A DNA stretch of 35,724 bases from Candidatus Ulvibacter alkanivorans (lineage in GTDB: Bacteria > Bacteroidota > Bacteroidia > Flavobacteriales > Flavobacteriaceae): the NCBI RefSeq assembly GCF_003333325.1, contig NZ_QOLC01000103.1:1-35724 (forward strand), read 5' to 3'. Under the pieces are notes generated by a model. The model made no database searches, was not told the DNA's origin, and saw nothing but the letters and a program-made list of their open reading frames with translations. Made by a program: the position numbers and the translations under genes. Positions 1 to 35,724 of the stretch are shown in pieces. The stretch's first letter is position 1, and every line of letters begins with the position of its first letter.

Positions 1-2
1 CA

Positions 3-608
3 CCTATCACGGCCATGGTCTTTGCAAGTGATGCCAGTGGAAACATTGCAGCTTGTACTTCTATGATCACTGTGGTAGACAACTTGGCTCCGGTACTTAC
101 CTGTCCGGCAGACCAAACAGTTGATCCGGGAGAAGGAAACTTGTTCTATGAAGTGCCAGATTACTTCGCTACAGGGGAAGCAACGGCTACAGACAACTGT
201 ACCGATCCTGTGGTACTTACTACTCAAGACCCTCCTGCAGGAGACTTGATAGGAGATGGTACCTATACAGTGACCCTAACAGCAGAAGACGAGTATGGTA
301 ACTTAGCTACGTGTACGTTCGAACTTACCGTAGAGAGTATCCTTGGTGTAGAAGACAATGCACTTAACACTGCCATTGTAATGTATCCGAACCCGGCTAC
401 AAACCAAGTGACGATCGCCAACAGCTCGAATGTGCTATTAGACAGCGCTGTGATCTATGATGTAAATGGTAAGCTCATTAGTACAACCGACCTTAGCAAC
501 ATGCAAGGAGAGCGTAGTATCGATGTGTCTACATTATCATCAGGAGTATACATGGTTCAAATAACCAGTCAAGACGCAAGCGTTGTAAAACGTTTGATCA
601 TCGAGTAA
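3..608 (+). CDS. Secreted HYR-domain protein with T9SS type A sorting domain, C-terminal part
   Basis: The reading frame is open to the left edge, so this is the 3' end of a larger gene; the first ATG at 15 is internal. The visible part holds the end of one HYR (hyalin-like, Ig-fold) repeat. A second complete repeat follows, with the typical APVLTCPADQTV opening, the ATATDNC core and a closing GTYTVTLTAEDEYGNLATC stretch. The last ~85 residues form a Por-type sorting domain: a YPNPATNQVTI opening, a VYDVNGK-like turn, the SSGVYMVQI strand and a basic KRLIIE end. In Bacteroidota this domain directs export by the type IX system, followed by anchoring or release at the cell surface. HYR repeats are structural or adhesive, so the function of the whole protein cannot be judged from this fragment. 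A strong terminator follows directly. Confidence 0.92.
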   Translation, partial: PITAMVFASDASGNIAACTSMITVVDNLAPVLTCPADQTVDPGEGNLFYEVPDYFATGEATATDNCTDPVVLTTQDPPAGDLIGDGTYTVTLTAEDEYGNLATCTFELTVESILGVEDNALNTAIVMYPNPATNQVTIANSSNVLLDSAVIYDVNGKLISTTDLSNMQGERSIDVSTLSSGVYMVQITSQDASVVKRLIIE

Positions 609-633
609 AACTCGAATAATAACCAACCAAAAG

Positions 634-667
634 AAAACCCCCTTGACACTGTCAAGGGGGTTTTTAT
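634..667. terminator. Bidirectional intrinsic terminator
   Basis: A perfect 10-bp stem (638-647 with 651-660) has a 3-base loop and is flanked by A4 on the left and T5 on the right, so it can work in both directions. It ends the HYR/T9SS gene on the plus strand and the THX gene on the minus strand. Confidence 0.9.
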
Positions 668-682
668 TTACATTAAAAGTTA

Positions 683-814
683 TTAAGAGCCTTTGGGTTG
701 GTTGCCTTTAATTGTTTTTGGGCGCAGACTAAACTTTTTTCTACGTGGACGCAACTTACCAAAAGTTCCTAAAATAATTTTACCACGTTTTGTTTTTTTA
801 TCGCCCTTTCCCAT
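683..814 (-). CDS. 30S ribosomal protein THX
   Basis: This 43-residue, very basic protein starts [20 protein letters not shown] and continues with [13 protein letters not shown]. The MGKGDKKT(K/R)RGKI opening and the arginine-rich middle are the hallmarks of the THX family (bS31-like), which in Thermus sits in a pocket of the 30S head. The ATG overlaps the TAA of the ORF just upstream (TAATG at 812-816), suggesting translational coupling. The only terminator downstream is the one at 634-667. The gene was found by reading the minus strand directly, because it is short. The family call is from the conserved sequence; nothing indicates a truncated or altered copy. Confidence 0.9.
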
Positions 815-942
815 TACTTTTTATTTTGTTGTTTCTTAATAGTTTTTTCCTCTATATCGAAACTATTTGTTTTTTGATTTGTATTGGGAGAAGGATTTGT
901 AGGATCCTTTTGTTCTGTCTTTCTTTCAAACTTCTTGTCCAT
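814..942 (-). CDS. Small charged ORF overlapping the THX start
   Basis: This 42-codon [23 protein letters not shown] continuing to a lysine-rich end, has its TAA overlapping the THX ATG by one base. The product would be hydrophilic and rich in Lys, Asn, Gln and Thr, with no membrane segment or cysteine, and probably disordered. The ATG overlap argues that it is translated and coupled to THX, but no family is recognised. It may be a real small protein or a leader ORF controlling THX. The Shine-Dalgarno is weak, as elsewhere in the window. An 8-bp inverted repeat lies 14-47 bases upstream of its start. Confidence 0.5.
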
Positions 943-955
943 AATTCTAGTTTTT

Positions 956-989
956 ATGATTCAACAACAAAGTACTTAATATGAATCAT
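956..989. repeat. Inverted repeat upstream of the THX unit
   Basis: ATGATTCA (956-963) and TGAATCAT (982-989) are exact inverse complements separated by 18 bases. The pair lies between trpA and the small ORF ahead of THX. It could be a protein-binding site or a 5' UTR hairpin. No clear TAnnTTTG promoter is visible, so THX could also be read from the end of the trp operon. Confidence 0.4.
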
Positions 990-1025
990 AAATAGTATTA
1001 ACGCCTTGCTAAATAAGGGTTAAAC

Positions 1026-1787
1026 TTAGCGAATTGTGTTAATAAAGGAGCTAATCCCATCCACTCCTTTTTGGGTTAGCATTTTAATAAAAGCACTTCC
1101 AATAATCGCACCTTTGGCTTTTTTAGTTGCCATTTTAAATGTCGTTGCATCTTTTATTCCGAAGCCAACAATACATGGATTTTTTAAATTCATCTTGGCA
1201 ATTCGATCGAAATACTGTGTTTGTGCATCGCCAAAACCGGTTTTTGACCCTGTAGTACTCGCGCTACTGACCATATAGATAAATCCGTTGGAGGCGTTAT
1301 CGATCTCTCGAATTCTGGCATCCGGAGTTTGTGGGGTGATCAAGAAAATGATATTGAGATCGAACTTTTCGAAGGTCGCCTTATAATGCCTTTGGTATTC
1401 TGCTAAAGGCAGATCCGGTAGTATGAGTCCGTCGATGCCAATTTCCTTACACCGTTTGCAAAAGGCTTCGACGCCGTATTGCAGTACCGGATTAAAGTAG
1501 CCCATAAGCAACAATGGAATGTCTATGGTGTTGCGTATGTTCTTTAATTGATCGAACAAACGGTGGGTGGTCATTCCGTTTTGAAGTGCTTGTGTGGAAC
1601 TCTGTTGAATGGTAGGGCCATCGGCAAGGGGATCACTGAACGGCAGACCAATTTCGACCATATCCACACCGGATTCTTGCAATTTGGTGAGGATAGGTAC
1701 GGTGTCTTCTAGGGACGGATAGCCGGCTGTAAAGTAAATAGACAGCAGTTTTTTGTTTTCTGAAAGTTTTTTTTGAATTCTATTCAT
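1026..1787 (-). CDS. trpA: Tryptophan synthase alpha chain
   Basis: TrpA cleaves indole-3-glycerol phosphate to indole and glyceraldehyde 3-phosphate, and passes indole through a tunnel to TrpB. At 253 residues it is close to the usual 255-268. The catalytic pair is present: Glu45 in VDMVEIGLPFSDP and Asp56 in PLADGP, matching Glu49/Asp60 of the Salmonella enzyme. The phosphate-binding GFGIKDA and GAIIGSAF segments follow near the C-terminus. It is the last trp gene of the operon, but unlike the other trp genes it does not abut its neighbour: a 127-bp gap containing a dispersed structured repeat separates it from trpB. The gene is intact. Confidence 0.97.
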   Translation of the reverse strand: MNRIQKKLSENKKLLSIYFTAGYPSLEDTVPILTKLQESGVDMVEIGLPFSDPLADGPTIQQSSTQALQNGMTTHRLFDQLKNIRNTIDIPLLLMGYFNPVLQYGVEAFCKRCKEIGIDGLILPDLPLAEYQRHYKATFEKFDLNIIFLITPQTPDARIREIDNASNGFIYMVSSASTTGSKTGFGDAQTQYFDRIAKMNLKNPCIVGFGIKDATTFKMATKKAKGAIIGSAFIKMLTQKGVDGISSFINTIR

Positions 1788-1797
1788 ATACTTTGAA

Positions 1798-1911
1798 TTG
1801 CGTTAGGGACCTGCCTGCGGCAGGCTTGTTGAGGCGGCATCCTCTTTTTCGCTGCTTTCGCAGCAGGAAAGAGATATAGCCGAAAGCCCGCCCGCCGAAG
1901 GCGGGAACGCC
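1798..1911 (+). repeat. Dispersed structured repeat, copy A (trpB-trpA gap)
   Basis: One of three copies in this window (others at 18013-18137 inverted, and 26681-26799). Shared blocks are TTGCGTTAGGGACCTGCCTG, GCGGCATCCTCTTT, AAAGAGATATAGC and GGGAACGCC. The ends pair (GCGTT 1800-1804 with AACGC 1906-1910). Inside are a shortened CCTGC/GCAGG palindrome, a CTCTTT/AAAGAG stem capped by GCTGC/GCAGC, and CCCGCC/GGCGGG (1891-1905). The element is oriented opposite to trp transcription. It may belong to a known Flavobacteria RNA motif such as Flavo-1, which was not checked. Confidence 0.75.
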
Positions 1912-1914
1912 TCA

Positions 1915-3099
1915 TTAAAAATTAAAATAATCGATATAGGTGTTTAAGTCTTTGTCGCCGCGACCGCTAAGATTAACGACCACAATATCTTCCGGTTTAA
2001 ATTTTCGATCGTTGAAAATTGCCAGCGCATGACTGGTCTCTATGGCCGGGATGATGCCTTCGAGCTTGCTAAGTTGGAGTCCCGCCTGCATGGCATCGGC
2101 ATCGGTGACCGAGATGAACTCACCACGACCACTCGCGAACAAATGTGCGTGCATGGGTCCAACACCCGGATAATCGAGTCCGGCAGAGATCGAATAGGGC
2201 TCGGTAATTTGCCCATCGTCGGTTTGCATGAGCAAGGTCTTGCTCCCGTGAATGATCCCGATCTTGCCTAGGGCCGAAGTGGCAGCACTCTCACCGCTTT
2301 CAACGCCTTTGCCGGCAGCCTCTACAGCGATGATCCCCACCGAAGGGTCGTCGAGATAATGGTAATAAGCGCCGGCCGCATTGCTTCCGCCACCTACACA
2401 GGCCACAACGTAAGCGGGGTTTTCGACACCTTCTTTTTCCATTAATTGTTTTTTAATTTCTTCGGAAATAATGCTTTGAAAGCGGGCAACCATATCGGGA
2501 TAGGGATGCGGCCCTACCACGCTTCCAATAATATAGTGCGTGTCCACAGGGTTGTTGATCCAATCGCGAATGGCTTCATTGGTTGCATCTTTTAGTGTCT
2601 TGCTGCCACTGGTTGCAGGGATCACCGTAGCTCCCAGCATTTTCATTCGGGCTACATTGGGGGCTTGGCGTTCGATGTCGACAGCACCCATATAGACGAT
2701 GCACTCCATCCCCATAAGGGCGCAAACGGTTGCGGTGGCAACACCGTGTTGTCCGGCACCGGTCTCGGCGATGATCCTTGTTTTGTTGAGTCGTTTGGCA
2801 AGTAAGATCTGCCCGATGGTATTATTAACTTTATGTGCACCCGTATGACAAAGATCTTCGCGTTTTAAATATACTTTGGTGTTGTATTTTTCTGAAAACC
2901 GTTTTGCAAAGTAGAGCGGCGTAGGGCGCCCAACATATTCTCTAAGAAGTGATCTGAACTCTTTTTGAAAGGAGGGTTCACGCATGATCTGCAAATAGGT
3001 TTTACGCAGTTCTTCTACATTGGGATAGAGCATTTCGGGGATGTAGGCGCCGCCAAATTCGCCGTAGTATCCATTTTCGTTTACGTTGTAGGTTGTCAT
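1915..3099 (-). CDS. trpB: Tryptophan synthase beta chain
   Basis: TrpB is the PLP enzyme that condenses indole with serine to give tryptophan. The 394-residue length is normal. The PLP lysine is Lys90 in [13 protein letters not shown]. The glycine-rich phosphate cup [11 protein letters not shown] lies around residue 235, and the C-terminal NLSGRGDKD motif is present. The N-terminal [12 protein letters not shown] stretch is characteristic of TrpB1, which pairs with TrpA. It starts 9 bp after the trpF stop, so it is probably co-transcribed. No unusual residues were noticed. Confidence 0.98.
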
Positions 3100-3108
3100 A
3101 TTTTTTCT

Positions 3109-3762
3109 TTAATGTTCAGCGTATAGTTGGTCGATAAACTGTTTGAGTTTTGGAATTTCTTTGAGTCCGGGTTTACTTTCGAAGCGGCTGTTCACGTCGA
3201 TCGCATAGATTGGAAGATCGGTCTTTAGGATCTGTCGTAACTGCTCGATCCCTTCAAGGCCGATACCACCGCTCAAAATAAATGGTTTTTTCGAGCTGTA
3301 CTCGTTTAAGATTTTCCAATCGAATGCATAACCGTTACCTCCTTTTTCGGGTCCTTTGGTGTCGAACAAAAACTTGTCTACTAGTTCTTCGTAACACGTT
3401 ATGGTTGAAAAATCGAAGCTATCGGCTATACTAAATACTTTCCAGATCTCTATTTTTTTCTTCGGAAGTTGTGCACTGTTCTCTTTTATTACTGCGGAAA
3501 GCTTTTTACAAAAATCTACCGATTCTTCTCCATGCAGTTGCACAACATCCAGATCGAACTGTTGTACTTTATCCAGTATTTTTAACGCTGAGCTATTTAC
3601 GAAAACCCCCACTTTTTTGATCTTTTCGATAGGTTTTGGTGTGTCGAGGTCGTAGTTGCGAGGCGAACCATCAAAGAAGATATACCCCATATAATCGGGC
3701 TGCAGTGAGGCGACCTCTTCGGGGTTTACTTTTATTCCACAGATCTTTAGTTTCGGTTTCAT
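3109..3762 (-). CDS. trpF: Phosphoribosylanthranilate isomerase
   Basis: TrpF performs the Amadori rearrangement of phosphoribosylanthranilate to CdRP. It is a 217-residue TIM barrel. The catalytic cysteine lies in the KICGIK motif near the N-terminus (Cys8), and the general-acid aspartate in the AIDVNSRFESKPG segment near the C-terminus; this segment also binds substrate phosphate. The start overlaps the trpC stop by 4 bp (ATGA), typical of coupled translation. TrpF and TrpC are separate proteins here, unlike the fused enzyme of E. coli. Confidence 0.97.
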   Translation of the reverse strand: MKPKLKICGIKVNPEEVASLQPDYMGYIFFDGSPRNYDLDTPKPIEKIKKVGVFVNSSALKILDKVQQFDLDVVQLHGEESVDFCKKLSAVIKENSAQLPKKKIEIWKVFSIADSFDFSTITCYEELVDKFLFDTKGPEKGGNGYAFDWKILNEYSSKKPFILSGGIGLEGIEQLRQILKTDLPIYAIDVNSRFESKPGLKEIPKLKQFIDQLYAEH

Positions 3763-4544
3763 GCCTTTAATTTTTTGATAAATTCAGCTGCCTCAGTTCC
3801 GGGGTCACTTCCTTTCATAAATGTTTCACCAATCAAAAAGCCTTGATAGCCATAGGTGTGCAGTTCCTTTATGGTGTCGATGGAACTTATTCCGCTTTCC
3901 GAAATCTTTACAAAGTCTGACGGAATTTGTTGTGACAAGTCTTTACTGGTCGCAATAGATACTTCGAATGTTTTGAGGTTTCGATTGTTTACACCCAGCA
4001 TGGTGACAGTTGGCAGTAAAGAGCGCTGTAATTCCTCTTCATTATGAACTTCGAGTAACACTTCTAGATTGAGATTGGTGGCTAGGGTTGAAAAGGCGCG
4101 CAACTCTGTTTCAGTAAGGCAAGCGGCAATTAATAAAATTGCATCGGCGCCATAGGCTTTAGCTTCGTAGATCTGATAAGGATCGATGATAAATTCCTTC
4201 CGAAGTAAAGGAAAGGAAGTTGCGCTGCGGGCTAATAACAGGTCGTCTAATGAACCACCAAAAAAGTTGGTGTCGGTAAGGACCGACATTCCACTTGCGC
4301 CCGCGTTCTCATAGCCACTAGCAACTTCTTGGACTTGCACTTTGTCGTTGATAACCGATCTGCTGGGAGACCGTCGTTTGTGTTCTGCGATGATACCAAA
4401 AGCGTCGTTGCGCAAGGCTTCAGAAAGTGATCTCGTAGGACGGTCGAAAAAAGAGGACTGTTCTAAAAGCGCTTGCGGAAATGCTGCTTTTTTCGCAGCA
4501 ACTTCATGCCGTTTATAGGCTGTTATTTTATCTAAAATGGTCAT
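3759..4544 (-). CDS. trpC: Indole-3-glycerol phosphate synthase
   Basis: TrpC closes the indole ring, converting CdRP to indole-3-glycerol phosphate. The 261 residues give one TIM barrel. Active-site lysines are visible at Lys56 (IIAEHKRRSPS) and Lys116 (LLRKEFIIDPYQI); SVLTD, LGVNNRNL and ISESGI are the other family signatures. It overlaps trpD upstream and trpF downstream by 4 bp each, so trpD-trpC-trpF form a tightly coupled block. Intact. Confidence 0.97.
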   Translation of the reverse strand: MTILDKITAYKRHEVAAKKAAFPQALLEQSSFFDRPTRSLSEALRNDAFGIIAEHKRRSPSRSVINDKVQVQEVASGYENAGASGMSVLTDTNFFGGSLDDLLLARSATSFPLLRKEFIIDPYQIYEAKAYGADAILLIAACLTETELRAFSTLATNLNLEVLLEVHNEEELQRSLLPTVTMLGVNNRNLKTFEVSIATSKDLSQQIPSDFVKISESGISSIDTIKELHTYGYQGFLIGETFMKGSDPGTEAAEFIKKLKA

Positions 4545-5542
4545 TGTGCTGCTTTACTGAGTTGTTGTAGTTTTTCTAAACTTTTTAAGGCTTGTCCAGA
4601 TGCTAAGGATAGTTGCGCCTTTTTAAATCCGTCCTCCATAGTGATCTGTTGGGCTACGGCTATCGCTAATCCGGCGTTCGCACATACTACGTTGTTCTGT
4701 GCTTCCGAACCTTTGCCTTTTAATATTTTCTGAAAGATCTCTGCCGACTCGGGTACTGTGTCACCGCCATGGATCTCTTGCGGTTCTATAGTGCGTAGTC
4801 CCAAATCTTTTGGTTGGAACATGTGTTCTGAAGCTCTTGAAATAATTTTTACAGGACCGGTCAATGAGATCTCATCGTAGCCGTCGATGGCATGAAGCAC
4901 GGCATAATTTCGTTTGCTTTTTTGGTATAAATAGCCGTACATACGTGCCAACTCCAGATCGAAAACGCCCACCAATTGATTTTTTGGGAATGCCGGATTC
5001 ACCATGGGGCCGAGCATGTTGAAAAAAGTCTTTACGCCCAATGAACGACGAATAGGAGCTACGTTCTTCATTGCCGGGTGAAACAATGGGGCATGCAACA
5101 CACAGATACCTGCTTCATCCAAACATTGTTTAAGGAAATCTTCATTGTTACTAAAATGAATGCCGAGTTGTTCCATCACATTACTACTTCCACTTACCGA
5201 AGAAACACCATAGTTTCCATGTTTGGTTACCATAACACCGGCTCCGGCAGTTACAAAAGAAGCGAGTGTAGAAATATTGAATGTGTTCTTACCATCCCCG
5301 CCGGTTCCACACAGATCGATGGTGTTGTATTCGGAGACATCGATCGAAAGGCACAGATCAAGCAAGGCATCTCGAAAGCCTTCTAGTTCTTCCAAACCAA
5401 CGTTTCGCATCATGTAGACCGTTAAGAATGCTGCGATCTCACTTTCGTTATATCGACCCTCACTAATAGCGATCAACACATCTCGCGCCTCTTTGCTGGA
5501 GAGTTTTTCGTGATTTATTAATCTATTTAAAATTTGTTTCAT
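4541..5542 (-). CDS. trpD: Anthranilate phosphoribosyltransferase
   Basis: TrpD transfers phosphoribose from PRPP to anthranilate. The 333 residues match the stand-alone form, with no fused TrpG domain. The PRPP loop DLCGTGGDGKNTFNIST is at about 76-92, and the KHGNYGVSS anthranilate/metal motif is at 107 onward. The DE pair appears in the YDEISLTGP segment. It starts 17 bp after the trpG stop and overlaps trpC. Confidence 0.97.
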   Translation of the reverse strand: MKQILNRLINHEKLSSKEARDVLIAISEGRYNESEIAAFLTVYMMRNVGLEELEGFRDALLDLCLSIDVSEYNTIDLCGTGGDGKNTFNISTLASFVTAGAGVMVTKHGNYGVSSVSGSSNVMEQLGIHFSNNEDFLKQCLDEAGICVLHAPLFHPAMKNVAPIRRSLGVKTFFNMLGPMVNPAFPKNQLVGVFDLELARMYGYLYQKSKRNYAVLHAIDGYDEISLTGPVKIISRASEHMFQPKDLGLRTIEPQEIHGGDTVPESAEIFQKILKGKGSEAQNNVVCANAGLAIAVAQQITMEDGFKKAQLSLASGQALKSLEKLQQLSKAAQ

Positions 5543-5559
5543 ATTGTGTTCGCTACTGT

Positions 5560-6129
5560 TTAGTTGCTTTCTACCCAGTTCTTAATAATTTGTTTTCCCT
5601 TGGGAGTGAGTACACTTTCCGGGTGAAATTGCACTCCCTTAACATCATAGAGTTTGTGTCTAAGCGACATGATCTGTCCGTTCTCATCAATAGATGTAAC
5701 CTCTAATACTTCCGGTAGGTCTTCTTTGTTCACCACCCAAGAATGGTATCTGCCTATCTCAATTTCATCGTCCAATCCTTTAAAGAGTGATTCGTCCTTC
5801 GAAAGAATGGTCGCTTTGGTCGCTACGCCGTGAAACACTTCCTTTAGATTAATAATACTTCCCCCAAAGACTTCTCCAATGGCCTGTTGCCCTAAACAAA
5901 CACCTAAAATTGGTTTTGAAGTGGCATAGGTTTCTATTACTTTTTTTAGCAGTCCGGCTTCATCTGGGATCCCGGGTCCGGGAGACAAAAGGATTTTGTC
6001 ATAAGCTTCCACTTCCTCTATGGTAAAACGGTCGTTCCTTTTTACGGTTACCTCACAATCCAGCTCTTCCAAGTAGTGCACAAGATTGTACACAAAACTG
6101 TCGTAGTTGTCTATTACTAATATTTTCAT
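5560..6129 (-). CDS. trpG: Anthranilate synthase component II, glutamine amidotransferase
   Basis: TrpG supplies ammonia from glutamine to TrpE. It is a class I amidotransferase of 189 residues. The triad is complete: Cys78 in LGVCLGQQAIGE, and His169 and Glu171 in VQFHPESVLTP. The oxyanion-loop SPGPGIPDEAG is at about residue 49. It lies 2 bp after the trpE stop. A role as PabA in folate synthesis cannot be excluded, since some bacteria share one amidotransferase. Confidence 0.95.
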   Translation of the reverse strand: MKILVIDNYDSFVYNLVHYLEELDCEVTVKRNDRFTIEEVEAYDKILLSPGPGIPDEAGLLKKVIETYATSKPILGVCLGQQAIGEVFGGSIINLKEVFHGVATKATILSKDESLFKGLDDEIEIGRYHSWVVNKEDLPEVLEVTSIDENGQIMSLRHKLYDVKGVQFHPESVLTPKGKQIIKNWVESN

Positions 6130-6131
6130 TC

Positions 6132-7529
6132 CTACATTTTTTCTGCTAGTTCGAGGGCTTTGGTAAGCGCTCCCAACTTATTATACACTTCTTGTAATTC
6201 GTTTTCTTCATCACTTTCAGAAACCACACCGGCCCCAGCTTGATAATGAAGGGTATGGTCCTTACTCACAAAAGATCGAATAATGATGGCATGATTGAAG
6301 TTGCCGTTAAAATCCATAAAACCAATAGCACCTCCATAAAATTCTCTGGAGATATTTTCATACTTCTCTAGAAGTTGCATTGCTTTGTGTTTAGGCGCTC
6401 CACTCAAGGTGCCGGCGGGGAAGGTGTCTGCCACGATCTGCATGGTCGCCGTGTCTGCATGTTTTGTAGCGGTTACCTTGCTTACTAGATGGATGACATG
6501 TGAAAAGAACTGAACTTCTCTATAGGTTTCCACTTGCACGTCACGCCCGTGGCGGCTTAGGTCATTTCGCGCCAGATCCACCAGCATCACATGTTCACTG
6601 TTTTCTTTTGTATCGGTTGCCAATTGTTTTGCCAATTGAGCATCGGCCTCATCGTTTCCGGTCCTTTTAAAGGTACCCGCAATGGGATGTATCTCTGCAC
6701 GGTCTCCATTTACTACCAATTGTGCTTCCGGGGAACTTCCAAAGATCTTAAAGTTGCTGTAATCGAAATAGAACAAATAAGGCGACGGATTGATACTTCT
6801 TAGTGCACGATAGACATTGAACTCGTCTCCGGTAAATTCTTGTGAAAATCGTTTGCTTGGTACGATTTGAAACACATCGCCACGGTTACAGTGTTCCTTG
6901 CATTTAGCAACCAATGCTTTAAAATCGGAGTCGGTTATGTTGGTTTCAGCATCGCCCTTGGTTTGAAAAGCGTATTCCGAAAAGTTCTTAGAACGAAGTA
7001 ATTGTTCTATGTACGGGATGTTGTTCTCGCCGTCGTAGGTGTGACAAAATAGATACGCCTCATTATTAAAGTGATTAATGGCGATAATATTTTGATACAC
7101 GGCATAGTATACATCGGGAATGCCGAGACTTCCTTCTTTTTTCTGAAGTGAGATCGATTCGTAATAACGCACCGCATCGTAAGCCATATAACCAAAAAGG
7201 CCATTATTAATAAATTTTACATTGGCTTCTTCCGAAGAAAACGAACCTGCGAATTTTTCTAAAATGGTTGGTACGTGAATGGCTTCGGAAAGGTCGGTTT
7301 GCAAGGTTTTGCCATCCGGAAATTTTTCGACGATCTGTTCGTTTTCAATTTTGATAGAAGCAATTGGATTGCAACAAATATAACTGAAGGTGTTGTCGTT
7401 AGCACGGTAATCACTGCTCTCCAGCAACAAACTATTCGGGAATTTATCGCGAAGCCGTAAATAGACCGAAACCGGCGTAAGGGTATCGGCCAGTAGTTTT
7501 TTAGAATATGTCTTTAAGTTGTATTTCAT
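6132..7529 (-). CDS. trpE: Anthranilate synthase component I
   Basis: TrpE makes anthranilate from chorismate using ammonia from TrpG. Visible family motifs are the feedback-site LLESSDY near the N-terminus, FQIVPSKRF, GSSPEAQLV, HPIAGTFKR, VDLARNDLSRHG, FPAGTLSGAPKHKAM and GAGVVSESDEENE. The start chosen is the ATG at 7529 (MKYNLKTYSK, 465 residues). A longer frame from a TTG at 7568 would put the first 13 codons on the terminator hairpin and T-run of the attenuator, so it is rejected. The LLES serine suggests allosteric inhibition by tryptophan, in addition to the transcriptional control upstream. First gene of the operon trpE-G-D-C-F-B-A. Confidence 0.97.
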   Translation of the reverse strand: MKYNLKTYSKKLLADTLTPVSVYLRLRDKFPNSLLLESSDYRANDNTFSYICCNPIASIKIENEQIVEKFPDGKTLQTDLSEAIHVPTILEKFAGSFSSEEANVKFINNGLFGYMAYDAVRYYESISLQKKEGSLGIPDVYYAVYQNIIAINHFNNEAYLFCHTYDGENNIPYIEQLLRSKNFSEYAFQTKGDAETNITDSDFKALVAKCKEHCNRGDVFQIVPSKRFSQEFTGDEFNVYRALRSINPSPYLFYFDYSNFKIFGSSPEAQLVVNGDRAEIHPIAGTFKRTGNDEADAQLAKQLATDTKENSEHVMLVDLARNDLSRHGRDVQVETYREVQFFSHVIHLVSKVTATKHADTATMQIVADTFPAGTLSGAPKHKAMQLLEKYENISREFYGGAIGFMDFNGNFNHAIIIRSFVSKDHTLHYQAGAGVVSESDEENELQEVYNKLGALTKALELAEKM

Positions 7530-7541
7530 AAAATAATAATC

Positions 7542-7620
7542 AAAAAAAAAGCTTGTCGTGAAAGACAAGCCTTTGTATAGATAATACCATAGTGCTTTAA
7601 CTCACGACGTTCGACGTAAG
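7542..7620 (-). promoter_or_regulatory. trp attenuator (protector, antiterminator, terminator)
   Basis: Three mutually exclusive pairings are visible on the minus strand. Region 1 CTTACG (7620-7615) pairs with CGTGAG (7606-7601). Region 2 GTCGTGA (7608-7602) can instead pair perfectly with TCACGAC (7561-7555). The terminator is GCTTGTC (7570-7564) with GACAAGC (7557-7551), a 6-base loop and then nine Ts (7550-7542). Region 2 would take up one arm and part of the loop of the terminator. A ribosome stalled on the Trp codons at 7634-7626 would cover region 1, free region 2 and allow read-through into trpE. Confidence 0.88.
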
Positions 7621-7658
7621 GAGATCCACCACCATGTATGTGTATGTGTTGTTTTCAA
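7602..7658 (-). CDS. trpL: trp operon leader peptide with three tandem Trp codons
   Basis: Eighteen codons from a TTG start give M-KTTHTHTWWWISLRRTS. Three consecutive TGG codons at 7634-7626 are followed by a stop (7604-7602) that lies inside the region 1:2 hairpin of the attenuator. TTG is an inferred start: no in-frame ATG exists between the promoter and the Trp codons, and several other genes in this window begin with TTG. The predicted transcript begins only a few bases before the TTG, so translation would be nearly leaderless. The layout (Trp run, stop in hairpin 1:2, terminator before trpE) is that of classical trp attenuation. Confidence 0.8.
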   Translation of the reverse strand: MKTTHTHTWWWISLRRTS

Positions 7659-7666
7659 TTTGGTTT

Positions 7667-7696
7667 CAAATATAGGTATTGTGTTGAAAAAGTCAA
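7667..7696 (-). promoter_or_regulatory. trp operon promoter
   Basis: On the minus strand TTG (7696-7694), a 19-base spacer and TATATTTG (7674-7667) match the Bacteroidota consensus TTG-N17-23-TAnnTTTG exactly. Initiation is expected near 7660, immediately before the leader peptide. Confidence 0.85.
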
Positions 7697-7758
7697 GCAA
7701 AATTTTTCTTAAAAAAGCAGCTTCAAACTTTTGGCATAATTTTTAGTCCTATACTTGT

Positions 7759-9108
7759 ATGGAAGTTGCAGAAATCTATCATTTGTATCGACGTGCCGGC
7801 TTCGGTATTTCACCTAAAGATGTTGCGCCATTGCGCCCTTTATCACGAGAAGAAGTCGTGACGAAGCTGTTTCAAGCTTCTGCTGCTGTTTCACCGCTTC
7901 CGTTAGATCTAAGTGCGTACCATACTTTTTTTGCGAATAATCCCAGCCCAAAATACTCGAATTTCAAAAATGTGGTGCGTCAAAACAAGGACTTGCAATT
8001 TGACTTGAACAAAGCATGGTTTGAACGTATTTGTAATCCTTCCGAAGCATTGAACGAGCGTATGACCCTCTTTTGGGCCAATGTGTTTGTATGCAAAGAT
8101 AATGTGGTGTTGTACATGTATCAATTTAACGAATTACTTCGGAAGCATGCGCTTGGTAACTTTAGAGAATTTGTATCGGCGGTTTCCAAGGAACCAGCAA
8201 TGATGCGGTATCTCGATACGAATCACAACAAAAAAGACCAACCCAATGAAAATTTTGCACGTGAACTATTAGAGTTGTTCACATTAGGAGTGGGAAATTA
8301 TTCCGAAGTAGATATTAAAGAAGCAGCACGTGCTTTTACAGGGTATTCTTTTCATTTGGACGGCCGATTTCGCCTTCGGAAAAGGCAGCATGACTTCGGA
8401 ATGAAATCGTTTATGGGTTGGAACAATACGTTACACGGAGACGACATTATAAATATCATTTGTAAACAACGCCAATGCGCTCGTTACATTTCAGAGAAAT
8501 TGTATCGCTATTTTGTGAATGAAAAAATTAACGAAACCCATGTTGAAGCATTGACCGATGTCTTTTACCAAGATTATGATATCAAGGCAGCACTGTATTA
8601 TATGTTTACAGCCGATTGGTTTTATGAAGCAGTTAATATGGGGAACAAGATAAAATCACCCATAGATCTGCTTTCGAGTATGTATCGCATCGTGCCTTTT
8701 GAATTTAATGGAGAAAAAGAAGCGGTGTATATTCAACGCATTACCGGACAACAATTATTGCAACCACCTAATGTAGCAGGCTGGGAGGGAGGTAAAAGTT
8801 GGATCGACACCAATACCATGTTGATACGTTTGAAACTGCCCGCTATTTTATTAGGTGATGGTAGGGTTCCTATGGAAAATAATAGTTGGGGTATAAAAAG
8901 AAAGCCTTTTGGCAATCGTTTGCAAGTAATGCACGATTGGGAGCGGTTTGAAGAGGTGTATGGTACTATGTCTTCGGAAGAATTCGTGACAGCTGTGTTG
9001 GCACGCCCGTTAACCCATGGAACACGCACATTGCTACAACAACAGCGGTCATCACGTAAAGACTTTTGTTTGCAGTTAATGTCGTTGCCAGAATTTCAAT
9101 TAACCTAA
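7759..9108 (+). CDS. DUF1800 domain-containing protein
   Basis: This 449-residue protein belongs to the DUF1800 family. It shows the N-terminal HLYRRAGFGISP motif, the central LLELFTLGVGNYSEVDIKEAARAFTGY block and the late QLLQPPNVAGWEGGKSW block. The biochemical role of the family is not established. In Bacteroidota and Planctomycetes it is almost always paired with a DUF1501 protein, as here (TAATG overlap with the next gene). No signal peptide is obvious. A promoter-like TATACTTG (one mismatch to TAnnTTTG) lies 2-9 bases before the ATG, so the 5' UTR would be very short or absent. Confidence 0.9.
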   Translation: MEVAEIYHLYRRAGFGISPKDVAPLRPLSREEVVTKLFQASAAVSPLPLDLSAYHTFFANNPSPKYSNFKNVVRQNKDLQFDLNKAWFERICNPSEALNERMTLFWANVFVCKDNVVLYMYQFNELLRKHALGNFREFVSAVSKEPAMMRYLDTNHNKKDQPNENFARELLELFTLGVGNYSEVDIKEAARAFTGYSFHLDGRFRLRKRQHDFGMKSFMGWNNTLHGDDIINIICKQRQCARYISEKLYRYFVNEKINETHVEALTDVFYQDYDIKAALYYMFTADWFYEAVNMGNKIKSPIDLLSSMYRIVPFEFNGEKEAVYIQRITGQQLLQPPNVAGWEGGKSWIDTNTMLIRLKLPAILLGDGRVPMENNSWGIKRKPFGNRLQVMHDWERFEEVYGTMSSEEFVTAVLARPLTHGTRTLLQQQRSSRKDFCLQLMSLPEFQLT

Positions 9109-10304
9109 TGTATATGAAACGACGCGATTTTATAAAACGTTCGGCTTTAGCCAGTAGTGCACTATTCGTTCCTAATTTTTTGAACGCAATGGATGGCGAA
9201 ATTAGCATTCCAAAGGGTGTTAAACGCCTATTGGTGATACAATTGGCCGGTGGTAATGACGGATTGAACACTTTGGTGCCTTTTACCAACGATATCTACT
9301 ATCGAAATCGTCCCACGATCGCGATCAAAAAGAAAGATGTGTTGCCTGTTAATGACACGTTGGGTTTTCATAAAAATTTAAAGGGAATAAAGACCTTATA
9401 CGATCAGGGTGTTTTGAGTGTAGTGAATAACGTAGGCTATCCCAACCCCAACCGTTCGCATTTTCGATCGAGCGATATCTGGCATACGGCTAGTGCCGCC
9501 GATGAATACGTTACAGACGGTTGGATAGGGAGGTATTTGGATGCATATGGCAATGCGCCTCACGATGCTATTGAAGTTGGCAGCTCGTTATCTACGATCA
9601 TGAAAGGAGCTACTAAAAACGGGATCGTGACCAAAGATGCCACCTTATTGCAGCGAATTGCTAGGGATCCTTATTTTTCGAAAGTGATTAAGCATCACGA
9701 TGCGACGCATTTAAGTGAACACAATATGGGGTATTTGTATCAAACCCTAATCGATGCAAAGCAGTCTGCAGCCTATATTTATGAAAAATCTCGCGTATTC
9801 GAGTCGAAGTTTTCTTATGGTAATTCGCAATTTGGAAAACAATTAAAGACCATTTCCGAATTTATCAACTCCGGCTTGGAGACCAAGATCTATTATGCAT
9901 CTTTACGTGGTTTCGATACGCACGCCAATCAGATGGGCCCTCAAGATGCCTTGTTGCAAACATATGATGAGGCAATATCCACTTTTGTAAAAGATTTAAA
10001 AGCCAATGGTACCTTTAAGGATACACTAATTCTAACTTTTTCTGAATTTGGTCGCCGTGTGGCCGAAAACGCTGCCAAAGGAACCGATCATGGTGCGGCC
10101 AATCAAGTTTTTATTATTGGTAGTTCGTTAAGGTCGCCCGGTCTATTTAACAAGCCGCCCGATCTAAGTAGGTTAGATGCCAATGGAGATCTTATCTATG
10201 ATGTTGACTTTAGAAGTATCTATGCCAATATATTGGAAGATTGGTTGAATGTTTCAAAGCAGGTCGTATTAGGTTCTTCTATACCTTCGGTAAAGATCGT
10301 GTAA
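9108..10304 (+). CDS. DUF1501 domain-containing protein with Tat-type signal
   Basis: This 398-residue protein starts MYMKRRDFIKRSALASSALF, a twin-arginine (RRxFIK) signal sequence, so it is probably exported folded. The DUF1501 body belongs to the alkaline-phosphatase-like sulfatase superfamily. Visible motifs are LLVIQLAGGNDGLNTLVP near the mature N-terminus, GFHKNLKG, SLRGFDTHANQ, FSEFGRRVAENAAKGTDHGAAN and the C-terminal DFRSIYANILEDWL. The ATG overlaps the DUF1800 stop (TAATG), which is why a longer start at 9066 is not used. The function is unknown; the pair is presumed to act together in the envelope. An intrinsic terminator follows. Confidence 0.9.
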   Translation: MYMKRRDFIKRSALASSALFVPNFLNAMDGEISIPKGVKRLLVIQLAGGNDGLNTLVPFTNDIYYRNRPTIAIKKKDVLPVNDTLGFHKNLKGIKTLYDQGVLSVVNNVGYPNPNRSHFRSSDIWHTASAADEYVTDGWIGRYLDAYGNAPHDAIEVGSSLSTIMKGATKNGIVTKDATLLQRIARDPYFSKVIKHHDATHLSEHNMGYLYQTLIDAKQSAAYIYEKSRVFESKFSYGNSQFGKQLKTISEFINSGLETKIYYASLRGFDTHANQMGPQDALLQTYDEAISTFVKDLKANGTFKDTLILTFSEFGRRVAENAAKGTDHGAANQVFIIGSSLRSPGLFNKPPDLSRLDANGDLIYDVDFRSIYANILEDWLNVSKQVVLGSSIPSVKIV

Positions 10305-10307
10305 CAA

Positions 10308-10336
10308 AAAAGCCCTCCAGTATAGAGGGCTTTTAT
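10308..10336. terminator. Bidirectional intrinsic terminator
   Basis: AAAAGCCCTC (10308-10317) pairs with GAGGGCTTTT (10325-10334) around a 7-base loop. It serves the DUF1501 gene on the plus strand and the convergent yceI-like gene on the minus strand. Confidence 0.88.
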
Positions 10337-10351
10337 TCTACGTAAGTGAAT

Positions 10352-10918
10352 TTAGTATTTTAAGATAATGTCTAGTTCGAAATTATCGGAGATGGTGTTG
10401 TCTCCAAGGTTATCGAAGAAGCTTCCACTACCATAGCGCACTCCAAATTTGGTACGGTCTATTTTTAACCCGGTAGTTGCCATGCCATTGGCCATGTCCA
10501 TATCGAAAGTGATAGGTAGTGTAGTGCCTTTGATCGTGATATCACCGTTTACCATATATCCGTCGGCGTTCTTTGTTGCCGAATTGATGACTAAGGTTGC
10601 GGTGGGATGGTCGCTTACACCAAAGAAGTCGTCACTTTTTAGATGTCCTTCTAGCTTGGCACGATTGTCACCCGTTAAGTCTTCATTTGAAATGGAGGTC
10701 ATGTCCACTACAAATTTTCCACCAACCAATTGGTCACCTTCCATTTCGAAATAACCCGATTGAAGGTCGATGGTGCCATTGTGAGATCCTAGTACTTTCT
10801 TTCCTTTCCATTTGATGGTACTTTCTTTAATTTCAATTTTCTCTTTCATAGGAGTTGTAAATGCAACGGTGCCTACGGCAACCGCTAAGATTAATACTGA
10901 TTTGATTACTGTTTTCAT
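10352..10918 (-). CDS. YceI family periplasmic lipid-binding-like protein
   Basis: This 188-residue exported protein has a signal peptide over the first ~20 residues (MKTVIKSVLILAVAVGTVAF). The YceI beta-barrel follows, with TIKWKGKKVLGSHNGTIDLQSG, SDDFFGVSDHPTATL and DITIKGTTLPITFDM. Members of the family bind polyprenyl or fatty-acyl molecules in a closed barrel; the ligand here is unknown. The gene lies 23 bp downstream of a MarR-type regulator on the same strand, so the two are probably one operon and the regulator may control YceI. Confidence 0.9.
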   Translation of the reverse strand: MKTVIKSVLILAVAVGTVAFTTPMKEKIEIKESTIKWKGKKVLGSHNGTIDLQSGYFEMEGDQLVGGKFVVDMTSISNEDLTGDNRAKLEGHLKSDDFFGVSDHPTATLVINSATKNADGYMVNGDITIKGTTLPITFDMDMANGMATTGLKIDRTKFGVRYGSGSFFDNLGDNTISDNFELDIILKY

Positions 10919-10941
10919 TGGTTATTGATTTATGTTATTAA

Positions 10942-11400
10942 TTATTGATTGTCTCTTAGTTTATCTAAAAGGGTGTTTAGGGTAATAAGTTCTTCTTCGG
11001 AAAGATTATGAAGAATAGCTCGATTGTTTTGTTCGGTAATTGGATCAAGGTCTTTAAGAAGTTCCAGCCCTTTGTTGGTAATTGTAATTTCCACTTTTCT
11101 TCGATTGTGTTCACAAACACAGCGCTCTGCCCAACCTTTTTTTATAAGCTTATCTACTAAGCGGGTCGTATTACTGCTGCGATCTACCATTCGCTCCTGA
11201 ATGGTGCTGAGGTTTGCCGGTTTGCCGCCTTGTCCTCGTAAGATGCGTAGTACATTGTATTGTTGCAGGCTAATCTCATAAGGTTTTAATTTTGAAACAA
11301 TGGCATCTTCAACATAACGGGAAGTGTACATAATATTAATCACCGACTTAGTTGTGATTCCCATTTTGTGAATTGACTTGATTGCTTGTTCGATACTCAT
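10942..11400 (-). CDS. MarR family transcriptional regulator
   Basis: This 152-residue protein has the MarR winged-helix layout. An N-terminal dimer helix is followed by ISLQQYNVLRILRGQGGKP, the recognition-helix region STIQERMVDRSSNTTRLVDKLIKKGW and the wing AERCVCEHNRRKVEITITNKG. It is the first gene of a two-gene unit with YceI. Two cysteines in the wing (CVC) could be redox-sensitive, but this is only a possibility. A 12-bp inverted repeat overlapping its promoter is a plausible autoregulatory site. Confidence 0.92.
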   Translation of the reverse strand: MSIEQAIKSIHKMGITTKSVINIMYTSRYVEDAIVSKLKPYEISLQQYNVLRILRGQGGKPANLSTIQERMVDRSSNTTRLVDKLIKKGWAERCVCEHNRRKVEITITNKGLELLKDLDPITEQNNRAILHNLSEEELITLNTLLDKLRDNQ

Positions 11401-11417
11401 AGTTGTTATTACAATTG

Positions 11418-11434
11418 TTGTATGTACAAATGTA
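11418..11434 (-). promoter_or_regulatory. marR-yceI promoter element with overlapping inverted repeat
   Basis: TACATTTG (11434-11427, minus strand) matches the TAnnTTTG box. TTGTATGTACAA (11418-11429) is a perfect 5-bp inverted repeat around TG that overlaps its downstream edge, where a MarR dimer would block initiation. No good TTG box was found at the expected spacing. Confidence 0.5.
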
Positions 11435-11565
11435 TATAAAATTTTTATTCTGAAAACTGTTTTAACAAATATTTAAATGATTGATTTCAATGAAGCCTTT
11501 TTCAATGCGTTAAAAGGAGTGTTAAATACGTTTTATATCTGCAATTACTTAATTATTTTTAGCCA

Positions 11566-12114
11566 ATGAAATATGCCGTTTTATTATTTATGGCAGTGAT
11601 GCTTCAGTCATGCGCCGATACAAAAAAGGAGGTTGCGAATGATATTGCTACCACCAACGAGACTGAAAAGGAGGATGCTTCCGAAGCACTTTCCGAAGTA
11701 AACATCCCCGTCTATAATTTTGAACAACTACAGCCTTGGCTCCATAAACAGAATGACACGACCTATGTGGTTAATTTTTGGGCCACCTGGTGCAAGCCGT
11801 GTATAAAGGAATTGCCTTATTTTGAGGAAGTGACCCAACAATACGCCGACGATAAACTAAAAGTGATCTTGGTGAGTCTGGATTTCCCCGATAAATTAAA
11901 GGACCAAGTAGCACCTTTTGTGGAAAAACGTAATTTGCAATCACAGGTAGTTTTACTAGATGATCCGGATGCAAATGGTTGGATCCCGAAAGTTTCTGAA
12001 GAATGGAGCGGTGCCATTCCGGCGACGGTAATCTATAAGAACAACGAACGTAGGTTTTACGAAAAATCGTTTACACGAGAAGAATTATTCGAAGAAATAA
12101 AATCAATTCATTAA
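11566..12114 (+). CDS. TlpA/thioredoxin-like disulfide reductase lipoprotein
   Basis: This 182-residue protein has a lipoprotein signal ending in LQSC (Cys16), a ~30-residue acidic linker and then a thioredoxin fold. The active site is WATWCKPC (Cys76/Cys79). TlpA/ResA-like proteins act as periplasmic thiol-disulfide reductants. The WCxxC and the later GAIPATVIY cis-proline segment are both intact. It lies 20 bp before a second thioredoxin-fold protein with which it may share a transcript. A promoter-like TATTTTTA lies just before the ATG. Confidence 0.9.
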   Translation: MKYAVLLFMAVMLQSCADTKKEVANDIATTNETEKEDASEALSEVNIPVYNFEQLQPWLHKQNDTTYVVNFWATWCKPCIKELPYFEEVTQQYADDKLKVILVSLDFPDKLKDQVAPFVEKRNLQSQVVLLDDPDANGWIPKVSEEWSGAIPATVIYKNNERRFYEKSFTREELFEEIKSIH

Positions 12115-12134
12115 ATCATTAAACACTAAATCGT

Positions 12135-12761
12135 ATGAAAAAATTTAAAATTAGTTTCGTTATTACCTTGGCGGTGGTAGCAGTAGTTGCCTTGAGCAGC
12201 TTTGATCTTGGTAATTCTGCAACTGAGGGATATGGAATTGGCGATGTTGCGACCGACTTTTCATTAAAAGATGTGGATGGTAGCATGGTCTCATTATCCG
12301 ATTATCCGGACGCTAAAGGATTTATTGTGATCTTTACGTGTAATACCTGTCCGTATGCCGTGGCAAGTGAACAGCGCATTGTGGACCTTGATCAAGAATT
12401 TAAAGATAAGGGGTATCCGGTTATTGCCATTAACCCGAACAATCCGGAAGTACAACCCGATGACACTTATGAATTAATGCAGGCTAAAGCAAAATCGGCC
12501 GGATTTACATTCCCATACCTATATGATGAGAGTCAGACCGTATACGCAAAATACGGAGCGACCAAAACACCACATGTATATCTATTGCATAAAGAGCGAG
12601 GAAATCCGGTAGTAAAATATATTGGCGCGATCGACGACAATGTTCGCAATGCCGATGCTGTGACCGACCGGTTCTTAGCCAATGCCGTAAACGAATTGTT
12701 GGCCGGAAAAGAAGTTTCGGTAAAGGAAACAAAAGCGATAGGCTGCAGTGTAAAGCAGTAA
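12135..12761 (+). CDS. Exported redoxin / AhpC-TSA-like protein
   Basis: This 208-residue protein has an N-terminal hydrophobic signal (about residues 5-21) and a peroxiredoxin-like thioredoxin fold. The motif is FTCNTCPYA (Cys69, Cys72), with a cis-proline loop at GATKTPHVYLL. The CNTCPYA sequence is characteristic of a Bacteroidota redoxin subgroup whose substrate is not defined. An extra cysteine near the C-terminus (IGCSVKQ) is seen in the same subgroup. Probably the second gene of an operon with the TlpA-like protein, ended by the terminator at 12783-12818. Confidence 0.88.
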   Translation: MKKFKISFVITLAVVAVVALSSFDLGNSATEGYGIGDVATDFSLKDVDGSMVSLSDYPDAKGFIVIFTCNTCPYAVASEQRIVDLDQEFKDKGYPVIAINPNNPEVQPDDTYELMQAKAKSAGFTFPYLYDESQTVYAKYGATKTPHVYLLHKERGNPVVKYIGAIDDNVRNADAVTDRFLANAVNELLAGKEVSVKETKAIGCSVKQ

Positions 12762-12782
12762 CAGAACGTTATACTTTATATT

Positions 12783-12818
12783 AAACCGAAAACAGTTTTT
12801 AATGTTTTCGGTTTTTTT
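12783..12818 (+). terminator. Intrinsic terminator
   Basis: AAACCGAAAAC (12783-12793) pairs with GTTTTCGGTTT (12804-12814) around a 10-base loop, followed by more Ts. It closes the thioredoxin-fold pair. Confidence 0.85.
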
Positions 12819-12820
12819 AT

Positions 12821-12848
12821 TTGGTTCTACAGGATATTCTTATTTTTG
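12821..12848 (+). promoter_or_regulatory. Promoter of the rhodanese gene
   Basis: TTG (12821-12823), 17 bases, then TATTTTTG (12841-12848) matches TTG-N17-TAnnTTTG. The -7 box covers the TTG at 12846 that would otherwise be a possible start codon, which supports the ATG at 12864. Confidence 0.75.
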
Positions 12849-12863
12849 AAAAAATTTAATACT

Positions 12864-13169
12864 ATGGACCTATCCCAAAAAGAATGGAGCGAGCAGCTCG
12901 CTAATGATGACAAAGCCGTTGTTCTAGATGTTCGAACCGATGAAGAAGTAGCCGATGGGATGATCCCTGATGCCATACAAATGGACATTTACAACGGGGC
13001 ACAATTTATGGAGGACGCAAAAGCCTTAGATTCGGATAAGCATTATTATGTGTATTGTCGTTCGGGAGGGCGTAGTGCTCAGGCGTGCGCAATTTTACGC
13101 TCTTTAGGTGTCGAGAAAACCTATAATCTTTTAGGAGGTTTTAGCGAATGGGAAGGTGAAACCACATAA
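12864..13169 (+). CDS. Single-domain rhodanese-like protein, cytoplasmic
   Basis: This 101-residue protein is one rhodanese domain of the GlpE/PspE size. The active-site loop is YVYCRSGGRSAQ with Cys65 as the sulfur-carrying residue; the LDVRTDEEVADG and LLGGFSEW blocks flank it. There is no signal peptide when the ATG at 12864 is used. The family carries persulfide sulfur for transfer reactions; the acceptor is unknown. It is followed after 11 bp by a second, exported rhodanese. Confidence 0.9.
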   Translation: MDLSQKEWSEQLANDDKAVVLDVRTDEEVADGMIPDAIQMDIYNGAQFMEDAKALDSDKHYYVYCRSGGRSAQACAILRSLGVEKTYNLLGGFSEWEGETT

Positions 13170-13180
13170 TTTTTTACGTT

Positions 13181-13579
13181 ATGAGATCATTGCATTTATT
13201 GTTGGTGGGACTTTTCTTCGGAATTGTTTTAAGTTGTGTTGAAACCAGCGCAACTAAGGTTGTTGTATTAAGTCCGGAAGAAATGGCCGAAGCTGTAAAA
13301 CAAGATGAACTCTTACAGTTGCTCGATGTACGTACACCCGAAGAATACGAGGTAGGTCACTTAAAAGATTCACAAAACATTTGTGTGACCAGCGATGATT
13401 TTGAAGAGAAGGTAAAATTGCTGGACAAATCGAAACCGGTGTATGTATATTGCAGAAAAGGTGGACGTAGTGCTAAAGCCGCAGACATCCTAAAAGAAAT
13501 GGGTTTTACCGAAGTGTACGATCTTGAAGGCGGACTCACCGCCTGGAAAGAGGAAGGGCTTCCCACAGCAGACGAGTAG
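13181..13579 (+). CDS. Rhodanese-like lipoprotein
   Basis: This 132-residue protein has a lipoprotein-type signal ending in VLSC (Cys19), followed by one rhodanese domain. The domain shows LLDVRTPEEYEVGHL, the active loop YVYCRKGGRSAKA (Cys91) and LEGGLTAWKEEGLP. It is therefore expected at the membrane facing the periplasm, while its neighbour is cytoplasmic. The two were probably formed by duplication. No terminator was seen after it. Confidence 0.88.
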   Translation: MRSLHLLLVGLFFGIVLSCVETSATKVVVLSPEEMAEAVKQDELLQLLDVRTPEEYEVGHLKDSQNICVTSDDFEEKVKLLDKSKPVYVYCRKGGRSAKAADILKEMGFTEVYDLEGGLTAWKEEGLPTADE

Positions 13580-13699
13580 TGGACTTCTTAAATTTTTAAC
13601 ACATTGATTTGTATCGAGTTAAATTGAAGCTAAACTAGCTTTCGAACAACTTGTTATTGAGGTTGGGTATGTATATTTAATAAACAAATTCCAAGTGTT

Positions 13700-14071
13700 A
13701 TGAAAAATCAAGAGCAATTAGTACAGGAAGAAATGCGTAAGCTTATCACAAAAAGCTGTGCAACACATAATAGTGAATACTACAATTTTCAGAAATCACT
13801 CCTCAAATTCTTCTTTGGTGCCATAGATGCTACGATCGATTACGACGAGCAGACCATTATGTTATGGAATTCGAAACCTATGAGTTCAGACGCCATAAAA
13901 CTTTACGATATTAATGAGGCCGTTTCTGCAAAAGTAGCCTACACCAATTTGGAAGAAACCTTAAAAGGATGCTTGGAAAGTGGTGCGAAACAACTGCGCT
14001 TTTATAAGACATTGTTGTTTCATTACAATAATGTAAAAGAAGATATAGGAACCGATGCCATTAGTGCATAA
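13700..14071 (+). CDS. Protein of unknown function, 123 residues
   Basis: Not recognised. The product is soluble, mostly helical by composition, with no signal peptide or membrane segment, and contains two cysteines (about residues 20 and 92). It has its own likely promoter: TTG at 13651-13653, an 18-base spacer and TATATTTA at 13672-13679 (one mismatch). The next gene, a small membrane protein, starts 16 bp downstream and the pair ends at a strong shared terminator. Confidence 0.7.
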   Translation: MKNQEQLVQEEMRKLITKSCATHNSEYYNFQKSLLKFFFGAIDATIDYDEQTIMLWNSKPMSSDAIKLYDINEAVSAKVAYTNLEETLKGCLESGAKQLRFYKTLLFHYNNVKEDIGTDAISA

Positions 14072-14087
14072 TTAAAGAACTATCCCC

Positions 14088-14267
14088 ATGTATCATTTAT
14101 TATACGACACCTTTAAAGCTTTGTTATTCGCCTTTGGCGTAGGAGCGCTAGGAATCCACTTTTTAATGGATCCCTTGCCGCAACCTGTACTTACAACGGT
14201 GTATACTTGTATTCTACTATCACTAGTATTACAGCTCATCAAACTCCCCGAACCAAAAAAGAGCTAA
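14088..14267 (+). CDS. Small two-helix membrane protein, 59 residues
   Basis: The ORF starts MYHLLYDTFKALLFAFGVGA and ends LPEPKKS. Two hydrophobic stretches (about residues 8-27 and 34-52) are separated by MDPLPQP, suggesting a hairpin with both ends inside. The gene lies 16 bp after the preceding ORF and directly before a terminator, which supports it as a real operon member. The family is not recognised. Confidence 0.6.
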   Translation: MYHLLYDTFKALLFAFGVGALGIHFLMDPLPQPVLTTVYTCILLSLVLQLIKLPEPKKS

Positions 14268-14282
14268 AAAAAGCATACGAAT

Positions 14283-14312
14283 AAAAAAAACCACCGTACG
14301 GTGGTTTTTTTT
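14283..14312. terminator. Bidirectional terminator, perfect 30-bp palindrome
   Basis: A8-CCACCG-TACGGTGG-T8 is a perfect palindrome. It can end transcription from both the plus-strand small-protein unit and the minus-strand 3D-domain gene. Confidence 0.9.
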
Positions 14313-14324
14313 ATACCTCAATTT

Positions 14325-14789
14325 TTATTTTCCATTTTCTTGTAATGAGAATTTATCATAAGGTTTATCTTTTTTGTTAAATCGAATTGCTACTTGTTGC
14401 TTTCCCCATTGTTTGGCGGCAGCTTCATCTAGCCCCATATAGATATCTATCTTCTTTTTCCAGCGCTTGTTCATCTTGTCTTTTACAATATAAGTTCCGG
14501 GCAAACCAATGATCTCTACTTCCTCGTTGTGGTCCAATCCTAGTTCAATAAGATCGCGCGATACGGCAATAGCGCGTTCCCCGGGATCTAAGATATCTCC
14601 CCAAGCCGCTAATGACGGATTCCCTTTTTTAGTTTGTCGCTCTACTGAGTTATAGGCGGTAGCAGTGACCGTCATCGTAGTCATTTTTTTTGTGTTCGGC
14701 GACTCACTGTCTTCCACGCAGCTTAAAACTAATAAGACCATGGTACCTAAGAGAATGTTGAATAGATATGTCTGCTTTAAGAACTTCAT
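14325..14789 (-). CDS. 3D-domain (RlpA-like fold) lipoprotein
   Basis: This 154-residue protein uses the ATG at 14789, which gives a lipoprotein signal ending in LVLSC; a longer start at 14819 would bury it. The mature part resembles the 3D domain, a double-psi beta-barrel. It shows VTATAYNS at the start, then AAWGDILDPGERAIAVSRDL, and near the end TYIVKDKMNKRWKKKIDIYM and AKQWGKQQVAIRF. The domain occurs in cell-wall-acting proteins such as MltA and YabE/Rpf relatives. Of the three aspartates naming the domain, those in GDIL, VKDK and KIDIYM are visible. Probably outer- or inner-membrane attached. Confidence 0.8.
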   Translation of the reverse strand: MKFLKQTYLFNILLGTMVLLVLSCVEDSESPNTKKMTTMTVTATAYNSVERQTKKGNPSLAAWGDILDPGERAIAVSRDLIELGLDHNEEVEIIGLPGTYIVKDKMNKRWKKKIDIYMGLDEAAAKQWGKQQVAIRFNKKDKPYDKFSLQENGK

Positions 14790-15141
14790 TATTAATAAAG
14801 TACTAAAAAAGAGTGCCAATTCATAATAGAATACGGGCTAATCGGGTCATTCGGAGGGATTTTAACATGTCTTTTAGTATTGACAGCACGCTGCTGCTCT
14901 CTTTTAAAAAGATGCCGCTTATATCAGGTTTTTATATTTAAGCTACAACGTACTGTCTTTCTCTTCTGCAGTGTAACTAAAAAAAATATCGTAACTTTAG
15001 ATTGCACGCCCACAGTGTGTTGCATTTTTAATGAATGAGCTATCAGTTCAAAAGAATGGTTAATAGTTTTAAATAATTAAGTTCATTTATAAGTTCTAAA
15101 GTACCACAACTCTATAATCAGTAAACCTAACAACCAACACT
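14790..15141. other. Intergenic stretch without a recognisable gene
   Basis: This AT-rich gap lies between divergent genes. A TAACTTTA box at about 14992-14999 is a possible weak -7 element for the plus-strand unit, which would give a long (~140-base) 5' UTR. I see no tRNA, strong hairpin or conserved small ORF. Confidence 0.5.
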
Positions 15142-16527
15142 ATGAGATCACTTACATTCTGGCTTCTGAGCACCGTTTTGTTTGTAGCCATATCCCCAGT
15201 TTTAGCACAACCCTACACCTTAGACAAATCGATTAAGCCCATTGAGTTAAACTTAAAAGAGGATACCCGCAAAGGGCATGAAGGCGAAAAAGGAATTGTG
15301 TTCGTGAATCGGGTTACCGATTCTGTTATGTATCATTATGTTACCGGGCATTCTATGTTCCAGTTTGTAGATGTGCTGGTAACCAGTATCGATGGGAGTC
15401 CGTTACGTGTAAGTCTAAATCAGGATCAATGGAACGATACCAATAACGAAAAACGTACTTCATCATCTTCAGATGATACGGCTAATTTTAAGTTACGTGC
15501 CGAAGGAAGTTTCGGAATAAAGATTGAATCGGATGATCCTACTAATTCGCTGTACAGTATAGCGGTAGTGGCTAGTCCGGTAACGAAAGCCTACTTAGAT
15601 TCGCCATTCAGAAAAATAAAAGATAACGAAATAGCCGGCGACGGTGATACCGATGCGAGAGATAGTGATGGAGCTAGCGACGACGGAGACTCCAACTTGT
15701 TTCTCTATATCGCTTTGGGTGTTGCTTTGTTGGTTATTGGCGTATTAGCCGGCAAATTAATGGGAAAAAAAGGCAGAAATTCCACTACCGTATTGCTCCT
15801 TCTGATACTATCACCATTGAGTGGTTTTGCACAAAGTGGCGGTGGCACCTACCTTACCATGGAAGAGTTTGAACAGTACAAACTTGGAGTGGAAAGTGAT
15901 CATGAGCATTTATTGAGAAAGCTGGAGATCTTGGAAAAAGAACGAGCAGCAGTCGATAAAAGCTTTAAGGATATCAATGCGAACATTGCGAAGATTAGAA
16001 GCTTGTGGGATCAAGCTAAAAGTCTCTATAATCAGTATTCCGGACTTAGTAATTGTATAGACGCAAGACCACCACAGGGCAGTCCTACTATTCCGTCTAT
16101 TTGCGCAGAGATCGTCTTAGATGAACGCGGTGAACCTATAGAAGAACAAGATGGTGACTGTGCCAGTTGTTTCTTGGAAGCCCGTAAAAAATTCAATGAC
16201 ATGCGGTATCAGTTCGAGCGATTGGCCACTATTTATAAATGCACCAAGAAATTCTCGGATGCCGCCATCGCTTTTGGGGATAACGTTTCCGGTGTTCATG
16301 GTGTCTCGGGTATGGCATGGCAGGCCGAACGCGTTAAAATTGAAAGATCGGTAGTGGAACTACAACAGGCTTACGATAACAAGTATGCCGAAATGTTACA
16401 AGGTCTTGCCGATGCAATGATGGAACTCAATGTTTGTGAAGCCAAATTTGGGGTTGAAGACTGGTACGACCGATTTGGCTATATGTATTTTGAATTCATG
16501 AAAGAAAAATATGCTAGAAAAGATTAA
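15142..16527 (+). CDS. Large envelope protein with internal second signal-like segment, unknown
   Basis: A 461-residue protein not recognised as a known family. Residues 1-22 are a clear signal peptide (cleavage after VLA). A beta-rich ~130-residue domain and an acidic Asp/Gly/Ser linker (about 161-183) follow. Next come a transmembrane helix (about 185-205) with a basic KLMGKKGR end, then a second hydrophobic stretch ending SPLSGFAQS (216-232) that itself looks like a signal peptide. The rest is a charged helical region (240-285), probably coiled coil, plus a domain with several cysteines including CASC. The layout looks like two secreted proteins joined in one frame. The next gene, a lipoprotein, overlaps by 17 bp, suggesting a shared role. 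Confidence 0.75.
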   Translation: MRSLTFWLLSTVLFVAISPVLAQPYTLDKSIKPIELNLKEDTRKGHEGEKGIVFVNRVTDSVMYHYVTGHSMFQFVDVLVTSIDGSPLRVSLNQDQWNDTNNEKRTSSSSDDTANFKLRAEGSFGIKIESDDPTNSLYSIAVVASPVTKAYLDSPFRKIKDNEIAGDGDTDARDSDGASDDGDSNLFLYIALGVALLVIGVLAGKLMGKKGRNSTTVLLLLILSPLSGFAQSGGGTYLTMEEFEQYKLGVESDHEHLLRKLEILEKERAAVDKSFKDINANIAKIRSLWDQAKSLYNQYSGLSNCIDARPPQGSPTIPSICAEIVLDERGEPIEEQDGDCASCFLEARKKFNDMRYQFERLATIYKCTKKFSDAAIAFGDNVSGVHGVSGMAWQAERVKIERSVVELQQAYDNKYAEMLQGLADAMMELNVCEAKFGVEDWYDRFGYMYFEFMKEKYARKD

Positions 16528-16936
16528 TTTAATACGTGTCGTAAAACTGCTTTCACTTCTTAGCTGTTTCGTACTGCTAATCATCGCTTGTAAGTCGCCG
16601 ACCGGACCATCATCATCTATCTCAAAGGACATTATTGGAGACTGGGAAGGTTGCGATGGGCGCGTGGTTCGCTTTGGTCGGCTGGACCGTGATACGATTA
16701 CAGGGCGGTACACAAAGTTGGGCGGATTAAAACAATATGGATTTGAACAAGATGAAATAGGGTATAAGGTAGTACAGCTACGCCCGGGAATTTATACTGG
16801 CCAAGTGAAATGGCGCACTACCTCGGGAGGCGTTAGCTGGAAGAATGTAACTATATCCATAGAAGGCGATCGTTATTCCGATACAAGTTCAGATGGCTGC
16901 GCAAAAGAGATGATCCGTGTTAAGGTCACCAACTAA
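16511..16936 (+). CDS. Lipoprotein of unknown function
   Basis: This 141-residue protein has a hydrophobic signal ending in LLIIAC (Cys27), so it is likely lipid-anchored. The mature part has a DIIGDWEGCDGRVVRFGRLD opening and beta-strand-like spacing, with a second cysteine in SSDGCAKEM. The IxGxWxG motif recalls lipocalin-like extracytoplasmic domains, but the match is loose. It overlaps the end of the preceding envelope protein in another frame and is probably translationally coupled. Confidence 0.75.
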   Translation: MLEKINLIRVVKLLSLLSCFVLLIIACKSPTGPSSSISKDIIGDWEGCDGRVVRFGRLDRDTITGRYTKLGGLKQYGFEQDEIGYKVVQLRPGIYTGQVKWRTTSGGVSWKNVTISIEGDRYSDTSSDGCAKEMIRVKVTN

Positions 16937-17014
16937 TTACATGAAAATGAAGCCTGTCTATCTTAGATAACTTTAAAAATATTGTCAATGAGAACGCCGT
17001 GAACTTCAATGTCA

Positions 17015-17084
17015 TGTCATTCAGAACGCAGTGAAGAATCTATTTAAATCCATAGTACAGATTTTCCTTTCACTCAAAATGACA
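17015..17084. repeat. Short inverted-repeat element (TGTCATTC type)
   Basis: TGTCATTCAGAACGCAGTGA at the left end faces an imperfect reverse complement ending TTTCACTCAAAATGACA at the right, about 26 bp each around a short AT-rich centre. Elements with this TGTCATTC...GAAGAATCT end sequence are widespread between genes in Bacteroidota. They are non-coding and probably miniature mobile or processed palindromic repeats. Confidence 0.65.
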
Positions 17085-17128
17085 CGTTGTTCGTTCTGCA
17101 GAATGGTAACTTCATCGGTGTTGCAGAG

Positions 17129-17190
17129 CCTGTCTGCCGTATGGTAGGCCTGCCTGCCGTATGGTAGGCCTGCCTGCCGGTAGGCAGGCC
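17129..17190. repeat. Three consecutive CCTGCCTGCC palindrome units
   Basis: Three adjoining ~20-23-bp units are variants of CCTGCCTGCCGGCAGGCAGG; the first two carry CCGTATGGTAGG in the right half. They sit where the left copy of the 194-bp tandem repeat begins. The same palindrome is found alone at 17363-17382 and inside the dispersed structured repeats. Confidence 0.7.
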
Positions 17191-17364
17191 GGGGAGGTTA
17201 CTTGCATGATCTCCATTGGTTCCGGTCCTGTAAATACAAACCCTACATCGCCGCAGCGATGCGGTCTTGTGTTTCATTCCCTTTCCTGAAACAAGTTTCA
17301 TGCAGGTCATAAAACACAAAACCCCGCAACTTTCGTTGCAGGGTTTGTGCATAATCGTGGAGCC
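17171..17364. repeat. 194-bp tandem duplication, left unit
   Basis: This unit matches 17365-17558 base for base in length, with five differences, all transitions. It contains a CATCGC/GCGATG hairpin, a GAAAC/GTTTC hairpin and a copy of the tmRNA terminator hairpin (about 17318-17350), and ends in GTGGAGCC like the tmRNA 3' end. Confidence 0.9.
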
Positions 17365-17382
17365 TGCCTGCCGGCAGGCAGG
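17363..17382. repeat. 20-bp palindrome inserted in a copied tmRNA 3' end
   Basis: CCTGCCTGCCGGCAGGCAGG lies between CGTGGAG (17356-17362) and CCGGGGAG (17383-17390). In the true tmRNA gene the same flanks are contiguous (17550-17564), so the palindrome appears as a clean insertion. Confidence 0.75.
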
Positions 17383-17558
17383 CCGGGGAGGTTACTTGCA
17401 TGATCTCCATTGGTTCTGGTCCTGTAAATACAAACCCCACATCGCCGCAGCGATGCGGTCTTGTGTTTCATTCCCTTTTCTGAAACAAGTTTCATGCAGG
17501 TCATAAAACACAAAACCCCGCAACTTTCGTTGCAGGGCTTGTGCATAATCGTGGAGCC
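17365..17558. repeat. 194-bp tandem duplication, right unit abutting tmRNA
   Basis: Second unit, about 97% identical to the left one. Its right end (17552-17558) is the last 7 bases of the tmRNA gene, so the duplication boundary lies inside the tmRNA acceptor stem. Confidence 0.9.
17505..17548 (-). terminator. tmRNA terminator hairpin
   Basis: On the minus strand CCCTGCAAC-GAAA-GTTGCGGGG followed by TTTTGTGTTTT forms a strong hairpin with a T-rich tail directly downstream of the tmRNA. The plus-strand copy has A-rich flanks, so it may also act in the other direction. A second copy lies in the left 194-bp unit. Confidence 0.8.
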
Positions 17559-17948
17559 GGGGAGATTCGAACTCCCGTCCAAACGCGCAACCATATTACT
17601 TTCTACATGTTTAGTTTTCATTTCGATTTTCGTGGGCTTGCCGGTCGAAAACTACCAACGCACCCCTTATCGCTACTTAAGTTTCTTAGGTACATCAGCG
17701 CACTGTACCCAATAGGTCTACTTTTACGAAGCCACTAAACCGATTGCCGTAAACCAAGGCCTTCGAGTGACTTCCTGCATGCCCGTCTTACGGGCCGAGG
17801 CATATCCTACTATAATTCAGATTATGCTGCTAGGGCGTAGTTATTCTCGCCGTTTAAAAAAGTGTGAAATATGAGATTTACGAGCTGTATTCCGGCGCTC
17901 GACATGCTTATAATACAATTAGACCCGCTGTCAAAACCAGTCGGCCCC
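17552..17948 (-). ncRNA. ssrA: tmRNA (transfer-messenger RNA)
   Basis: tmRNA rescues ribosomes stalled on mRNAs without a stop codon, together with SmpB. The 5' end GGGGCCGACTGGTTTTGACAG and the 3' end, with a GGGAGTTCGAATCTCCC T-arm, pair as a 7-bp acceptor stem (GGGGCCG with CGGCTCC, one G-U). The tag frame is at 17851-17822: GGC GAG AAT AAC TAC GCC CTA GCA GCA TAA, giving GENNYALAA after the tRNA-borne alanine. The 397-base length is normal. CCA is not encoded (ACGA follows), so it must be added after transcription. A CCCTGC/GCAGGG hairpin lies just upstream of the 5' end. Confidence 0.97.
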
Positions 17949-17968
17949 ATTTCCCTGCGAAGGCAGGG

Positions 17969-18000
17969 TTCATGATTTTTTATCATGAAATATTTTTTTT
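17969..18000 (+). terminator. Hairpin with T-tract upstream of the dispersed repeat
   Basis: TTCATGAT and ATCATGAA flank a T-rich loop, and a T8 run follows after a few bases. On the plus strand it resembles a terminator, but no plus-strand gene ends here. It may instead be part of the tmRNA upstream region. Confidence 0.4.
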
Positions 18001-18012
18001 CAAAGAACTGTT

Positions 18013-18137
18013 GGGCGTTTCCACCGCTTAGGCGGTGGCCGGGCTATTCGCTGTATCTCTTTTCCGCTTCTCACAGAAGCCTCAAAGAGGATGCCGCTGC
18101 TACCTGCCTGCCGGTAGGCAGGTCCCTAACGCAACTC
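18013..18137 (-). repeat. Dispersed structured repeat, copy B
   Basis: Inverted copy of the element at 1798-1911 and 26681-26799. The ends pair (AACGC 18128-18132 with GCGTT 18015-18019). The distal stem is CCACCGC/GCGGTGG (18021-18038) where copy A has CCCGCC/GGCGGG. The CTCTTT/AAAGAG stem is capped by GCTTCT/AGAAGC where copy A has GCTGC/GCAGC. It lies just upstream of the promoter of the dehydrogenase gene. An ORF running through it from 17985 is an artefact. Confidence 0.75.
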
Positions 18138-18175
18138 GCTTTTTACAAGCAAGGGCAAAGATACACTAAAAACAC

Positions 18176-18183
18176 TATCTTTG
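18176..18183 (+). promoter_or_regulatory. -7 promoter element of the dehydrogenase gene
   Basis: TATCTTTG matches TAnnTTTG and lies 32 bases before the chosen ATG at 18216. No good TTG box was seen at the usual spacing. It sits ~40 bases downstream of structured repeat copy B. Confidence 0.6.
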
Positions 18184-18215
18184 CGACCTTAATTAATCTA
18201 CAAAAAGCATTCCAA

Positions 18216-19433
18216 ATGGCGATCACCTTTGCAATCATCAAAGAACGTAAAAATCCACCCGACCGCCGTGTCGTTTTTTCACCCCAAAAGTGTCAGGAAG
18301 TCAGTCGCCAATTTCCCGATGCCAACATCATCGTAGAAGCATCTTCCATTCGTATATTTCCCGATTCAGCCTATAGTGAGGCAGGATTTAAAGTAACCGA
18401 AGATGTTTCCGAAGCCGATGTAATGCTAGGCGTAAAAGAAGTGCCAATCGATGCATTAATTCCGAAGAAAAAATACTTTTTCTTTAGCCATACCATCAAA
18501 AAACAACCGTACAATCGGGAACTACTACAGGCCATACTGGAAAAAAAGATCGAACTGTACGACCATGAGGTCATCGTTACTAACAAAGGAGGACGTCTTA
18601 TTGGGTTTGGTCGCTATGCCGGACTCGTTGGCGCCTACAATGGTTTTCGTGCTTTGGGATTGCGTGACGATTTGTTTACCCTTCCAAAGGTAGAAGTCCT
18701 GCCAGATCTTCGAGCCGTTAAAGCCGAATTGGATGCCATTACCCTTCCGAAGCAATTAAAAATAGCCTTGTCGGGTACGGGTAAAGTAGCTCAAGGAGCC
18801 AAAGAGATATTAGATCACTTGCAAATTAGAGAAGTAACAGACGCAGATTACTTGACCCAATCATTCGACGAACCGGTCTACTGCCGTATCGATGTAATGG
18901 AATACAACAAACGCACCGACGGTAAACCGGGTGATAAATATGAATTCTATAAAGATCCATCCGGTTACGAGAGCGACTTTATGAAATACGCGGCAACAAC
19001 CGATTTCTTTATCGCAGGACATTTTTATGGCGAGGGAGCACCGTATTTGTTTACCAGAGAAGATGCGAAGCACCCGGACTTTAAGATCAATTTAGTGGCA
19101 GATATCTCCTGTGATATCGACGGACCGGTGGCGAGTACAGTACGTCCCTCGACCATAGCCAACCCGTTTTATGGCTACGACCCACAGACCGAAAAAGAAA
19201 CCGCCTTTGATGCAAAACAAGTAATCACTGTTATGGCGGTGGACAACCTACCTTGCGAATTGCCAAAAGATGCCAGTGAAGGCTTTGGCGATATGTTCTT
19301 AGAACACGTGATTCCGGCCTTTTTTAATGGAGACGCCGATGGACTCTTAGCACGTGCGCAGATGACAACAGCCGAGGGTACGCTTACCAAACGCTTTCGT
19401 TATCTGCAAGACTATGTGGAGGGGATAGATTAA
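18216..19433 (+). CDS. Saccharopine/lysine dehydrogenase-like NAD(P) oxidoreductase
   Basis: A 405-residue protein of the alanine dehydrogenase/PNT N-terminal superfamily. Its N-terminus (TFAIIKERKNPPDRRVVFSP) and the ADVMLGVKEVP, FFSHTIKKQ and GFGRYAGLVGAYNG segments resemble the NAD+-dependent, lysine-forming saccharopine dehydrogenase group (LYS1/LOR-SDH type). A dinucleotide-binding LSGTGKVAQGA motif sits in the middle. In Bacteroidota such proteins are usually annotated only as NAD(P)-dependent oxidoreductases. A role in lysine/2-aminoadipate metabolism is likely but not certain. The ATG at 18216 follows a -7 box; the in-frame extension back to 17985 runs through repeat copy B and is rejected. 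It overlaps the convergent DUF3857 gene by 4 bp. Confidence 0.82.
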   Translation: MAITFAIIKERKNPPDRRVVFSPQKCQEVSRQFPDANIIVEASSIRIFPDSAYSEAGFKVTEDVSEADVMLGVKEVPIDALIPKKKYFFFSHTIKKQPYNRELLQAILEKKIELYDHEVIVTNKGGRLIGFGRYAGLVGAYNGFRALGLRDDLFTLPKVEVLPDLRAVKAELDAITLPKQLKIALSGTGKVAQGAKEILDHLQIREVTDADYLTQSFDEPVYCRIDVMEYNKRTDGKPGDKYEFYKDPSGYESDFMKYAATTDFFIAGHFYGEGAPYLFTREDAKHPDFKINLVADISCDIDGPVASTVRPSTIANPFYGYDPQTEKETAFDAKQVITVMAVDNLPCELPKDASEGFGDMFLEHVIPAFFNGDADGLLARAQMTTAEGTLTKRFRYLQDYVEGID

Positions 19434-21400
19434 ATTTCTGTGAGCAATATTGGCTCTAGATTCTGAAACTTGATCATCGTCTCAAAAAAGGATTTTAACA
19501 TGGGATAGCCCTCCGCTTGAAATCGGTAGGCGTTTAAATTCATGGTAAAACGGATCATGATTTTACCGTTTTCCGAAGCATAAACCACTTTACAATCGCC
19601 TGCATCTTCGGGTAATTTTACCATTTTATTCTCGGGTAATTGCCCTACAGCGTACACATTGGCCAGATCGATAGTCACCACGTAGGTGGTTGCTATAGGA
19701 AATCCGAAGTCTATAGGATAATTTCTCGTTTCGTATTGAAATGGATTCTCTGAAAAATAGGTGTCAAAAAAATAAGGGTTTAGTAGATGTTTAGTGCCTA
19801 CAGTCTCTGGATCAAGTTCAATATCGTAGGAGATGGTAAATGGTTCATCTAATTCATTTTGATTTTTAACAACGATATTTTCAATTTCCGAAACCTTAGA
19901 TTCGTTTTGTTTATACGCTGCCAATCCGCCCACAGTGTTTGCCGCTAATTCTTCCCTATTCTCTAAGGCGATATATCCTTGCGACATTTCATTCACTTTT
20001 CCGGTAAAACTACCATCCGGCTGAGCGGTTAGTTGCGAATTTACATAGTAAATGTTCTTTTTGAACGGTTCTATGTTGGTCCAATAACTTCCTTTTTTAA
20101 AATCCATCACACGTCCTTTTACATTGAGGTCCATAAAAGGAACAATTCCAAAAGGCGCATGTTTACTAGTCGCATCTAGCATGTAATCTACATTGTTGAT
20201 TTTAAGCTGAACAATGGTATGGTTAAAATCGGTCATCACCGGATAATTGGGAGTAGGGAGTCCATTTTCGCGAGTAGAAATAAAGACCAAGTGCGCATCG
20301 AATCCGGCTGCTGTAAGTGCATTTACTAAGGAAACATTGATCTCTGTATTGTTGGCGGTGCCCTTCTCGAATGCATCTTTTACGCGTATGTCTGAAAAGA
20401 TACGATAGTTTCCATTCCAGGTATAATGGTCTTGAATAAACGAATAAATAGCCTTGGCTTTCTCCACACTATTTGGCATTTCTGTAATACCTTGAGGGAG
20501 CTTGTCTTCAAAGAAATTGTTTTTCTTTAATTGTCGCCCAATGTCCTTGTCATTTTTAAATTCACGATCAACGTCTTTCCACTCCTTGGTGTAACGTGTC
20601 TTGCTGCCTTCAAGGTCTACGGTCTCCACAAGCTCGTAACGCAAACTCGACATATAATTCTTTTTAGACAGCATATACGATTCTTCTACAAATGCAGGAA
20701 CATCGGTCATAGCGTATAAGCCAATTTCACAATCGGCACTTTGTTGGTATCCGTCTAGGTGAAAGCAGTTCTTTTCAATTGATGCTTCATTGATATCGAG
20801 TTTTTCAGAACCGATCAGTACCCGTTTATAGCTAAAATTACCCGGGATCTTACTTTCGAACTCACTATAGATTTTTGGCAATTCCCCTTGGAATTCCCAT
20901 CCATTTAGACTTGAGAAATAGGGAGATTCTATACGATAGGTGTATTCAAGAATACTACCATCTTGAACATTTGGGAATGTAAACCGTTTGACCTTCCATC
21001 GGTTGGTTTCATCGGTATCGAAGATGGCATCATCGGTGACATACTTTTTTAATTTGCCATTATGCGTGATCGCTTGGAGTTTGGTTATCTTTTCTGAAGA
21101 GGTATTGTCGTGATAATACGGAATAAACACTTCAGATTCTGTGAATCGTTTTGCATCAAATACTTTAATACGTCTGTGTATTTCCTTGACCAATCTAAGA
21201 TAGTTGTCGATCTCTTCTATATAGTAATGTCCACTTTCAAACAATACGACCCCGGCAGCATTGGGGTCTTTGTCGTATTTTTTTAGACCACGCTCTTTTA
21301 AGGTAGGTTCACCAAATTTAGCAACTTTTCTAGTTTGTGCGTGTAGCGTTATCATTCCGAAGCATACGAATGTTATAACACAACTAATTGGGATCTTCAT
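19430..21400 (-). CDS. DUF3857 and transglutaminase-like exported protein
   Basis: This 656-residue protein uses the ATG at 21400, giving a signal peptide (MKIPISCVITFVCFGMITLH-AQ); the ORF extends further upstream without support. The N-terminal half is DUF3857 (YYIEEIDNYLRLVKEIHRRI, then FTFPNVQDGSILEYTYRIESP). The middle is a transglutaminase-like domain (FIQDHYTWNGNYRIF, DFNHTIVQLKINNVDYMLDAT). The usual catalytic cysteine position reads KGTANNTEINVSLVNAL, so there is no Cys, while the His and Asp are kept. It is probably a non-catalytic version common in this phylum. The start overlaps the end of the next upstream gene's reading region only if the longer start is used. Confidence 0.88.
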   Translation of the reverse strand: MKIPISCVITFVCFGMITLHAQTRKVAKFGEPTLKERGLKKYDKDPNAAGVVLFESGHYYIEEIDNYLRLVKEIHRRIKVFDAKRFTESEVFIPYYHDNTSSEKITKLQAITHNGKLKKYVTDDAIFDTDETNRWKVKRFTFPNVQDGSILEYTYRIESPYFSSLNGWEFQGELPKIYSEFESKIPGNFSYKRVLIGSEKLDINEASIEKNCFHLDGYQQSADCEIGLYAMTDVPAFVEESYMLSKKNYMSSLRYELVETVDLEGSKTRYTKEWKDVDREFKNDKDIGRQLKKNNFFEDKLPQGITEMPNSVEKAKAIYSFIQDHYTWNGNYRIFSDIRVKDAFEKGTANNTEINVSLVNALTAAGFDAHLVFISTRENGLPTPNYPVMTDFNHTIVQLKINNVDYMLDATSKHAPFGIVPFMDLNVKGRVMDFKKGSYWTNIEPFKKNIYYVNSQLTAQPDGSFTGKVNEMSQGYIALENREELAANTVGGLAAYKQNESKVSEIENIVVKNQNELDEPFTISYDIELDPETVGTKHLLNPYFFDTYFSENPFQYETRNYPIDFGFPIATTYVVTIDLANVYAVGQLPENKMVKLPEDAGDCKVVYASENGKIMIRFTMNLNAYRFQAEGYPMLKSFFETMIKFQNLEPILLTEI

Positions 21401-21440
21401 AAAGGGGAATTGATTTTTTTGGCAAAATAGAAGAATTTTA

Positions 21441-22136
21441 TCAATTATCAAGTGTTGGACGCATTTCGGTATTCACTTTTTTGAGTTTCCCCAATTGTGA
21501 AAATAAAAGCATGCCAGAAAATAGAAAAATTCCGAATCCAAGTGTGAGGCCCCAAGCCGTTAAATGCTCAACAGGATTGAGTGTTATAGACAGTATGTCT
21601 GTTAGTAAGCTCTTGGGATGGTGAAGTAGGTCCCAACTATTCCAACGTAAAACACGCCCTAAATAAATTCCAAATCCGCAGAGAAAGGGAATAAAACCAC
21701 TAATGACGCTGATCCACTGAGTAGCAAAATGATGCTTTAGCAATCGCTGCATGTCTTGTAGTGTTAAGAAATAGAACAATAACCCATTGCTCGCAAAGAC
21801 AAATAAGAGCAATATATCCAACCAAATCAAGCTAGCCGTAGCGAAACGCAGATGAACAAAATCGGTAATGATGTAGGGAGCGTTGGGTAGTATCGCGAGC
21901 CAGGATAATGCAATTAGTATCACAAACCATTTTGAAGGTTTCTTCAAACTTTGCAACCACAAGGATATTCCATATGGAATAACAGCTAAAAATAAATTCC
22001 AGACAAGGAACAGATAGAAGAAAGAATGTGTGATTTTAATTCGAATCATTAAAAGCAATAAGGCCACTCCTAAGAATAGGGCGAGACTTCCGTGGAGTTT
22101 AAATCGAGAAAACAAAAGGTGTTCTAAAGTGTTCAT
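21441..22136 (-). CDS. DUF1361 integral membrane protein
   Basis: This 231-residue protein has about seven hydrophobic helices. The DUF1361 signatures are clear: WNLFLAVIPYGISLW, LPNAPYIITDFVHL and YLGRVLRWNSWDLLHHP. The function of the family is unknown. It overlaps the preceding DUF2809 gene by 4 bp (ATGA), so the two are coupled, and it lies ~40 bp before the DUF3857 gene on the same strand. All three may form one envelope-related operon. Confidence 0.88.
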   Translation of the reverse strand: MNTLEHLLFSRFKLHGSLALFLGVALLLLMIRIKITHSFFYLFLVWNLFLAVIPYGISLWLQSLKKPSKWFVILIALSWLAILPNAPYIITDFVHLRFATASLIWLDILLLFVFASNGLLFYFLTLQDMQRLLKHHFATQWISVISGFIPFLCGFGIYLGRVLRWNSWDLLHHPKSLLTDILSITLNPVEHLTAWGLTLGFGIFLFSGMLLFSQLGKLKKVNTEMRPTLDN

Positions 22137-22498
22137 TTAACAACATTTTTATATTTTTTAATAAAAGCGGGCAGGGTGAAGTAGCCAATACTATAGGCCA
22201 ATAGATCCATCCAGTCGAAGGTGGTTCCAATGACAATCTTAGCTAATGGATTCCGAATATCGAGCAGTTCGAGGATTTTGATAAACTGCAAGAACTCTAT
22301 ACCAAAAGCAAAAAGTAGCACGGCAATCGCAATGCGTTCCGAAGAAAAAGAAAGAAAACTCTTTAAGAAGAAAAAGAGCAATGGGATGACCAATACATCG
22401 CCCACAAACGATCGTATGAACGGATGAAAAGTATATGTTGCAATGGCTATTTCAATTGCTACAGTGATAAGAAAACCAATAAAATAAGATAGTTTCAT
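22133..22498 (-). CDS. DUF2809 integral membrane protein
   Basis: This 121-residue protein has four predicted helices. DUF2809 landmarks are FIRSFVGDVLVIPLLFFFLK, the FGIEFLQFIKI segment and the late IVIGTTFDWMDLLAYSIGYF. The function is unknown. It overlaps DUF1361 by 4 bp, and the same pair is likely to work together. It is the first gene of a possible DUF2809-DUF1361-DUF3857 unit. Confidence 0.87.
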   Translation of the reverse strand: MKLSYFIGFLITVAIEIAIATYTFHPFIRSFVGDVLVIPLLFFFLKSFLSFSSERIAIAVLLFAFGIEFLQFIKILELLDIRNPLAKIVIGTTFDWMDLLAYSIGYFTLPAFIKKYKNVVK

Positions 22499-22583
22499 AC
22501 TGGGTTTAAATACTTCGAAATTAAAAAACGGAGGTATGGTGTAATACGAATTCTTTACATCACACCTCCATCTGGCATTAAAA

Positions 22584-23930
22584 TTAGTCCTTCCCCCAAT
22601 CGATCCTACGAGAGGCGAACATGATGATGGCCAAGATTACAAACAATCCAATACTACCCACTAATAAGGCATAGTTTTCCAATTGTATGATCACGTAAAT
22701 AAAGCCATATAACGATGCCAGTGAGGCACAGACCAGCAGCGGAAATTTAAACCCTTTTAAAATAGCACGCGAATACACCGTTATTAGCAACAGCACCGAA
22801 CCACCTGCAATGATGTAGGCTTTTAAAAACGAACTGTGTTCTGAAATCGAAATGAGTAGTGTATAGAACATGACCAATGCCAATCCTATCATCACGTACT
22901 GAAAGGGATGTATGTAGATCTTGCTTACCAATTGTATAAGTAAAAAGACGAGTAGTGTGAGTCCAATGACCATAAATCCGTATTTAGCGCTTCGTTCACT
23001 TTTTTGGTATTCATCAACAGGAATGATGAGATTGGTGCCAAAGGCGAACTCGATCAAAGTCGGTAACTTCTCGTAAAAGACTTGCTCAAACTGCCTGTTT
23101 ATTTGCAACACTTGCCAAGAGGCCTTGAATCCATCTGCCGTAATTTCTTTGGTGTCATCTATGGGAAGGTAGTTGCCGTCAAAACTGGGGGAGTGCCAAT
23201 TGGAGGTCATAGAAGCAGTAGTTTCTTTACCAATAGGGATGAATTTTAGACTTTCACTCCCGTTGATGGTGAGGTCAAATGAAAAAACCAAGTCGGTCGT
23301 GGTTTCCATCGAGAGGTTTTGGATGGGCTCACTTTCTAAGGTGTTTAGATATTCACGATCGTATTTAGGGGTTAGTGATAGCGATTGTGAGTGCAATTGT
23401 ACCGCAGGGGCGCTTCGTATGCCCTTTAAATTAGAGGATCTAACAAGAACAGTGATCTTATCCCATAGAATGGCGTCAGGTGTAATGTCTTCTTCTGAAA
23501 GTGCTATCTTCGGAAAGGTTCCCTGTACTGAAATATCAGCAGTATACACGACCGATTCGTAGATGCTTCGATTCAAGGGTTTTGAAGCCACATTGGAAGC
23601 TATGTCGAGTGTGTCGGGGAACAGATATGCATACTTTATGCTGGTATTGGTCTCGGTGCGATAGGCTTTTGCTTGTTCGTCGAAGATTCGCTCTTCGGAA
23701 GTATGCTCGTATGGCACTTTAAGAATGGGGCCCGACAGTACTACTTCATTTCCCCATTTACTGTTGATCTCACGTACCACCTCGGTTTGTCGTAGGGACC
23801 GTTCGTTAATAAGGCTTTTTACAAACTCTAAAGGAATAAGTAGTACGATTAATAGTAATCCAACGATTAACATGCGCGCGGTGATCGAGTTTCGCAGCCA
23901 GTTTCCGAATTTGCTTCTTTTTTGTTCCAT
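22584..23930 (-). CDS. creD: Cell envelope integrity protein CreD
   Basis: This 448-residue inner-membrane protein has one N-terminal helix (about 19-36), a large periplasmic domain and a C-terminal cluster of five to six helices. Family motifs are SITARMLIVGLLLIVLLIPL, the REINSKWGNEVVLSGPILKVPY opening of the periplasmic part and YVMIGLALVMFYTLLLSISEH-like helices. In E. coli creD belongs to the CreBC regulon; in Bacteroidota it usually sits beside a small winged-helix regulator, as here. A perfect inverted repeat 39-57 bases upstream of its start also precedes the regulator operon, suggesting shared control. Confidence 0.93.
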   Translation of the reverse strand: MEQKRSKFGNWLRNSITARMLIVGLLLIVLLIPLEFVKSLINERSLRQTEVVREINSKWGNEVVLSGPILKVPYEHTSEERIFDEQAKAYRTETNTSIKYAYLFPDTLDIASNVASKPLNRSIYESVVYTADISVQGTFPKIALSEEDITPDAILWDKITVLVRSSNLKGIRSAPAVQLHSQSLSLTPKYDREYLNTLESEPIQNLSMETTTDLVFSFDLTINGSESLKFIPIGKETTASMTSNWHSPSFDGNYLPIDDTKEITADGFKASWQVLQINRQFEQVFYEKLPTLIEFAFGTNLIIPVDEYQKSERSAKYGFMVIGLTLLVFLLIQLVSKIYIHPFQYVMIGLALVMFYTLLISISEHSSFLKAYIIAGGSVLLLITVYSRAILKGFKFPLLVCASLASLYGFIYVIIQLENYALLVGSIGLFVILAIIMFASRRIDWGKD

Positions 23931-23968
23931 AAGTTGTAGTATTATCTAGTTAATTAATTATTTAAAAG

Positions 23969-23987
23969 TACTTTGTATTTCAAAGTA
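23969..23987. promoter_or_regulatory. Candidate operator upstream of creD
   Basis: TACTTTG-TATTT-CAAAGTA is a perfect 7-bp inverted repeat with a 5-base spacer, preceded by AAAAG. The same motif with a different spacer lies at 24935-24953 before the regulator operon. Confidence 0.6.
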
Positions 23988-24031
23988 TAAGATAAAAAAA
24001 ATAGGTCTATAGTGATAGGGTAGTAGTTTCC

Positions 24032-24322
24032 TTATTTTTTTATGAGTTTTTCCAGTGCTTGTATGTGTTTTGTAAATTCGGCCTTACCCACTTTTGTGGC
24101 ACTGTAACTGGTATTAGGCTTGCGACCAATGAATTGTTTTTCAACGAGCACATATCCGGCCTGTTCCAAGGCTTTAATGTGGCTTGCTAAATTACCGTCG
24201 GTGACCTCCAGTAATTCCTTTAAGCGATTAAAGTCGGCCGAATCATTGACCACGAGTATCGACATGATCCCGAGTCGTATTCGGTGATCAAAGAGTTTAT
24301 TAATGTTATCTATTATTCCCAC
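24032..24322 (-). CDS. Small winged-helix transcriptional regulator (HTH_34 type)
   Basis: This 96-residue regulator consists almost only of a winged helix. HRIRLGIMSILVVNDSADFN is followed by FNRLKELLEVTDGNLASHIKALEQAGYV (recognition helix) and the wing KQFIGRKPNTSYSATKVGKAEF. The start is the GTG at 24322, which overlaps the stop of the upstream membrane-protein gene (TAGTG); the longer frame has no support. Similar regulators pair with membrane proteins and creD in Bacteroidota. It is the best candidate to bind the two CAAAGTA inverted repeats. Confidence 0.88.
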   Translation of the reverse strand: MGIIDNINKLFDHRIRLGIMSILVVNDSADFNRLKELLEVTDGNLASHIKALEQAGYVLVEKQFIGRKPNTSYSATKVGKAEFTKHIQALEKLIKK

Positions 24323-24927
24323 TATATTTTTTTCTCCTGAAGGTACATCAAGCTTCCATAGATAATGTGCATTACGCCAAACCCGAAGATCCAAAACCAG
24401 AATCCGTAACCAGGGAGTGCCGCATTTATAAGTCCCGTAACTATTTCAATATATCCCAGATACTTTACATTTCCTATGGTGTATTTTGAAGCGTTTACGA
24501 GTGCTAGTCCGTAGAATATTAACATCAATGAAGCGGTGAGTCCATAGTGTTGGCTATTTAATTTTATTAAGATATAAATACCTCCGGTAACTAGCGGAAT
24601 TAAAAAATTAAGCAGTAATCGTTGGGTAGTAATGTCCCAAATTTTTACACGGTGCTTTTTTGCCTTTCGTGTAGTAAGTAGCCATGCGGTAACTACGCTT
24701 AGTACAGCCACTCCAACTAAAAGCGCGATCAACATTTTAAAGTTCCAGCTATGGAGAACTACATATTCGCCCTTGGGCAATAGGAAGAAATAGGCGATCA
24801 AGGCGCCAATGATCGCATAGCTGCCTGCAAATATTCCTGAGAGTCCGCTTAAAGAGATAAATCGAGACGATCGATTCATAAGCTCTTTGATCTCACTAAT
24901 GTCTTTTAGATAATCTTTTTCACTCAT
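24322..24927 (-). CDS. Integral membrane protein of the regulator operon
   Basis: This 201-residue protein starts at the ATG at 24927 (MSEKDYLKDISEIKELMNRS). A cytoplasmic N-terminal helix is followed by about six membrane helices, ending GVMHIIYGSLMYLQEKKI. No enzymatic motif is visible. The gene is the first of a two-gene operon with the winged-helix regulator, whose start overlaps its stop by one base. This suggests a membrane sensor or a partner of the regulator, but that is inference. Confidence 0.8.
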   Translation of the reverse strand: MSEKDYLKDISEIKELMNRSSRFISLSGLSGIFAGSYAIIGALIAYFFLLPKGEYVVLHSWNFKMLIALLVGVAVLSVVTAWLLTTRKAKKHRVKIWDITTQRLLLNFLIPLVTGGIYILIKLNSQHYGLTASLMLIFYGLALVNASKYTIGNVKYLGYIEIVTGLINAALPGYGFWFWIFGFGVMHIIYGSLMYLQEKKI

Positions 24928-24934
24928 TTTAAAG

Positions 24935-24953
24935 TACTTTGAAAAACAAAGTA
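24935..24953. promoter_or_regulatory. Candidate operator upstream of the regulator operon
   Basis: TACTTTG-AAAAA-CAAAGTA, the same inverted repeat as at 23969-23987, lies 8-26 bases before the ATG at 24927. In both places the preceding bases are AAAG, so AAAGTACTTTG also forms a palindrome. Confidence 0.6.
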
Positions 24954-25000
24954 ATATTATTCTTAGCAATATACAAAACCTTGTCTTGTTAATTTTATCT

Positions 25001-25078
25001 AAAAACAGGAAAAACCCTCTTTTAAAAAGGGGAAAAACCCTGTTGACTTCATAGCTTACTTTTTTGATCTTTACATCA
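25001..25078 (+). promoter_or_regulatory. Promoter region of small-RNA-like unit A with direct-repeat sites
   Basis: GGAAAAACCCT occurs at 25008-25018 and again at 25031-25041, exactly 23 bp apart. The second copy is followed by TTG (25043-25045), 20 bases, and GATCTTTA (25066-25073), a weak -7 box. The arrangement of two sites abutting a -33 element suggests an activator-dependent promoter. Confidence 0.5.
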
Positions 25079-25166
25079 TACTACTAAGTGCTTGTAGATT
25101 AATTGGGGAGTTAATTAAAGCATCAAGTATAAAAGGGTCATCGTTACGATGGCCCTTTTTTTATTT
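25079..25166 (+). ncRNA. Putative structured small RNA, unit A
   Basis: No ORF with a plausible start is present. A TGCTT...TTAATT / AATTAAAGCA stem around GGGGAGTT is followed by a strong terminator hairpin: AAAGGGTCATCG with CGATGGCCCTTT, then T-rich sequence. The core GGGAGTTAAT-AAAGC and the terminator recur in unit B about 170-185 bp downstream. The transcription start near 25079 is inferred from the promoter; the RNA itself is a prediction. Confidence 0.5.
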
Positions 25167-25185
25167 AAAGTACTTGACAGAAATG

Positions 25186-25263
25186 AAAAAGAGGAAAAAC
25201 CCTATGCTAATTTCAGGGGTTTACCTCTTGATTGCAGTTGCGGTTTATCGCATCTTTACAGTG
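25186..25263 (+). promoter_or_regulatory. Promoter region of small-RNA-like unit B
   Basis: This region aligns without gaps to 25001-25078 at an offset of 185. The first site AAAAAGAGGAAAAACCCT differs by one base, the second site is degenerate (GGGGTTTACCT at 25216), TTGA is kept, and ATCTTTACA is identical (25252-25260). Confidence 0.5.
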
Positions 25264-25346
25264 CCTTTATTATTTAGGGAGTTAATAAAGCGATTATGTA
25301 AGGGGGTTGCTCGTAGTCGGGTGACCCTTCTTATTTTAGAAAGAAT
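25264..25346 (+). ncRNA. Putative structured small RNA, unit B
   Basis: Shares AGGGAGTTAATAAAGC with unit A and ends in a G-U-rich hairpin GGTTGCTCG/CGGGTGACC followed by CTTCTTATTTT. It is 14 bases shorter than unit A between the -7 box and the core. A 61-codon frame crosses it but starts before the promoter and is probably not translated. Confidence 0.45.
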
Positions 25347-25377
25347 TTATTTGTTTTAGCCAACTATAGAGAATAGG

Positions 25378-25410
25378 AGCCCTGCTAGGTAGACTTAGCA
25401 GGGCTTTTAT
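25378..25410 (+). terminator. Intrinsic terminator before the DUF1801 gene
   Basis: AGCCCTGCTA pairs with TAGCAGGGCT around GGTAGACT and is followed by TTTTA. It probably stops read-through from the two small-RNA-like units. Confidence 0.8.
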
Positions 25411-25436
25411 GTACAATGATTTTGTATTTTGCAACT

Positions 25437-25796
25437 ATGAAGCCAGCTGAAAAATATATAGTAGATCAACCGGAACCATTTAGGTCAATGTTGCTTCAAT
25501 CGCAAGTATTGGTGGAGCATACACTTCCTCAATCGACGTTGCAATTCAAATGGAGTCTTCCTATGTACTTTGTTGGTAAAGCCCCTATCTGCTATTTTAA
25601 TGTAACCAAAGGTTATTTCGATCTTTGTTTTTGGGTTCGCGAGCCATGGAAAGTGCACTTAGATATACTTGTTTCTGAAAATCGGAAATTTGTGAAATCG
25701 CTACGCTATTATCATCCAGATGAAATAAATGCCAACCACGTTATAGCATGTATAGAGGAAGCGTTTAGAACTCGTAAACCCGGATTTACAGCGTAA
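25437..25796 (+). CDS. DUF1801 domain-containing protein
   Basis: This 119-residue protein starts at the ATG at 25437 (MKPAEKYIVDQPEPFRSMLL). The DUF1801/YdhG-like layout shows in the short helix pair, then LQFKWSLPMYFVGKAPICYFNVTKGYFDLCF and a C-terminal helical tail. The function is unknown. It overlaps the convergent kdsA gene by 11 bp at the 3' ends. Confidence 0.85.
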   Translation: MKPAEKYIVDQPEPFRSMLLQSQVLVEHTLPQSTLQFKWSLPMYFVGKAPICYFNVTKGYFDLCFWVREPWKVHLDILVSENRKFVKSLRYYHPDEINANHVIACIEEAFRTRKPGFTA

Positions 25797-26604
25797 CGAT
25801 GGTTTGTCGAATCGCGACCAGATCGGTTAACAGTTTTTCCAGTTTCGACAGGTCTAGCATATTAGCACCGTCACTTTTGGCGTTGGCAGGATCGAAATGT
25901 GTTTCTATAAACAAACCATCTACGCCCACAGCGATCCCTGCACGGGCAATGGTCGAGATCATATCCGGTCGTCCGCCGGTGACCCCTACGCTTTGGTTGG
26001 GTTGTTGCAAACTATGGGTCACATCTAAGACCGTTGGTGCATATTGTTGCATGGTTGGAATACCTCTAAAATCAACGATCATATCTTGATAGCCAAACAT
26101 GGTGCCTCGATCGGTAACCATAACTTGCTCGTTGTTACAATCGGTTACTTTGGTGACGGCGTGTTGCATGCTCTCCGGACTCATAAATTGTCCTTTTTTT
26201 AAGTTGACCACCTTTCCTGTTTCGGCGGCGGCGACCACCAATTCGGTTTGGCGTACTAAGAATGCCGGAATTTGAAGCACGTCTACATATTCGGCTGCCA
26301 TGGCAGCGTCGCTACTTTCGTGTATATCGGTCACGGTAGGTACATCGAAGGTCTCTGAAACCTTGCGAAGGATTTGCAGCGCCTTTTTATCTCCAATTCC
26401 GGTGAAACTGTCGATGCGACTGCGATTGGCTTTTCTAAAACTACCTTTGAACACATAGGGGATTTGAAGTTTTTGTGTGATCTCCACCACTTTCTCGGCA
26501 ATTCGCAATGCCATATCTTCACCTTCGATGGCACAAGGACCTGCTAATAGGAAGAAGTTGTTGCTGTTGGTGTGTTTTAACTTCGGAATGCGTTCTAGTT
26601 TCAT
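25786..26604 (-). CDS. kdsA: 3-deoxy-8-phosphooctulonate synthase
   Basis: KdsA condenses phosphoenolpyruvate with arabinose 5-phosphate to give KDO-8-phosphate for the lipopolysaccharide inner core. It is a 272-residue TIM barrel with KGSFRKANRSR, VTDIHES, LKKGQFMSPESM, VTDRGTMFGY and GVDGLFIETHFDPANAKSDG. The early motif LLAGPCAIEGED carries Cys24, as in the metal-dependent class (Aquifex type) rather than the Asn of the metal-free E. coli enzyme. A good -7 box (TATCTTTG, 26627-26620 minus) lies upstream. Confidence 0.96.
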   Translation of the reverse strand: MKLERIPKLKHTNSNNFFLLAGPCAIEGEDMALRIAEKVVEITQKLQIPYVFKGSFRKANRSRIDSFTGIGDKKALQILRKVSETFDVPTVTDIHESSDAAMAAEYVDVLQIPAFLVRQTELVVAAAETGKVVNLKKGQFMSPESMQHAVTKVTDCNNEQVMVTDRGTMFGYQDMIVDFRGIPTMQQYAPTVLDVTHSLQQPNQSVGVTGGRPDMISTIARAGIAVGVDGLFIETHFDPANAKSDGANMLDLSKLEKLLTDLVAIRQTIVTL

Positions 26605-26619
26605 AGTATGAATTTAGGG

Positions 26620-26627
26620 CAAAGATA
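26620..26627 (-). promoter_or_regulatory. -7 promoter element of kdsA
   Basis: TATCTTTG on the minus strand matches TAnnTTTG exactly and lies 16 bases before the kdsA ATG. No TTG box is evident at the usual distance. Confidence 0.55.
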
Positions 26628-26680
26628 CGCTTTTGACAGCAAAAAAACAGCCTACCGTCATTCATGAAATTTACGAGCGA

Positions 26681-26799
26681 GTTGCGTTAGCGACCTGCCT
26701 GCCGGCAGGCAGGTAGTAGCGGCATTCTCTTGCTGGCGCGGTTTCAAGCCCGGAAGAGATATAGGCGATAGCGCGACCCGCCGCAGGTGGGGAACGCCC
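26681..26799 (+). repeat. Dispersed structured repeat, copy C
   Basis: Third copy of the element, in the divergent kdsA/typA gap. It has GCGTT (26684-26688) facing AACGC (26793-26797), the full palindrome CCTGCCTGCCGGCAGGCAGG, CTCTT/AAGAG, and a distal stem CCCGCC/GGTGGG (26777-26791) kept by a G-U pair. With copies A and B the stems change together while AGAGATA-AGC stays constant. Confidence 0.75.
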
Positions 26800-26845
26800 A
26801 AAAAATTATAATAGCTGTATATGGTGGTAATTGATTAATAAACAC

Positions 26846-26853
26846 TACTTTTG
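26846..26853 (+). promoter_or_regulatory. -7 promoter element of typA
   Basis: TACTTTTG matches TAnnTTTG and is followed by GCGCCGCC; it lies 26 bases before the typA ATG. No TTG box was found at 17-23 bases upstream. Confidence 0.55.
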
Positions 26854-26878
26854 CGCCGCCTTAAAATAGAGCACAACT

Positions 26879-28675
26879 ATGACTATTAAAAACATAGCAA
26901 TTATCGCACACGTTGACCACGGTAAAACGACCTTGGTAGATAAGATCATGCATCATTGTAGTTTATTTCGTGAGAACGAAAATACCGGAGAGCTTATTCT
27001 CGACAACAATGACCTAGAGCGTGAGCGCGGCATTACCATTACCTCTAAGAATGTTTCGGTGGTGTACAAGGATACGAAGATCAATATTATAGATACGCCC
27101 GGTCACGCCGATTTTGGTGGAGAAGTAGAGCGGGTATTGAACATGGCAGACGGCGTATTACTTTTGGTAGATGCCTTTGAAGGGCCCATGCCACAAACGC
27201 GTTTTGTACTGCAAAAAGCCATCGACCTAGGGTTGAAACCTTGTGTGGTGGTAAATAAAGTAGACAAGGAGAATTGTACTCCCGATGAGGTACACGAGGC
27301 TGTTTTCGACCTTATGTTCGAATTGGGTGCCGAAGAATGGCAGTTAGACTTTCCGGCCGTATATGGTTCGGCAAAGAACAATTGGATGAGCGATGACTGG
27401 CAGAATGAAACCGATTCTATCGAACCTTTGTTAGACATGGTATTGGAGCACATTCCATCGCCTAAGATCGAAGAAGGCAGTACGCAGCTCTTAATCACTT
27501 CGTTGGACTATTCTTCGTTCACCGGACGAATCGCCATTGGAAGACTACAGCGTGGTACACTAAAAGAGAACATGCAAGTGTCCTTGGTAAAGCGTGATGG
27601 TACCATCATGAAATCTCGTATTAAAGAATTACACACTTTTGAAGGGTTAGGGCGACTTAAAGTTACCGAAGCCCAAGCAGGAGACATCGTTGCCTTGGTT
27701 GGTTTAGAAGGATTTGAAATTGGTGATACGGTTGCCGATCTCGAGAATCCGGAGGCTCTAAAGACCATTGCAATAGACGAACCTACGATGAGTATGTTGT
27801 TTACGATCAACGATTCTCCTTTCTTCGGAAAAGATGGGAAGTTCGTAACCTCAAGACACATCAAAGAACGTTTAGAACGCGAATTGGAAAAGAACTTAGC
27901 GCTTCGAGTAGAACCAACAGACAGCGCCGATAAATTTATGGTGTTTGGTCGTGGGGTATTACACCTTTCGGTTTTGATCGAGACCATGCGTCGCGAAGGT
28001 TACGAGTTGCAAATCGGTCAGCCACAAGTGATCATCAAAGAGATCGATGGTGTAAAATGTGAGCCGGTAGAGGAGCTTACCATCGATTTGCCTGAGAACG
28101 TTAGTGGACGTGCCATCGATATGGTGACCCTTCGAAAAGGAGAAATGTTGAGTATGGAAGGGAAAGGAGAACGAATGATCTGTCGATTTAACATTCCGTC
28201 GCGAGGTATTATTGGGTTGCGTAATCAATTATTGACCGCTACGGCAGGTGAAGCGATCATGACACACCGATTCTTAGAATACCAACCGTTAAAAGGTGGT
28301 ATCCCTGAGCGATTGAACGGAAGTTTGGTATCTATGGAAAATGGATCGGCCATTCCTTACTCAATTGATAAATTACAGGATAGAGGTAGGTTCTTTGTAC
28401 ATCCTAATGAGGATATTTACGAAGGACAGGTTATTGGTGAGAATTCGCGTCAAGATGATATGACCGTAAACATTACCAAGACCAAAAAATTGTCTAACGT
28501 ACGTTCGTCGGGTGCCGACGATAAGGCCAAGATCGTTCCTGCGATCAAATTCTCGTTGGAAGAAGCATTAGAATACATACAAAAAGATGAGTATGTTGAG
28601 GTAACTCCAAATCACTTACGACTGCGTAAAATCTACTTAAAAGAAGTGGACCGTAAACGCAACAAGATCGTTTAA
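26879..28675 (+). CDS. typA: Translational GTPase TypA/BipA
   Basis: This 598-residue GTPase of the elongation-factor family binds the ribosome and supports 50S assembly and growth under stress or cold. The G domain shows IIAHVDHGKTTLVDKIM (G1), RERGITIT (G2), DTPGHADFGGEV (G3) and VVNKVDKE (G4). Domains II, III and V follow, and the BipA-specific C-terminal part includes GIIGLRNQLLTATAGEAIM and RSSGADDKAKI. The length is normal. An intrinsic terminator follows, so it is transcribed alone. Confidence 0.98.
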   Translation: MTIKNIAIIAHVDHGKTTLVDKIMHHCSLFRENENTGELILDNNDLERERGITITSKNVSVVYKDTKINIIDTPGHADFGGEVERVLNMADGVLLLVDAFEGPMPQTRFVLQKAIDLGLKPCVVVNKVDKENCTPDEVHEAVFDLMFELGAEEWQLDFPAVYGSAKNNWMSDDWQNETDSIEPLLDMVLEHIPSPKIEEGSTQLLITSLDYSSFTGRIAIGRLQRGTLKENMQVSLVKRDGTIMKSRIKELHTFEGLGRLKVTEAQAGDIVALVGLEGFEIGDTVADLENPEALKTIAIDEPTMSMLFTINDSPFFGKDGKFVTSRHIKERLERELEKNLALRVEPTDSADKFMVFGRGVLHLSVLIETMRREGYELQIGQPQVIIKEIDGVKCEPVEELTIDLPENVSGRAIDMVTLRKGEMLSMEGKGERMICRFNIPSRGIIGLRNQLLTATAGEAIMTHRFLEYQPLKGGIPERLNGSLVSMENGSAIPYSIDKLQDRGRFFVHPNEDIYEGQVIGENSRQDDMTVNITKTKKLSNVRSSGADDKAKIVPAIKFSLEEALEYIQKDEYVEVTPNHLRLRKIYLKEVDRKRNKIV

Positions 28676-28698
28676 GTTACCGTAATTATAAAAATAGG

Positions 28699-28728
28699 AA
28701 AGGCCGAAACATTGTTTCGGCCTTTTGC
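28699..28728 (+). terminator. Intrinsic terminator after typA
   Basis: AAAGGCCGAAAC (28699-28710) pairs with GTTTCGGCCTTT (28714-28725) around ATT and runs into more Ts. Confidence 0.88.
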
Positions 28729-28802
28729 ATTGGTAGCCGTATGCAATATGATTTAAAAATAGTAGTTTTACGCTACGAATACCAACCAACGCGTACAACT
28801 GT

Positions 28803-29804
28803 TTGAAACGAACACCTAACAAATCGGAAGCCACTTATAAGGCAATTCGCTATACCGCCAATCACAAAGACGAATGGGATGCCTTTGTGGCTACGGCCAA
28901 GAACGCTACCTTTTTATTTCAGCGCGATTTTATGGACTATCATAGCGATCGGTTCGAGGATCATTCGGTGATGGTGTATAAGGATGACGCCTTGTATGCC
29001 GTACTACCGGCCAATATTCGTAATGATGCACTTTATTCGCACCAAGGGCTTACCTATGGAAGTTTTGTACTACAAGAAAAGGCCAAACTGTTATATGCAT
29101 TGGAAGCGTTTAAGACGATGCTTCAGTTTCTCTCTGAAAACAAAATTACTAGCCTTGAGATCAAGGTGATCCCAACCTTTTATAATAAACTTCCGGCAGA
29201 CGAATTAGTGTACTTTTTGTACAAAGCGGAAGCCCAGCTCATTAAACGAGATGTGCTAATGGTGATCGATTACGATCACCAGTTGCGCTTTCAAAAGAAT
29301 AGAAGAGAGGGGATCAACAAAGCAAAACGCAATGGATTAACGGTTAGGGTAGATTCTAACTTTGAAGGATTTTGGAATGAGATCTTGATCCCAAACCTCA
29401 ATAAGAAGCACGGTATTGATCCGGTACATAGTTTGGATGAGATCAAAATGCTCGCGAAGCGATTTCCGAAGCAAATACAGCAAGTAAATGTATATAAAGG
29501 TGATACATTGGTGGCCGGGACCACTGTTTTTTTAACCCATACGACCATTCACCCACAATACGTTTCTGGGAATGTAGATAAGAATAGCTTCGGAAGTTTA
29601 GACCTGGCTTACGACTTTATTATAAATCACTTTAAAGAGGACAAACGTTACTTCGATTTTAATATCTCGAGTGAAGAAGACGGCAAGGTTTTGAATACCG
29701 GTTTGATCTTTTGGAAAGAGAGTTGTGGTGCGCGTGCTTTTACTGCAGACAACTATTTAATAGAAACAGCATCTTACAATAAACTTAGCTTGCAACTTAA
29801 ATGA
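28803..29804 (+). CDS. GNAT/FemAB-like acyltransferase of the polysaccharide cluster
   Basis: This 333-residue protein resembles FemAB/GNAT-fold transferases. The N-terminal DEWDAFVATAKNATFLFQRDFMDYHSDRF is followed by the central LRFQKNRREGINKAKRNGL helix and the late HPQYVSGNVDKNSFGSLDLAYDF segment that forms the acyl-CoA site in this group. It starts with TTG at 28803, as no upstream ATG fits. The stop overlaps the aminotransferase start by 4 bp (ATGA). It may acylate the amino group made by that aminotransferase, which is inference from position. Confidence 0.75.
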   Translation: MKRTPNKSEATYKAIRYTANHKDEWDAFVATAKNATFLFQRDFMDYHSDRFEDHSVMVYKDDALYAVLPANIRNDALYSHQGLTYGSFVLQEKAKLLYALEAFKTMLQFLSENKITSLEIKVIPTFYNKLPADELVYFLYKAEAQLIKRDVLMVIDYDHQLRFQKNRREGINKAKRNGLTVRVDSNFEGFWNEILIPNLNKKHGIDPVHSLDEIKMLAKRFPKQIQQVNVYKGDTLVAGTTVFLTHTTIHPQYVSGNVDKNSFGSLDLAYDFIINHFKEDKRYFDFNISSEEDGKVLNTGLIFWKESCGARAFTADNYLIETASYNKLSLQLK

Positions 29805-30901
29805 TATCATTTTTAGACCTTCATGCCGTTAATGCTCGATTTGAAAGCGATTTCAAGCGGGTGTTCAAATCGTTCTTAGATTCGGGTCATTATATCCTCG
29901 GAAAGGAACTCGAAGCGTTTGAAGCTGAGTTCGCTGCGTATTGTGGCGTAAATCATGCAGTTGGTGTTGCCAACGGATTGGAAGCGTTGCGTTTGATACT
30001 AGAAGGCTATAAAGAACTAGGAAACTTATCTGAAGGCGATGCGGTGCTGGTAGCTTCAAACACGTATATCGCTACCATACTCGCAATCAAACAAGCAGGG
30101 ATGACCCCGGTGTTGGTAGAGGCCGATGCCACTACCTATAATTTTGATCTTGAGGCATTGGAACAAGCGATCACTCAGCAATGTATGGCTATAATGCCGG
30201 TTCATTTATACGGTCAGTTGGCTTCGATGAGCGCTTTGACAGCATTGGCCAAGAGGCATAATTTAGTGGTGATCGAAGATGCTGCACAAGCACATGGAGC
30301 GGAAGATACGAGTGGAAAACGTGCCGGAAACCTAGGGGATGCCGCCGGGTTTAGTTTTTATCCGACAAAGAATCTAGGTGCCTTAGGTGACGGTGGAATG
30401 GTAACCACGAACAACAAGGCGCTTGCAACTGTGGTGCGTAAACTCAGAAATTACGGAGCCTCTTCAAAATACGTGAATGAACTGTTGGGTTACAACTCGC
30501 GACTGGATGAACTTCAGGCAGCGCTCTTACGGTGTAAGTTACCGAGTTTGGATGCTGATAATGAAAGACGACGTACTATCGCTAAGCGGTATCTTTCCGA
30601 AGTAAGCAATAAAAAGATCACATTGCCAACGTATCATGGCGATCTGGCACATGTGTTTCATTTATTTGTGGTGCGCGTGCAAGACCGGGAAGACTTTATG
30701 CACTATCTCAATAAACACGAAATTGGTTCTTTAATTCATTACCCTATAGCGCCCCATCAACAGCAGGCACTTTCAGAATTTAATCATTTACAATTCCCGG
30801 TGGCTGAACAAATTCATGCGCAGGTAGTGAGTATACCTATGAGTCCGGTATTAAGCGATGAAGAAGTGAGTGAGGTTATTTCAACTTTAAACGACTACTA
30901 A
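29801..30901 (+). CDS. DegT/DnrJ/EryC1-family sugar aminotransferase
   Basis: This 366-residue PLP enzyme transfers an amino group from glutamate to a nucleotide-linked keto-sugar. The PLP lysine is Lys190 in FSFYPTKNLGALGDGG; VIEDAAQAHGA (aspartate to the PLP ring) and YGASSKYVNELLGYNSRLDELQAA are family blocks. With a FdtA/QdtA-like ketoisomerase at 35501, the pair resembles the FdtB/QdtB route to dTDP-3-amino-3,6-dideoxyhexoses. The exact sugar cannot be read from sequence. It overlaps the acyltransferase gene by 4 bp and abuts the flippase gene. Confidence 0.92.
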   Translation: MISFLDLHAVNARFESDFKRVFKSFLDSGHYILGKELEAFEAEFAAYCGVNHAVGVANGLEALRLILEGYKELGNLSEGDAVLVASNTYIATILAIKQAGMTPVLVEADATTYNFDLEALEQAITQQCMAIMPVHLYGQLASMSALTALAKRHNLVVIEDAAQAHGAEDTSGKRAGNLGDAAGFSFYPTKNLGALGDGGMVTTNNKALATVVRKLRNYGASSKYVNELLGYNSRLDELQAALLRCKLPSLDADNERRRTIAKRYLSEVSNKKITLPTYHGDLAHVFHLFVVRVQDREDFMHYLNKHEIGSLIHYPIAPHQQQALSEFNHLQFPVAEQIHAQVVSIPMSPVLSDEEVSEVISTLNDY

Positions 30902-32200
30902 TTGAAACTACCCCGATTTATACGAACCAATCTGTTGCTTAAGATCACTTCCCTTAATGCAGTAGTGATAAGCGTTCGTTTAGTGATCTCTCTTTTTGTA
31001 CAACGATTGCTCGCCGAGATCGTGGGAGAGGCAGGTATTTATAAAATTGGGCAATTGCGAAGTTTAACCCAGTTGCTTACTTCCTTTACTTCTTTAGGTG
31101 TGTTTAACGGGATCGTTAAATATGTTGCCGAATATAAAGAGGACAAGGAGCAATTACAGAAGTTGTTCTCTACTACTTTTGTATTTACAGTAGTAGGAAC
31201 GGTCGTATCGGGAACGGCCCTGTTCCTGTTCGCTCCTTTTATTAGCGAATACCTATTTGGAGCAGAAACCTATACCTACCTCATTCGATTGTTAGCAGTT
31301 ATCGTGCCCTTTATAAGTGTACAGCGTGTGTTTAACGGTGTGGTGAACGGACTCTCACAATACAAGCAGTTTGCCAAGATAGAATTGCTCAGCTATATTC
31401 TTAGTGTTACGCTAACGGTTGTGTTCTTGTTGCAATACGATCTTGATGGTGCATTGGTAGCCATCGCATTAACGCCGGTAGTACAAGTAAGTGTGATGCT
31501 CTTTCTGTTTGTACGAGTGTTGCGCGAATATGTACAATTTAAAAAATTAAGTTTTGCCACACCCTTGGCCAAAAGTTTGTTGGCGTTTTCACTTATGTCG
31601 TTCGTTTCTTCTATTCTATTGAATTACGTAGAGATCGATATTCGATCGATGTTGGCCGATCAGCTTTCGGAGGAGGATGCCGGAATTTGGACGGCGATGA
31701 CCTTTATTTCGAAGAATTACATGGTATTTTCGGGCGCGATCTTTACATTGTATGTGATCCCCAAATTCGCCAGTATTCATGATCGCTCGGATTTTAACAA
31801 AGAATTGCTGTCTATTTATAAGACCTTATTACCCATATTTGGAATAGGAATGATCGTGGTGTATCTGTTTCGGGATCTAGTGATCGAGATCATCTATCCC
31901 GGGTTTACCGAGATGTCGCAATTGTTCAAATGGCAACTCATGGGGGATTTTATTCGGTTGGCATCGCTCGTACTTGCACATCAATTCTTGGCAAAGAAAA
32001 TGGTACGAAATTTTATCTTTACTGAGGTGATGTCACTTGCCTTGTTTTACAGCTTTGCCTATTATTTTACAGATCAGTATGGGGTTGAAGGCGTGGTGAT
32101 GGCACACTTTGTACGTTATATAATTTATTTCTTGGTAGTCTTCTTTTTGGTGTATCGCTATTTCAGAAAACAACGAAAGAAAGAAGATATAGAAACCTAA
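30902..32200 (+). CDS. Wzx-type O-antigen/oligosaccharide flippase
   Basis: This 432-residue membrane protein has about 12 hydrophobic helices and belongs to the MATE/MOP flippase superfamily. The opening LKITSLNAVVISVRLVISLFVQRLLAEIVG and the GIVKYVAEYKED loop resemble O-antigen translocases. It starts with TTG immediately after the aminotransferase stop, so it is in the same operon. It probably flips lipid-linked sugar units to the periplasmic face. The last helices are followed by a basic tail (RYFRKQRKKED). Confidence 0.9.
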   Translation: MKLPRFIRTNLLLKITSLNAVVISVRLVISLFVQRLLAEIVGEAGIYKIGQLRSLTQLLTSFTSLGVFNGIVKYVAEYKEDKEQLQKLFSTTFVFTVVGTVVSGTALFLFAPFISEYLFGAETYTYLIRLLAVIVPFISVQRVFNGVVNGLSQYKQFAKIELLSYILSVTLTVVFLLQYDLDGALVAIALTPVVQVSVMLFLFVRVLREYVQFKKLSFATPLAKSLLAFSLMSFVSSILLNYVEIDIRSMLADQLSEEDAGIWTAMTFISKNYMVFSGAIFTLYVIPKFASIHDRSDFNKELLSIYKTLLPIFGIGMIVVYLFRDLVIEIIYPGFTEMSQLFKWQLMGDFIRLASLVLAHQFLAKKMVRNFIFTEVMSLALFYSFAYYFTDQYGVEGVVMAHFVRYIIYFLVVFFLVYRYFRKQRKKEDIET

Positions 32201-32235
32201 GCAAAAAAGGATCTTTTAAAAATGTTAGTCCGATT

Positions 32236-33066
32236 ATGAACACTAAAGAATGTAAGCTTTTTATAGATAATGAACCGTTTCGCTTTAAGGTAGAAGGTGA
32301 TTTTTTCTGGGGTGCCGGGGAAGCCTTGTACGAAGCCGAAAATAATATTATCTCGAAAGTGCCATGGACTCAGGATGGATATAAGGTAGTTGATGCGTTT
32401 ACTTCGGAAGAATTTAAACGTTTTAAAGAATCGGTTCGGCAAAACATAATGAAGGCCATGAGCTCGAATGCGATCGATTTCGAGCCCGATACTTTTGAAT
32501 TAGAATCCTATCATAAAGTAGTTACCACCAATGAAGCGCACTTAAGTGTCATTAACCAAACCAGAAATTTGACCAATGCTGATCTAGATTTCGATATCGA
32601 TTCGTTGGCCGAACGATTTGGGAAGGTGTTGGGATATCGATTGACCAGTTGGATAGAGGAATTACAAAAAACACACATACAAATTCGAATAAGTAGACCG
32701 AGTACGCTTGATATTAATCCACCGCATCGCGATGGCTACTTAAGCTATTGGAAAGACATCATAAACGTATGGGCGCCAATTGCAGGTTGTAACGACAAAA
32801 CGTCGTTGCCGGTGGTTCCCGGGAGTCATTTATTTCCGGAAAAAGAGATCTTACGTACCGAAAGCCAAGGAGCGAAGATCAACGGGAACACCTATTTTGT
32901 GCCTTGTATCTTAAAAACTGCCGATGGTGATCTACACATGATCCGCCCTAACCCGTCACCCGGTCAAGCGATTTTGTTTACGCCATTTCTTATTCACGGT
33001 GCAGCAGTGAACCGTAGTGATGTAACTCGAGTAAGCATCGAGTTGCGCTTTCCAAAAATAGATTAA
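32236..33066 (+). CDS. Phytanoyl-CoA dioxygenase (PhyH)-like Fe(II)/2-oxoglutarate oxygenase
   Basis: This 276-residue protein has a double-stranded beta-helix. The metal triad is visible: His164 and Asp166 in INPPHRDGYLS and His254 in TPFLIHGAAVN. Arg265 (DVTRVSIELRF) fits the 2-oxoglutarate carboxylate contact. SLPVVPGSHLFP is also typical. PhyH-like enzymes occur in natural-product and sugar modification; here a role in modifying a sugar or lipid of the cluster is plausible but unproved. It lies 35 bp after the flippase gene and overlaps the convergent glycosyltransferase gene by 4 bp. Confidence 0.85.
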   Translation: MNTKECKLFIDNEPFRFKVEGDFFWGAGEALYEAENNIISKVPWTQDGYKVVDAFTSEEFKRFKESVRQNIMKAMSSNAIDFEPDTFELESYHKVVTTNEAHLSVINQTRNLTNADLDFDIDSLAERFGKVLGYRLTSWIEELQKTHIQIRISRPSTLDINPPHRDGYLSYWKDIINVWAPIAGCNDKTSLPVVPGSHLFPEKEILRTESQGAKINGNTYFVPCILKTADGDLHMIRPNPSPGQAILFTPFLIHGAAVNRSDVTRVSIELRFPKID

Positions 33067-34205
33067 ATAACGCTAGTCCATTTTTCGAAATACTGTTTGG
33101 CCACCGAAAGGTGATCGTGATGTTCTTCGATAAATTGGCGTGCATTCTTTGAGATGAGTTGAATCTTTTCGGGTTGTTCTATAAGCATCGCTAATTTTTC
33201 GGCGATCTTTTCAGCTTCGGGCAATGCGTTAATGGCCACAGTGTCGGCTTCAAGACCGTAATAGTCTAACCATTCTTGTTCGGCACCGGTAAAAACAACC
33301 TTTCCTTTTGCCATGCCTTCCAATGCATTAAATCCTTGATCGTACGCAAATACTTGATCGAGCAAAATATGTGCTTGGTCGTACGCCTTAATATATTCGT
33401 CATAAGGCACGCTACGCACTGTAATGATCTTTACACGAGCTTGGTATTGCTTCTCAATAAGCGCTAAGGCTTCTTCAAACAGATAGTTTCCTTTTTTAAA
33501 ATAATTTTCAGTATTGATACCGTGAAAAATGACAATGGTATCGGTATTCGGAAGCGATATATAATCAATTTCCTTAAGGTCGATAGGGTTGGGGACCATG
33601 CCAAGGTACTTTTTATTTCCTTGCAACGGAATGTGATAGTCGAGGTCTGATGCGATTATTCCGCTCAAGTTTTTATAAATGAAGTTGTGTAACTTAGTAT
33701 AGCCCGGACTTAAATATTTGGTGATCGCCGCGTAATCCTTTTTATTTCCTTTATTCTGAAAGTATGGTGTTAATATTGAATATCTCGCTTTGCGGGCGTA
33801 AGAATAGGAAACACTTATATGGTCTGTTCCGCAGGAAAGCAAAAACACATTCGTATTATGCCTAAAGATAAAGTCCAACAGTTCCTCCTCGATCTTGGGT
33901 ACGCAGTAGAATGGATTCTCACTAATTAGCTGAACAATGTCATTGTTTTGGAACACTTCTTTCTTTTTATAGAATTGTCTTCGTACCGATTGTGAAACAA
34001 GGTCTACCTTGAACACTTTGTAGATCACACGCTTCATAAAATTGGGAAATCCGGAACCAAACGGCAGCCTAAAATTAACGTCTCCACTTCTTTTTTTAAA
34101 TCCGTCGCCCATACTTACTACGGTCACTTCATGGCCTAAGGTCACAAGCCCTTTTTTTAAGGTCTTATGTGAGGAATTATATTCTCCAACAAGTAAGATT
34201 TTCAT
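33063..34205 (-). CDS. Glycosyltransferase, GT4-like
   Basis: This 380-residue protein has a GT-B-like layout. The N-terminal Rossmann strand MKILLVGEYNSSHKTLKKGL is followed by the later IFHGINTENYFKKGNYLFEEA and QGFNALEGMAKGKVVFTGAEQEWLDYYG. The second block stands at the position of the nucleotide-sugar EX7E motif, although only part of that motif is kept. It is the only minus-strand gene in the cluster, facing its neighbours on both sides. Sugar donor and acceptor are unknown. Confidence 0.8.
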   Translation of the reverse strand: MKILLVGEYNSSHKTLKKGLVTLGHEVTVVSMGDGFKKRSGDVNFRLPFGSGFPNFMKRVIYKVFKVDLVSQSVRRQFYKKKEVFQNNDIVQLISENPFYCVPKIEEELLDFIFRHNTNVFLLSCGTDHISVSYSYARKARYSILTPYFQNKGNKKDYAAITKYLSPGYTKLHNFIYKNLSGIIASDLDYHIPLQGNKKYLGMVPNPIDLKEIDYISLPNTDTIVIFHGINTENYFKKGNYLFEEALALIEKQYQARVKIITVRSVPYDEYIKAYDQAHILLDQVFAYDQGFNALEGMAKGKVVFTGAEQEWLDYYGLEADTVAINALPEAEKIAEKLAMLIEQPEKIQLISKNARQFIEEHHDHLSVAKQYFEKWTSVI

Positions 34206-34383
34206 GACAAGTGCCGATTTATAGGGTAAGTGATCATCCTTTATGCAAAGTACGCATATTTAAGATTTCAAAACACACCTCATTTATAAAAATAACGGTC
34301 AATCTTGGCTTGGTCTAAATATTTAAATGAACCATGCGCTTGTAAATAAAGCACAGCTTCGTTCGTGAGTATCAGGATCTTTT

Positions 34384-34391
34384 TATATTTG
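34384..34391 (+). promoter_or_regulatory. -7 promoter element before the second glycosyltransferase
   Basis: TATATTTG is an exact match to TAnnTTTG, 25 bases before the TTG start at 34417, in the divergent gap with the minus-strand glycosyltransferase. No TTG box at the usual spacing was seen. Confidence 0.5.
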
Positions 34392-34416
34392 TGTAGTCCC
34401 CTAAAACTAAAACCTC

Positions 34417-35508
34417 TTGAGCCAAAGCAAGCATTTGAAGATTTGTATTCTCACCATTTCGTTGGCAAAAGGGGGCGCCGAACGCTCTACGGCATTGCTT
34501 TCCAAAATGTTGGATGCACAAGGATTTGAGGTGCACATCGTCACCCTAACCGATGCGATCGATTATGCGTATTCGGGAACCCTTTTTAACTTGGGAATAT
34601 TCAAAACGGAAGACAATTCGGTTGTTGGCAGATTGCAACGCTTCAAAAAATTAAGGCGGTACTTGCGCTCACAGCAATTCGATTATGTGATCGATAATCG
34701 CAATAGGCGCAATTATTTAAAAGAGTTGTATTACCTAACCTATGTGTTCAAAGGAGTTAAAGTGATCTATGTGGCGCGAAGTTTTAAGTTAGACGAATAC
34801 TTTCCGAAGCAGGATTGGGTAGCCAAAAAAATGATCGAGAAAGCGTCGCATATTGTTGGTGTTTCAAAAGCAATAGCTTCAGAGATCAATTCAAGATACC
34901 ATACCAAGAAGGCGACCACAATTTATAATCCGGCCGAAGCGTTACAAGGTACCGAGACGCCTTCCGAAGCGAAACAGCCGTATATTCTGTTTATGGGTCG
35001 CTTGGTAGAAAAAGTGAAGAACTTTTCCTTGTTACTGGAAGGCTATAAACAATCGACGCTTCCAACCCGATCTATCGCTTTGTTTATCTTAGGTGATGGC
35101 CCGGATAAAGAATGGCTTCAGAAAAAAATAGAGGAAATGCAATTGCAGGACAGCGTTAAACTTGTCGCATTCACGCCAGTAGTTGGAAACTACGTGAAAA
35201 ATGCACTATTTTTAGTGCTTACGAGTCGGTACGAAGGATTTCCAAGAGTGTTGATCGAGGCGCTTTCGGTAGGGACACCGGTGGTTTCAGTAAATTGCAA
35301 GAGTGGTCCAGATGAGATTATTACACACGAACACAACGGACTTCTACTAGAAAATCATGATAGTTCACGACTTTCAAAAGCACTAGATCGTATGATTGAA
35401 GATAACGCGCTGTATGCGCGCGTAAAAAATAATGCAGTAGGTAGCATAGAACATTTAAAAATTGATGAAATTGCATCCCAATGGGCAACACTCTTACGAA
35501 ATGAATAA
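34417..35508 (+). CDS. Glycosyltransferase, GT4 family
   Basis: This 363-residue GT-B enzyme has the N-terminal glycine loop ILTISLAKGGAERSTALLS. The YILFMGRLVEKVKNFSLLLEGY strand opens the C-terminal domain, and the donor-binding block is SRYEGFPRVLIEALSVGTPVVS with NCKSGPDEII (EX7E region). GT4 members typically use UDP/GDP-sugars with retention. It starts with TTG (MSQSKHLKI). It overlaps the next gene, a sugar ketoisomerase, by 8 bp, so both are co-translated. Confidence 0.9.
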   Translation: MSQSKHLKICILTISLAKGGAERSTALLSKMLDAQGFEVHIVTLTDAIDYAYSGTLFNLGIFKTEDNSVVGRLQRFKKLRRYLRSQQFDYVIDNRNRRNYLKELYYLTYVFKGVKVIYVARSFKLDEYFPKQDWVAKKMIEKASHIVGVSKAIASEINSRYHTKKATTIYNPAEALQGTETPSEAKQPYILFMGRLVEKVKNFSLLLEGYKQSTLPTRSIALFILGDGPDKEWLQKKIEEMQLQDSVKLVAFTPVVGNYVKNALFLVLTSRYEGFPRVLIEALSVGTPVVSVNCKSGPDEIITHEHNGLLLENHDSSRLSKALDRMIEDNALYARVKNNAVGSIEHLKIDEIASQWATLLRNE

Positions 35509-35724
35509 AACTTCCTTATTAGATAGTATCCAATTAATCGATATTCCGAAGATCGTAGCCTCCGATGGTAGAGGAAATCTATCGGTGATCGAAAAAGAAT
35601 TACTTCCTTACGATATAAAGCGTGTTTATTATTTGTACGATGTGCCTAGCGATAGCATTCGCGGCGGTCATGCGCATATTGAGTTACGTCAATTCCTAAT
35701 TGCGTTGAGCGGAAGTTTTGATGT
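35501..35724 (+). CDS. Sugar 3,4-ketoisomerase-like cupin (FdtA/WxcM), N-terminal part
   Basis: The first 74 codons are visible and the gene runs off the right edge. The sequence matches the FdtA/QdtA/WxcM cupin family in order: IVASDGRGNLSVIEKE at about residue 18, VYYLYDVPSDSIRGGHAHIE with the catalytic-site histidines of the HAH motif, and a beginning QFLIALSGSFDV. Such enzymes isomerise dTDP-4-keto-6-deoxyglucose to the 3-keto form, the substrate of FdtB/QdtB aminotransferases such as the one at 29801. It overlaps the preceding glycosyltransferase by 8 bp (ATGAATAA). Confidence 0.85.
   Translation, partial: MNKTSLLDSIQLIDIPKIVASDGRGNLSVIEKELLPYDIKRVYYLYDVPSDSIRGGHAHIELRQFLIALSGSFD

Follow-up and report, generated by a model that had tools for sequence, protein, structure and literature searches.

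In the trp attenuator of E. coli, tandem Trp codons in a leader peptide are combined with a protector stem, an antiterminator formed on the 5' arm of the terminator, and the terminator itself. The Rfam family RF01692, Bacteroid-trp, features a short ORF that contains two or more Trp codons. Bacteroid-trp was listed as a Bacteroidetes motif by Weinberg et al. 2010 (Table 1; PMC2864571), so trp attenuation as seen here is not new to Bacteroidota, and an earlier paper mentions an RF01692-type attenuator before the trp operon of F. psychrophilum (PMC6414381). Because the RF01692 model ends in the 5' arm of the terminator, it models neither terminator nor antiterminator.

In other phyla, transcript data have put the start of Trp leader peptides at the RNA's 5' end: in Sinorhizobium meliloti this is the leaderless trpL (PMC7298713), and in Streptomyces lividans it is TrpL1, MFAHSTRNWWW, which has eight residues before WWW as in the present leader (PMC8079986). 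With these we compared the peptide start alone; they lower the surprise of a near-leaderless design. Closer at hand, in the same family as our locus, leader-peptide attenuation has been suspected before amino-acid operons of F. psychrophilum, in a text whose cited part gives neither a leader start position nor a leaderless design (PMC9723704). A literature search, to which supplements and most subscription papers were external, found no paper in which Bacteroidota attenuators are described with leaderless or near-leaderless starts. The attenuator described below is of a known kind, Bacteroid-trp, and typical of its family. What would be new, all of it from computation, is a family-wide near-5' start, the geometry of the antiterminator and a natural series of start codons.

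The leader and operon in the window

The window, the whole 35,724-nt stretch of DNA that was analysed, carries a continuous run of the seven trp genes on the minus strand, downstream of the leader, in the order trpE, G, D, C, F, B, A:

6132..7529, minus strand: trpE, 465 aa, ATG start; best model TIGR00564, 419 bits, below its cut-off of 517.7
5560..6129, minus strand: trpG (TIGR00566)
4541..5542, minus strand: trpD (TIGR01245)
3759..4544, minus strand: trpC (NF001377)
3109..3762, minus strand: trpF; best model NF002295, 131 bits, below its cut-off of 216
1915..3099, minus strand: trpB (TIGR00263)
1026..1787, minus strand: trpA (TIGR00262)

A sequence-only reading of this DNA had placed an attenuator before the operon, and that assignment held: its claimed elements were all present on the minus strand at 7674-7542, upstream of trpE, and the leader scored above the RF01692 gathering cut-off, at 50.4 bits against 49, a margin of only 1.4 bits that we counted against the assignment. 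The window shares with RF01692 a match to the sequence and structure model, the position before trp genes, a short ORF with tandem Trp codons (WWW) and a terminator next to it; it differs in having TTG where the consensus has AUG, and its own alignment to the model contains several non-standard pairs around the outer helix P0. When eight genomes with clear leaders were searched with RF01692, matches were found in four, three of them over the cut-off. The misses may belong to the search and not to the model, because the search scores only a first-look selection. A sub-threshold match of the window to the Rfam family '6A' (E 0.25) was taken as chance.

The leader fold had a z of -3.8, and none of 200 shuffles was equally stable. 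Terminator-like sites in the window numbered two, one per strand, against 0.2 expected, and promoter-like sites three against 1.2. A tmRNA gene lies elsewhere in the window at 17549-17948 on the minus strand (RF00023, 143 bits).

The elements that start the leader are as follows:

7667..7674, minus strand: -7 promoter box TATATTTG, sigma-A type TAHHTTTG; relatives also have a box within 30 nt of the start
7661..7662, minus strand: predicted transcription start, 4-5 nt after the box, with spacing from PMC6847099 and PMC9723704
7602..7658, minus strand: leader ORF with TTG start at 7658-7656, KTTHTHTWWWISLRRTS over 17 further codons and stop TGA at 7604-7602; ATG stands here in most relatives
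7626..7634, minus strand: three tandem TGG, the control codons, from the sequence and relatives

The 18-codon TTG frame with three consecutive TGG codons was thus found as described. The consensus promoter proposed with it needed correction, as the element relevant to the phylum is the -7 box TATATTTG at 7674-7667 and not a sigma-70-like TTGACT/TATATT pair. The TTG lies 8 nt from this box. A box-to-start spacing of 4 or 5 nt, as reported for F. johnsoniae (PMC6847099), puts the transcription start at 7662 or 7661 and the predicted 5' leader at 3-4 nt, inside the 2-5 bases given earlier. The missing Shine-Dalgarno sequence, which had been called unusual, is normal for the phylum (PMC6847099). 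An out-of-frame ATG at 7635-7633, whose frame (7635-7600, minus strand, MVVDLLTSNVVS) overlaps the Trp codons, was rejected as the real leader start: inspection by eye showed an ATG there in just 7 of 66 other leaders.

We weighed several readings of the region. At a probability of about three in four, we read it as a ribosome-mediated attenuator of the Bacteroid-trp family that would control trpEGDCFBA and be read from a near-5' TTG leader.

Leader start position among relatives

A TrpE search gave the best 80 of at least 576 relatives, so that the relative set consists of the nearest ones. A leader was found upstream of trpE in 78 of the 80 loci (L019 and L023 end at contig ends), within 500 nt in 75. 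In the remaining three (L041, L060, L068) it lay about 510-540 nt upstream, behind an ORF of 98-99 codons between the trp terminator and trpE (leader at about 1460-1500, trpE at 2001); by its look, we take this ORF to be a GIY-YIG type endonuclease. Loci from an RF01692 search of 296 genomes of the phylum, which found the motif in 30 and over the cut-off in 28, were added. After six duplicates were dropped and the three displaced leaders excluded, the working set held 102 leaders besides the window, near relatives included.

An in-frame ATG stood at most 30 nt from the first TGG in 100 of the 102 leaders, at 24 nt (8 codons) in 94, 21 nt in five and 27 nt in one. Two Leeuwenhoekiella species (L034 and L037) have a 30-codon in-frame insertion in the leader peptide, with inverted repeats by eye, and a 32-nt stretch similar to it occurs once more in genome G1020. 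Both leaders have a near-5' ATG, at 9 nt from the box, that is still in frame with WWW.

Promoter boxes were close to these starts. A TAnnTTT[GA] box lay 4-22 nt from the ATG (median 10) in 99 of the 100 leaders with an ATG, and a strict TAnnTTTG box lay 3-20 nt away in 93. Promoter boxes of F. psychrophilum are reported to span -12 to -5 (PMC9723704), and 4-5 nt separate box and start site in F. johnsoniae (PMC6847099); on these grounds we took the predicted UTR as the box distance minus 4. By this spacing the relatives' UTRs had a predicted median of 6 nt, with 5 nt or less in 49 of 99 and under 10 nt in 68. The lengths were graded, many being predicted at 0-4 nt and others at 12-15 within a full range of 0-18 nt, so that 'leaderless' suits part of the family and 'very short leader' fits the rest.

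As a control we took the remaining ORFs of loci L001-L080 that are 150 aa or longer, 392 in all. In 32 of these a strict box stood no more than 100 nt away, at a median distance of 26 nt, with 13 at 3-20 nt and two at 8 nt or less. The resulting UTR of about 22 nt agrees with the published F. psychrophilum median of 24 nt, in a transcriptome with 5.5% leaderless mRNAs (PMC9723704); in F. johnsoniae, leaders exceed 10 nt in 87% of predicted transcripts (PMC6847099). These distances bear on the idea of a true promoter located farther upstream, which would give the TTG an ordinary 5' UTR. One relative, L062, speaks for it, its nearest box being 40 nt from the ATG. The box at 4-22 nt in 99 of 100 relatives and the wider spacing of the control ORFs, only 2 of 32 at 8 nt or less, argue against an ordinary leadered peptide, and we consider it improbable.

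The pattern of a box, 3-20 nt, ATG, 21 nt and TGGTGGTGG occurred in 258 of 397 Flavobacteriaceae genomes (the family of G008, a Flavobacteriaceae MAG that carries L012), against 12 by count for a reversed-pattern control. Box spacing thus supports the near-5' start as a probable feature of much of the family, nearly always with ATG. The near-leaderless leader peptide of the sequence-only reading is backed by the same spacing; it is not specific to the window.

Alternative pairings and a proposed mechanism

The pairing elements follow the leader start on the same strand:

7630..7636, minus strand: P0 5' strand CATGGTG, overlapping the Trp codons (folds and swap test)
7588..7594, minus strand: P0 3' strand CACTATG (folds and swap test)
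7615..7620, minus strand: P1 5' strand CTTACG, protector, region 1 (folds and swap test)
7601..7606, minus strand: P1 3' strand CGTGAG, within region 2 (folds and swap test)
7602..7608, minus strand: region 2, GTCGTGA, antiterminator 5' strand, overlapping the leader stop codon (swap test; 66 of 67 leaders fold so)
7575..7587, minus strand: small spacer hairpin GTAT/ATAC (folds; without covariation support)
7547..7574, minus strand: intrinsic terminator hairpin AAAGGCTTGTC-TTTCAC-GACAAGCTTTT (swap test)
7570-7564/7557-7551, minus strand: terminator stem core GCTTGTC/GACAAGC (sequence)
7555..7561, minus strand: TCACGAC, antiterminator 3' strand, formed by the terminator loop and the first 3 nt of its 3' arm (pair table)
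7542..7550, minus strand: terminator T9 tract (sequence)

The protector CTTACG/CGTGAG, the 7-bp pairing GTCGTGA/TCACGAC and the GCTTGTC/GACAAGC terminator with T9 were all where they had been reported. The T run does not directly precede the trpE ATG, as had been stated: 12 nt (7541-7530) separate it from the ATG at 7529.

Conservation was assessed in 67 leaders under 90% identity, window included and L034 and L037 left out, by a test in which pairing strands were swapped among leaders 2000 times. The terminator gave z -12.6, P0 z -8.1 (0/2000), P1 z -5.2 (0/2000) and the antiterminator z -3.1 (5/2000); the P0 result supports a long-range pairing around the Trp codons, and the antiterminator was the weakest of the four helices, which we counted against it. 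Three wrongly paired controls gave z +2.1, +1.9 and -1.8. The one leaning the same way as the antiterminator paired the P1 strand with the terminator (z -1.8, 77/2000).

In the pair table of the antiterminator, six positions were paired in 63-67 of the 67 leaders and the outermost in 36. Compensatory changes replaced GC by AT in four leaders, some of them with Dokdonia-type TTAC loops, and AT by TA in L074 and L077; the terminator of L074 was missed by the hairpin finder and is plain by eye. When the RNA was cut after ACGAC, 66 of the 67 leaders folded with region 2 on the terminator loop and 3' arm. An antiterminator formed with the terminator 5' arm, in the E. coli manner, gave z -1.1 (268/2000) in the same 67 leaders. 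By eye, region 2 of the divergent leader L111, CAAAGTCTT, matches the terminator 5' arm, which is the E. coli arrangement.

Pair covariation supports P0, P1, the antiterminator and the terminator. The comparison of relatives' trpE upstream regions, which had been suggested as a check, thus came out in favor of the attenuator: W run, start, frame and pairings are kept, with compensatory changes in the antiterminator. Two further elements were rejected. The spacer hairpin was not conserved as a part of the switch (swap z -0.8, 431/2000; mean stability z -0.87, with 28 of 67 under -1), and a further antiterminator helix, which in the window's fold joins the bases that follow region 2 to the terminator 5' arm, had a swap z of +1.3.

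The antiterminator pairing with the terminator loop and 3' arm was not described in the literature searched, and it adds to RF01692 an element lacking in the Rfam model. The window resembles the E. coli attenuator in its tandem Trp codons and its protector (1:2), antiterminator and terminator hairpins. It differs in an antiterminator built on the loop and 3' arm instead of the 5' arm, in a stop codon inside region 2, in the extra outer helix P0, in the lack of a Shine-Dalgarno sequence and in the near-leaderless start. The claim that the locus follows the logic of trp attenuation in Proteobacteria therefore stands in part: attenuation by a ribosome translating a WWW peptide explains the locus best, in a geometry that does not copy E. 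coli and in a phylum where such attenuation was already known (RF01692).

Under the attenuator reading, transcription would start 3-4 nt before the TTG. By default P0 would lock the Trp codons and P1 region 2, so that the terminator forms and the operon is off. A ribosome would load at the 5' end, probably initiate at TTG, where relatives mostly have ATG, and melt P0. When charged tRNA-Trp is scarce, it would stall on WWW and cover region 1, releasing GTCGTGA. The freed strand could then pair with TCACGAC of the emerging terminator and mask the site of hairpin nucleation, letting polymerase continue into trpE. With plentiful Trp, the ribosome would reach the stop codon inside region 2 and cover that region, and the terminator would form.

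We infer that region 2 acts by preventing terminator nucleation. Across the 67 leaders the antiterminator state was weaker than the terminator state by a median of 3.9 kcal/mol, which counts against the switch. In equilibrium folding, which is not co-transcriptional, the two states of the window were equal with the RNA free from 7613 (-18.3 and -18.2 kcal/mol); with the RNA free from 7589, the terminator was the sole structure besides the small spacer hairpin.

TTG, GTG and ATG starts

The GTG/TTG form of the box-leader pattern occurred at 24 places in 23 of the 397 genomes. The reversed control gave 18 genomes by count, and because the count alone is near chance, the places were judged singly by sequence. 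Ten were leaders (six GTG, four TTG), in one (L114) the next codon was an in-frame ATG, and the remaining 13 seemed unrelated. By tblastn, nine of the ten leaders precede trpE, and L142 ends at a contig end; L119 is without the usual region 2 motif by eye. At order level, 395 further genomes gave eight matches, no more than the control, with one plausible leader, L138 (GTG), whose trpE-like stretch begins about 1.3 kb downstream.

TTG leaders besides the window were L121, L122, L142 and L143. The sequence-only reading had called the TTG start unusual, and it is rare, ATG being at the same spot in 94 of 100 leaders; its recurrence in four relatives suggests a rare natural start in the family. 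The same recurrence bears on whether the window's TTG is a base-call or assembly error for a true ATG. ATG is the family rule, as an error would have it, but four other genomes have TTG in this position, and we consider an error quite unlikely.

Box-to-start distances were 4, 5, 5, 5, 5, 5 and 19 nt for GTG, 17, 17, 17 and 18 nt for TTG, and 8 nt for the window. The predicted UTR was 0-1 nt in six of seven GTG leaders and 13-14 nt in all four TTG leaders. A box distance of 6 nt or less was seen in 6 of 7 GTG vs 18 of 99 ATG leaders (Fisher p 0.0005, with kinship ignored, L131 and L132 looking close, and the sets drawn differently). The window, as the only TTG leader with a predicted UTR under 13 nt, breaks this pattern, or its TTG is weak.

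Leaderless translation in mycobacteria is reported to accept AUG or GUG (PMC9094748), and at leaderless ends in E. coli AUG is far more efficient than GUG, UUG or CUG (PMC9031893); these reports fit the pattern in part. The E. coli finding and the 13-14 nt predicted for all four other TTG leaders count against the attenuator reading. A rival reading is a decayed sensor, in which a change from ATG to TTG, or a T insertion, crippled initiation, so that the leader would hardly be translated and the operon would be mostly terminated and untuned to tryptophan. The ATG at -24 in 94 of 100 relatives, the window's place as sole TTG leader with so short a predicted UTR and the default formation of P0 and P1 are all consistent with decay. 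Against it, the other parts are intact, including three TGG, frame and stop, TTG recurs in four other leaders, and the window has the highest density of CA after its start (6 CA in 21 nt, a top rank that it shares with L004 among 101), CA richness there being reported to raise leaderless translation (PMC9031893). We regard decay as unlikely and prefer the working attenuator. That the CA-rich start compensates for a weak TTG is only a post-hoc hint; as a general compensation for short UTRs the idea was rejected, since CA density showed no correlation with distance (Spearman 0.08, p 0.42, n=99).

The trp leaders bear on how ribosomes find starts in a phylum that lacks Shine-Dalgarno sequences: they offer homologous start sites with read-through as output and natural variation in start codon (ATG, GTG, TTG) and predicted UTR (0-18 nt), which makes start-codon choice against 5' distance directly testable. 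Tentatively, the start codon may track UTR length within this one homologous RNA family, with GUG at the very 5' end and UUG only with a leader, as if bacteria without Shine-Dalgarno sequences had two modes of initiation. In this speculative picture, amino-acid attenuators of Flavobacteriaceae would rest on leaderless or near-leaderless peptides, the window's TTG (3-4 nt, CA-rich) would be a natural intermediate, and the antiterminator would mask the terminator's nucleation site.

Leaders with 3-5 consecutive His codons were also seen before hisG in ten genomes (L144-L153), and in all ten the ATG stands exactly six codons ahead of the His run. A TAnnTTT[GA] box lay 7-25 nt before the ATG in seven, three being without a box in that range; the predicted UTR was 3-21 nt, and 6 nt or less in five. 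At these 10 loci the putative His leaders look similar to the trp leaders.
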